From Candidatus Eiseniibacteriota bacterium (lineage in GTDB: Bacteria > Eisenbacteria > RBG-16-71-46 > SZUA-252), in the NCBI GenBank assembly GCA_005893165.1, contig VBOR01000026.1, positions 1 through 46,610 on the forward strand: a stretch of DNA of 46,610 nt, in the 5' to 3' direction. How positions within the stretch are numbered: position 1 is the stretch's first letter; every line of letters begins with the position of its first letter. The translations under genes were made by a program, and so were the position numbers. Positions 1 to 46,610 of this stretch are shown in pieces. Under the pieces are notes generated by a model, which was given only the letters and a program-made list of their open reading frames with translations, was not told the DNA's origin and made no database searches.

Positions 1-56
1 GCGAAAACCGCCGCAAAGGTCACACTGAGGGCGGCGCGGAGATACGACCGGATCAT
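1..56 (-). CDS. Partial gene, N-terminus of a probable secreted protein
   Basis: An ATG on the minus strand at 56-54 opens a frame that runs off the left edge. It encodes MIRSYLRAALSVTFAAVF, a basic start followed by a hydrophobic stretch, as in a signal peptide or membrane anchor. A purine-rich ribosome site (GGAGGAAA, plus-strand complement about 61-68) sits at good spacing before the ATG, which is the main support. It is divergent from yqeY. Too little is visible to name a product. Confidence 0.5.
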   Translation of the reverse strand, partial: MIRSYLRAALSVTFAAVF

Positions 57-136
57 TCTGTTTCCTCCGGAATCCCGACGGGATGGGGTTGGGAAGGCGG
101 CAGTTTGGCCGCTTTTCCTCCCCCTGTCAACATTGG

Positions 137-142
137 TATACT
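137..142 (+). promoter_or_regulatory. Extended -10 box (TATACT) of yqeY
   Basis: TATACT lies nine bases before the yqeY ATG at 152. The -35 position (around 114-119) is only T-rich. With usual spacing transcription would begin at about 148-150, leaving almost no leader. No Shine-Dalgarno sequence is seen before the ATG, so a leaderless transcript is inferred. Confidence 0.4.
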
Positions 143-151
143 CGCTGGCCG

Positions 152-598
152 ATGCTCGAGGAGCGCCTGAACGAGGACATGAAGGCGGCGTTGAAGGGCG
201 GGGATCAGGTACGCCTCTCGACGCTCCGCATGCTCCGGAGCCAGGTCCTTCTCGAGAAGAAGAAGGACGTTTCGATCACCACGCTGCCCGACCCGGACGC
301 GATCCGAGCGTTCCAGGCCTACGCCAAGAAGCTCAAGGAATCGATCGCCGAGTACCGGAAGTTCGGAAAAGCCGGAGACGTCGAGAAAATCGAAGGTGAG
401 CTTAGGATCGTAGAGGAGTATCTTCCGGCAGGGCTCTCCGAGGCGGAATCCCGCGAGCTCGTTCGCGCCGTGGTCTCCGAGCTGGGCGCGACGTCGATGA
501 AGGACATGGGGCGTGTCATGAAGGAAGTGCAGACCCGCGCGCAGGGGCGCGGGGACGGGAAGCTCCTGAGCGACCTGGTACGCACTTCTCTATCTTGA
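152..598 (+). CDS. yqeY: GatB/YqeY domain protein
   Basis: A 148-residue protein of the YqeY family, related to the tail domain of the GatB subunit of the tRNA-dependent amidotransferase. The family is helical and thought to interact with tRNA, but its exact role is unsettled. The N-terminal LEERLNEDMKAALKGGD, the RLSTLRMLRSQV helix, and the C-terminal MKDMGRVMKEV and GRGDGKLLSDLV segments are all family hallmarks, and the length matches. The frame is open further upstream to 83, but conservation begins at the ATG at 152, next to a TATACT box, so I chose that start. In many bacteria the gene follows rpsU; here it stands alone, divergent from a partial gene. Confidence in identity is high; the leaderless start is inferred. 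Confidence 0.9.
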   Translation: MLEERLNEDMKAALKGGDQVRLSTLRMLRSQVLLEKKKDVSITTLPDPDAIRAFQAYAKKLKESIAEYRKFGKAGDVEKIEGELRIVEEYLPAGLSEAESRELVRAVVSELGATSMKDMGRVMKEVQTRAQGRGDGKLLSDLVRTSLS

Positions 599-651
599 CG
601 ACCGGCACCCCGTCCTATTTACGATTTCATTCCTGAGCACCGATCCACCCC

Positions 652-669
652 GGTCCGGATTACCGGACC
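652..669 (+). repeat. Perfect inverted repeat in the leader of the methyltransferase gene
   Basis: GGTCCGG, loop ATTA, CCGGACC: a perfect 7-bp GC-rich stem about 40 bases before the ATG at 709. No T-run follows, so an intrinsic terminator is unlikely. It could be an operator or a leader hairpin. Seen in sequence; role unknown. Confidence 0.35.
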
Positions 670-708
670 TGTATCCCGAGGACCCCAAGACATGATCTCA
701 ATCTTCGT

Positions 709-2313
709 ATGAAGCCAGGCAAGCGCCCCGCACGCAGAGCCACAAAGCCCGAGGACCCTCAGGCTCCGTACGTCCCGTCGCCGCGGCCGTTCCGTTCCGA
801 TCGTCCGGGCGGTGCCAATCCTCTGAGACGGAGGGAGCAGAACGACGCTCCGTCGGGCGCGAGACGCTGGCCCTCGGACCGGCCGCAGAAGCCCTGGGCC
901 CGCGGGCCTCAGGGGCATCCCCAGAGACCGCCGCGCCCGGGAAAGCCCGTGGGAGAGTGGCGGCGCGGAGGAGCGAGTCCCCTGCGATCCTCCAGGCCGC
1001 CCCATCCGCGCGCACAGCGCGGGCCGCATCCTCCGCGCGCCGGCGGCAAGCCGGTCGTCAAGGAGCATCCGCAGTACGGGACGCGGATCCCGCCCGAAGA
1101 GCTGGAGTTCCTGAATCAACATCAGCGGCAGCATCCGCAGCGCGCCGGTCGTCCGCAGGCGACGCCGCCTCGCATGCCGCGCATGCACGACCGTCGGCAG
1201 GAGCGGCCGGGAGCACGCGAGGACCGGCGGCACGAGCGCCCGCAGCGGTCCCATCGCGTGGGGAACCCCCGTGCGGGGGAGGGGCCGCCCCGGCCCGTGC
1301 CCGCGCCCGCGGAATCGCCGGTCGCGATCCTGGGCAAGACGATCCATTCCTATCAGATGTCCGCGGCTCTCTTCGCCGCGCATTCGCTCGGCGTCTTCCC
1401 GACCATCCATCAAAAGCCCCAGACTTCCGAGGACGTGGCGCGGCGCTGCGGCGCGGACCCCCGCGGGACGGAGCGTCTGCTGAACGCGCTCGTGGCGATG
1501 GGAATCCTCCACAAGCACGGGGCGACGTACGTCGTTCCTCGCGAGCTGGCTCCCTACGTGGTGCCGGGCGTCGATGGGGACGCGACGGGGATGCTCGATC
1601 TCAGCTCGGAGCTCTTCCGGGAGTGGAGCGACCTGTCGCGCGCGGTCAAGGAGGGCACTCCGCTCCATCGGCTTTCGAGCGACGCGCTCCTGTCCGGAGA
1701 CCCGAGCCGCGTCCGAAGCTACATTCGCGCGGTCCACACGAACAGCCGCCAGGCGGCCCAGCGCGTCGTGGAGATGGCGCCGCTCCTTCCGGGATCGAAG
1801 TTGCTCGACGTCGCGGGGGGATCGGGGATCTTCGCGGCGGAGTACGCGCGCGCGACCCCGGATCTGGAAGCGACCCTGTTCGACCTGGCTCCCACGATCG
1901 AGGCCGCCAAGGAAATCCTGGCCGCGGAAAACATGGAAGACCGGGTCACGTACCGCGCCGGCGACTACCGGAACGATCCTTTCCCCGGCCCCGTGGATGC
2001 GGTGCTGCTCTCGAATGTCTTCCAGACCGAAAGCGAGGAAGTGGGCCGCATGATTCTCGGCAAGGCGCGCGAGGTCTTGCGCCCGGGAGGAACGCTTCTC
2101 GTCCATGGCGTCATGACGGAGCCCGACGAGACCAGGCCGGCGGATGCGGTGATGTTCTCCCTGCTCATGTTCGCGCTGTTCGATCAGGGGCGCGCCTACC
2201 CGGCCGAGACGATCTCGGACTGGCTGGCCCAGGAAGGATTCGGCGTGCGCTTCGTCCGTCCGCTGGGTCCTCCGTTCCGCTCCAAGCTGATCCTGGCGAC
2301 CCGCATCGCGTAG
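709..2313 (+). CDS. SAM-dependent O-methyltransferase with disordered Pro/Arg-rich N-terminal extension
   Basis: 534 residues. Roughly residues 1-200 are rich in Pro, Arg, Gly and His with no recognisable fold. From about residue 203 the protein follows the class of hydroxyneurospore/plant-type O-methyltransferases: a winged-helix dimerisation region (SAALFAAHSLGVFPTI, then RCGADPRGTERLLNALVAMGIL), then a Rossmann methyltransferase domain with SAM motif I LLDVAGGSG at 365-373, an acidic FDLAP strand end, and EVLRPGGTLLVHG (motif III). The substrate cannot be read from sequence; relatives methylate hydroxyls on small aromatic or isoprenoid compounds. The catalytic part alone (about 330 residues) is normal length, so the extension is an addition. 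The extension is in the same frame with no stop, and the ATG at 709 is the first start after the 652-669 hairpin; an internal start cannot be excluded. It is followed six bases later by the glycosylase gene. Confidence 0.8.
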   Translation: MKPGKRPARRATKPEDPQAPYVPSPRPFRSDRPGGANPLRRREQNDAPSGARRWPSDRPQKPWARGPQGHPQRPPRPGKPVGEWRRGGASPLRSSRPPHPRAQRGPHPPRAGGKPVVKEHPQYGTRIPPEELEFLNQHQRQHPQRAGRPQATPPRMPRMHDRRQERPGAREDRRHERPQRSHRVGNPRAGEGPPRPVPAPAESPVAILGKTIHSYQMSAALFAAHSLGVFPTIHQKPQTSEDVARRCGADPRGTERLLNALVAMGILHKHGATYVVPRELAPYVVPGVDGDATGMLDLSSELFREWSDLSRAVKEGTPLHRLSSDALLSGDPSRVRSYIRAVHTNSRQAAQRVVEMAPLLPGSKLLDVAGGSGIFAAEYARATPDLEATLFDLAPTIEAAKEILAAENMEDRVTYRAGDYRNDPFPGPVDAVLLSNVFQTESEEVGRMILGKAREVLRPGGTLLVHGVMTEPDETRPADAVMFSLLMFALFDQGRAYPAETISDWLAQEGFGVRFVRPLGPPFRSKLILATRIA

Positions 2314-2319
2314 CCTCTA

Positions 2320-3180
2320 TTGCGTGAGTTGCCGTTGCTCGAGGTGCTGGCCGAGAACCTCGCGGCCCGCGTCTCGGGCCGCCGCATTGAATCCATCCTG
2401 ATCCGCCAGCCCGCGCTCCTCCAGACCTCGGCCCCCACGCCCGAGAGCTTCGCCGGCGAGTTCCTGAGCCTGCCGGGCCGGGTGGGCAAGTATCTGGTGC
2501 TCGAGACCGAGTCGCGCCGGGCGATCGTGATCCACCTCATGCGCGCGGGCAGAATCCTCGTCGTCGCCGCCCCCGAGCGGGCGGCGGCGCTTCCGAGGCA
2601 GCTCTCCGCGCGCGTCGCCTTCGACGACGGCACGCGCCTCGAGCTCGTGGAGCACGGAAAAGAAAAGCGCGCGCGGCTCTGGCTCGTCGAAGATTCCTCC
2701 GATCTGGCCGAGCTTCAGCGGCTCGGTCCCGACCCCTCCCGCGGCGAGCTCTCCCACGAGCGGTTCCGTGCGGCCCTGGACGGGGCGTCGCGCCGGCTCA
2801 AGACCTTTCTCACGGATCAGCGCGCCATCGCCGGGATCGGAAACGGGCTCTCCGATGAGATCCTCTACGAGGCGCGCCTCTCGCCGATGAGGCTGACCGG
2901 CTCGCTCACCGAGGCGGAGGCGCGGGCGATGCATGCGGCGCTGCTCGCGGTCGTCACCACGCAGACCGAGAAGCTGCGCCAGAGCGCCCAGGGGGAGCTT
3001 CCCCAGAAGGAGCCGCGCGAGCACTACATCGTGCACGATCACGCGGGCGCGAAATGTCCCCGCTGCGCCGCGACGATCGCCCGTGTATCCTTTACGGACC
3101 ATGAGCTGTTCTATTGCCCCGGATGCCAGACCGGCGGGAAGTTGATGCAAGACCGCCGGCTCTCGAAGCTTCTGAAATAG
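2320..3180 (+). CDS. Fpg/Nei-family DNA glycosylase homologue lacking the N-terminal proline
   Basis: 286 residues. Fpg/Nei enzymes excise oxidised bases and cut the strand using the N-terminal proline (after Met removal) as nucleophile. Visible features: N-terminal RELPLLEV, Lys57 in GRVGKYLVLE, the helix-two-turn-helix segment FLTDQRAIAGIGNGLSDEIL, and a zinc finger C246-x2-C249-x16-C266-x2-C269. The start is TTG at 2320; the only in-frame codons between it and the upstream stop TAG (2311-2313) are CCT and CTA, so no other usual start is possible. Codon 2 is CGT (Arg) where the family has Pro, while Glu3 is kept. Either the enzyme works without the usual Schiff-base chemistry, it is a binding protein, or there is a base error (CCT to CGT). 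No clear ribosome site precedes the TTG, so coupling to the upstream gene is likely. Confidence 0.82.
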   Translation: MRELPLLEVLAENLAARVSGRRIESILIRQPALLQTSAPTPESFAGEFLSLPGRVGKYLVLETESRRAIVIHLMRAGRILVVAAPERAAALPRQLSARVAFDDGTRLELVEHGKEKRARLWLVEDSSDLAELQRLGPDPSRGELSHERFRAALDGASRRLKTFLTDQRAIAGIGNGLSDEILYEARLSPMRLTGSLTEAEARAMHAALLAVVTTQTEKLRQSAQGELPQKEPREHYIVHDHAGAKCPRCAATIARVSFTDHELFYCPGCQTGGKLMQDRRLSKLLK

Positions 3181-3239
3181 CGATGCCGGCGCCTGGATTC
3201 AGGCGCCCATCAGCTCCGCCAACGGACGGGAGGGATACC

Positions 3240-3629
3240 GTGACCACCACAACGCTTCAGGCCCGCGCGCTCACCCCGACCTTCACGGTGAACGACATCA
3301 AGAAGAGCCTCGAGTTCTACAAGAACCTGGGATTCGCGGTCGCGGAAGAGTGGAAGCAGGAGGGTCAGCTACGGGGTGTGATGCTCGAGGCCGGGGGAGC
3401 CAGCATGGGCCTCTCCCAGGATGATTTCTCCAAGGGTCGCGACCGGATGAAAGGGGTCGGTGTGAGGCTGCACCTGGAGACCGTGCAGGACGTCGAAGCG
3501 CTCGCGCGTCAGGCCAAGGCCGCCGGGGTCAAGCTGGACGGCGAGCCGGGGCCCCTCCCCTGGGGACCCATTGGATTCTCGGTGACGGATCCGGACGGAT
3601 TCAAGCTGACCATCTCGAAGCCTGAGTGA
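3240..3629 (+). CDS. VOC (glyoxalase/bleomycin resistance) superfamily protein
   Basis: 129 residues with one vicinal-oxygen-chelate unit of two beta-alpha-beta-beta-beta halves: LTPTFTVNDIKKSLEFYKNLGF opens the first, and RLHLETVQDVEALARQAKAAG with FSVTDPDGFKLTISKP closes the second. Such proteins act as metal-dependent lyases or dioxygenases or as drug-binding proteins; the substrate is not predictable. The frame is open upstream to 3114, but GTG at 3240 has a GGGAGGG site (3228-3234) five bases before it, and conservation starts just after, so I chose it. It runs convergent to the bactofilin-like gene; the two stop codons share one palindrome. Confidence 0.8.
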   Translation: MTTTTLQARALTPTFTVNDIKKSLEFYKNLGFAVAEEWKQEGQLRGVMLEAGGASMGLSQDDFSKGRDRMKGVGVRLHLETVQDVEALARQAKAAGVKLDGEPGPLPWGPIGFSVTDPDGFKLTISKPE

Positions 3630-3640
3630 GAAGCTTCTCA
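3627..3640. repeat. 14-bp perfect palindrome joining two convergent stop codons
   Basis: TGAGAAGCTTCTCA reads the same on both strands. Its first three bases are the stop of the VOC gene and its last three are the stop of the minus-strand bactofilin-like gene. As RNA it could form only a 5-bp stem, so it would be a weak terminator at best. Confidence 0.5.
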
Positions 3641-4822
3641 GACGGCGGGTGACGCTGGCGCCGTCCCGGCGGTCACGGTGCCCCGGCGCGTCCGGAACCA
3701 CGTGATCCCAACCGCTCCCAGTCCACAGAGCGAGGCGGCGACGCAGACCAGCTTGCCCAGGATCGGGATCGCGCCCAGGAGTCCAAGCGCGACGAGGCCG
3801 AGCACCATGGCCCATCCGATGCTTGCACCGCCGCGACCTGCGCGCGCGAGGATCCACCTGCCGACGCTCGTCGCCGCGATCACGTACCCCGAGGCCACCA
3901 GGAAGAGGTAGAGCGGCATCAATCCGAGGGCGACCCACCATCCGCCGACCATGAGCCCGAGGATGAAGAGGCTGGCCGCCGCGGCGGGGAGGAGGAGCGC
4001 GAGCACGATTCCGATGCCGAGGCTCGGCAGGGGGGCCCGGCCCAGCGTGTCCACGGAGCGCGGTCCCAACCGCGTGAAGACGAGATAGAAGAGAAGTCCC
4101 AGGATCGTGAAGCCGATGATCATTCGAATCCAGTGGAGGACCGCGTGCAGGGGTCCCCTCCTCCGGTGCTCGGGCGGTGGCACGCGCTGCTCGATCTTTC
4201 CGCGCACGGTGGCTCCCGGCGCTTTCTCGACCGCATTTCGGCTGGTGTAGAAGAGATCGTGCTCGAGCACCGCGCCGTCGGCGAGGCGAACCTCCCGCGC
4301 GTGCGCGTACACCGTCCCTCCCACCGAGCCCGAGAAGGTGGCGGACCCGGTTCCGGCCCTCACGTCGCGCGAGACCTTTCCACCGAGGGAAGCCGTTCCG
4401 GCGCCCACCAGGGCGTCCCGTCCGATCGACGCGTGCGGCCCGCTGACGAAGTTTCCGCATCCGGCGACCACGTCGTGCGCGACGGTGCCGTCGATCGAGA
4501 CCGCGCTCCCCGTGGCGCGCACGCTCCCGCCCACGCTCCCGGAGATCGTGATGTCCCGTCCGGCGGCGATCACGTCTCCCGTGACGACGCCGCCGATCGT
4601 GATCGTCTGCCCCGCGACGATCAGGTCGCCGTCCACGGTGCCCTGGACGTCGACGACGCGTCCCGCGGCGTAGAGGTCGTCGTGGATCGTCTCGGACCGT
4701 GGAAGCACGAAGTTCTCGGCGTGACGCAGGACCGCGGCGGAGGCGCCGTTCGGAAGGATCCACGTCAGAGTCGAGAGAATGAGCGCAGCCGCGAGCCAAC
4801 CGCTTCCCGTCGTCCGGTTCAT
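3638..4822 (-). CDS. Bactofilin-like polymer-forming repeat protein with C-terminal membrane helices
   Basis: 394 residues. After a signal-like hydrophobic segment (WLAAALILSTLTWILPNGASA), the first half is built of short Gly/Val repeats such as GTVDGDLIVAGQTI and GVVTGDVIAAGRDI, the pattern of the bactofilin (DUF583) right-handed beta-helix. The second half has several hydrophobic helices (IIGFTILGLLFYLVF, LGIGIVLALLLPAAAASLFIL, WAMVLGLVALGLLGAIPILG) and a basic, Ala/Thr-rich tail. Bactofilins polymerise without nucleotide; this membrane-attached version is known widely as polymer-forming cytoskeletal protein, though a signal peptide would put the repeats outside. The frame is open to 4984 but ATG at 4822 has AAGGAG nine bases upstream and starts the signal segment. 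It is divergent from the metal-related cassette. Confidence 0.75.
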   Translation of the reverse strand: MNRTTGSGWLAAALILSTLTWILPNGASAAVLRHAENFVLPRSETIHDDLYAAGRVVDVQGTVDGDLIVAGQTITIGGVVTGDVIAAGRDITISGSVGGSVRATGSAVSIDGTVAHDVVAGCGNFVSGPHASIGRDALVGAGTASLGGKVSRDVRAGTGSATFSGSVGGTVYAHAREVRLADGAVLEHDLFYTSRNAVEKAPGATVRGKIEQRVPPPEHRRRGPLHAVLHWIRMIIGFTILGLLFYLVFTRLGPRSVDTLGRAPLPSLGIGIVLALLLPAAAASLFILGLMVGGWWVALGLMPLYLFLVASGYVIAATSVGRWILARAGRGGASIGWAMVLGLVALGLLGAIPILGKLVCVAASLCGLGAVGITWFRTRRGTVTAGTAPASPAV

Positions 4823-4889
4823 GGGCAACCACTCCTTCGAGTCTCGAGAGTCGGAGCGAACGTGACCCAGGATATCGGGGGACCCTAAA

Positions 4890-4920
4890 CCCGGGAACAC
4901 CCGGGCGCAACCCCTTGCGC
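4890..4920. repeat. Two adjacent inverted repeats in a divergent intergenic region
   Basis: CCCGGG-AACA-CCCGGG (4890-4905) is directly followed by GCGCAA-CCCC-TTGCGC (4905-4920), sharing one base. They lie in the 207-bp divergent gap 4823-5029 between the bactofilin-like gene and the small secreted protein. No convincing -10/-35 pair was found there. They may be operator sites for either side; role inferred. Confidence 0.35.
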
Positions 4921-5029
4921 GTCCGTCGTGGGAAATCCGTACGCGTCCAACTCGGTCCTTGCGTGGCGGGCGCCGGTGGAGCAACCTGCGGGTTCTGGGG
5001 TTCTATGTCGCGATGAACCGGAGAGCCGC

Positions 5030-5419
5030 GTGAAACGAAACCTCGCCGTATCGATGATTCTGGGAGCGCTGCTCCTTACGCAGGCAGCACCGCTCGTGGC
5101 GACCGGCAGCCATTGCCCGATGCGGGCACCGGGCGTCTCCCTCTGCAGCGTGTGCGAGTTCGGCGGGGTGCCCGGGCACTCGACGGCGGTCTCGGCATCC
5201 TCCTGCTGCAGGTTCGAGGCGGCCAATCCGTCCTCCCAGACTCCCGGCGTCGTTCCCACGGCTCAGAAGACGCCGGGCCCCTGGCCCGCCTTCGATTCGA
5301 TCGCCTCCGTGGATCCGGCGCGCGATCGCGTTGCGGTGAGGGAATACCTTGGATCCGCGCGCGCACCCCTGCGAAGTACCAACTCTCCCCTCATCCTCGG
5401 AACGACCCTCCGCCTCTAG
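5030..5419 (+). CDS. Small secreted Cys-containing protein, unknown function
   Basis: 129 residues beginning with a signal peptide (VKRNLAVSMILGALLLTQAAP). The mature part has a cluster HCPM ... CSVCEF ... SSCCRF, five cysteines plus His and Met within about 40 residues, followed by a Pro/Ser-rich tail without cysteines. I do not recognise a named family. The cysteine spacing and the His/Met-rich neighbours suggest metal or thiol chemistry in the periplasm, as inference only. GTG at 5030 was chosen because a GGAG (about 5020) precedes it and the signal peptide begins there; the frame is open upstream to 4928 with no sensible protein. It reads into the outer-membrane gene 84 bases downstream. 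Confidence 0.55.
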   Translation: MKRNLAVSMILGALLLTQAAPLVATGSHCPMRAPGVSLCSVCEFGGVPGHSTAVSASSCCRFEAANPSSQTPGVVPTAQKTPGPWPAFDSIASVDPARDRVAVREYLGSARAPLRSTNSPLILGTTLRL

Positions 5420-5503
5420 AAGTCCGCCTCGGCTCCTCCATCGCCGCGTGATGCACACGCGCGCGAGATCGAAACACCTCACCCACCTGAGCTGAGAGGG
5501 ACT

Positions 5504-6925
5504 ATGGCATTCCAGAGTGTCGCCAGGGGCGTCCTGGCGCTTGCGGCGTTCGTAGCGCTTGGCGCCGGCCGGCCGGCGATGGCGCAGACGCACCATCATC
5601 ACCCCATGCCTATGGCCGCGGATACCACGGCGGCTCCGGACTCCACCGCGCACGAGCACCATCATGGCGCGGCCGCGCATGGAGTCGCACCCGCGCACGA
5701 TAGGGGAGGGATGGGGCACGACATGGCGGCGATGGGGAACGAGGGTCACGATCATCATGAGATGGAGATGGGCGCTTTCTACGGCCCCTACACCATGACG
5801 CGTGAGGCCTCCGGCACCGCGTGGCAGCCGGACCTCGCGAGGCACGGCGGGATCCATCTCATGAAGGGTCCGTGGATGCTGATGTTCCACGGAGCGGCCG
5901 ACCTCGTCTACGACCGGCAGGGGGGCCCGCGCGGCGACGACAAGATCTTCAGCTCCAACATGGCGATGGGGATGGCCCGGCGGCCGCTCGGGCCGGGCGC
6001 CTTCGGGCTGCGCGCCATGCTCTCGGCCGAGCCGGCCACGATCGGGAAGAAGGGGTACCCCCTTCTCTTGCAGACGGGCGAGACCGCGGACGGCAGCACG
6101 CGCCTGATCGACCGGCAGCATCCCCACGACCTCTTCATGGAGCTTGCGGGGACCTACAGCATCTCGAAGGGAAACCGATCGGCATTTCTCTACGCGGGAT
6201 TGCCGGGCGAGCCCGCCCTGGGACCTCCCGCCTTCATGCATCGCTTCTCGGGCGTGGCGCTTCCCGAGGCGCCCATCACCCATCACTGGCTCGACTCCTC
6301 GCACATCACGTTTGGAGTGCTGACGGCGGGGATGGTCGCCGGAGGCCTCAAGCTCGAGGCGTCGGCGTTCCGGGGACGCGAGCCGGACCAGAATCGCTTC
6401 GACATCGAATCGCCCAAGCTCGACTCGCATTCCTTCCGGCTCTCCCTGAATCCCGCGCCCGCGTGGTCGTTCCAGGTCAGTCGCGGGCGGCTCAACTCTC
6501 CGGAGCAGCTCGAGCCCGAGATCGATACCGACCGGACCACCGCCTCGGTGATGCATGCCCGGGACTGGGCCGGCGGGCATTGGGAATCGACGCTCGCCTG
6601 GGGAAGAAACCACAAGAGGCCGGGCCCGGCCTCGGACGCGTTCGCCGCGGAAACCGCGATCGAGCTCCGTCAGAAGCACAACCTGTTCGCGAGGCTGGAG
6701 CGGGTCGAGAAGGACGAGCTCTTTCCCGAGTCCGATCCGCGGGCGGGGCAAAGCTACTGGGTCGGAAAGGGGAGCGCCGGGTACCGGCTCGACTTCCACC
6801 GGCCTGGGGAGCCGACCCTGGGAATCGGGATCCTGGGAACCCTCATCGGCATGCCGCGCGACATTCGAGACGCTTACGGGGAGGGGGCCGCGGCCGTGAT
6901 GCTTTTCGCAAGGGCCGCCCTGTGA
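5504..6925 (+). CDS. Outer-membrane-type protein with His/Met-rich N-terminus, metal-associated
   Basis: 473 residues. A signal peptide ends near PAMAQ (about residue 28), followed directly by HHHHPMPM and an approximately 60-residue stretch dense in His and Met (EHHHG, MGHDMAAMG, HDHHEMEMG), a typical copper or other metal ligand composition. The rest is rich in alternating aromatic/polar residues and Gly, contains the recognisable segment RQHPHDLFMELAGTYS, and ends in a short hydrophobic strand (AVMLFARAAL), which fits a beta-barrel. Proteins of this type are commonly found beside copper-efflux or copper-resistance genes, but their role is undefined. No efflux pump is in this window. GAGAGGG precedes the ATG. 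Likely one transcription unit with the genes on either side. Confidence 0.65.
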   Translation: MAFQSVARGVLALAAFVALGAGRPAMAQTHHHHPMPMAADTTAAPDSTAHEHHHGAAAHGVAPAHDRGGMGHDMAAMGNEGHDHHEMEMGAFYGPYTMTREASGTAWQPDLARHGGIHLMKGPWMLMFHGAADLVYDRQGGPRGDDKIFSSNMAMGMARRPLGPGAFGLRAMLSAEPATIGKKGYPLLLQTGETADGSTRLIDRQHPHDLFMELAGTYSISKGNRSAFLYAGLPGEPALGPPAFMHRFSGVALPEAPITHHWLDSSHITFGVLTAGMVAGGLKLEASAFRGREPDQNRFDIESPKLDSHSFRLSLNPAPAWSFQVSRGRLNSPEQLEPEIDTDRTTASVMHARDWAGGHWESTLAWGRNHKRPGPASDAFAAETAIELRQKHNLFARLERVEKDELFPESDPRAGQSYWVGKGSAGYRLDFHRPGEPTLGIGILGTLIGMPRDIRDAYGEGAAAVMLFARAAL

Positions 6926-6974
6926 CGCCGAGGGAGTCTCTCGAAATCGATGCTGACGAAACCGCCGGCACTTG

Positions 6975-6995
6975 CCGATTCACTGGGGGAATCGG
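6975..6995 (+). repeat. Inverted repeat between the outer-membrane gene and the next gene
   Basis: CCGATTC, 7-base loop, GAATCGG within the 159-bp gap 6926-7084. A second small palindrome, GGAAC-G-GTTCC, lies at about 7002-7012. There is no T-run, so these are more likely regulatory or processing signals than terminators. Confidence 0.3.
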
Positions 6996-7084
6996 GGGTG
7001 GCGGAACGGTTCCATCGGGCGGGGCAGGCGCGTCTCGAACCGCCTTCGCTCGCACGAAACACTCGTTCGGAAGGGGTCGAAACC

Positions 7085-7582
7085 ATGAAACGACTCGTAG
7101 GCATCCTGGCCATGCTGGCTCTCGTGGGCGTCACGTTCACGGCGAGCGCCCACGAAATGCACGCCGCGCCTGCCGCGAAGGACAGCGCAGCGGTCACCAA
7201 AGCGGACCTCCCGCCCGCGCCTGCGGCCAAGCCATCCGCGCCGGCGAGCATCACCGGTGAGATCGTCGATGCGGGCTGCTATCTGGGACACGGCGAACGC
7301 GGTCCCAAGCACGCCGAGTGTGCCAAGCAGTGCGTCGCGGGAGGCATGCCGATGTGCCTGCTCACCTCGGACGGCTCGGTCTATCTGCTCACGATGAACC
7401 ACGAGAATCCCGACCCCTACAACAAGCTGAAGACGATGGCGGGAAGAACGGTCAGCGTGACGGGCGCGGTCATGATGCGCGGCGGAATGAACGCGATCGA
7501 CGTCGCCTCGATGAAGGGCACGGTCTCGCAGGCGAGGCCCGCGAAGCACGCGGCGGCGAAATCCGAGGCGAAGAAGTCCTAG
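7085..7582 (+). CDS. Periplasmic Cys/His protein, unknown family
   Basis: 165 residues with a clear signal peptide (MKRLVGILAMLALVGVTFTASA) and the mature start HEMHAAP. The central domain reads ITGEIVDAGCYLGHGERG, then HAECAKQC and GGMPMCLL, then VYLLTMNHENPDPYNKLKTMAGRTVSVTG: a short OB-like beta domain with a CxxxC and nearby His and Met, a layout common in secreted proteins annotated only as hypothetical. The tail is Lys/Ala-rich. It is third in the cassette with two other Cys/His/Met-rich secreted proteins, which supports a shared envelope metal function (inference). The ATG at 7085 has AAGGGG upstream; the longer frame to 6950 overlaps the intergenic repeats and looks non-coding. Confidence 0.65.
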   Translation: MKRLVGILAMLALVGVTFTASAHEMHAAPAAKDSAAVTKADLPPAPAAKPSAPASITGEIVDAGCYLGHGERGPKHAECAKQCVAGGMPMCLLTSDGSVYLLTMNHENPDPYNKLKTMAGRTVSVTGAVMMRGGMNAIDVASMKGTVSQARPAKHAAAKSEAKKS

Positions 7583-7627
7583 CGCGGCGCGCGCCTCAGG
7601 GCGAGGCGCGCGAGACGAGCCGCAGCT

Positions 7628-8620
7628 TCAGCGAAGCAGAACGACCGGGAACTGTCGCGCCGTCGCTCCAATCCGGATGAAATAGAGTCCGGAGGGGAGG
7701 CGGCGCCGGTTCTCGTCGGTGCCGTCCCACCGGATCTGCGCCGGTCCGCCGGTCGCACCCCGCGCGCCGGCCGACCCCCACTCCCGCACACGCTGTCCCC
7801 GCACGTTGTAGATCGCCACGTGGCTCAGAGGCACGCCCGGCCATTCGATGGTCGCGCTCGAGAACACCGGATTTGGATAGATCCGCGGCCTGCCGAGCGC
7901 GTCGCGGATGTCGGCGTCCACCGCCGTCGTCGTGGAAAAGACACTCACGCTGTCCCCGCGATTGTTCTTGAAGACGACCGGCTTCGCGCTCGTGCCCCAG
8001 GTTTCATGGAAGGTATGCCCGGCGTCCTCGGCCAGGGGACAGCTCGGCGAGCCGGCGAGATCGATCACGCGGATGAGCGCCCGGGCGCCAACCGCCTGAA
8101 GCGGAGGCGCGACGCTGGCGGAGCCCATGGGTGTCGTGACGTTTCCGTAGGGGAGCGAGTTCACGAGGCACGGAGCGGGCAGGATCGGATTCTGCTCGAA
8201 TGCGACCTGTCCGTCTTGAACCGGGATTCCAGGCGTGATCACGAGATCGGGCGTGATCCCGAACTGGGTCGCGAACGACGACGTCGCGCAGAGAAAGAAC
8301 CGCCCCGCGATACCGAACGGGAGGGAGTCGTTGAAGGTGCCCAGCGAAGCCAGAAGCACCGCGTCCCCGTCGTAGGCGTCGATCCGAAGTCCCCGGACAT
8401 GGTTCTCGCCGTCCGTGAGCATCTTCAGCTCGACGGCCTGGACGTTCGTGTTCCCGTCGAACCCGACCAGGAGCTTCGTGATCTCGTTGCGATGGAACGT
8501 CGCCGAGGCAGGAGGGGCCCAAAGGCCCAGGGCGAGGGCGAGCGTCAGGAGACGTAGGGCGGAATCAGGGCGTGCGAAACCAAACCGGGAACGCGCGGGA
8601 CGGGATCGTGGGCGGAGCAA
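7628..8620 (-). CDS. Secreted protein with C-terminal FlgD-Ig-like/sorting-type domain
   Basis: 330 residues. TTG at 8620 is chosen because GGAGGT (complement of 8626-8631) is five bases upstream and the following residues make a signal peptide (LRLLTLALALGLWAPPASA). The middle (TFHRNEITKLLVGFDGNTNVQAVEL onward) looks like a lamin-tail-like beta domain often found in secreted proteins. The last 85 residues, RIYPNPVFSSATIEW ... VAIYNVRGQRVREW ... WDGTDENRRRLPSGLYFIRI, are a textbook FlgD-Ig/T9SS-type C-terminal domain, which in the FCB group serves export or surface attachment. The frame is open for another 950 bases upstream, but that is the antisense shadow of pntB. It sits 74 bases downstream of pntB on the same strand and may be read through from it. 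Confidence 0.75.
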   Translation of the reverse strand: MLRPRSRPARSRFGFARPDSALRLLTLALALGLWAPPASATFHRNEITKLLVGFDGNTNVQAVELKMLTDGENHVRGLRIDAYDGDAVLLASLGTFNDSLPFGIAGRFFLCATSSFATQFGITPDLVITPGIPVQDGQVAFEQNPILPAPCLVNSLPYGNVTTPMGSASVAPPLQAVGARALIRVIDLAGSPSCPLAEDAGHTFHETWGTSAKPVVFKNNRGDSVSVFSTTTAVDADIRDALGRPRIYPNPVFSSATIEWPGVPLSHVAIYNVRGQRVREWGSAGARGATGGPAQIRWDGTDENRRRLPSGLYFIRIGATARQFPVVLLR

Positions 8621-8694
8621 GGTGCACCTCCGTGAATCGCTCGGCTGGCCGTTCACGAGCGACGGGTGGACATCGCGCTCCTGGGAGGATACTC

Positions 8695-10113
8695 CTACAC
8701 GGATTTGACTGCAGCAGTCAATTTGGAGATCGAGTCCTTCGCGTCGCCGAAGAGCATCATCGCCTTCGGATCGTAGAAGAGCTCGTTCTCGATGCCCGCG
8801 AACCCCGGCTTCATGCTCCGCTTCATGATGACGATGTGCTGGGCCTTGTCCGCGTCCAGGATGGGCATGCCGTAGATGGGGCTTCCCGGATCGCTCCTTG
8901 CGGCGGGGTTCACCACGTCGTTCGCGCCGATCACCAGGGCCACGTCGGTCTCGTCGAACTCCGGGTTGATCGCGTCCAGGTCGTAGAGCTCCTCGTAGGG
9001 AACGTTCGCCTCCGCCAGGAGCACGTTCATGTGGCCGGGCATGCGGCCCGCCACGGGATGGATGGCGTACTTCACCTCCACGCCGCGCGACTTGAGAAGC
9101 TCCGCCAGCTCGCGCACGCCGTGCTGGGCCTGCGCGACCGCGAGCCCGTAGCCCGGGATGATGATCACCCTGCGCGCGTAGGCCAGCATCGTCGCCACGT
9201 CCTCCACCGAAACGTCGCGGACCTGCTTGCCCTCGGCGACGTCCGGCCGGGCCGCGCCCTTCGGGCCCCCCGCCTTCACGGCGCCGAACGCTCCGAAGAG
9301 CACGTTCGTGATGGGCCGGTTCATGGCCTTGCACATGAGATAGGTGAGGAGCGTTCCCGAAGCGCCCACGAGCGTGCCGCTGATGATGAGCACGTGGTTG
9401 TGGAGCGAGAACCCCGTGGCGGCGGTGGCCAGACCCGTGAAGGAGTTGAGCAGGGAGATGACGACCGGCATGTCCCCTCCTCCGATGGGGATCACGAACA
9501 GGACCCCAAAGAGGAGCGAGAGCCCCGCGAACCAGGCATAGACGGTGGGATTCGGCTGTCCCGTCCAGACCAGCCACGCTCCGATTCCCACGATCGCCAC
9601 GAACAGCGCGAGGTTGAGCGGCTTCTGGAGCGGATAGGTCACCGCGCGCTCGGTGACGAGCCCCTGCAGCTTTCCGAAGGCCACGATGCTTCCCGTGAAG
9701 GAGATGGCACCGATGAGCGCGCCGACCAGGATGGTGACGCTCATCACCGGGGGAACGGGAAGGTCCGCGCGCGCGAAGCGCAGGTACTCGAGGCTCGAGA
9801 CGATGGCCGCCGCGCCGCCGCCCGATCCATTGAAGAGCGCGACCATCTGCGGCATCGCGGTCATCGCGACCCGCCGGGCGGCGATGGTACCGATCACCCC
9901 TCCCACGACCACTCCCGCGAGGATCGTTCCGTAGCTCACGATCTCGCGGTCGAGGAGGGTGGCGATGAGGGCCAGCAGCATCCCCGCCGCCGCGAGCGTG
10001 TTCCCTCGCCGGGCCGACCGGGGAGAGCTGAGCATCTTGATCCCGAGAATGAAGAGGACCGACGCGATGAGATACGCGACCCGAATCGCGCTCGCCGGGG
10101 GATGCGGGAGCAC
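8695..10113 (-). CDS. pntB: NAD(P) transhydrogenase subunit beta
   Basis: 472 residues. The beta subunit carries membrane helices and the NADP(H)-binding domain III of the proton-pumping transhydrogenase, which uses the proton gradient to make NADPH from NADH. The first 270 residues hold about eight to nine hydrophobic helices, including the conserved MVALFNGSGGGAAA loop. Domain III begins around residue 300 with IIIPGYGLAVAQAQH (NADP pyrophosphate loop), then HPVAGRMPGHMNVLLAEANVPY, GANDVVNPAAR and MKRSMKPGFAGIEN, all diagnostic. The GTG start lies two bases after the stop of the preceding subunit, so translation is probably coupled. Confidence 0.95.
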   Translation of the reverse strand: MLPHPPASAIRVAYLIASVLFILGIKMLSSPRSARRGNTLAAAGMLLALIATLLDREIVSYGTILAGVVVGGVIGTIAARRVAMTAMPQMVALFNGSGGGAAAIVSSLEYLRFARADLPVPPVMSVTILVGALIGAISFTGSIVAFGKLQGLVTERAVTYPLQKPLNLALFVAIVGIGAWLVWTGQPNPTVYAWFAGLSLLFGVLFVIPIGGGDMPVVISLLNSFTGLATAATGFSLHNHVLIISGTLVGASGTLLTYLMCKAMNRPITNVLFGAFGAVKAGGPKGAARPDVAEGKQVRDVSVEDVATMLAYARRVIIIPGYGLAVAQAQHGVRELAELLKSRGVEVKYAIHPVAGRMPGHMNVLLAEANVPYEELYDLDAINPEFDETDVALVIGANDVVNPAARSDPGSPIYGMPILDADKAQHIVIMKRSMKPGFAGIENELFYDPKAMMLFGDAKDSISKLTAAVKSV

Positions 10114-10115
10114 CG

Positions 10116-10403
10116 CTAGCGCCGCCCGCCCGCGAACATCCGCAGCATCCGGTCGGTGACCAGGAATCCTCCCACGACGTTGATCGTGCCCAGCACGACC
10201 GCGACGAACGCGAGCGCGGTCACGAAGGGTCCCTCCGGCATTCCCGCCACCAGCATGGCGCCGACCAGAACGATCCCGTGGATGGCATTCGTGCCCGACA
10301 TGAGGGGCGTATGGAGGATGACCGGAACCTTGGAGATCGTCTCGTACCCGACGAAGATCGCCAGGATGAAGATGGTGAGGTCGGTGAGGAGCTGCTCGAT
10401 CAC
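10116..10403 (-). CDS. pntAB: NAD(P) transhydrogenase subunit alpha, membrane part (alpha-2)
   Basis: 95 residues with three hydrophobic helices: LTDLTIFILAIFVGYETI, AIHGIVLVGAMLVAG, FVTALAFVAVVLGTINVVGGFLV. The segment TPLMSGTNAIHGIVLVGA is strongly conserved in the alpha-2 membrane domain. In three-subunit transhydrogenases (as in Rhodospirillum) the alpha chain is split in this way. GTG at 10403 starts the gene, 19 bases after the alpha-1 stop. Confidence 0.93.
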   Translation of the reverse strand: MIEQLLTDLTIFILAIFVGYETISKVPVILHTPLMSGTNAIHGIVLVGAMLVAGMPEGPFVTALAFVAVVLGTINVVGGFLVTDRMLRMFAGGRR

Positions 10404-10422
10404 GTGAGTTCCGTTCGCGCGA

Positions 10423-11592
10423 TCATGCCGTGGCCGTCGCCGCGTCCTCCACGCGCTGTCGCGTGGCGGCGTTGACGATCTCTCCGTCGCGCGTCACGCA
10501 GGTCCCGCTCGTGATGTCGTCCGTCCAGTCGAGATGAAGGGAGCCCTGCCGCGTGAGATGGAGGAGAAAGGCGGTCACGTTCCGGGAGTACATCTGGCTC
10601 GCGTGGACCGGGACCGTGCTCGCGAGCCGGACCGGGCCGTGGATCGTCACGTCGTGCCGGATCACGGTCTCTCCCGGCTGCGTCAGCTCGCAATTCCCGC
10701 CCATGTCGGCCGCGAGGTCCACGATGACCGATCCGGGCTTCATCCTCGCGACGGAATCGGCGGGGATGAGCCGGGGGGCCTTGAGGCCCGGGACGCGCGC
10801 GGTCGTGATGACGACGTCCGCCTGCGCGACACGCTGCTGGAGCATCTCCATTCCCTGCCGCTGCGCCTCGGGGGAGATCGCCTTGGCGTAGCCCTGCTCG
10901 TCCTGCGCCTCGCGCTCGCTCAGCTGAGGTCCCACGAACTTGGCGCCGAGGCTCTCCACCTCCTCCTTCACCGCGGGGCGCACGTCGTAGGCCTCGACCA
11001 CCGCTCCGAGCCGGCGCGCCGTGGCGATGGCCTGGAGCCCGGCCACCCCCGCGCCCACGATCAGGACGCGCGAGGGGGCGATGGTCCCCGCCGCCGTCAC
11101 GAGCATCGGGAGGATCTTGGGGAGCGTATCGGAGGCGATCAGCACCGCCTTGTATCCGGCGATGGTGCTCATCGAGGAGAGAGCGTCCATCCGCTGGGCG
11201 CGGGTGGTGCGCGGCATCATGTCCATGCTGAAGCTCGTGATGCGCCGCCGGGCCAGGATCTTCACGGCGTCGATGTTGCTCAGCGGCCGGAGCATGCAGA
11301 TGAGCGCGGCCCCTTCGCGGATCAGCTCGGCCTCGTGCGCGTTCAGCGCCCGGTTGGGGAGCGGCGGCTGAATTTTCAGGACGACGTCGGAGCGCGACCA
11401 GAGCTCGGCGGCGCTCGAGACGAGGGACGCTCCCGCCTCCTCGTACGCGCGATCCTCGAAGAAGGAGCCCTTTCCCGCGCCCGTTTCGAGGATCACGTCC
11501 CAGCCCGCGGCCTTGATCTGCTTCGCCGATTCGGGTGTCACCGCGACGCGGCGCTCGTTCGATCCGATCTCTTTCGCGATGCCTGCGATCAA
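10423..11592 (-). CDS. pntAA: NAD(P) transhydrogenase subunit alpha, NAD(H)-binding part (alpha-1)
   Basis: 389 residues, soluble domain I of transhydrogenase, homologous to alanine dehydrogenase. Diagnostic parts: N-terminal GIAKEIGSNERRVAVTPES, the RRITSFSMDMMPRTTRAQRMDALSS segment, the dinucleotide-binding VLIVGAGVAGLQAIATARRLGA, EAYDVRPAVKEEVESLGAKF, the mobile-loop region QGYAKAISPE, and the end MKPGSVIVDLAADMGGNCE. It binds NAD(H) and passes hydride to NADP on PntB. The start is TTG at 11592, with AAAGG about eight bases upstream; the longer frame is not family-like. Divergent from the DinB-like gene across about 97 bases. Confidence 0.94.
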   Translation of the reverse strand: MIAGIAKEIGSNERRVAVTPESAKQIKAAGWDVILETGAGKGSFFEDRAYEEAGASLVSSAAELWSRSDVVLKIQPPLPNRALNAHEAELIREGAALICMLRPLSNIDAVKILARRRITSFSMDMMPRTTRAQRMDALSSMSTIAGYKAVLIASDTLPKILPMLVTAAGTIAPSRVLIVGAGVAGLQAIATARRLGAVVEAYDVRPAVKEEVESLGAKFVGPQLSEREAQDEQGYAKAISPEAQRQGMEMLQQRVAQADVVITTARVPGLKAPRLIPADSVARMKPGSVIVDLAADMGGNCELTQPGETVIRHDVTIHGPVRLASTVPVHASQMYSRNVTAFLLHLTRQGSLHLDWTDDITSGTCVTRDGEIVNAATRQRVEDAATATA

Positions 11593-11689
11593 TCGACGAA
11601 CCTTTCGGAAACAAAGGGAATCGGAATCCTTTAGGATGTCCCTCGACTTCGGACGGAAGCCGGAATCCTACCAAAAGAGGGAGAGCCTT

Positions 11690-12298
11690 GTGAAACGATT
11701 CCCAAGCGCGCGGCGCGCGAAAGCACGCCGTGCCCGCCCGCGAGGCGCACAGCCGCGCTCACGATCCTCGAAACGCATCCCCATCACTCCCGCGCTCCGC
11801 GCGTACCTGCGAAAGACCGACGAATATCGCGCAGGCCGCGACCCGATCGCGCTCATGAAGCAAGCGCCGGCGAAATTCGCGCGCGCCGTCGCGGGCCTGA
11901 GCCCGAACCAAATGCGAAAACGGCCCGCGCGGGGAAAGTGGAGCATCGTGGAGATCCTGGGCCATCTTCAGGACACCGAGGTCGTCTACGGATACCGCCT
12001 CCGGTTCTCGCTGGCCCAGCCCGGCGCGAACCTCGAGGGATACGACCAGGAAGCCTGGACGGAGCGCCTTCGCCACCGCCGCGGGAACGGCAGGAGGCTG
12101 GTGGAGCGGATCCGCGCCCTTCGCGAGGGGACGCTCGACGTGATGGGCCAGGTGCCGCGCCCGCGCTGGAAGCGCGGCTACGGAATGCACAGCGAGCGGG
12201 GAAAGCAGACGGTCCGCCGGACGCTCGAGCTGATCGCCGGGCACGACCTGAACCACCTCGATCAGATCAAGGCGATCCGGAAGAAATTCGACTGGTAG
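11690..12298 (+). CDS. DinB-like four-helix-bundle protein
   Basis: 202 residues. An Arg/Ala-rich N-terminus (about 35 residues) is followed by a DinB_2/YfiT-like bundle: LMKQAPAKFARAVAGLSPNQM, KWSIVEILGHLQDTEVVYGYRLR and the C-terminal HDLNHLDQIKAIRKK. The histidines in GHLQD and HDLNHLDQ are the expected metal ligands. Members act in thiol transfer or stress responses, often with unknown substrates. GTG at 11690 has AGAGGGAG at 11676-11683; an ATG at 11636 in the same frame is an alternative, with a poorer site. Convergent with the amidase-like gene across 54 bases holding only a weak GAAGC/GCTTC stem. Confidence 0.75.
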   Translation: MKRFPSARRAKARRARPRGAQPRSRSSKRIPITPALRAYLRKTDEYRAGRDPIALMKQAPAKFARAVAGLSPNQMRKRPARGKWSIVEILGHLQDTEVVYGYRLRFSLAQPGANLEGYDQEAWTERLRHRRGNGRRLVERIRALREGTLDVMGQVPRPRWKRGYGMHSERGKQTVRRTLELIAGHDLNHLDQIKAIRKKFDW

Positions 12299-12352
12299 CG
12301 GAGATGGGCCGGAAGCACGTCGAAACAGCTTCGTTCCGCCGTTGATGTACGC

Positions 12353-13066
12353 CTAATGCGCCGTTGCCCAGGCGCCGCGCGTCGCGTCCACGAACGCGCG
12401 CAGCAACTTTCGCGTGGTATCCGACGAGGAGATCCGCTCCGGGTGCCAGTGGACCCCGAGGATGAATGGGTGGTCGGTGCGCTCGATGGCCTCCACGATG
12501 CCGTCCGGGCTTCGCGCGGAAACACGGAATCCAGGTGCCACGTCGCCGATCGCCTGATGATGGAAGGAATTCACGCTTGCGGACTCCACGCCCAGCGCCC
12601 GGGCGAGGATGGTGCCGGGCTCGATGCGGATCGTGTGCTGGGCGCCGTCTTCATGGGGCAGCGCCCCTGGAACATCGTCCGGAATGTGCTGCAGCAACGT
12701 GCCCCCGAACGCGACATTCAGGGTCTGCGTGCCCAGACAAATCCCCAGAACAGGCATCCCCCGGTCCTTCGCCTCCCGGGCGAACGCGAAATCGGAAATG
12801 GTGCGCTCGCGCGGCGCGATCATGTCCGGGTGGCGGGCGGTCTGGCCGTAATGGGAGGGATCGATGTCGAGACCGCCGGTCAGCATCAGTCCCTCCACGC
12901 GCTCCAGAAGCTCCCGCGCCTCTTCGCGGTTTCCAACGAGGGGCAGGATGACGGGAAGAGCGCCGTTCTCCGCGATCAGCGAGACGTAATTGGGATTCAG
13001 GGAGTACTTGCTCTTCCCGTCGATGATCGAGAACGTGGGAGCGATTCCAATGACGGGTCGCGCCAT
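12353..13066 (-). CDS. Class I glutamine amidotransferase-like hydrolase (peptidase C26, PuuD type)
   Basis: 237 residues. Members hydrolyse gamma-glutamyl bonds, for example gamma-glutamyl-GABA in putrescine breakdown. The catalytic nucleophile is Cys110 in GICLGTQTLNVAFGG, and the His/Glu pair is His208 and Glu210 in GVHWHPE. N-terminal PVIGIAPTF and the LTGGLDIDPSHYG loop are family hallmarks. Its ATG overlaps the stop of the 2-hydroxyacid dehydrogenase by one base (TGATG), so the two are translated in tandem. The exact gamma-glutamyl substrate is not predictable, as no other putrescine gene is nearby. Confidence 0.88.
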   Translation of the reverse strand: MARPVIGIAPTFSIIDGKSKYSLNPNYVSLIAENGALPVILPLVGNREEARELLERVEGLMLTGGLDIDPSHYGQTARHPDMIAPRERTISDFAFAREAKDRGMPVLGICLGTQTLNVAFGGTLLQHIPDDVPGALPHEDGAQHTIRIEPGTILARALGVESASVNSFHHQAIGDVAPGFRVSARSPDGIVEAIERTDHPFILGVHWHPERISSSDTTRKLLRAFVDATRGAWATAH

Positions 13067-14100
13067 CAGTAGCCCCGCTCGAGATCGACGCGATTCAGGA
13101 GCGGCAGGCCCGCGCCGTCACGGCGCAGGTTCTCGCGGAAGAGGCGCATGGCACGGGGCCAGAAGCCCGTCGAGCCGCCGGAGATATGGGGCGTGAGGAT
13201 CACGTTCCTTACGTTATAGAGTTCGCTCTCCCGGGGCAAGGGCTCGGTCTCGAAGACGTCGAGCGCCGCCCCGCCGACCTGCCCCTCGCGCAGCGCCGCC
13301 GCGAGATCCCGCTCGCGCACGATCTTCCCGCGCGCCACGTTCACGAACCAGGCGCCGCGCCTCATCTGCCGGAACGCGGCTGCGTCGAAGATTCCCTCCG
13401 TCTCCGGCGTGAGCGCGGCCGCGACCACCACCGCGTCCGATTCCCCGAGCATCGAGCCGAGCTCGCTCGGTCCCAGGACGCCCTCGATCCGCGGCTCCTC
13501 GGCCGGGAGGCCAAGCGCGCGCAGGAGATCGGGCTCCCAGGCGGGCGCCGAGAGGGGATTCCGCCGGACCGCGATGACCCGCATGCCGAACGCGAGCGCG
13601 CGGCGGGCAATCTCGCGACCGATGGCGCCGTAGCCGAAGAGCCCGAGGGTGCGCCCGTGAAGCTCCTGGGGCCGGCCGGAGCCGACCCACCATCGCTCCC
13701 GGTCGAGGCGATTCTGGATCTGGTCCTGGATGGCGCGATCGAGCTGGCGGGCGAGCGCCACCAGCATTCCCATCGTGTGCTCCGCGATGGGGACGGCGTG
13801 GACGCCGCGCGAATTCGTGAGGACGATTCCGCGCTCCCGCACCGCGGGCGTGATGAAGGTGCCCACGCCGGCGGCGGGGGCGTGGATCCAGCGCAGGCGC
13901 GTGCCGCGCGCGACCAAGGCATTGCCCGGCGCCCAGGAGAAGAGGATCTCCGTCTCGCGGACCTTCTCCTCGAGCTCCTCTTTGGAATGGGTGCGCGTGA
14001 CCTCGACGTCGGGGAAGTCGCGTCGAAGGAGGTCCACCTCCTCCTCGGGGACCCTCCACGCCTCCGTGGCGTGGAAGAGCCCGAGAAGGAGGCGGCGCAC
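13066..14100 (-). CDS. D-2-hydroxyacid dehydrogenase family protein
   Basis: 344 residues. It reduces or oxidises a 2-keto/2-hydroxy acid with NAD(P). Visible: an N-terminal substrate-domain half (LLLGLFHATEAWRVPEEE to LFSWAPGNALVA), GVHAVPIAEHTMGMLVALAR, the nucleotide-binding loop TLGLFGYGAIGREIARRALAFG, the catalytic arginine region WFVNVARGKIVRERDL, and the acid/base region LDVFETEPLP ... ILTPHISG with the catalytic His. GTG at 14100 begins the conserved fold and follows the DUF885 stop by 17 bases; the open frame further upstream is antisense to nothing conserved and looks like shadow translation. Glyoxylate/hydroxypyruvate-type reductase is the likeliest activity. Confidence 0.88.
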   Translation of the reverse strand: MRRLLLGLFHATEAWRVPEEEVDLLRRDFPDVEVTRTHSKEELEEKVRETEILFSWAPGNALVARGTRLRWIHAPAAGVGTFITPAVRERGIVLTNSRGVHAVPIAEHTMGMLVALARQLDRAIQDQIQNRLDRERWWVGSGRPQELHGRTLGLFGYGAIGREIARRALAFGMRVIAVRRNPLSAPAWEPDLLRALGLPAEEPRIEGVLGPSELGSMLGESDAVVVAAALTPETEGIFDAAAFRQMRRGAWFVNVARGKIVRERDLAAALREGQVGGAALDVFETEPLPRESELYNVRNVILTPHISGGSTGFWPRAMRLFRENLRRDGAGLPLLNRVDLERGY

Positions 14101-14117
14101 CGGGGGTGGTCTGCTCC

Positions 14118-15866
14118 CTACAGCGTCGGGCCCGAGTCGTGGAGCATGATCCGCCTCAGCAGCACGACCGGAAGGGCGCCCTGAGAGAGGATCCGCGCAT
14201 GGAAGCGCGCGAGGTCGAATTGGTCCCCCTCGGCCTTCGCGACGTCGTCCCGGAGCTTCCGGATCTGGAGTGAGCCCAGCGTGTACACGAGGTAGGTCGG
14301 ATCGAATGCGGCGCGGTAGGCCTCGCGCTCGGCGTTGCCGCGCTCCATGTGGGCGTGCGTCATGAAGAGCGCGATCGCGTCCTCCATCGGCATGCCCTTC
14401 GTGTGCACCCGGATGCCCACCTGGAAACGGCACGCGCGCACGAGCGACCAGCGCAGCATGCCGAACTCGGCCCGGGGATCGTCCTTGTGGAACCCGTGGT
14501 CGATCAGCTGCTCCTCGCAGTAGAGCGCCCACCCCTCGGCGAAGCTCCCGCAGTACAGATTCTGGCGCACCAGGCTCGGGGCCCGCTTCGCATAGAGGAA
14601 ATGAACGTAGTGGCCGGGATAGGCCTCATGGATCGAGGTGGAGGGCAGCATCCAGCGGCTGTAGCCCTGGAGATGCTGCTCGACCCGCGCGGAATCCCAG
14701 GCCGCGTTGGGCAGCGAGATGTTGTAGTAGGCCTCGCTGGCCATCTTCTCGTAGGGCCCGGGCGCATCGAGGCTCGCGAACGAGCGCTCGGCCGCGAAGG
14801 AGGGCGTCGGGCGCACTTCGCAGCGAACCTCGGAGGGAACGTCGATGAACCGGGAGGAGATGCAGTAGGAGCGGATCTCCTCCAGGAGCCCCTTCGTGTA
14901 GGGGATCAGCTCCGCCTTCGTGGGATGATCGGCGCGCATGCGCTGGAGCAGCTCCTCCTGCGTCGCGTTGGGATCGATCTTCTTCGCGGTCTCCGCGTAG
15001 CGCGCCTCGAGCCGCTTCAGCTCCTGACCTCCCACCTCGAGGAGCGAATCGAGCGAGAGGTCCACCATCTCGTCGTAGTGGAGCTTCTTCCGGTAGCGCT
15101 CCTCGCCGAGCACGTAGGATCCATGGGCCGTGGGCATCAGGTCCTTCTGGATCCAATCGATGTACTGGCGGGTGGCCGCCACCGCGGCCGCTTTCGCCTC
15201 TTCGTAGCTCTTCCAGAGCGCCGGATCTTTCACCGAGGAGAACGCCGGGGGCACCTCCTTGTCGAGAAACTCGATCGTGCCTCCCAGGTCCTCGGCCCCG
15301 AAGCGCGCGAACATCTCGGGCGGGTTCTTCACGTTCTCCTTCCCGCTCGCGAGGAGGCGGGGCACCTGGCGGAGGCGCGCCGTCACCATGCGCAGCCGCT
15401 GCTCCGGAGGCGCGTAGTTGCGCGCGATCAAGGCGAAGATCGTGTGGCCGTAGTTGTAGGTGCTGGGGTCGTTCTCCCAGCCCCGGATCTCGGTCAGATC
15501 GAAGAGGTGGCCTTCCACGCCTCGCGCGAAGAGGTCGTAATCGACCCTCGCGGAATCGCTGAGCTTGGAGGCATCGATCTTCCTCGTTTCGTCGAGCACC
15601 CTCCTCGTGCGCTCGATCTCCCGGTCGATCGCGGGACGCGAAAGGTCCGTGAGAAGGCTGTCGTATTGGTGGAGCCCCGACGTGGTCGCCCACCCGGGCG
15701 CGAACGCGTAATAGCCGTGGAAGTAGCGGCTCGCCAGCGCGGAGAGCCGCTTCTCGGTGGGGTTCCCGGTCCGGGTGACCGGAGCGAGCGGATCGGCGGC
15801 CTGGGAGAGACCGGTGGAGAGAATCAGCGCGAGAAGGGTGCAGGGCAAAGCGCGAAAGCGGCTCAT
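14118..15866 (-). CDS. DUF885 family metallopeptidase-like lipoprotein or secreted protein
   Basis: 582 residues with a signal peptide (MSRFRALPCTLLALILSTGLSQA). The family is widespread, helical, and related to zinc peptidases. The key motif is HEAYPGHYVHF at residues 413-423, with preceding SARVEQHLQGYSRWMLPSTS and following CGSFAEGWALYCEEQL, matching the active-site region of DUF885 members. Length is typical (550-620). GGAGGA is well placed before the ATG. The start overlaps the stop of the TauE/SafE gene in an ATGA, so it is second in that operon. It may degrade peptides in the periplasm (inference). Confidence 0.88.
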   Translation of the reverse strand: MSRFRALPCTLLALILSTGLSQAADPLAPVTRTGNPTEKRLSALASRYFHGYYAFAPGWATTSGLHQYDSLLTDLSRPAIDREIERTRRVLDETRKIDASKLSDSARVDYDLFARGVEGHLFDLTEIRGWENDPSTYNYGHTIFALIARNYAPPEQRLRMVTARLRQVPRLLASGKENVKNPPEMFARFGAEDLGGTIEFLDKEVPPAFSSVKDPALWKSYEEAKAAAVAATRQYIDWIQKDLMPTAHGSYVLGEERYRKKLHYDEMVDLSLDSLLEVGGQELKRLEARYAETAKKIDPNATQEELLQRMRADHPTKAELIPYTKGLLEEIRSYCISSRFIDVPSEVRCEVRPTPSFAAERSFASLDAPGPYEKMASEAYYNISLPNAAWDSARVEQHLQGYSRWMLPSTSIHEAYPGHYVHFLYAKRAPSLVRQNLYCGSFAEGWALYCEEQLIDHGFHKDDPRAEFGMLRWSLVRACRFQVGIRVHTKGMPMEDAIALFMTHAHMERGNAEREAYRAAFDPTYLVYTLGSLQIRKLRDDVAKAEGDQFDLARFHARILSQGALPVVLLRRIMLHDSGPTL

Positions 15867-16654
15867 CGTTGGGTTCCTCCTGGAAGTTCGGCCGAGTCGG
15901 CGACGGTATCACGGCCGCGTCCGAAAATCATCTGGACGGAAACGAGGAGGAGGAAGATCGCGAAGATACGGGACAGCGTGCCGGATTCGATTCGATGCGC
16001 GAGGAGCGCGCCCAGGAGCGCCCCCAGGGCTCCGCCCGCCATCAGCGATGGGAGGAGCGCCCGGACCACGTGGCCGTGGCGCGCGTGGGTCCAGGCGCCG
16101 ACGATCCCGGTCGGGAGGATCATGAGCAGCGACACCCCTTGCGCCACGTGCTGCGGAACACGCTCCGCGAGAACGAGGATCGGGACCAGGATCGTGCCGC
16201 CGCCGACGCCCAGGAGTCCCCCGAGGATGCCCACGACGGCGCCCAGCAGAATGTTCAGCGGCGGGGGCCAGGGGTGGGGCGGTCCTGCGTTGGCTGGGGC
16301 CGTGATCAGAATCTTCACGGCGGTCAGGACCATGAGAAGGCCGAGCGCCTGGCGGAGTCTCCTCGCGGTTTGTCTTCGCGCGAGTGCCGCGCCCAGGAGC
16401 ACTCCCGGGACGGCGCCGAGTGCGAGGTAGAGCGCGAGCCAGAGATCGAGGTTGCCCTGTCGAAGGTAGGGAACGGCCGCGACGAGCGCGGTCGCGGTGA
16501 CGAAGGCGAGGGACGTCCCCTGGGCCTCGTGCTGGCGCGTCCCAAGGGCGTGAACGAGGAGCGGGACGAGCAGGATGCCGCCCCCCACGCCCATGAGGCC
16601 TCCCAGGGCGCCGGCCAAGAATCCGAAGACGAAGGGCACGGCGGTCGTCCTCAT
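15863..16654 (-). CDS. Sulfite exporter TauE/SafE family membrane protein
   Basis: 263 residues, eight or so hydrophobic helices in two related halves. Each half has the family Gly-rich motif: FGFLAGALGGLMGVGGGILLVPLLV at the N-terminus and VVGILGGLLGVGGGTILVPILV in the second half. The family exports small sulfur-containing or other organic anions; substrate unknown here. The frame is open upstream to 16735, but the first family-like residue follows ATG at 16654. It is the first gene of a minus-strand operon and is divergent from the histidine kinase. Confidence 0.9.
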   Translation of the reverse strand: MRTTAVPFVFGFLAGALGGLMGVGGGILLVPLLVHALGTRQHEAQGTSLAFVTATALVAAVPYLRQGNLDLWLALYLALGAVPGVLLGAALARRQTARRLRQALGLLMVLTAVKILITAPANAGPPHPWPPPLNILLGAVVGILGGLLGVGGGTILVPILVLAERVPQHVAQGVSLLMILPTGIVGAWTHARHGHVVRALLPSLMAGGALGALLGALLAHRIESGTLSRIFAIFLLLVSVQMIFGRGRDTVADSAELPGGTQR

Positions 16655-16692
16655 GGAAGCGCGCACCGTATCACAACTTCCGCTCGCGCGCG

Positions 16693-16722
16693 TTGACAAT
16701 GCGCGCCGCCGGTCGCTACGCT
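16693..16722 (+). promoter_or_regulatory. Sigma-70-type promoter of the histidine kinase/activator operon
   Basis: TTGACA (16693-16698), 18-base spacer, TACGCT (16717-16722). The -35 is consensus. Transcription would begin near 16729, which rules out the in-frame ATG at 16693 and supports the one at 16741, leaving a very short leader. Confidence 0.5.
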
Positions 16723-16740
16723 CATCCCGCCACACCGGCT

Positions 16741-18121
16741 ATGGTCAACCTACCTCCGATCAAACCTTCGCGCCTTCTGTGGACGCTGCTCTTCCTGGGG
16801 GCGCTTCTCGTGCTCGTCAACGGGACCGTGATCTACGCGATCCAGACCGCGCATCACTTCCTGGACGAGGAGCTGGGGAAGCGCTTCGAGGCGACCGCGC
16901 ACACGGCGGCGCTCCTGATCCAGTCGGATCAGCTGGACGCGCTCTTTCCCGGGACCGCGGATTCGCTTCGCGCCGACTTCGAGGCGACGATGGACGCGGT
17001 CGAGGCGGCGGACGCGGTGCGCGAGCAGTGGCGAAGGCTGGCCGACGGCGCGGGCGCCTCGAACATCCTCCTCCTGGATCCCGACCACCGCGTCGTCCTG
17101 GCGCTGCGGCAGTCCACCACGATGGTGGACCGGGCCACGCTGGACGAGGCCGCGTTCACGCGCGCCATGATCGGCGAGGCCGCCCATTCGAAGCTCTTCG
17201 AGGAAGGGGCGACGTATCTCAAGGCCGGCTACGCGCCGGTGATGCAGTACGACGGACGCATCGTCGGAGCGGTGGTGGTGGAGGGAGGGTCGAGCGCCTT
17301 CACGCCGCTCGTGCAGGTCCGGGCCTCGCTCTACGGTGCCGCGCTCCTGGCCTCGATCCTGGTCGTGCTGGTAGGATTGGGGTACGTGCGCACCCAGGCG
17401 CGCCTCGCCCGCATCGAGGAGCGCATGGACCACGCGGATCTCCTCGCCACGGTGGGGCAGGTCGCGGCCGGGGTGGCGCACGAGATCCGAAATCCGCTGG
17501 CCGTGCTGCGCGGCGCCTCTTCGCGCCTCCAACGCGTGGAGCAGCTGACCGACGCGCAGCGCCGCGAGCTCCTGGGGATGCTGGACGAGGAAGTGCAGCG
17601 GATGGGGGACGTCGTCCAGACCTTCCTCGACCTCTCCAAGAGGCGGGACGCCGAGGCGACCGTGTTTCCTCTCCGCCCGGTGCTGGAGCGCTCGATGGAG
17701 ATCATGAACGTCGAGCTTTCCCGGTGCGGGGTCCGGTCCGCGGTGCGCTGGGAGGCCGAAGACTGGGTATCCATCCGTGGAAGGCCCCAGGCCATGCACC
17801 ACCTGTTCCTGAATCTCGCTCTGAACGCGCGCGACGCGATGCCGGAGGGGGGCGAGCTGACGATCCTCGTCCAAGCCAAGAAATCCGAACTGCGGATATA
17901 CTTTCAGGACAGTGGCCCGGGGGTGCCCCGGACCATCCGCTCGAAGATCTTCGAGCCCTTCTTCACGACCCGCGCCCAGGGCACCGGCCTGGGACTGGCT
18001 TTCGTGGAGCGGATCGTCCTCGAGCATGGAGGGACGATTTCCGTCGGCAGCTCACCCAGCGGCGGCGCCCAGTTCCAGATCCACCTGCCGATCGAACGTG
18101 AGAGGGAAATGAGACAGGGAG

Positions 18122-18129
<8 letters not shown>
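16741..18129 (+). CDS. Sensor histidine kinase (NtrB-like) paired with a sigma-54 activator
   Basis: 462 residues. Two membrane helices (LLWTLLFLGALLVLVNGTVIYAI near the N-terminus and ALLASILVVLVGLGYV) enclose a periplasmic sensor domain of about 155 residues that I cannot assign. After the second helix comes a HisKA domain with His247 in VAAGVAHEIRNPLAVL, then HATPase_c with the N box NLALNARDAM, G1 DSGPGVP, the F box FEPFFTT and G2 GTGLGLAF. The overlap of its 3' end with the downstream ATG (8 bases) and the gene order make the downstream response regulator its partner. The sensed signal is unknown. Confidence 0.9.
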
Positions 18130-19504
<1,375 letters not shown>

Positions 19505-19548
19505 GTATTTCTACGGGGTGGAGCGGCGAAGGCTTGCGTAATACCGAT

Positions 19549-19568
19549 CCGTACGTACCTGAGTACGG
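19549..19568 (+). repeat. Inverted repeat, candidate activator site upstream of the sigma-54 promoter
   Basis: CCGTAC, 8-base loop, GTACGG. It is centred about 160 bp before the predicted start near 19719, a usual place for an enhancer bound by NtrC-type activators. No T-run follows. Its role is inferred from position and symmetry only. Confidence 0.35.
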
Positions 19569-19692
19569 CGGGGGGCAGGGGCGCCATGGCTCCTCCGTGC
19601 GCCCGCGCCGGGGGCCGCCCGCCCGATTCGTAACTCCATCGGGCGCCGAACCTTCTCCGGAAAACGCTGGCTTCCGAGCGTAAGCTCAAATG

Positions 19693-19707
19693 TGGCATAG
19701 GAGTTGC
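19693..19707 (+). promoter_or_regulatory. Sigma-54 (-24/-12) promoter
   Basis: TGGCATAGGAGTTGC. The GG (19694-19695) and GC (19706-19707) are separated by exactly 10 bases, as sigma-54 requires, and TGGCA/TTGC match the consensus TGGCAC-N5-TTGC closely. Predicted start is about 19719. It lies between an NtrC-family activator gene and a secreted-protein gene on the same strand. Confidence 0.8.
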
Positions 19708-19767
19708 GGAACCTCGCGTGCTGTGGCCCCCCTCCATGTGCCGGTAACACCGGTGAGCCGCCGGAGT

Positions 19768-21069
19768 ATGTCCACAGCACGCATCGGGGCGCGACCCATC
19801 ACCGAATTCGCGCCTTTGTGGCTGCTGTGTCTCCTCTGGCTTTTCTTCCAGTTGCACTGGAATCCCCTCCTCGCCTGGGCGGACGAAACCAGTCCGCCCC
19901 CGCCCGCGGAGGCCACGCCCCCGCCCTCGAACGCAGCCGCGAAAATCGAGCTCAGCGCGAACGCGGAAGCGCCCGAGACAGGCGGCGCTTCGGCGCCCGC
20001 GCCGAAGATGGTCGCGGATTCGATCGCCACCGCCGCGCCGGCGGTGCGGGATTCCTCGGCGAAGGCTCCGGATGCGCCCGGCAGCGCCGCGAAGGAGGGC
20101 CAGCCCGCCGAGCACATCGAGAACGCGGTGACGGTCCAGAACGAAAAGACGACCGAGGTGGCGCCGGCGGCCGCGCCGAACGGTGTCGCGAAGCCCCCCG
20201 ACGCTCCCTCGAAGGTCCCGGAGCCTCTTCCCGGCATGGGCCCCGCGCGGAAGCCGCATGTGAGCGTGGGGATCCGTGGCGGCGCGACGCCTCGAAATCA
20301 GATCGGCGCCGTTCCCCGCAACGCCCTTCACGATTTCACCGAATCCGACCGAGTCGCCACCGAGCTCGAGCGCACCGAGCGTTTCGTGGGCCGCGCTCAG
20401 AAGTCGATCCTCTCCTCCAAGAACACTCGGGCGATCAAGCTCTTCACCTCCGCCCTCGATTTCCAATCCGATTCACGCGAGGCGGCCAAGGTGCGCCAGT
20501 ACGCGCGCGCGGAGCGCCTCACGCTTGCCGCGCGCGACTTTGCCGACCGCGCGTCGCGGATGGTCGGACCCCCGCGCGAGGATCCCGATTACGTGGAGCA
20601 CGTGCTGAGGCGAACCGACGACGCGCTGGAGCGCGCGAAGGACGTGCTCCGGACCGGCGCGGCCCGGAACGCCTGGAACCAGCACGAAGATCTGAAGTCG
20701 GAGCAGAAGGAAGCGTGGAGGATCTTCAAGGCGGGCGACGTGGGTGGGGCGTACCGCGAGACCCAGGGGGTCCGCGAGGGTGTGCTGGCGCTCCTCCGGC
20801 AGCTGCAAGATCTGCCGGTTCCGCGCGAGACCGCCGAGAAGGCGATCGGAGGCGCCCAGATGGCGCTGGAGCAGGCGAACCGCGAGCTGGGCCCCAAGCC
20901 CGGCATCGAGGCGGTGCGCCTCGTGAGGCTCGCGAACGAATACCTCGCCAAGGCGAGGCAATCCTTCAGCCGCGGAAGCTACCGGTCGGCGCTGCTTCAG
21001 GCCAAGGTGGTCGAGCGCCACGTGGAGCACGCCGTGGACGTGGGGCGCCCCCGCTCCGGCGGAGCGTGA
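19768..21069 (+). CDS. Secreted helical protein, unknown function, likely sigma-54 controlled
   Basis: 433 residues. A signal segment (LWLLCLLWLFFQLHWNPLLAWA) is followed by about 140 residues rich in Ala, Pro and Glu with low complexity. From about residue 190 there are long amphipathic helices with many Arg, Glu and Ala (RVATELERTERFVGRAQKSI, AERLTLAARDFADRASRMVG, ETAEKAIGGAQMALEQANREL, RQSFSRGSYRSALLQAKVVERHVEHA) resembling TPR-like or coiled-coil repeats. I do not recognise a family. The frame is open back to 19690, but that ATG lies inside the sigma-54 promoter; the first ATG after the predicted start is 19768 (a GTG at 19753 is the alternative). It ends convergent to the phosphatase gene, 31 bases apart. 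Confidence 0.65.
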   Translation: MSTARIGARPITEFAPLWLLCLLWLFFQLHWNPLLAWADETSPPPPAEATPPPSNAAAKIELSANAEAPETGGASAPAPKMVADSIATAAPAVRDSSAKAPDAPGSAAKEGQPAEHIENAVTVQNEKTTEVAPAAAPNGVAKPPDAPSKVPEPLPGMGPARKPHVSVGIRGGATPRNQIGAVPRNALHDFTESDRVATELERTERFVGRAQKSILSSKNTRAIKLFTSALDFQSDSREAAKVRQYARAERLTLAARDFADRASRMVGPPREDPDYVEHVLRRTDDALERAKDVLRTGAARNAWNQHEDLKSEQKEAWRIFKAGDVGGAYRETQGVREGVLALLRQLQDLPVPRETAEKAIGGAQMALEQANRELGPKPGIEAVRLVRLANEYLAKARQSFSRGSYRSALLQAKVVERHVEHAVDVGRPRSGGA

Positions 21070-21100
21070 ACGCGGCCGGTCCCGCAGGTCCCCGTTCCGG

Positions 21101-22780
21101 CTAGTCGCGGCGGATCACCGCGACGGTGACGTCGTCCCCCGGCTTTCCTTCGTTCGAAAACTCGTGAACCGTGCGAATCAAGGCCTCCACCAGACGCTCC
21201 GGCTCCATCGCGCGGTGCTTCTGCAAGAACGCCATGAGCCGCTCTTCCCCGAATTCGTCGTCCGAGGCGTCCCGCGCCTCCGTGACCCCGTCGCTGTAGA
21301 GCACCAGCACGTCCCCCGGGCCCATCCGGAATTCGGCCGACTCGTAGGTCGCCTCGGGAAACATCCCGAGGAGTAGCCCGCCGACCGAGAGCTTCTCGGT
21401 CTCGCCCGAGGCGTGGACGAGGAAGGGCGGATTGTGCCCCGCGTTCACGTAGCGCACCTCGCCGGTCTTCCGGTCGATCGCGATCAGGACGAGCGTGATG
21501 AACCGGTCCCCGCGCACCGCGTGGTGGATGGAGCGATTGAGCCGGGCCATCACCATGGGGAGCCGCGGCTCGGACTCCACGTGTGCCCGGACGCTCGCGT
21601 GCAGGTTGGTCATGAGGAGCGCCGCGGGCATTCCCTTGCCCGCCACGTCCCCCAGGCCGATCGTGAGCACCGCGGCGTCGCCGTTGATGAAGTCGAAGTA
21701 GTCGCCGCCGACGTCGGAGGAAGGGATGTTCTTCCCGGCGATCCGGTAGGGGGGCGAGACCAGAGGATCGGTCGGAAGCAGGGACTGCTGCAGATTCGCG
21801 GCGCGCTTCAGCTCCTCCTCCATCTGCCGCTTGAGCTGCAGCTCCTCGAACGACTTCGTCTCGAGGATCTTCACGGCCGCGAGATGTCCGATGTGGGTCA
21901 GGATGAGAAGGTCGGTGTGCTCGTACGGCACCGGGGCCGCGATGTTGTCCACGTAGAGGACCCCCAACACCTCCTCCTCGTGCCAGAGGGGCACGCACAT
22001 CGCCGAATTGATGCGCTGCCGGATCACGCTCTGCTGCTCCTTGAAGCGTTCGTCTTGCTGCGCGTCGCTCGTCAGGATCGCGGCCCGGTCCTCGATCGAA
22101 CGCCGCGCGATGCTCCGGCTCACGACGATCTCTTTGCCGGCGAGGGTTCCCCGCTGCTTCGTGGCCATGGGAACCAGCTCCTGCCCGCCGTCGCCTCGGA
22201 GAATGATGACGGTGCGATCGGAGCGCAGGACGTCGGACGTCAGATCCACGATGAATTGAAAGAGCTCGTCCATCGTCTTGTGCGCGAGGAGTGCGGGACC
22301 CAGCCGCTCCATTCCCTCGAAGAACTGGGCCATGCGCTGCGGCGAGGCGCCGGTCGCGGCGATCGCCTTGAGGTTCGACGGCGACTGGGCGGCGTTGACG
22401 AGCTCCGCGAGCGGGACCGCGTGGACGGTGCCGGGCGCCTTCGTGTCGGCGACGCGTGCCGAGCTGTCGGGCTCCTTCTCCCGCCCGAAGTGAATCTGGC
22501 AAGGACCGATCTCGATCCGGTCCCCCGGGTGGAGATGCGTGAGCTCCTGGATCGCGGTGCCGTTCACCTTGGTCCCGTTCTTACTTTTGAGATCCAGGAT
22601 CCAGTAGCCCTCCCCGCGTAGGCTTATCTCCGCGTGTTTGCGCGAGACGGCCGAATCGTTGACGACGATCTCGTTCTCGGGTGCGCGCCCCAGCGGGAAC
22701 GGGCCGTCGCCCTCGATGCGGACGATCTCGGGGTCGCGGCCCGGCACGTGAATCGAAAGGGATTGGCCTGTCTGGGGCAT
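21101..22780 (-). CDS. FHA-GAF-PP2C (RsbU/SpoIIE-type) serine phosphatase
   Basis: 559 residues. An N-terminal FHA domain (FPLGRAPENEIVVNDSAVSRKHAEI, then DLKSKNGTKVNG) binds phosphothreonine. A GAF domain follows (LAHKTMDELFQFIVDLTSDVL ... MCVPLWHEEEVLGVLYVDN). After a linker helix (LKRQMEEELKRAANLQQSLLP) comes a PP2C-type phosphatase domain with metal-binding SSDVGGDYFDFI, IGLGDVAGKGMPAALLM, VNAGHNPPFL and VLYSDGVTEARD ... KPGDDVTVAVI. Such proteins control anti-sigma/anti-anti-sigma partner switches; no partner gene is visible here. ATG at 22780 begins just before the FHA domain; a TTG at 22816 in frame is an alternative. Confidence 0.9.
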   Translation of the reverse strand: MPQTGQSLSIHVPGRDPEIVRIEGDGPFPLGRAPENEIVVNDSAVSRKHAEISLRGEGYWILDLKSKNGTKVNGTAIQELTHLHPGDRIEIGPCQIHFGREKEPDSSARVADTKAPGTVHAVPLAELVNAAQSPSNLKAIAATGASPQRMAQFFEGMERLGPALLAHKTMDELFQFIVDLTSDVLRSDRTVIILRGDGGQELVPMATKQRGTLAGKEIVVSRSIARRSIEDRAAILTSDAQQDERFKEQQSVIRQRINSAMCVPLWHEEEVLGVLYVDNIAAPVPYEHTDLLILTHIGHLAAVKILETKSFEELQLKRQMEEELKRAANLQQSLLPTDPLVSPPYRIAGKNIPSSDVGGDYFDFINGDAAVLTIGLGDVAGKGMPAALLMTNLHASVRAHVESEPRLPMVMARLNRSIHHAVRGDRFITLVLIAIDRKTGEVRYVNAGHNPPFLVHASGETEKLSVGGLLLGMFPEATYESAEFRMGPGDVLVLYSDGVTEARDASDDEFGEERLMAFLQKHRAMEPERLVEALIRTVHEFSNEGKPGDDVTVAVIRRD

Positions 22781-22936
22781 GAACGGTAGTCTCGTCTGTC
22801 CTTTCGCGCGATTCAACTCGGAACGGGAGTGGGGATTCGAGGCGGAGGGGAAACCTTCCGGCTCTTTTTTTGGCCGATTTCAGGCGCCCCGCGGGGTTAC
22901 ATTACGGGCCTATCATGATCGGGTTCGCTTGCCATG

Positions 22937-22959
22937 AGAGCCACCGTATGGTAGGCTCT
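22937..22959. repeat. Imperfect hairpin in the phosphatase/EF-G-like divergent gap
   Basis: AGAGCCACC, loop GTAT, GGTAGGCTCT: nine pairs with one bulged A. It sits directly before the -35 box at 22963. A CCCCGCGGGG palindrome lies some 40 bases to the left. No T-run follows. It may be an operator for the plus-strand promoter, as inference. Confidence 0.4.
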
Positions 22960-22962
22960 ACT

Positions 22963-22991
22963 TTGAGCTATACGCTTGACCCCTCTACATT
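22963..22991 (+). promoter_or_regulatory. Sigma-70-type promoter of the EF-G-like gene
   Basis: TTGAGC (22963-22968), 17-base spacer, TACATT (22986-22991), then ATG at 23010. The base composition here is markedly AT-rich compared with the surroundings, as expected for a promoter. Confidence 0.5.
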
Positions 22992-23009
22992 TAACCATCC
23001 ACACGAGGC

Positions 23010-25106
23010 ATGCCCGTGAAGGACCTCCAACCCTCCAATATCCGTAACATCGCGCTCTGCTCACCGCACGGAACGGGGAAGACCTCGCTCGCGGAATCGC
23101 TCCTCTATCGCGCCAAGGTGACCACGCGGCACGGCAAGGTGGAGGAAGGCACGACCGCCCTCGACTTCTCCCCCGAGGAAATTCACCGGAAGATCACCGT
23201 CAGCCTCGGCGTCGCTCCGCTCGAGTGGCGTGACACGAAGGTGAATCTCCTCGACACGCCCGGATACGCGGATTTCGTCGGCGACTTGGTGGCGGGGCTC
23301 CGGGTCGCGGACGCGGCCGCGTTCTGCATCAAAGCCTCCGCGGGAATCGAGGCGGGAAGCGAGATGGTGTGGGATCGAGTCGAGGAGCGGGGCTGTCCCG
23401 TAATCTGCCTCGTGACCCAGATGGAGAAGGAGCACGCGGCCTTTGCGAAGGCCCTGGACGGCGCGACTTCGAGACTGGGGAAGCGGTTTGTTCCGCTGGC
23501 CTTTCCGATCGGTGAAGGGGAGAAGTTCCGGGGTCTCGTGGATCTCCTATCGATGAAGGGATACCTCTTCGAGAAGGACGGCTCCGCGAAGGAGGCGCCC
23601 CTTCCGCCCGAGGTCGAGGCGGACGCGCAGAAAGCCCGCGGCGCGCTCGTGGACGCGGCCGCCGAGGCGGACGACGCGCTGCTCGAGAAATTTCTCGGCG
23701 GGGGAGAGCTCTCTGTCGAGGAGGTCCGGCGCGGAGTGCGCAGCGGGTTCCTGAACAAGAGCTTCGTGCCCGCGCTCCCGGTCGCCTCCTATCCCATGAT
23801 GGGAATCGATCACGTGCTCGACACGTTCGTCTGGCTCCTGCCGAGCCCCGTCGATTGCGGTCCCGTGACCGGCGTGAAGCCGGGCACCGAGGAGAAGGTC
23901 GAGCTTCCGGTTCAGCCCCACGGGCACCTGGCCGCGCTCATCTTCAAGACGAGCAGCGAGACCCACGCGGGGGACCTCTCCATGATCCGTGTCTTCGCCG
24001 GCACGCTCGTTCCCGGGAAGGAAGTCTGGAACGCGAGCGCCCAGCGCGCGGAGAAGATTGGGCAGCTCTTCCACGTCTCGGGCAAGGAGCGGAAGGACGC
24101 GCCGAACCTCATCGCGGGGGATGTCGGCGCCGCGGTGAAGCTCCGCGAGAGCCACACCGGCCAGACCCTCTGCGAGAAGAACTTCCCCATCCTGCTTCGA
24201 CCGATTCCCTTCCCGCACCACGAGCTCGAAGTCGCGATCTTCGTGAAGAACAAGGCGGACGAGGAGAAGATGGGCTCCGGTCTCCACAAGCTGCGCGAAG
24301 AGGACCCGACGCTCCACGTGCACGTGGACTCCTCACTCCACCAGACCCTGCTCCAGGCGACCGGCGACTTGCAAGTGGATGTGATCGTGGAGAAGCTCCA
24401 GCGCCGCTTCGGGGTCCACGTGGAGCTTGCGAAGCCTCGCATTCCCTACCGCGAGACGATTCGTAGATCCGTGAGCAAGCAGGGACGGCACAAGAAGCAG
24501 ACCGGCGGCCGCGGCCAGTTCGGCGATGTGCACGTCCGGCTCGAGCCCCTGAAGTCGGGCTCGGGGTTCGAGTTCGTGGACGAGATCGTCGGCGGCTCCG
24601 TCCCTCGGAATTACATTCCCGCCGTGGAAAAGGGAATCATCGAGGCGATGCACGAGGGTGTGCTGGCCGGCTATCCCGTCGTGGACGTGCGGGCCGCGCT
24701 CTACGACGGCTCGTACCACACCGTGGACTCCTCGGAAATGGCCTTCAAGATCGCGGGCTCGATGGCCTTCAAGGAAGGCGCCAAGGAGGCGGGCCCGATC
24801 CTGCTCGAGCCGATCGTGGAAGTGGAGGTCCGCGTCCCCAAGGATTTCGTGGGCTCCGTGACGGGCGACCTCTCCTCGAAGCGGGGGAAGATCCTGGGCA
24901 TGGGAGAAGAAGGGCGCTACGAGGTCATCCGCGCCCACGTCCCCCAGGCGGAGCTCTACAAGTATTCGACGCACCTTCGCTCCCTGACCCAGGGACGCGC
25001 GTCACACCGGACCAAGTTCTCGCATTACGAGGAAATCCCCCGCGAGTTCGCGGAAAAAGTCGTGACCCAGGCCAAGGCCGAAAAAGAGGCCATGGCATCC
25101 GCCTGA
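23010..25106 (+). CDS. EF-G-like translational GTPase (EF-G2/FusA2 type)
   Basis: 698 residues with the full EF-G domain order. G1 is PHGTGKTSL (about 19-27). G3 is DTPGY at 82-86, with Tyr where EF-G has the catalytic His. G4, normally NKxD, reads TQMEKE, so guanine recognition is weakened. Domains II to V follow, including IRVFAGTLVPGKEVWN and the domain IV/V segments RHKKQTGGRGQFGDVHVRLEP, GSVPRNYIPAVEKGI, ALYDGSYHTVDSSEMAFKIA and GKILGMGEEGRYEVIRAHVP. The DTPGY change is shared by known EF-G2 paralogues (for example in Thermus), so this is not the housekeeping EF-G. It is a monocistronic-looking gene with its own promoter. A role in ribosome rescue, stress or hibernation is possible but unproven. 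Confidence 0.88.
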   Translation: MPVKDLQPSNIRNIALCSPHGTGKTSLAESLLYRAKVTTRHGKVEEGTTALDFSPEEIHRKITVSLGVAPLEWRDTKVNLLDTPGYADFVGDLVAGLRVADAAAFCIKASAGIEAGSEMVWDRVEERGCPVICLVTQMEKEHAAFAKALDGATSRLGKRFVPLAFPIGEGEKFRGLVDLLSMKGYLFEKDGSAKEAPLPPEVEADAQKARGALVDAAAEADDALLEKFLGGGELSVEEVRRGVRSGFLNKSFVPALPVASYPMMGIDHVLDTFVWLLPSPVDCGPVTGVKPGTEEKVELPVQPHGHLAALIFKTSSETHAGDLSMIRVFAGTLVPGKEVWNASAQRAEKIGQLFHVSGKERKDAPNLIAGDVGAAVKLRESHTGQTLCEKNFPILLRPIPFPHHELEVAIFVKNKADEEKMGSGLHKLREEDPTLHVHVDSSLHQTLLQATGDLQVDVIVEKLQRRFGVHVELAKPRIPYRETIRRSVSKQGRHKKQTGGRGQFGDVHVRLEPLKSGSGFEFVDEIVGGSVPRNYIPAVEKGIIEAMHEGVLAGYPVVDVRAALYDGSYHTVDSSEMAFKIAGSMAFKEGAKEAGPILLEPIVEVEVRVPKDFVGSVTGDLSSKRGKILGMGEEGRYEVIRAHVPQAELYKYSTHLRSLTQGRASHRTKFSHYEEIPREFAEKVVTQAKAEKEAMASA

Positions 25107-25126
25107 GCCCGGGCCGTGGAGCTTCC

Positions 25127-27191
25127 ATGCACCGCATCCTGACCACACATCTTCGCGTGCCTGCCCTCCTCGCGGCCGCGCTTCTTGGGCTCGTGCCGCT
25201 GTCGCTTGCGGCGCCCGCACCCTTCGCTCGCGCGGCGGGCGCGAGCGAAGATCCTCACGCTCGCTACGCGCCCCCTTCGCCCCGGTCCGGTCCGGTCGTG
25301 ACCCCTGCGGCGCAGGCGCGTCTCGCGAGCGCGGGGAGGGCGGCGCTCTGGGTCTATTTCGCCGACAAGGGAGAGACCGACGCGCGCGGGTTCGTGCGCG
25401 CGGTGAGGCTGGCGGGGGAGCGGGTGCAGGGGCATGCGCGCGACCGGCGTGCCCGCGAGACGGGTGGAGTCTTCGCTCCCGACTACTACGACGTTCCCGT
25501 AGTCGAGCGCTACGTGAACGCGGTCCGGTCCACGGGAGCGAAGATCCGGAACGTCTCGCGGTGGATGAACGCGGTGAGCGTGGAGGCGGATCCGGCCGCC
25601 GCGGCCAGGATCGCCTCGCTCCCCTTCGTGCGCTCGGTCACGGCGATCGCCTTTTCCAAGCGCGTGGAGCCGGTCGGCCCGGTCATCCCTCTCGAGACCC
25701 GCCCCGCACCCGCGACCCCCCTCGAGGAGGGTGTCCTTCCTTCGGCGGGCACGCGGCGGGGGCTGGCAGCCACCCTCGGTCCGCCGGCGAGCTATGGCGG
25801 CTCCGTCAACCAGATGACCAGCATCAATTCCAGGGCGGCGCAGGATTCCGGCTACACGGGCGCCGGGGTCGTGGTGGCGATGTTCGACACGGGGTTCAAC
25901 AAGGCCCACCCCGCCGTGGCGCCGCTGAAGCGCATCGCGGAGTATGACTTCGTGTTTCACGACGGCGAGACCGCGAATCAGGCGGGGGACCTGACCACCC
26001 AGTGGGACCACGGCACGGGTACCTGGTCCGTGGCGGGCGGCTACGCCGATGGGAACCTCATCGGTCCCGCGTACAACGCCTCCTTCCTTCTCGCGAAAAC
26101 CGAGGACAACCGCTCCGAGACTCCCGTCGAGGAGGACAACTGGCTCGCGGCGGTGGAGTGGGCGGACTCGATCGGGGTCGACGTCATTTCCTCCTCTCTC
26201 GGGTACATGACCTTCGACGCTCCGTATCCCAGCCACACGTATGCCGACCTGGACGGAAGGACCACCGTGGTCACGCAGGCCGCGGCCCTCGCCGCCCGCA
26301 GGGGGATCGTGGTCGCGAGCGCGATGGGGAACGCGGGGCCGCCGGTGGGATCCCTCTCGGCTCCGGCCGATGCGGACAGCATTCTCTCGGTCGGCGCCGT
26401 GGACTTGAACAACGTCCTGGCCGGCTTCTCGGGACGAGGCCCCACCGCTGACGGACAAGCTCTCGGGGGACAAGGCATCGGCGCCGGACAGCATGAATTT
26501 CGGATGGGGACGGCCCAACGTGGTCTGGGCGATCTACAGCTCACCCCTGGGCGGACCCATTTATCCCAAACCCTTCAATCTCGCCTCCCCGGCGAACGGC
26601 GGCGTGGTCACCTTCGCGCCCTACAACTTCCGCTGGAGGCCGACGAGCGATCCCAACGGGGATCCGCTCACGTACCGGATCCGGATCTTCAAGACGCCCC
26701 TGGACTCGCTCATCTACGACGCGACGACGACGGACACCACGATCACCTATCCGGGCTATCTCGGGCCCAGCACCACGTACCGCTGGTACGTCAGCGCCAT
26801 CGATCCGGGGAGCCACGAGCGCGAGAGCCGGGACCGGTTCACGTTCGTGACCAGCTCCTCGAGCGGCGTGGACATCACCCCGCCCGCGACCCCCGGCGTG
26901 GTGCTCTATCCCAGCCGTCCGAACCCGGTCCAGTCCTCGGCAGTGATCCCGTTCGCGATCACAGGCGCCTCGCAAGGGGACATCGCGCGCGTCACCTTGA
27001 GGATCTTCAACTCCCAGGGCCGCCTCGTGCGCACGCTCATGGAGAATGAAGCCGAGACCCTTCCCGCGGTTCGCGCGCCGAAGTGGGACGGCAAGAACGA
27101 GAAGGGGCAACGCGTAGGCTCAGGAATCTATTATTATCGGCTGACGGTGTCCGGAAGGGACACCTCCCGTCGCATGGTCGTGTTGCGTTGA
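25127..27191 (+). pseudogene. Broken subtilisin-like (S8) secreted protease with C-terminal FlgD-Ig-like domain
   Basis: The first part (25127 to about 26452) has a signal peptide, a propeptide, and S8 motifs with Asp254 (MFDTGFN), His295 (DHGTGTWS) and the oxyanion Asn in SAMGNAGPP, ending at FSGRGPTADG. In intact subtilases this is followed by the KPD strand and the GTS catalytic serine. Here the next recognisable piece, DKASAPDSMNFGWGRPNVV, belongs to the end of the catalytic domain and is in another frame (about 26454 onward). The block of about 100 or more residues with the serine is absent. The second part carries an FnIII-like domain (PYNFRWRPTSDPNGDPLTYR) and a C-terminal sorting-type domain (SRPNPVQSSAVIPF ... 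KWDGKNEKGQRVGSGIYYYRL) ending at 27191. A frameshift alone cannot restore it. Real deletion or assembly error cannot be told apart here. Confidence 0.7.
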
Positions 27192-27251
27192 TCCACAGCC
27201 GTCCCTGATTCCCGAACGCGCCTTGGCTCACGAGGCGCCGAGAGGCTCGCC

Positions 27252-28004
27252 GTGTCCGGTCATTCGAAGTGGAGCACCATCAAGCGCAAGAAGGGCGCTA
27301 CCGACGCCAAGCGCGGGAAGATCTTCACCAAGTACATCAAGGAGATCACGGTCGCGGCGCGCGCGGGGGGCGGAGATCCGGGTAGCAACCCGAGGCTCCG
27401 GACCGCCATCGCGGGGGCGAAATCGGTGAACATGCCCGCGGACAACATCGACCGCGCCATCAAGAAGGGCACGGGCGAGCTTCCGGGCGTGAGCTACGAG
27501 GAAGTGACGTACGAAGGATACGGACCGGGCGGGATCGCCATTCTGATCGACACGCTGACCGACAACCGGAACCGCACGACCGGCGAAGTCCGGCACATCC
27601 TCACCAAGGGGGGCGGGCGGATGGCGGAGGCGGGCAGCGTGCAGTGGATGTTCCACCAGAAAGGCGCGATCTCGGTCGCCAAGTCCGCGGCCGATGAGGA
27701 CACCCTGCTCGGACTCGTCCTGGATGCGGGGGCCGAGGACGCGAGCACCGACGATCCCGAGGTCTACGAGATCACCACGTCGCCCCATTCGTTCGAGGCC
27801 GTGAAAGTAGCGCTCCAGGCGAAGAATATCCCCACGCAGTCGGCAGAGCTGGCCAAGGTTCCGCAAACCACGATCGCGCTCAGCGAGAGGGACGCCGAGC
27901 AAGCCTTGAAGCTCATGGAGGCGCTCGAGGACAATGACGACGTCCAGCGGGTCTCGACCAATCTCGACATTCCGGACGAGATCCTCGCAAAGATCCAGGC
28001 CTAG
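27252..28004 (+). CDS. yebC: YebC/PmpR family transcription or translation regulator
   Basis: 250 residues, full length. The GTG start gives the family N-terminus SGHSKWSTIKRKKGATDAKRGKIFTK. Further hallmarks are GGDPGSNPRLRTAIAGAKSVNMPADNIDRAIKKG, YEGYGPGGIAILIDTLTDNRNRTTGEVRHILTK and the central GSVQWMFHQKG. YebC proteins bind DNA as regulators and, in recent work, help ribosomes at proline stretches. Its usual place just upstream of ruvC is kept here, which supports the call. Confidence 0.95.
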   Translation: MSGHSKWSTIKRKKGATDAKRGKIFTKYIKEITVAARAGGGDPGSNPRLRTAIAGAKSVNMPADNIDRAIKKGTGELPGVSYEEVTYEGYGPGGIAILIDTLTDNRNRTTGEVRHILTKGGGRMAEAGSVQWMFHQKGAISVAKSAADEDTLLGLVLDAGAEDASTDDPEVYEITTSPHSFEAVKVALQAKNIPTQSAELAKVPQTTIALSERDAEQALKLMEALEDNDDVQRVSTNLDIPDEILAKIQA

Positions 28005-28539
28005 CGTTTCCGGGCGGGCGGACGCGCGCGGCGCGGCCGGCTCGCTGATTCTCGGTATCGATCCCGGGAGCCGGGTCACAGGCTACGGATTCATCAGCCA
28101 CGAGCGCGGCGTTCCCCGGTGCGAGCGCTCCGGGGTCATCGCGACGCGTCCCCGCTTTTCCTTTCCCGACCGCCTGCTCCAGATCCACGACGCGCTGGAG
28201 TCGCTCCTCGACGAGATGCGCCCCGGCGAAGTGGCCGTGGAGACCGCCTTCGTGAGGAAGAGCGCCTTGGCCGCGCTCATGATCGGCCACGTGCGGGGCG
28301 TCGTGATCGTCGCCGCCCGGAAGAGCGGCGCCAAGGTGTACGAGTACACGGCGCCCGAGGTGAAGATGGCGGTGGTGCGGAACGGGAGCGCCCAGAAGGC
28401 TCAGGTCGAGTTCATGGTCCGGCGCCTCCTGCCCGGGCTCTCGAAGCTCCGGGAGGATGAGGCCGACGCGCTCGCGGTCGCGCTTTGCCATCTGCACCGC
28501 GGCACCATGCGCGCGCTGGGAATCGGGAGGCGCCCATGA
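27934..28539 (+). CDS. ruvC: Holliday junction endonuclease RuvC
   Basis: RuvC cuts Holliday junctions after branch migration by RuvAB. The conserved protein starts at LILGIDPGSRVTGYGFI with the first catalytic Asp, continues with PGEVAVETAFVRKSALAALMIGHVRGV (Glu) and closes with LREDEADALAVALCHLH (two acidic ligands). No ATG, GTG or TTG lies near that point. The only usual start in frame is ATG at 27934, 71 bases inside yebC, giving a 37-residue extension that looks like shadow translation. The alternative is CTG at 28045, which gives 164 residues, the normal RuvC length. I list the longer form because its start codon is standard; the true start is undecided. The stop overlaps ruvA in ATGA. 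Confidence 0.85.
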   Translation: MTTSSGSRPISTFRTRSSQRSRPSVSGRADARGAAGSLILGIDPGSRVTGYGFISHERGVPRCERSGVIATRPRFSFPDRLLQIHDALESLLDEMRPGEVAVETAFVRKSALAALMIGHVRGVVIVAARKSGAKVYEYTAPEVKMAVVRNGSAQKAQVEFMVRRLLPGLSKLREDEADALAVALCHLHRGTMRALGIGRRP

Positions 28540-29144
28540 TCGCGGCGGTTCGGGGGCCGCTGATCGCCAAGATGCCCACCGCCGCTCTGGTGCAGGTGGG
28601 CGGAATCACGCTGCGCCTTCATATCTCGGTCTCCTGCTTCGAGACCTTGCCCGCCGTGGGACGCGAGGTGCATCTCCCCACCTACCTTCACGTGCGCGAG
28701 GACGCGCTCCAGCTCTTCGGCTTCACCGACGAGGCGGAGCGAAGCCTCTTCGAGAACCTGATCTCGGTCTCGGGGATCGGGCCCCGCCTCGCCACCGGAA
28801 TCCTGAGCGGCGCGACCGCCGGGAGGGTCCGCGAGGGGATCGAGGCGGGGGACGCGGAGTTCCTCACCACGCTCCCGGGCGTGGGGAAGAAGCTGGCGCA
28901 GCGGCTCCTCGTCGAGCTGCGCGAGAAGTTCGCGCCAGGCTCCCTGACCAAGGTGCCCATATCGTCCGGCACGCCGGGAGCGCTCCAGATCGGGACCGGA
29001 GGGGACGCGACCTCGGCACTCGTCTCGCTGGGCTTCACGCGCCTGCAGGCGCAGAGCGCGGTGCAGGAGGCGCTCCAAGAGCTGGGCTCGCAGGCCACGG
29101 TCGAGGCGGTGATACGGAGAGCGCTGAGGCAGGGAGCGAAGTAG
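28536..29144 (+). CDS. ruvA: Holliday junction branch migration protein RuvA
   Basis: 202 residues, normal length. N-terminal OB domain ([31 protein letters not shown]), then two helix-hairpin-helix motifs ([16 protein letters not shown] and [20 protein letters not shown]), a flexible linker, and domain III ([23 protein letters not shown]) that contacts RuvB. It forms tetramers on four-way DNA junctions. ATG at 28536 overlaps the ruvC stop by four bases. Confidence 0.96.
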
Positions 29145-29163
29145 TGGCGAGGGGGGTGCGGTA

Positions 29164-30216
29164 GTGGCGAAGGAACACGAACGGATCACCGACCCCGAGC
29201 CGGCCGGAAACGAGCGCGACCTCGACCGCACGCTCCGTCCGCAGTCGCTGGACGAGTTCGTGGGGCAGGAGTCGCTCCGCGAGCAGCTCCGGATCGCGGT
29301 GGAGGCGGCGCGAGGCCGCGGCGAAGCGCTGGATCATCTCCTCTTCCACGGCCCGCCGGGTCTCGGCAAGACGACCCTCGCCTCGATCATCGCGCATGAG
29401 ATGGGCGTCTCCATCGTCCAGACCTCGGGCCCCGTCCTCGAGCGAGCGGCGGACCTGGCGGGGCTTCTCACGAACCTGGAAGAGCGCGCCGTCCTCTTCA
29501 TCGACGAGATCCACCGCATGAATCCGGTCGTGGAGGAGTACCTCTACCCCGCCATCGAGGATTTCCGCCTCGACATCATGATCGACCGCGGGCCCAGCGC
29601 CCGCTCGGTGCGGATCGATCTGAAGCGTTTCACCCTCATCGGCGCGACCACGCGCACCGGGCTCCTGAGCGCGCCCCTGCGGGGACGCTTCGGGATGACG
29701 GCGCGGCTCGATTACTATTCGGACGCAGAGCTGGGCCGGATCATCACGCGGTCCGCGAAGCTCCTCGGGGTGCCCATCGACTCGGGCGGCGCGAAGGAGC
29801 TGGCCTCGCGCTCGCGGGGGACGCCCCGCGTGGGGAATCGCCTGCTGCGCCGCGTGCGGGACTTCGCGGAGACCCGCGCCGAGGGGAAGATCACCGCGAA
29901 GGTGGCAAACGACGCGCTCAAGCTCCTCGAGGTGGACGAGCGCGGGCTGGACGACATGGACCGCCGTATGCTCGAGGCGATCGTGGTCAAGTACGCGGGC
30001 GGGCCGGTCGGGCTCTCCACCATCGCGGTCGTGGTGGGGGAGGAGCCGGACACGCTGGAGGACGTCTACGAGCCCTACCTCATCCAGGAGGGTTTCCTGA
30101 AGCGCACGGCCCGCGGCCGGGAAGCCACCGACCTCGCCTTCACGCACCTGGGTCTCCCGCCGCCCAAGCGCGTCGTGGCGGCGGATCCCGAATCGCCGCA
30201 GAGCAACCTCTTCTAG
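29164..30216 (+). CDS. ruvB: Holliday junction branch migration ATPase RuvB
   Basis: 350 residues, normal length. N-terminal [16 protein letters not shown], Walker [14 protein letters not shown], Walker [13 protein letters not shown], sensor 1 [20 protein letters not shown] with the arginine finger, sensor 2 [19 protein letters not shown], and the winged-helix tail [23 protein letters not shown] start at 29164, 19 bases after ruvA. Confidence 0.97.
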
Positions 30217-30224
30217 GATCCACG

Positions 30225-31189
30225 CTGCGCCAGGAACGTAGTCTCCGCACATCCGATTTTCATTTCGACCTTCCCAAGGACAGGATCGCGCAGCATCCGG
30301 CGCCCGAGCGGGACGGCTCGCGATTGATGACGCTGGATCGCGCCGCGGGCGCGGTCACGCACCATCGCTTCCATGAGCTGCCTGCGCTGCTCCGGCCCGG
30401 CGACCTTCTCGTGGCCAACGACACCCGGGTGCTGCCGGCGCGGCTGTTCGCGATGGTTTCCGGGAAGGGTGGGGCTGAGAGCGGCGGTTCGAAGCCTCGT
30501 GAAGTCGAGGTCCTTCTCCTGCGCCGCGAGCCTTCGGCGGCCAAGGAGCAGATCTGGTCCGCGCTCGCGAAGCCGGCAAAGGCGCTCAAGCCCGGCGTCC
30601 GGCTCTCCTTCGTGGATCCGGGCTTCCAGGGAGAGGTGCTGGGATGGGGAGATCGAGGCGTGCGCCATATCGCCTTCCGCCCGGCCGGAGCTACGGCCGG
30701 GGCGTCCTCGGGTGAGGCGCCACCTTTCGAAGCCTGGCTCTCGCGCGTGGGGCACGTTCCCCTTCCGCCCTACATCGAGCGCCCAGACGAGCCCGAGGAC
30801 CGCGAGCGCTACCAGACGGTCTTCGCGCGCGATTCCGGGTCGGTCGCGGCACACCGCCCGAAACCGCCGCTGCCCTCGAGCGCACCCACGCGCGTGGCGG
30901 CGGGCGCGTGATCGCGGTGGGCACGACCTCGGTTCGCGCGCTCGAGTCCTGGGCGCGGGACGGAGAGCCCCAAGACGGTGCGTGGCGCGACACGTCGCTC
31001 TTCGTCCTGCCTGGCTTCGAGTTTCGCATCGTGAGCGGCATGGTCACCAACTTCCATCTCCCGCGCTCCAGCCTCCTCATGCTGGTGAGCGCCCTCGCAG
31101 GACGCGAGAGAGTCCTCGACGCGTACCGGGTCGCCGTCGCGGAGGGCTACCGCTTCTACTCCTATGGAGATGCCATGCTGATTACGTGA
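30225..31189 (+). pseudogene. queA: Broken tRNA ribosyltransferase-isomerase gene queA
   Basis: QueA transfers ribosyl from SAM to 7-aminomethyl-deazaguanine in tRNA (queuosine pathway). Conserved pieces are TSDFHFDLPKDRIAQHPAPERDGSR, DLPxLLRPGDLLVANDTRVLPARLF-like sequence and [31 protein letters not shown], all in one frame to about 30850. The expected PTAGLHFT active-site block, the HVGxGTF segment and the MHxE region (about 75-80 residues) are missing. The protein resumes in a different frame with [18 protein letters not shown] and [15 protein letters not shown] and ends normally ([11 protein letters not shown]). The N-terminal part also lacks any ATG, GTG or TTG before the conserved region; CTG at 30225 is the best start. 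The gene cannot make a working enzyme as written. Sited directly after ruvB, where queA is often found. Confidence 0.75.
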
Positions 31190-31364
31190 GCGGGCCGAAG
31201 ACTCAGTACAAGTGGCTGATTTCGTTCTGCACGATGCCTCGCATTTCGCTCAAGTTTTCGCCGGACCTGCCGAAGATGGCGCCTCTCCTTCCGCCCCAAA
31301 AAATCAGCCTCAACTAGACCTCGCACCGCGACTTACGTAGCCCCGCTCCACAACACCGCGACAC

Positions 31365-31379
31365 AGGCACGAGCGTTGC
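31365..31379 (+). promoter_or_regulatory. Sigma-54 (-24/-12) promoter of the small gene/fliN-like/fliO unit
   Basis: AGGCACGAGCGTTGC: GG (31366-31367) and GC (31378-31379) are separated by 10 bases, and GGCACG-N4-TTGC is a near-consensus match. The predicted start is about 31391. The 31190-31472 gap otherwise shows no gene; it is the remainder of the broken queA surroundings plus this promoter. Confidence 0.75.
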
Positions 31380-31472
31380 CTTTTGCGTAAGGCGAAGGCG
31401 CCCCGCGCCATGGTCTCCGAAGGCGCGGCGCACGTGGGGATGCTGTGGTGAGGACATCCAAAGGAGGCCGCC

Positions 31473-31628
31473 ATGTCGCGTTCCAGGCAGAGACGCAAGC
31501 ACCCCGAGAAGAATCGCCAGCAGGCCGCTCCGCGCGATGCGCGGCTCATGGAAGAGATCAAGAACCGCCGTTATCTCGCCTTTGTCCGCGCCATCGTGAA
31601 CGGGTTTGCCGCCCGCTCCGCGCGCTAG
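31473..31628 (+). CDS. Small basic protein of 51 residues, unknown function
   Basis: ATG at 31473 preceded by AAAGGAGG (31460-31467), one of the strongest ribosome sites in the window, at five-base spacing. The product starts MSRSRQRRKHPEKNRQQAAP and ends in a possible helix RRYLAFVRAIVNGFAARSAR. It is very basic. It lies about 80 bases behind a sigma-54 promoter and five bases before the next gene, so it is the first gene of that unit. I recognise no family; a small flagellar or regulatory protein is possible. Confidence 0.6.
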   Translation: MSRSRQRRKHPEKNRQQAAPRDARLMEEIKNRRYLAFVRAIVNGFAARSAR

Positions 31629-31632
31629 GGCC

Positions 31633-31893
31633 ATGTCGCGAGTTCTGACGAGAGAAGAGATCGAGGCGCTCCTCGCGAGCGGGCCCATCGTGTCCGACCC
31701 CACGGAGCGCATCCGGATCGGTGACGCCGTCGAAGTCACCATCGATGGAAAAACAGTGGCGTATGGACACCTCGTTTCCGAGGGCGGACGTCTCACGGTC
31801 CGGATCCATTCGCTCGGCAAGGCCGGCCAGCGAGCCGGCGAAGGAGCCGCGGGCGCGGCGGGCGGTACGGAAGCCGCCGAGGAGCTGATTTGA
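31633..31893 (+). CDS. Small FliM/FliN-like flagellar switch protein
   Basis: 86 residues. The N-terminus VLTREEIEALLAS resembles the CheY-binding peptide of FliM/FliN (LSQEEIDALL). Residues about 25-58 (RIRIGDAVEVTIDGKTVAYGHLVSEGGRLTVRIHSL) resemble the last half of the SpoA/FliN surface domain (GEPVDLxVNGxxIARGEVV ... VRI). A Gly/Ala-rich tail ends the protein. It is shorter than a usual FliN domain, so it may be a reduced FliN-like protein. Its stop overlaps the fliO-like start (TGATG), and fliN-fliO order is normal in flagellar operons. Confidence 0.6.
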   Translation: MSRVLTREEIEALLASGPIVSDPTERIRIGDAVEVTIDGKTVAYGHLVSEGGRLTVRIHSLGKAGQRAGEGAAGAAGGTEAAEELI

Positions 31894-32297
31894 TGAATGC
31901 CTCGTTCGTCTATGCGATCGCGGGAATGGCCGCCGTGTGCACGCTCTTCGGAGCGGTCCGGCTCTTCGGCAGGGGCCCCGGCGATACCACCACCGCGATC
32001 GTGCACCGCGGATCGGAGGGCGTCGAGCTTCCGGTTCCGCCCGGCCGTGAACCGGAAGAGGAGTCGCCCATCGAAATCGTGAGCCGCAAGCGGTTCGGTT
32101 TCGGCGGAGCGCTGGTGCTCGTCCGTTTCGAAGGTCGCCGCATCCTGCTCGGCGTGACGCGCGGGCAATGGACGGCGCTCGCCGACCTCGGACGCACCGC
32201 GGAGCAGAAGCATCTGGACACGCTTTCGGCGATCGACGCGGAGCTGAATCGCGCGCTCCACGCGGACCGGATGCGCAGAGGACGGAAGGGCTCGTAG
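31893..32297 (+). CDS. fliO: FliO-like flagellar biosynthesis protein
   Basis: 134 residues from ATG at 31893 (a TTG one codon earlier is also in frame). One N-terminal membrane helix (FVYAIAGMAAVCTLFGAVRLF), an acidic linker, and a small cytoplasmic beta domain IEIVSRKRFGFGGALVLVRFEGRRILLGVTRGQWTALADL, which follows the FliO pattern of a VxxRxxxGxxxxLxLVxxxGRRxLLGVT. FliO helps assemble the FliPQR export gate. No fliP, fliQ or fliR gene follows. Confidence 0.7.
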   Translation: MNASFVYAIAGMAAVCTLFGAVRLFGRGPGDTTTAIVHRGSEGVELPVPPGREPEEESPIEIVSRKRFGFGGALVLVRFEGRRILLGVTRGQWTALADLGRTAEQKHLDTLSAIDAELNRALHADRMRRGRKGS

Positions 32298-32312
32298 CGA
32301 AGGCTGTGCGAT

Positions 32313-32335
32313 CCATCCGGTTCGGGGCCGGATGG
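32313..32335 (+). repeat. Inverted repeat between fliO and the second sigma-54 promoter
   Basis: CCATCCGG, 7-base loop, CCGGATGG: a perfect 8-bp stem 16 bases after the fliO stop and about 135 bp before the predicted flhG start. No T-run. It could end transcription with Rho, or be the enhancer for the sigma-54 promoter. Confidence 0.4.
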
Positions 32336-32432
32336 AATCTGGGCGGTTCAGTTGAGTCAGCGCCCCGGTTCTAGCCGCGGCGCGGCACACGGAAACGCAG
32401 TCAATCCGAGTGAAATCAGCGGTTTAACTCCA

Positions 32433-32447
32433 CGGCACACCGATTGC
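32433..32447 (+). promoter_or_regulatory. Sigma-54 (-24/-12) promoter of the flhG-fliA unit
   Basis: CGGCACACCGATTGC followed by AAAA: GG (32434-32435), GC (32446-32447), ten bases apart. GGCAC and TTGCA are near consensus. Predicted start about 32459, which excludes the in-frame TTG at 32444 and nearly excludes ATG at 32462 as starts of flhG. Confidence 0.78.
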
Positions 32448-32491
32448 AAAACAGGACGGTTATGCCACGCGAACCCGGGGATCTGAGACTC

Positions 32492-33439
32492 ATGACGAGC
32501 ACGAAGACGGGCGTCGTCTCGAAGCGCCGCGTACGTGAACGCGGCGCCAAAGGCGGACGCGGGCAGAAGACGTCCCGCGCCACGCTCGCGCGACGTCATA
32601 CCGAAGCCCCTCCCGAGTCGCGCCCGCGCCGCAAGGTGATCGCGGTGACGAGCGGGAAGGGAGGCGTGGGCAAGACGAACATCGTGACGAACCTCGCGAT
32701 CGCGCTCGCGAGACAGGGAACGCGCGTGCTGGTGCTGGACGGCGATCTCGGGCTCGCGAACGTGGACCTCCTGCTCGGCATCTCGCCCCAGTACGACCTC
32801 CAGGACGCGATCCTGGGGGACCGCCGCATCGAGGACATCGTGCTCGAGGGGCCCGAGGGGATCCGCGTCGTGCCCGCGAGCAGCGGCGTGGAGGAGCTGG
32901 CGAACCTGGACGAGTACCGGACCGAGTGCCTCCTTCGCTCGCTCGCGAGCGTGGAGGCCGATACCGACCTCATCCTGATCGACGCGCCCTCCGGAATCGG
33001 CTCGCACGCGGTCTCCCTCTCGCAGGCCGCGGACGAGATCATCGTCGTGACCACGCCCGAGCCGACCGCCTTCTCCGACGCCTACGCCATGATCAAGGTG
33101 CTCTCCCAGCGCCCGCTCCGGTGCACGCCGGCGCTTCTCGTGAACCAGGCCAATTCCGAAAACGAAGCCAGCGAGGTCGCGCGCCGCGTGCAGTCCGTGG
33201 CGAAGCGCTTCCTCAATCTCGAGGTTCCCTACTGGGGCTTCGTCCTCGCGGACGAGTCGGTGCCCAAGTCGGTGATCCGCCAGGAGCCCTTCCTCACGAC
33301 CTACCCGTATTCGCCCGCCTCGAGCTGCATCCTCCGGCTCGCGCGCCGCGTCCTGGGCCAGGGTCCGGAGAAGAAGGGGGATCCGGGGCCCGGGCCCTAC
33401 CGGCTCGTCACGCCGGACACGATCCCGGAGGGGGTCTAG
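32492..33439 (+). CDS. flhG: MinD-type ATPase FlhG (YlxH), flagellar number/placement regulator
   Basis: 315 residues. A basic N-terminal stretch of about 45 residues precedes a MinD/ParA ATPase: deviant Walker A VTSGKGGVGKTNIVTNLA, switch I DGDLGLANVDLLLG, Walker B LILIDAPSGIG, and the typical FlhG end FLTTYPYSPASSCILRLARR. FlhG controls the FlhF GTPase and in several bacteria restrains the flagellar sigma-54 regulator. The start was set at 32492 because earlier in-frame starts overlap the sigma-54 promoter or its start point. flhF, the usual upstream partner, is absent here. Confidence 0.88.
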   Translation: MTSTKTGVVSKRRVRERGAKGGRGQKTSRATLARRHTEAPPESRPRRKVIAVTSGKGGVGKTNIVTNLAIALARQGTRVLVLDGDLGLANVDLLLGISPQYDLQDAILGDRRIEDIVLEGPEGIRVVPASSGVEELANLDEYRTECLLRSLASVEADTDLILIDAPSGIGSHAVSLSQAADEIIVVTTPEPTAFSDAYAMIKVLSQRPLRCTPALLVNQANSENEASEVARRVQSVAKRFLNLEVPYWGFVLADESVPKSVIRQEPFLTTYPYSPASSCILRLARRVLGQGPEKKGDPGPGPYRLVTPDTIPEGV

Positions 33440-33442
33440 GGC

Positions 33443-33688
33443 ATGCGCTCCTTGATCTCCACCTGGACCGCCGTCCTGGCCGTGCTCGTCACGGTGATCG
33501 TGGCCGCGCTCGACACCGCGGGCCATACCCGGGGTCCCCTCGTGGCGCTTCGCGCGGGAATCGCGTGCGTCGTGATCGTTTTCGTAGGAAGGCTTGCCGG
33601 ATTCGTTCTCATGCGCACGGCGCTGCGGCGTCATTACGAGCAGCGGCAGACGTCCCAGGTCCAGTCCAGACCGCGGTCGCAACGCTAG
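33443..33688 (+). CDS. Small two-helix membrane protein, unknown
   Basis: 81 residues. Two hydrophobic helices (TWTAVLAVLVTVIVAAL and GIACVVIVFVGRLAGFVLM) with a short loop between them and a basic Gln/Arg-rich tail (RRHYEQRQTSQVQSRPRSQR). Four bases after flhG and 18 before fliA, so part of the flagellar unit. I do not recognise a family. Confidence 0.6.
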   Translation: MRSLISTWTAVLAVLVTVIVAALDTAGHTRGPLVALRAGIACVVIVFVGRLAGFVLMRTALRRHYEQRQTSQVQSRPRSQR

Positions 33689-33706
33689 GGTCGGAGGCCC
33701 ACCACC

Positions 33707-34480
33707 ATGTCGTCCAGCTCCTCGGTGTTGCACCGGCTGCAGAGTCAGACTCCGCGGTCGAAGAACCGCAAGCAGCGGAAGAAGGAGGCGGCGCTCAGCA
33801 AGTACGCGCCGCTCGTGAAATACGTCGTGGACCGCCTCGCGCTCCATCTCCCCAAGTCGGTGGAGCGGGACGACCTCGTCTCCGCCGCCATCATCGGGCT
33901 CTTCGACGCGCTCGAGAAATACGACTCCTCCAAGGGGACCAAGTTCGAGACCTACGCCATCTGGCGGATCCGAGGCGCGATCCTGGACGAGCTCCGCTCC
34001 CTCGACTGGGCGTCGCGATCGATCCGCCGGAAGGCGCGGAACGTCGAGGAGGTTGCCCGCGACCTGGGCCAGCGCCTGGGACGCGCCGCGACGGAGGAAG
34101 AGGTGGCCGACGCCCTGAACCTGAGCCCCACCGAGCTCTCGCGCCTGATGGACGAGGTCCACGGGACGGCACTCCTCTCCCTCTCCAAGTCGGTGACGGG
34201 CGACGAGGACCAGGACTTCATCCAGCTCGAAGACATCGTGGACGACCCCGCGCACAAGGACGCTCTGGAGATCATGGAGACCGAGGAATCGCGCGAGGTC
34301 CTGCTCGAGACGATCGATCACCTGCCCGAGCAGCAGCGGCTCGTGGTGGCGCTCTACTACTACGAAGAGATGACGCTGAAGGAGATCGGGGAAGCGCTCC
34401 ACATCTCGGAGTCGCGCGTGTCCCAGATCCACACGCGCGCGGTGAAGACTCTGAAAGCGCGGCTCGGCAGGGTGCTCTAG
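33707..34480 (+). CDS. fliA: RNA polymerase sigma factor FliA (sigma-28)
   Basis: 257 residues. Region 2 reads APLVKYVVDRLALHLPKSVERDDLVSAAIIGLFDALEKYDSSKGTKFETYAIWRIRGAILDELRSLDW, region 3 follows (RNVEEVARDLGQRLGRAATEEEVADAL), and region 4 is HLPEQQRLVVALYYYEEMTLKEIGEALHISESRVSQIHTRAVKTLK. The DxxSAAxIGLxDA and RIRGAILDELR segments are specific to FliA/WhiG-type sigmas. It directs late flagellar genes. A GGAGG-like site (GGAGGCCC) precedes the ATG. flhG-x-fliA order is typical of flagellar operons. Confidence 0.93.
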   Translation: MSSSSSVLHRLQSQTPRSKNRKQRKKEAALSKYAPLVKYVVDRLALHLPKSVERDDLVSAAIIGLFDALEKYDSSKGTKFETYAIWRIRGAILDELRSLDWASRSIRRKARNVEEVARDLGQRLGRAATEEEVADALNLSPTELSRLMDEVHGTALLSLSKSVTGDEDQDFIQLEDIVDDPAHKDALEIMETEESREVLLETIDHLPEQQRLVVALYYYEEMTLKEIGEALHISESRVSQIHTRAVKTLKARLGRVL

Positions 34481-34484
34481 GGCG

Positions 34485-35390
34485 ATGAAAAGCACGTCCC
34501 TGACCTCGATGGACGTCGTCCATCTGAGGAAGGTCACCGAGGCCATGGTCGCGCTCCCCACGCTTCCGCTCGTCGCCTCGAGGCTCCTCGAATCGATCGC
34601 CGATCCCGAAGCAGCCAGCTCGGAGGAGATCGGCGCGGTCATCGCGCTCGATCCCGCCCTTACCGCACGCACCCTCAAGCTGGCCAATTCCGACTTCTAT
34701 GGGTTCCCGCGCAAGGTGGGCACGGTGGATCTCGCCGTGGTCGTTTTGGGCCCGGACACGATCCGCGATCTGGTCCTGGGAGCCGCCGTGTTCCAGACCC
34801 TCGATCCCTCGTGGAAGACCCTCACCGGCCTCTGGAGCCATTCGCTCGCGTGCGGCGTGGCCGCCCGGGCGCTGGCCGACCGCATCCGCTACCGGCTCGA
34901 GTCGGAAGCCTTCGCTGCGGGAATGCTCCACGACATCGGCAAGGTCGCGCTCCGCCAGACCTACCCCGACCGCTTCGACGCCGCCGTGGCGCTGGTGCGC
35001 GAGCAGGGGATTTCCATGTCCGTGGCGGAACGCGGCGTTCTGGGCTCGGACCACGCCGAGGTGGGCGGTTGGCTCGCGGAGCGCTGGGGACTTCCCGGCG
35101 ATCTCGTCGAGGCCATCGCCTGCCACCACCGGCCCGAGCAGGCGCGGCTCAACACCGAGCTGACGTCGCTCGTACACATTGCCGACTGGCTCGCCGGGCG
35201 GACAGGAAACTCCTGGCCGCACGGAGGAATGCCGGGATCGGTATCGCAGTTCGCCTGGGAGTGCGTCGAGGTGGAGGAGGAGGATCGCGAGCCCTTGCTC
35301 GAGGATCTCGTCCCCTTCATCCAGCGCGCCGTGCGGCAGGAGCAGGAGCTCTTCCGCCACTTCCGCGATCCGCAGGAGGAAGGGAAATGA
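34485..35390 (+). CDS. HDOD domain signalling protein
   Basis: 301 residues. HDOD domain from LPTLPLVASRLLESIADPEAASSEEIGAVIALDPALTARTLKLANS to the HD region. The HD dyad is kept in FAAGMLHDIGKVALRQ, and CHHRPEQA near the end is also family-like. HDOD proteins are signalling hubs linked to chemotaxis, c-di-GMP and stress. The gene lies four bases behind fliA in the same unit. Intact His/Asp residues could allow metal-dependent activity, although most HDOD domains are non-catalytic. Confidence 0.85.
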   Translation: MKSTSLTSMDVVHLRKVTEAMVALPTLPLVASRLLESIADPEAASSEEIGAVIALDPALTARTLKLANSDFYGFPRKVGTVDLAVVVLGPDTIRDLVLGAAVFQTLDPSWKTLTGLWSHSLACGVAARALADRIRYRLESEAFAAGMLHDIGKVALRQTYPDRFDAAVALVREQGISMSVAERGVLGSDHAEVGGWLAERWGLPGDLVEAIACHHRPEQARLNTELTSLVHIADWLAGRTGNSWPHGGMPGSVSQFAWECVEVEEEDREPLLEDLVPFIQRAVRQEQELFRHFRDPQEEGK

Positions 35391-35734
35391 CGGTAGCAGC
35401 GGCGAAACACAAGGAGCGTGCTTTCGAGATCCGCGTGCGTTTCGAGCCGGGACTGGGAGTGGCACTCTACGCGTCGCTCAAGCAGGGAGAGGTGGCGCCG
35501 CTCACGGTGGCGCGAACGCTGGGAAGGGGACGCACGCTGCTCCGCTACCACGGCTACACGCTCATGACGCACGGAGCGCCTGAATGGAAGCCCGGGGAGA
35601 CCTTCCCCGTGTACGTGAAGCAGCTGGGTCCTCCGCTCGTGCTCGCGCGGGTGAAGGACCGCACGCTGGACGGGACGTCGGTGACCACGGTGGATTCCGC
35701 GGTCGTGCCAGGAGGCGAACATGAAGCAGCGTAA
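35387..35734 (+). CDS. Small beta-rich protein in the motility unit
   Basis: 115 residues. ATG at 35387 overlaps the HDOD stop in ATGA, with AGGAGGAAGGG just before it. The product EIRVRFEPGLGVALYASLKQGE ... RTLLRYHGYTLMTHGAPEWKPGETFPVYVKQLGPPLVLARV is beta-rich and weakly resembles the barrel segment seen in FliK-like proteins (a short inner strand, a Gly turn, then xPGxxxxVxVxxxxPxxxL). No firm family. It overlaps the next start by 14 bases. Confidence 0.6.
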   Translation: MTVAAAKHKERAFEIRVRFEPGLGVALYASLKQGEVAPLTVARTLGRGRTLLRYHGYTLMTHGAPEWKPGETFPVYVKQLGPPLVLARVKDRTLDGTSVTTVDSAVVPGGEHEAA

Positions 35735-36971
35735 TGGAGCAGGGAGCAAGCGTCTCGTCGAGGCGACCCACCGGTTCATCCGTTCCGAGCAGAAGCTTCT
35801 CGAGGTTCTGTTCAGCCGCCGCATTCTCCGGAAAGGGGACTGCGAGCACTTCGCGAAGGATCTCGATCTTTCCGCGTCCAAGAAGCGCTCCTCGGACGTC
35901 TTCGGGAGCGCCATCGCCATCAACAAGAAGCTCATGGGCGTCCTCGGGAGCTCGAAGTCCGGAGCGCGTGGCGTGAAGGCCTCCGCGATCGACGTTCTCC
36001 ATGAGATGAGCCGCGTCGTGCAGACGGTGGAGGATCCCTCCGAGGCGCTCCGGCAGATGCTGGTGCGGATGCGCGAGGGGATTCCGTTCGAGAACGCGAC
36101 GCTGTTCGTGACCGATCGCGCCACGGGGAAGCTCGCGCCGGTCGCGACCGTGGGCGAGCCGATCGATCTCATCGGACACGTGAAGTTCGAGCGCGGGAGG
36201 GGATTCTCCTCCTGGGTCGCGCAGCAGCGGAAGCCGGTGCTCCTGAACGACCTTCACCGCGAGGGCGGAACGGGGGCGCCTTCCGTGCGCTCCTTCCTGT
36301 CGGTGCCGATCGTGCTTCAGGGGGAATCGATGGGGGTGATCAACCTCAGCCACTCGCGCCCCGAGGCGTTCGACGAGGAGAGCCAGAAGCTCCTCTCGCT
36401 CATGGGACACCAGATCGCAGGGATCGTGAACCGGGTCATCCTGCGCCGCGAGATGGAGCGTCTTGCGATCATGGACGACGTGACGGCGCTCTACAACAAG
36501 CGACATTTCGACAAGAGCCTCGAGGCCGAGATCGAGAAGGCGAAGCGGTACGGCCACAAGCTCTCGGTCATGGTGCTCGACATCGATAATTTCAAGGCGC
36601 TGAGCGAGCGCCACGGACAGCCGGTCGGAAACGAGGTGCTCTGCGATTTCGGGAAGCTCCTGAAGAAGTTCGCGCGCGGCACGGACTGCGTGGCGCGCTA
36701 CTCCGGCGAGGAATTCATGATCCTGCTTCCGCACACGGACGCTCCCGAAGCGCGCATCGCCGCGGCCCGCCTGCGCACGGTGGTCGAGGCGCATTCGTTC
36801 CCGCGCCGGAAGCGGATCACCGTGAGCGTGGGGATCGCGACCTTCCCCGCGGACGCCAACGACCCGGTCGCGCTCCTGGTCCGGGCCGATCAATCGCTCT
36901 ATCAGTCACGGCACGCGCCGCCGAAGCCGCAGCCGGCGCCCGCATTCGACGCGGAGAGCACGATCAACTGA
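35721..36971 (+). CDS. GAF-GGDEF protein, probable diguanylate cyclase
   Basis: 416 residues. A helical N-terminus of about 95 residues, a GAF domain (VVQTVEDPSEALRQMLVRMREGIPFENATLF ... RSFLSVPIVLQGESMGVINLSH) and a GGDEF domain (DDVTALYNKRHFDKSLEAEI ... DIDNFKALSERHGQPVGNEVL). The signature is SGEEF rather than GGDEF or GGEEF, and GH in the second loop is QP. The I-site RGTD is five residues before it, so product inhibition is possible. Ser at the first position is tolerated in some active enzymes; activity is likely but not certain. AGGAGGCG precedes the ATG. It is the sixth gene of the flhG-led unit. Confidence 0.85.
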   Translation: MKQRNGAGSKRLVEATHRFIRSEQKLLEVLFSRRILRKGDCEHFAKDLDLSASKKRSSDVFGSAIAINKKLMGVLGSSKSGARGVKASAIDVLHEMSRVVQTVEDPSEALRQMLVRMREGIPFENATLFVTDRATGKLAPVATVGEPIDLIGHVKFERGRGFSSWVAQQRKPVLLNDLHREGGTGAPSVRSFLSVPIVLQGESMGVINLSHSRPEAFDEESQKLLSLMGHQIAGIVNRVILRREMERLAIMDDVTALYNKRHFDKSLEAEIEKAKRYGHKLSVMVLDIDNFKALSERHGQPVGNEVLCDFGKLLKKFARGTDCVARYSGEEFMILLPHTDAPEARIAAARLRTVVEAHSFPRRKRITVSVGIATFPADANDPVALLVRADQSLYQSRHAPPKPQPAPAFDAESTIN

Positions 36972-37001
36972 GGTCCCAGGAACGGGGCCGAGCTCAAGCT
37001 C

Positions 37002-38921
37002 ATGACCAAGAAGCCAGCGCCATCCAAGGGACGGGAAGCGTCCGCCGCCACGAAGGCTGAGACGGAGAAGACCGCCTCCGCCGGAAGGTCGTCGGCGTCG
37101 GATCCGGCTGCCCACGCCGGAGCGGGGAAGCCCCTTCCCCCGGGCCCGGCACCGGCTCCGGTGGCGGCTCCGTCCGGGGCGGCCGCGGCGGTGCTGTCCG
37201 AAGCGCCCCGTCCTCAGCCCCGGATCCTCGTCGTGGACGACGAGCCCCACGTGGTCCAGATCTTCCAGGATCTCCTGGCGCAGCGAGGCTACGAGGTCGT
37301 GTCCAGCACGAACGGCGACGACGCGATTCTCAAGGTCACGAACGAGAGCTTCGACCTCGTGCTCACCGACATCAACCTCCCGGGCGTGGACGGGCTGGAG
37401 GTCGTGCGCGCGGCCAAGGCCGCCGACAAGGACACGTGCGTCATCCTGATCACCGGCTACGCGTCCACGACGACCGCCATCGATGCGCTCCGGCAGGGCG
37501 CCTACGACTACATCACGAAGCCCTTCGACCTCTGGGAGACCGCGAAGGCGATCGACCGTGGCCTCGAGAGTCGCTTCCTCGTCATCGAGAACCGCCGGCT
37601 GGTCGAGAGCCTCGAGAAGGCGAACCTCGAGCTCCATCACCACGAGCAGATCCTGAGCCGCATGGTGAAGGACGCCACGCAGCGGATCACCGCCCTCTAC
37701 GAATCGGGCAAGGAGATCAGCACCAGCTTGAGCCGCCAGGCCACCCTGGACGTCATCGTGAACCAGGTCGCGAAGCTCGCGGGAGCCGAGTCCAGCCTCG
37801 TGTTCCTGTACGACACGGACGCCGGGCAGTACGTGGCCGAGGCGGGCGCGGGGGCGCCCCAGGAGGGCCTGAAGGAGTACCGGTTCGGCGTCGGCGAGGG
37901 GCTCCACGGGCAGGCGGTGCGCAACATGTCCCCCGTCCGAAGCGCCGCCATCGCCGAGACGATCGGGATCGAGCCCTTCCTCTCGGAGCTGGGAGTCAGG
38001 TCGGCGCTGATCGTGCCGTTGCTCACGAACGAAGGCGTCCTGGGAACCATCACGGCGTTGCGGCGGAGCGGCCGCGGGTTCACGCCCGACGACCAGGAGC
38101 AGCTCTCGATGTTCGCGAGCCAGGCATCGATCGCGCTCACGAACGCCATCCTCTACGAGCGGACGAAGGAGCTGGACCGCATGAAATCGGAGTTCGTGGC
38201 GGTCGTGTCGCATGAGGTGCGGACGCCGCTGACTTCGATCAAGGGGTCCCTGGAGCTCCTCGGTGACGAGCGCTTCCACGTGCTGCCGCCGCCGCAGAAG
38301 GAGCTTCTGAGCATCTGCCAGGCGAACACCGAGCGGCTGATCAGCCTCATCAACGACATCCTGGATTTCTCGAAGCTCGAGTCCTCGAAGCTGTCGCTGA
38401 ACTTCGAGACCTTCGACGTTGGAAGGGTCGTGCCCGAGGCGGTGGACCATATCCGGAACCTCGCCGCGATGCGCGGGATCACGATCGACGTCCACATCGA
38501 GGGCACGGCAGGGAGCGTGGAGGCCGATCCGATGCGCGTGGCGCAGGTGATCACGAACCTGCTCGGCAATGCGATCAAGTTCTCGCCCGAGAAGGGCAAG
38601 ATCGAGGTCTGGGCGCGCGGGACCGAGGAAGACGTGACGGTGGACATCAGAGATTTCGGGAGGGGGATCTCCCAGCGCGACCTGAGCCGCCTGTTCCAGA
38701 GGTTCGCCCAGCTGGACTCCTCCACGACGAGGAAGGCGGGGGGTACGGGGCTGGGCCTGGTCATCTCCAAGGGGATCGTGGAGCAGCACGGCGGGAGGAT
38801 CTGGGTGGAGTCCACGATGGGGATGGGCTCGACCTTCTCCTTCTCCCTGCCTCGCCGCCGGGCCGCGGGCCTGAGCGCCGAGGAGTTTGCGGATGGTGTA
38901 GGAGGGGAGCACACGCAGTAG
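37002..38921 (+). CDS. Receiver-GAF-histidine kinase hybrid
   Basis: 639 residues. A Lys/Ala/Pro-rich N-terminus of about 70 residues. Receiver domain: ILVVDDEPHVVQIFQDLLAQRGYEV, phospho-Asp in LVLTDINLPGVDG, Lys in DYITKPFDL. A helical linker leads to a GAF domain (ATLDVIVNQVAKLAGAESSLVFLYD ... ALIVPLLTNEGVLGTITALRRSG). HisKA has the H box FVAVVSHEVRTPLTSIKGS, and HATPase_c has the N box NLLGNAIKFSPEKG, G1 DFGRGIS and G2 GTGLGLVIS. No membrane helix is present, so it is cytoplasmic. It is likely the last gene of the motility/signalling unit, 30 bases after the GGDEF gene. It receives phosphate from another kinase and passes it on; partners unknown. Confidence 0.9.
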   Translation: MTKKPAPSKGREASAATKAETEKTASAGRSSASDPAAHAGAGKPLPPGPAPAPVAAPSGAAAAVLSEAPRPQPRILVVDDEPHVVQIFQDLLAQRGYEVVSSTNGDDAILKVTNESFDLVLTDINLPGVDGLEVVRAAKAADKDTCVILITGYASTTTAIDALRQGAYDYITKPFDLWETAKAIDRGLESRFLVIENRRLVESLEKANLELHHHEQILSRMVKDATQRITALYESGKEISTSLSRQATLDVIVNQVAKLAGAESSLVFLYDTDAGQYVAEAGAGAPQEGLKEYRFGVGEGLHGQAVRNMSPVRSAAIAETIGIEPFLSELGVRSALIVPLLTNEGVLGTITALRRSGRGFTPDDQEQLSMFASQASIALTNAILYERTKELDRMKSEFVAVVSHEVRTPLTSIKGSLELLGDERFHVLPPPQKELLSICQANTERLISLINDILDFSKLESSKLSLNFETFDVGRVVPEAVDHIRNLAAMRGITIDVHIEGTAGSVEADPMRVAQVITNLLGNAIKFSPEKGKIEVWARGTEEDVTVDIRDFGRGISQRDLSRLFQRFAQLDSSTTRKAGGTGLGLVISKGIVEQHGGRIWVESTMGMGSTFSFSLPRRRAAGLSAEEFADGVGGEHTQ

Positions 38922-38964
38922 CCCACCGCTTCTGAACCGCGCAGGAGCGCCCCTATCACCCAAT

Positions 38965-39024
38965 CGTCTCTGACGCGTCTCTTCCAGCGTCTCATGAGAG
39001 TCTCACCAGAATCCCTCTTAGAAT
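38965..39024 (+). promoter_or_regulatory. Phased GTCTC direct repeats with a TAGAAT -10 box
   Basis: CGTCTC occurs at 38965, 38976 and 38988, and AGTCTC at 38999, i.e. steps of 11, 12 and 11 bp, on the same face of the helix. TAGAAT follows at 39019-39024. No -35 consensus is visible; the last repeats cover its place. This layout is typical of promoters switched on by OmpR/SARP-type activators. A second possible promoter, TTGACC-N17-CATGAT (39030-39058), lies further on. The 349-bp gap 38922-39270 holds these sites, the hairpin at 39129-39204, and nothing else I can see. Confidence 0.5.
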
Positions 39025-39128
39025 ACCTATTGACCCCTCTTTCATCGCGCCACATGATCCCCCCGCGTCCCCGGAAGCTACACGCTCCGTTCGCCCCGTG
39101 AGCGTGTTGGGCGCAAGAAGCAAAACCA

Positions 39129-39204
39129 CGTAGCGGTCCCACCACTTCGGGCCGTTCAGTTCGCCACGTGAAATGGCATCGGCGAGCTACGGTCTTTTTT
39201 ATTT
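39129..39204 (+). terminator. Possible terminator or attenuator in the leader of the SARP-like gene
   Basis: CGTAGC (39129-39134) pairs with GCTACG (39186-39191), and inside it GTTCGCC (39159-39165) pairs with GGCGAGC (39181-39187) with one G-U pair; the two are alternatives because they share GC. TTTTTTATTT (39195-39204) follows. The T-run is the only strong one in this gap. It could stop read-through from the hybrid kinase gene or attenuate the repeat-controlled promoter. Confidence 0.35.
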
Positions 39205-39270
39205 CCCGTGTTCGCCTCTGCCATCGACGAAGGGCGCGTGGGCATTCCCGCCCCACGGGGAGCGCGAAAC

Positions 39271-39937
39271 GTGAAACCAAGAATCGTGATCCGCCTCTTC
39301 GACAGGCTTTCGGTTCGCGGTGGGGATCAGGAGCTCCTGCAACGCTCCTCGAGAAACGCCAAGGAACTCTTCTGCTACCTGATCGTTGGTCGACGGTCCT
39401 CGGTTCCACGCGAGTCGCTCGCCGCTCTCATCGCTGGGAAACACTCAGTAAAGAAATCTAGACCGATCGATCGGAACCGAAGACGGTCGCTCCGTCGATA
39501 CAAAGGGTCTCCGTGACGCGTTGGAGGTCTATCGCGGAGGGCTTCTCCAGGGCTGGTACCAGGAATGGTGCCTCGAGGAACGCGAGCGCCTTCGTCAGCT
39601 GTATCTCAGGGCCCTCGACGCCTTGATCTCCGATTGCGAGTTCAACCACGAAGTGAGCGCAGGGGTTGCCTACGCGGGACAAGCGCTTCACGCGGATCCC
39701 GCCCGCGAGTGTACCCATCGCGCCTTGATGCGCCTCTACTGTCTCGCCGGCGATCGAGCGTCGGCCATCCATCAGTACGAGCGATGCAAGGAAGCGCTCC
39801 GAGAGGAGCTCGATGTGGAGCCGGATGGCGAAACCCGGGCCTTGGAACGGGAGATCCGCGCGGGGAAGCATCCGGTAGCACCTGCAGTGCGACCCCCAGT
39901 ACCCAAATGGGGATCCCCCCGCCGCAACAAGTTTTGA
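39271..39937 (+). pseudogene. Broken SARP-type regulator (OmpR-like DNA-binding plus BTAD domain)
   Basis: GTG at 39271, with GGGGAG upstream, starts KPRIVIRLFDRLSVRGGDQELLQRSSRNAKELFCYLIVGRRSSVPRESLAALI, the wing-helix N-terminus seen in AfsR/SARP and LuxR-BTAD regulators. After about 39435 the frame continues in unrelated residues (KKSRPIDRNRRRSL) and stops at 39516. The BTAD domain resumes in another frame from about 39476: EDGRSVDTKGLRDALEVYRGGLLQGWYQEWCLEERERLRQLYLRALDALI, with further TPR-like helices ALHADPARECTHRALMRLYCLAGDRASAIHQYERC, ending at 39937. About 60 residues that normally link the two are missing, so it is not a simple one-base shift. The gene is probably inactive as written. 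The repeats at 38965-39004 look like the type of site such regulators bind. Confidence 0.62.
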
Positions 39938-40006
39938 TGCGGCGCTGACCGGGGGCGAACGGAGCGCCATTGACTCCTCCCCCCCGCGCATACGACAGTC
40001 CCGCCC

Positions 40007-41110
40007 GTGAAGACCGTCCTCAGTGTCTTCGGGACCCGCCCGGAGGCCATCAAGATGGCCCCGGTCCTAAAGCTCCTTGCCCAGGAGAAATCCCTTCGCT
40101 CGCTCGTCTGCGTCACGGCGCAGCACCGCGAGATGCTGGACCAGGTCCTGGGACTTTTCTCCATCAAGCCCGACCAGGACCTCGACCTCATGCGTCCGGG
40201 ACAGACCCTGGGCGAGATCACCACGCGCGCGCTCACCCAGCTCGGGCCCTATCTCGAGAAGACCAAACCGGACCTCCTGCTCGTGCAGGGGGACACCACG
40301 ACGACGATGGTCGCCTCGCTCGCGGCCTTCTACGCACGCGTGCCCGTCGGTCACGTGGAGGCGGGCCTCCGCACCGGCGATCCCGATTATCCCTATCCCG
40401 AGGAGGTGAACCGCCGCATCACGTCGGTGCTCGCGCGGCATCACTTCGCGCCCACGCAGCGCGCACGGAACAACCTCCTCGCGGAAGGAGTGCCGGAATC
40501 GTCGATCCTCGTCACCGGCAACACGGTCATCGACGCGCTCCTCGAAGTGGTCGCGATCAAGCCCTCGCGCGCCCCCAAGCTTCCGCTCCGCGGCAAACGG
40601 CTCATCCTCATCACCGCCCATCGTCGTGAAAATTTCGGGGCACCCATGCTCGAGATCGCGGGCGCGATCCAGGATCTGGCGAAGCAATACGCGGACGTGG
40701 ATCTGGTCTATCCGGTCCACCCGAATCCCAACGTCGACAAGCCCATGCGGAAGGAGCTCTCCAAGGTCCCGGGCGTCCATTTGACGAAGCCGCTCGAGTA
40801 CAAGGAATTCGTGGACCTGATGGCGGAGGCGTATCTCATCCTCACTGACTCGGGCGGGATCCAGGAGGAGGCGCCCTCCCTGGGGAAGCCGGTCCTGGTG
40901 CTGCGCGATGAGACGGAACGTCCGGAGGCGGTCGAGGCAGGCACGGTCAAGCTGGTGGGGCCGCACCGGCGCGCGATTGTTTCCAAGGCGGGCGAGTTGC
41001 TAGACTCCAAGGAGGCCTACGCCGCCATGGCGCGCGCGGTGAATCCCTACGGGGATGGGAAGGCCGCGAGACGCATCGTGGATCGCATTCGTGAGGTTCT
41101 CGGGTCGTGA
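40007..41110 (+). CDS. wecB: UDP-N-acetylglucosamine 2-epimerase (non-hydrolysing)
   Basis: 367 residues, normal length. Converts UDP-GlcNAc to UDP-ManNAc for surface polysaccharides. GTG start gives VKTVLSVFGTRPEAIKMAPVLK, followed by CVTAQHREMLDQVLGLFSI, VQGDTTTTMVASLAAFY, GHVEAGLRTGDPDYPYPEEVNRRI, VLITAHRRENFGAPM-like sequence (ILITAHRRENFG) and LTDSGGIQEEAPSLGKPVLVLRDETERPEAVEAG, all diagnostic. No ribosome site is clear. A weak TTGACT box 32 bases upstream is not well spaced. It is the first gene of the polysaccharide region, in tandem with the haem-motif protein (GTGA overlap). Confidence 0.95.
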   Translation: MKTVLSVFGTRPEAIKMAPVLKLLAQEKSLRSLVCVTAQHREMLDQVLGLFSIKPDQDLDLMRPGQTLGEITTRALTQLGPYLEKTKPDLLLVQGDTTTTMVASLAAFYARVPVGHVEAGLRTGDPDYPYPEEVNRRITSVLARHHFAPTQRARNNLLAEGVPESSILVTGNTVIDALLEVVAIKPSRAPKLPLRGKRLILITAHRRENFGAPMLEIAGAIQDLAKQYADVDLVYPVHPNPNVDKPMRKELSKVPGVHLTKPLEYKEFVDLMAEAYLILTDSGGIQEEAPSLGKPVLVLRDETERPEAVEAGTVKLVGPHRRAIVSKAGELLDSKEAYAAMARAVNPYGDGKAARRIVDRIREVLGS

Positions 41111-41745
41111 ATCGGACGTTTGTTCTCCTCGGAATCGTGGCAGTGTCTGTCGCCGCATGGATCTACCTGGATCCACCCGCACCCCGCGAAGTCATGGCTT
41201 ATGAATTCCAACCCCCCGCTGCCAAGACGGGCGCGCCTGCGGAAGGAACTTGCATTGATTGTCACGGGGGAAGCCTTCTGAACGAGGCGGGCGGCAGCGT
41301 TTCCATAGGCGGGATACCCAACTCCTACGTTCCCACCCAGACCTACACGATTACGGTCACCGTTCGCCATCCCACTCAGCACCGGTGGGGTTTCGAGCTC
41401 GTGCCGCTCACGACGAACAACATGATGGCAGGGGTGTTCACGAACACGACCCTCTTCACTGATGTCCAGGTCCTCAATGGAAAGACCTACATGGGCCACA
41501 CCAACCAGAGGGGAGCGGAAGGAACGTTTCCGGCTCAACCCGACAGCGCGACGTGGACGTTCAGCTGGACGGCCCCCGGCGCGAGCGCAGGAACCGTGAC
41601 GTTCTATGCAGCAGGGAATGCGGCGAATAACAATAATCTGAACACCGGCGACAAGATCTACACGACTTCGATCAGCGCGACGGAAGGATCCATGACCGGG
41701 GTGGACGCGACCACGTGGGGGAAGATCAAGATGCTGTACCGCTGA
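41107..41745 (+). CDS. Choice-of-anchor V/Reeler-like secreted protein with CxxCH motif
   Basis: 212 residues. A hydrophobic N-terminal segment (FVLLGIVAVSVAAWIYL) acts as signal or anchor. C49-I-D-C52-H53 is a c-type haem motif in TGAPAEGTCIDCHGGS, followed by GGSVSIGGIPNSYVPTQTYTITVTVRHP and RWGFELVPL, then HTNQRGAEGTFPAQPDSATWTFSWTAPGASAGTVTFYAAGNAANNNN and GDKIYTTS, the signature of the choice-of-anchor V (Reeler-type) domain. It is therefore a possible haem-bearing secreted beta-sandwich protein. GTG at 41107 overlaps the wecB stop by four bases. Its 3' end overlaps the convergent phosphoesterase by 20 bases. Confidence 0.8.
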   Translation: MNRTFVLLGIVAVSVAAWIYLDPPAPREVMAYEFQPPAAKTGAPAEGTCIDCHGGSLLNEAGGSVSIGGIPNSYVPTQTYTITVTVRHPTQHRWGFELVPLTTNNMMAGVFTNTTLFTDVQVLNGKTYMGHTNQRGAEGTFPAQPDSATWTFSWTAPGASAGTVTFYAAGNAANNNNLNTGDKIYTTSISATEGSMTGVDATTWGKIKMLYR

Positions 41746-42244
41746 GCGCGAGCGGGACGATCTCCGCGTGCAGCTCTCCTGAGCGGAGTGTGAGTCGCGC
41801 CACCGAAGGCTTCAAATCGAACCGCCGCGGCCCTGCGCTCCCCGGGTTGAGATAGAGAACGCCGCCGAGCTTCTCGACAAGCGGCTTGTGGGAGTGGCCG
41901 AAGACCACCGCCGAATACCCCGCGGCCTTCGGGTCGAAACGCAGCGCCTCGCGAATATGGATCACGAAAATCTTCCGCCCACCGAACTCCACGGAAGCCG
42001 TCAGCGGAAGCTCTTCGATATCGACGTTGCCGCGGACGACCGTTACGGGAGCGATTCGCTCGAGCTGTTCGAGAACGCTGCCGGTGCCGACGTCGCCGGC
42101 GTGAATGATCCGGTCCACTCCGCGCAGGGCGTCCAACGCCTCGGGGCGCATCAGCCCGTGGGTATCGGAGATGACGCCGATCGCGCCGGCGCCCCCGCCC
42201 GCACCGGCGCCTCCGACCGAGCCGCCACCGCCTCGGCCTTTCAC
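41726..42244 (-). CDS. YfcE/MJ0936-type metallophosphoesterase
   Basis: 172 residues. A Gly-rich start (KGRGGGGSVGGAGAGGGAG) precedes the fold: GVISDTHG (metal ligands Asp, His), IIHAGDVG (Asp), VVRGNVD (Asn), and FGHSHKP (His-x-His). The usual HG pair of the fifth motif is HI (VIHIREALRF), a mild departure. Such enzymes hydrolyse phosphodiesters; the natural substrate is usually unknown. GTG at 42244 overlaps the upstream gene's stop in GTGA, supporting this start despite the Gly-rich leader. Confidence 0.85.
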   Translation of the reverse strand: MKGRGGGGSVGGAGAGGGAGAIGVISDTHGLMRPEALDALRGVDRIIHAGDVGTGSVLEQLERIAPVTVVRGNVDIEELPLTASVEFGGRKIFVIHIREALRFDPKAAGYSAVVFGHSHKPLVEKLGGVLYLNPGSAGPRRFDLKPSVARLTLRSGELHAEIVPLALSGTAS

Positions 42245-43080
42245 CGCGCTGTCGCTGCGCCCGCTCCCATGAACTTGCGCTCCACCCAGCGCAGCTGATC
42301 CAGGCCGAACTCTGCGTCCTCAGCGGCTTGCTTGTCGCGCGGCGCCTTGAGCGTCCCCGCGAAGGCCGCGCAGGCCTGCTCGAACTGCCGCGTCCCGGAA
42401 GCATCTCCAAGAAGATGCCGCGCGGTTCCCGCGTAGCCGAAGTAGAGAATCACTCCGAAGTCGCCGTTCGCCTTCACGAACGCCTCGGGCCTCTGGTCGC
42501 CCGCCGCGCCCGCGGCCCCTCCCGCGGCGACCGCGCCCTGGAGCGCCAATCCGAAGGCCGCCTCGAAGTCGCAGAGCGCCTCGATGTGATTTCCCAGCGA
42601 AAGCTGGTGCATGCCGGCGGCCCAGTGCGCCATGGCGCGACGCTCGGGGGGTTTTCCCAGCTCCTGCCGCCACACGATGCAGTCGTACGCCGCGCGCAGC
42701 CCCGACTCGAAATGCCGGCGCTCGCGGGGCGCTTCGTCTCCGGGCCAGCACTCCGCGAGATCCGCGGAGAGGTTGTAGGAGAGGCGATTCGCGAAGTCGA
42801 TGCACTCGCGCGCTTCGTCCGTGTCGCCGCGCGCCCGCGCCAGCTCCGCCTGCCTCAAGCCCTCGACGATTCCGGCGCGCGCGACGCGGATCAAATCGTC
42901 GAATCGCCGGTCCGCGCTCTTCCGGTCGGGGAAGGAGAGCCTCGCCAGCGTGTAGAGCTTCCGGCGCTGCTCCGGCTCGGGAGTACCCTGGATGAACGCG
43001 ACCACACTGCCACCACCACCCTCCTCGAGAGCCGAGCGCAGCTTGTCCTTGAGCGGCTGATCGGGGTCTTCGGCGGCCAT
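42241..43080 (-). CDS. Helical TPR-like protein of unknown function
   Basis: 279 residues, mostly helices rich in Arg, Ala and Glu, e.g. RRKLYTLARLSFPDRKSADRRFDDLIRVARAGIVEGLRQAELARARGDTDEARECIDFANRLSY and AAGMHQLSLGNHIEALCDFEAAFGLALQG. The latter looks like TPR-type helix pairs. A Gly/Ala stretch interrupts the C-terminal half. No signal peptide, no membrane helix. I cannot name a family. A TATTAT box nine bases before the ATG suggests a leaderless message. The GTGA overlap shows translational coupling to the phosphoesterase gene. Confidence 0.65.
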   Translation of the reverse strand: MAAEDPDQPLKDKLRSALEEGGGGSVVAFIQGTPEPEQRRKLYTLARLSFPDRKSADRRFDDLIRVARAGIVEGLRQAELARARGDTDEARECIDFANRLSYNLSADLAECWPGDEAPRERRHFESGLRAAYDCIVWRQELGKPPERRAMAHWAAGMHQLSLGNHIEALCDFEAAFGLALQGAVAAGGAAGAAGDQRPEAFVKANGDFGVILYFGYAGTARHLLGDASGTRQFEQACAAFAGTLKAPRDKQAAEDAEFGLDQLRWVERKFMGAGAATAR

Positions 43081-43089
43081 GGGAAGAAG

Positions 43090-43095
43090 ATAATA
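43090..43095 (-). promoter_or_regulatory. -10 box (TATTAT) of the helical protein gene
   Basis: On the minus strand TATTAT ends nine bases before the ATG at 43080, the same spacing as the TATACT box of yqeY. No clear -35 and no ribosome site are present. A leaderless transcript is inferred. Confidence 0.4.
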
Positions 43096-43164
43096 GCGCA
43101 GCCGGGGTTTCTCCGTTAGAGCCGGTGCGATCGCTGAACACCCGAAGCCATAGCCCGCGCGGCG

Positions 43165-44400
43165 CTACTTCGAGGCGCCCATGTGTGCTCGAATTCGATC
43201 CGCGACACGATCGACGTCCGAGTCCGAGAGATCGGGATAAATCGGTAGTGAGAGCGTCTCCTCGAAACACCGCTCCGCGACTGGGAATTGGCCCGTACTG
43301 AAGCCGAGACGCTCCTGGTACCAGCGGAAGAGGTGGAGCGGCTTGAAGTGGACGCTGGTTCCGATGCCGTCCGCGCGCAGGGCCAGGGAGAGCGCGTCGC
43401 GCCCGGTCCCACGTCCTTCCTCCTGGCTCGCCTTGTTTCCCACCGTCTGCACCGGCGCCGCGCGCGCGACCGCGATCTGATAGAGGTGCCAGGCGTGGCG
43501 AACGCCGGGGGCGACCGACGGCGTCTTGATGCCGGGGACGCCGCGGAGCGCCTCGGTGTACCGGCGCGCGATCGATTCGCGGCGTTTGCGCATCTCCTCG
43601 GCGCGGGCCATCTGCGCCAGCGCGAGGGCCGCCTGGATGTCGGTCAGGTTGTACTTGTACCCCAGCTCCGTCACGTCGTAGTCCCACCACCCGCCGCTTC
43701 CGTAGCGCGACCAGGCCGCGTCCGATAGGCCGTGCAGGCATAGCCTGCGGATGCGGTCCGCCCAGTCCTCCCGCCCCATGACCGCCATGCCCCCTTCGCC
43801 GGCGGTGACGCCCTTCGTCGCGTAGAAGGAGAAGCAGGTGATGTCGGCCTGCGTTCCAACCGGGGTCTCGCCGAGGCGGGCGGTCAGCGAGTGGGCCGCG
43901 TCCTCGATGATGTGGATGTTTCGGCCGCGGGTCATCTTCGCGACCTCTTGGGTGCGGCAGGGGTGTCCCGCGATCGAGACCATGACAATGGCTTTCGTCT
44001 TCTTGGTCAGCGCGGAATCGAGCTTCGAGGGATCCAAATTTTTCGTCGAAGGTTCGACGTCGACGAAAACCGGTTTGGCGCCGAGGTACAAGATGGTCTC
44101 GCCGGTGCTTACGAAGGTATACGGAGATGTGATGACTTCATCGCCCTGCCCGACCCCTGCCGCGATGAGGGCGAGGTGGAGAGCCGCGGTGCAGGAAGAG
44201 AGGGCGACGCCGTGGAGCTCGGTGCCGGGCGCGCTCGAGGGGGACGCCGAGTCGCTCGAGCCAACGTATTTCGTTACAGCGGCCTCCAGCTCGCGTGCTT
44301 TCGGCCCCGAAGTGAGCCAGCCCGAGCGGAGCACCGCCTCGACCGCGTCGATCTCGGCCTGAGTGATCGATGGCTTGTGAAAAGGGATCTGACCCGCCAC
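43165..44400 (-). CDS. DegT/DnrJ/EryC1/StrS-family sugar aminotransferase
   Basis: 411 residues. PLP-dependent transamination of a nucleotide-linked keto-sugar for polysaccharide or glycan synthesis. Hallmarks: IPFHKPSITQAEIDAVEAVLRSGWLTSGPKARELE, VALSSCTAALHLALIAAGVGQGDEVITSPYTFVSTGETILYLGAKPVFVDVEP, EDAAHSLTAR, the PLP lysine K196 in CFSFYATKGVTAGEGGM, and the C-terminal YQERLGFSTGQFPVAERCFEETLSLPIYPDLS. GTG start at 44400. Related to ArnB and WecE types, but the sugar cannot be assigned from sequence alone. Divergent from the SLBB exporter gene. Confidence 0.93.
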   Translation of the reverse strand: MAGQIPFHKPSITQAEIDAVEAVLRSGWLTSGPKARELEAAVTKYVGSSDSASPSSAPGTELHGVALSSCTAALHLALIAAGVGQGDEVITSPYTFVSTGETILYLGAKPVFVDVEPSTKNLDPSKLDSALTKKTKAIVMVSIAGHPCRTQEVAKMTRGRNIHIIEDAAHSLTARLGETPVGTQADITCFSFYATKGVTAGEGGMAVMGREDWADRIRRLCLHGLSDAAWSRYGSGGWWDYDVTELGYKYNLTDIQAALALAQMARAEEMRKRRESIARRYTEALRGVPGIKTPSVAPGVRHAWHLYQIAVARAAPVQTVGNKASQEEGRGTGRDALSLALRADGIGTSVHFKPLHLFRWYQERLGFSTGQFPVAERCFEETLSLPIYPDLSDSDVDRVADRIRAHMGASK

Positions 44401-44495
44401 GCGCCGGAAGGTAGCACATGCGAGACGAGGGGCGTCATCGCGGTGTTCGCGATCGGCGGCGGCGTACGGTCGGCGTGGGGGATTGGGTCCTCACT

Positions 44496-44579
44496 GGCCA
44501 GAATCGTGCCGGAGAAGTTGACCTGCGGTTGGCGGCGTGGTATCAATCGCGGCGTAGCACCTCTCCGGCGATTCTGGCC
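44496..44579. repeat. Long imperfect inverted repeat flanking the exporter promoter
   Basis: The left arm 44496-44515 (GGCCAGAATCGTGCCGGAGA) and the right arm 44562-44579 (TCTCCGGCGATTCTGGCC) are complementary except that two bases (AC) are missing from the right. 46 bases lie between, and these contain the sigma-70-type promoter at 44518-44546. Arm centres are about 65 bp apart, close to six helical turns. Seen in sequence; looping operator, invertible element or mobile-element remnant are all open. Confidence 0.65.
44518..44546 (+). promoter_or_regulatory. Sigma-70-type promoter of the SLBB exporter gene
   Basis: TTGACC (44518-44523), 17-base spacer, TATCAA (44541-44546). The predicted start is near 44553, 70 bases before the ATG at 44624. 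It sits inside the inverted repeat 44496-44579. The 223-bp gap 44401-44623 shows no gene. Confidence 0.6.
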
Positions 44580-44623
44580 AAAACTTGCGCGCAGTGGGGT
44601 TGGTGATTGTGGTGGGGCCAGGG

Positions 44624-46610
44624 ATGGAGCGTAAGACGAAGCGCAGATCCGGAACGATTCCGCGTAGTATCCGCGTCCTTACAGTCGTCGTTCCTCTTCT
44701 TTCAAGCCCCTTCCAAGCATCCGCTCAGTCTGAAGCCGACATTCGAAGGAAGATCGAGGCAAGCGGGCATTCCGAATCGGAGGTGCGCCAGAAGATTCAG
44801 GACTCCGGCCTCACTCCCGAGCAGGTGCGTCAGCGCCTGAGGGACGCCGGCTATAATCCGGACGCGTTCGACCGGTACATGCCCGGAAACCGAGCCGGTG
44901 GACCCGTGGAATCACGTGCCAACCAGCCTGTCCCAACAAGCGCCCCATCGGAGTCTGACTCAGTACTTGCGAGCCCACCGGCCTCCGTCGAGCTCTCCCG
45001 GATGGATCACGACATTTCGGCGCAGACGCCGGAGTTCACCCGGGAAATCCTGTCTCGTGTGCCGTCAGCTGGAACTGTCATGCCATTCGGGTACGACATT
45101 TTTCGGTATTCACCTTCAACCTTCGAGCCCTTGGCGACCGGACCCGTTGATCCCGACTATCCGATTGGACCTGGCGACGAGATCGTAGTCTCCGTCTGGG
45201 GCGACAATCAGTACACCTACAACTCAGTTGTGTCGCGCGAGGCGACGATTTCCGTACCCGACATTGGCCAAGTCACCGTCAATGGCCTCACATTGGCACA
45301 GGCGAAGCGGTTGATCACGGAGCGATTCGCCACCATCTACTCCGGCATTCGAGCAAGGCGTCCGACGACTTTCGTGGACGTGACCCTTGGAAAACTGCGA
45401 ACCAACCAGGTTTTCATACTGGGGGACGTCGTGCGGCCGGGTGGGTACACCATCTCTTCCGTCTCGACCGTGCTCAACGCGCTGTATAGTGCAGGAGGGC
45501 CAACCGCGCGTGGCTCCATGAGAGACGTGCGGATTATCCGTCATAACGAAGTCTTCCGTCGTGTGGACCTCTACGGCTACATCCTCACTGGCAGCCGGGC
45601 CGAAGACATTCGGCTCCAAAGCGGAGACATTGTCTTCGTTCCTCCCATTGGCAAAACAATCGCAATTCTCGGCGAGATACATCGTCCAGCGATTTATGAA
45701 ATGAGGCTTGGGGAGCGTTTTCATGATCTCCTCGGGCTGAGCGGCGGCGTACTTGCAACCGCCCTTCTCGATCGAATGCAGATCGATAGGATTGTCCCCT
45801 TTGCCCAACGCGACTCGCTTCATGGAATGGATCGGATCGCGCTCGACATGCCTCTCCGGGGAATCCTTGCCGATAGTACTCAGGACCCTGAGCTCTTGGA
45901 CAAGGACATTGTCCAGGTCTTCCGTATTGGCGATGTTCGAAAGAACACCGTATCTATTTCAGGCTCGGTAATTCGTCACCCTGGGACCTACCAACTCAAG
46001 CCGGCCATGCATATTTCAGATCTTGTTCAGGCCGCGGGGGGGTATACACAGGACGTATATCTGGACCGGGCCGCACTAGTTCGCACAGCACCCGATCTAT
46101 CCCAGAGCATTTTCCGATTCAACGTCGGTAAAGCGGTGGCCAAGGACCTCGAGCAGGATCTTGAGTTAACTCAGCTCGACGCAATTTATGTTGCATCCAT
46201 CTGGGACATACGCGACCGACACATTGTTCAGATTACGGGAAATGTTCGCAAGCCGGGGACCTACGACCTTCTCCATGGAATGACGATCATGGATCTCATC
46301 TTTGCCTCTGGCGGACTCAAGGAGTCAGCCTCCAAGCTTGAAGCTGAGATCTCTCGAATTGACTCGACTTCAATCGCCACGACGAAGGGCGCACGCATCT
46401 ATCTCGTGCCTATTTCACAGGACTACGGAATCCACTCGCAGGACACGAGTTTCGTACTTCAGGAGTATGACGAAGTATTCGTTCGCGAGATTCCAGATTG
46501 GGAGCTTCGACGAAATGTGACCATCACGGGAGAGGTAACGTTCCCGGGGATCTACTCACTCAAATCGAAGGATGAACGGCTGTCCTCGCTTCTCGCTCGT
46601 GCCGGTGGGC
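44624..46610 (+). CDS. Polysaccharide export protein with SLBB domains (partial at right edge)
   Basis: At least 662 residues, open to the end. A signal peptide (RVLTVVVPLLSSPFQASAQ) is followed by three 14-residue repeats (residues 37-78), then a Pro/Ser linker. The Poly_export domain begins at DPDYPIGPGDEIVVSVWGDN ... ISVPDIGQVTVNGLTLAQAKRLI. Five SLBB-type segments follow: VFILGDVVRPGGYTI, IAILGEIHRPAIYEM, VSISGSVIRHPGTYQL, VQITGNVRKPGTYDL and VTITGEVTFPGIYSL, each ended by an AGG or SGG motif. Proteins of the Wza/GfcE group form the outer-membrane exit for capsule or EPS. The base composition is clearly lower in GC than the neighbours, as is common in polysaccharide loci. Start: ATG at 44624, directly before the signal peptide, with only a weak G-rich ribosome site. 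Confidence 0.88.
   Translation, partial: MERKTKRRSGTIPRSIRVLTVVVPLLSSPFQASAQSEADIRRKIEASGHSESEVRQKIQDSGLTPEQVRQRLRDAGYNPDAFDRYMPGNRAGGPVESRANQPVPTSAPSESDSVLASPPASVELSRMDHDISAQTPEFTREILSRVPSAGTVMPFGYDIFRYSPSTFEPLATGPVDPDYPIGPGDEIVVSVWGDNQYTYNSVVSREATISVPDIGQVTVNGLTLAQAKRLITERFATIYSGIRARRPTTFVDVTLGKLRTNQVFILGDVVRPGGYTISSVSTVLNALYSAGGPTARGSMRDVRIIRHNEVFRRVDLYGYILTGSRAEDIRLQSGDIVFVPPIGKTIAILGEIHRPAIYEMRLGERFHDLLGLSGGVLATALLDRMQIDRIVPFAQRDSLHGMDRIALDMPLRGILADSTQDPELLDKDIVQVFRIGDVRKNTVSISGSVIRHPGTYQLKPAMHISDLVQAAGGYTQDVYLDRAALVRTAPDLSQSIFRFNVGKAVAKDLEQDLELTQLDAIYVASIWDIRDRHIVQITGNVRKPGTYDLLHGMTIMDLIFASGGLKESASKLEAEISRIDSTSIATTKGARIYLVPISQDYGIHSQDTSFVLQEYDEVFVREIPDWELRRNVTITGEVTFPGIYSLKSKDERLSSLLARAGG

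Follow-up and report, generated by a model that had tools for sequence, protein, structure and literature searches.

An inverted repeat around a conserved polysaccharide exporter promoter in Candidatus Eiseniibacteriota: a candidate pair of regulator sites

An imperfect inverted repeat brackets the promoter of a polysaccharide exporter gene in a contig of a Candidatus Eiseniibacteriota bacterium (VBOR01000026.1, positions 1 to 46,610; this whole stretch of 46,610 nucleotides is referred to as the window). The repeat exceeds chance expectation, the promoter inside it is conserved in relatives, and no second copy exists in the assembled genome. The two arms are interpreted as a lineage-specific pair of oppositely oriented putative regulator sites flanking the conserved exporter promoter, an interpretation that is given an even chance of being correct. 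The element would most likely be a local repressor site of this lineage rather than an on/off DNA switch.

The inverted repeat and the promoter inside it

The repeat occupies the gap between two divergent polysaccharide genes. The features of this part of the window are as follows.

43165..44400, minus strand: divergent DegT/DnrJ/EryC1 aminotransferase gene, assigned by domain search
44495..44515, plus strand: left arm, TGGCCAGAATCGTGCCGGAGA, which reads TGGCCAGAATCG-TG-CCGGAGA with TG as a 2-nt bulge; located immediately upstream of the -35 hexamer
44519..44524, plus strand: -35 hexamer TTGACC; a TTGAC-type hexamer is found in relatives G003, G004, G005 and G037, and TTGCG in G007
44539..44547, plus strand: extended -10 element, TGG-TATCAA; (G/T)GGTA or TGCTA is found at the same place in the five relatives
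44562..44580, minus strand: right arm, TCTCCGGCGATTCTGGCCA, reading TGGCCAGAATCG-CCGGAGA on the minus strand; located at about +8 to +27, in the predicted 5' leader
44624..46610, plus strand: polysaccharide exporter gene with Poly_export and SLBB domains and, by eye, a signal peptide; the start codon is not certain and the gene runs off the contig end

The repeat (44495-44580) consists of 19 pairs in two perfect blocks, a 12-bp outer block and a 7-bp inner block, and the spacer between the arms is 46 nt. Inverted arms 46 bp apart had been claimed in the original prediction and are present (44495-44515 and 44562-44580). Its description of them as near-perfect arms of 18-20 bp is a fair one for the 19 pairs, but the TG bulge makes one arm 2 nt longer than the other, and no uninterrupted stretch of pairing exceeds 12 bp. 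From the coordinates, the 12-bp core boxes lie 74 bp apart centre to centre, or about seven helical turns. Neither arm showed a clear dyad on inspection by eye.

The promoter between the arms, TTGACC-N17-TATCAA, has its -10 hexamer at 44542-44547 and a TG one base before it. It was not called by a simple consensus scan, because the scan demands 9 of 12 matches and a T at the last -10 position. Exporter orthologs with 59-74% identity were found in G003, G004, G005, G007 and G037. A promoter of the same shape, with a spacer of 17-18 and similarly far from the gene, lies upstream of all five and faces the exporter in each case. Since the orthologs have it at the corresponding upstream position, this sigma-70-type promoter probably belongs to the exporter, as had been proposed from the hexamers and spacing, which were correctly given. 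The identification of the gene as a polysaccharide exporter was likewise borne out by its Poly_export and SLBB domains. No regulator gene adjoining the repeat was found among the subset of nearby open reading frames scanned with Pfam.

Two further observations were made on the surroundings. Over the exporter gene (window 44600-46610) the G+C content drops to about 50-60%, from about 65-70%, which suggests a compositionally distinct polysaccharide cluster past the contig end. In G005 and G007 (L066, L067) the exporter and the divergent aminotransferase are separated by at least one small lipoprotein-like gene; the corresponding part of the window (43165-44623) is without these genes.

When the whole window was shuffled with dinucleotides preserved, one shuffle in 100 reached a stem of 19 or more pairs broken by one small interruption, and about 0.05 such stems are expected in 444 kb of genome (20 genome stretches plus the window). 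For the promoter flanks alone, none of 200 shuffles reached the repeat, which scored 16.5 against a shuffle maximum of 11.5. The repeat is thus beyond chance, yet it is not extreme if the search is taken to have covered the whole window, because under a harsher gap penalty, applied to each base of the bulge, 4 of the 8 shuffled windows scored at or above it.

Distribution of the repeat among relatives and within the genome

A bracketing inverted repeat above chance was found at none of the five orthologous promoters (G003, G004, G005, G007 and G037). In the closest relatives the promoter and the gene are separated by a similar length, and hence nothing has been inserted. The comparison indicates that the promoter is ancestral and the repeat lineage-specific. 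Relatives within the genus are few, and an exporter ortholog was present in one of three.

Partial similarity to single arms was observed in three relatives. The left arm matched at 12 of 21 bases in G005 (p 0.015) and at 11 of 21 bases in G037 (p 0.042), at the matching position in both, and a GGCCA box lies at nearly the same distance from the -35 hexamer in these two genomes. The right arm matched at 13 of 19 bases in G004, in nearly the same place (p 0.002). These p values are single-test figures from ten tests, and the weak single-arm counterparts are for that reason suggestive at most. Conservation of both sites at orthologous promoters, which would support paired operators, did not extend beyond such weak partial similarity.

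Relatives of family f8 were of separate interest. G037 belongs to this family, which is not that of the window, but its exporter (G037:C95:2085-3971, L100) is 61% similar to that of the window, a value like those within the window's own family; the other f8 members are at 45-46%. This suggests horizontal transfer of the G037 exporter. In f8 relatives (L103, L104, L105, L106, L107 and L108) another conserved motif precedes the exporter ortholog, (TTT)TGCACTCAAG, followed after about 14-18 bases by CCGAT(A/G) in most. By eye, the motif is one resembling a sigma-28/WhiG-type promoter. G030 and G032 each had a single occurrence of the strict pattern, confined to the exporter locus, and it was absent from the others of the 39 genomes searched.

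The original prediction had called for a search of the genome for further copies of the arm. This was carried out on the 2.5-Mb, 92%-complete assembly and returned none; a 12-bp exact copy on contig C30 lies in what appears to be coding sequence and has no inverted partner. A search with the 103-bp element found only the element itself in its own genome, and elsewhere, among relatives, short matches at chance level. Across 85k genomes and viral contigs the arm pattern gave isolated, scattered matches, and no well-matched inverted partner was present within 300 bp of any of them (the best had 5 mismatches). Most of these could be due to chance; in addition, one sequence is common to several Pseudomonas. 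A mobile element of the MITE or REP-like kind was considered and rejected as the origin of the repeat, because the element is single-copy and the promoter it encloses is ancestral, being common to the orthologs.

A different, dispersed paired repeat was noticed in the same genome. It pairs GGGAGCGRTGTYTCCC with its reverse complement at a distance of about 28 bases, and the start-to-start spacing is 44 bases at each of eight places (contigs C14, C24, C68, C87, C89, C115, C123 and C128). Copies on contigs C24 and C115 of this genome (G000) are at L110:8053-8124, L110:15506-15571 and L124:15021-15090, and two of the copies read have the loop ATCTTCACCATTT in common. It resembles a REP/REPIN-type or MITE element; a Y1 transposase (PF01797) was not found in the genome.

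Inversion, transcript folding and template switching

The invertible capsule promoters of Bacteroides are invertons served by Mpi-type serine or tyrosine invertases, and the original prediction had raised the same mechanism for the present repeat. A site-specific recombinase would flip the 46-bp spacer and thereby turn the promoter towards either the exporter or the divergent aminotransferase. The resemblance is in outline only. Here too inverted repeats flank the promoter of a surface-polysaccharide gene, a flipped promoter would point at the aminotransferase, and the arms fall within the 10-40 nt span of published inverton repeats (PMC11892184). Invertons often have a cognate invertase nearby, but the recombinase search that had been proposed found no serine recombinase (PF00239) in the 92%-complete assembly and only two tyrosine recombinases (PF00589). 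Both are on another contig (C55), one of them beside TopA, and from sequence and neighbourhood they look like the housekeeping XerC and XerD. There is a single arm pair, and in all five relatives the promoter faces the exporter and the repeat is absent. Inversion of the spacer is itself unlikely because of the 2-nt indel between the arms, inside the repeat, and the spacer of merely 46 bp. Recombinase-driven inversion is accordingly regarded as very improbable. Still less credence is given to inversion of the 46-bp promoter segment by means other than a dedicated recombinase, for example by XerC/XerD or replication template switching, as a minimal polysaccharide switch. A role in RNA is improbable as well, if slightly less so: transcription from further upstream would carry both arms, and the long stem would hide or expose downstream signals. 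The strand does fold to -56.5 kcal/mol (z = -3.2), but the loop encloses the conserved promoter, whose own transcript cannot contain the stem because the left arm is upstream. The predicted leader of this transcript has no unusual structure (z = 0.7), no terminator-like T-run was detected by a terminator scan, and an Rfam search gave no match. The aminotransferase gene has its own extended -10-like sequence near its start (by eye), and with this putative promoter the repeat would escape transcription on that strand too. A role at the DNA level fits better than one in RNA, because the predicted transcript lacks one of the two arms.

The main rival to a pair of regulator sites is a quasi-palindrome without function. 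On this view one arm was copied from the other, or homogenised with it, when replication switched template in this lineage, and the product is used by no protein. Template switching has been documented to homogenise the arms of imperfect inverted repeats (PMC8604942; PMC7202029). The present repeat is likewise imperfect, lineage-specific and confined to a single locus, and the similar promoter-to-gene length in the closest relatives is in keeping with such a change. On the other hand, the repeats linked to template switching tend to have shorter spacers than the one found here, in a study that covered spacers up to 70 bp (PMC8604942). The precise position around a conserved promoter would have to be a coincidence, and the weak matches to each arm in relatives speak against a recent copying of one from the other. 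A mutational by-product is a serious possibility, although it is judged the less probable explanation, and regulator sites, at even chances, are favoured over it.

The arms as candidate regulator sites

On the preferred reading of paired regulator sites, a regulator would occupy both arms, one just upstream of the -35 hexamer and the other over the transcript start. With the 12-bp cores occupied, the promoter would be blocked or looped, and transcription of the exporter would be turned down. We infer protein binding, repression and any looping from the arrangement of the arms. A repressor on the arms had been offered in the original prediction as an equal alternative to inversion; of the two it is the more probable, with the arms as candidate sites.

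In favour of regulator sites are the placement of the repeat exactly around a promoter that recurs in five relatives, its rarity in shuffled sequence, both of the window and of the promoter flanks, its position between two divergent polysaccharide genes, and, weakly, the same-position counterparts in relatives of parts of each arm. Against them, none of the five orthologous promoters has the bracketing repeat, and the arms are not clear palindromes by eye, unlike typical operators of dimeric repressors. Nor does a regulon stand behind such an operator, as the arm has no other copy in the 92%-complete genome.

Looping repressors of the LacI/GalR type use paired operators, for example those that flank the gal promoter. 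Classical operators are palindromes in themselves. The present arms differ in this respect, since each arm is asymmetric and it is both together that form the repeat. The likeness is that two related sites flank a promoter at a spacing compatible with a loop; lac repressor loops are documented at operator spacings of 58-156 bp (PMC1762422). The agreement of the 74-bp distance with this range and with a whole number of helical turns is post hoc, having been noticed after the fact. The element is likely a new example of promoter-flanking control sites, a kind already known, and would work like a paired operator.

If the arms are an operator pair, they mark where a regulator would control the export of surface polysaccharide in an uncultured lineage. 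If they are a mutational by-product, the repeat serves as a caution that an inverted repeat flanking a promoter is not in itself evidence for phase variation.
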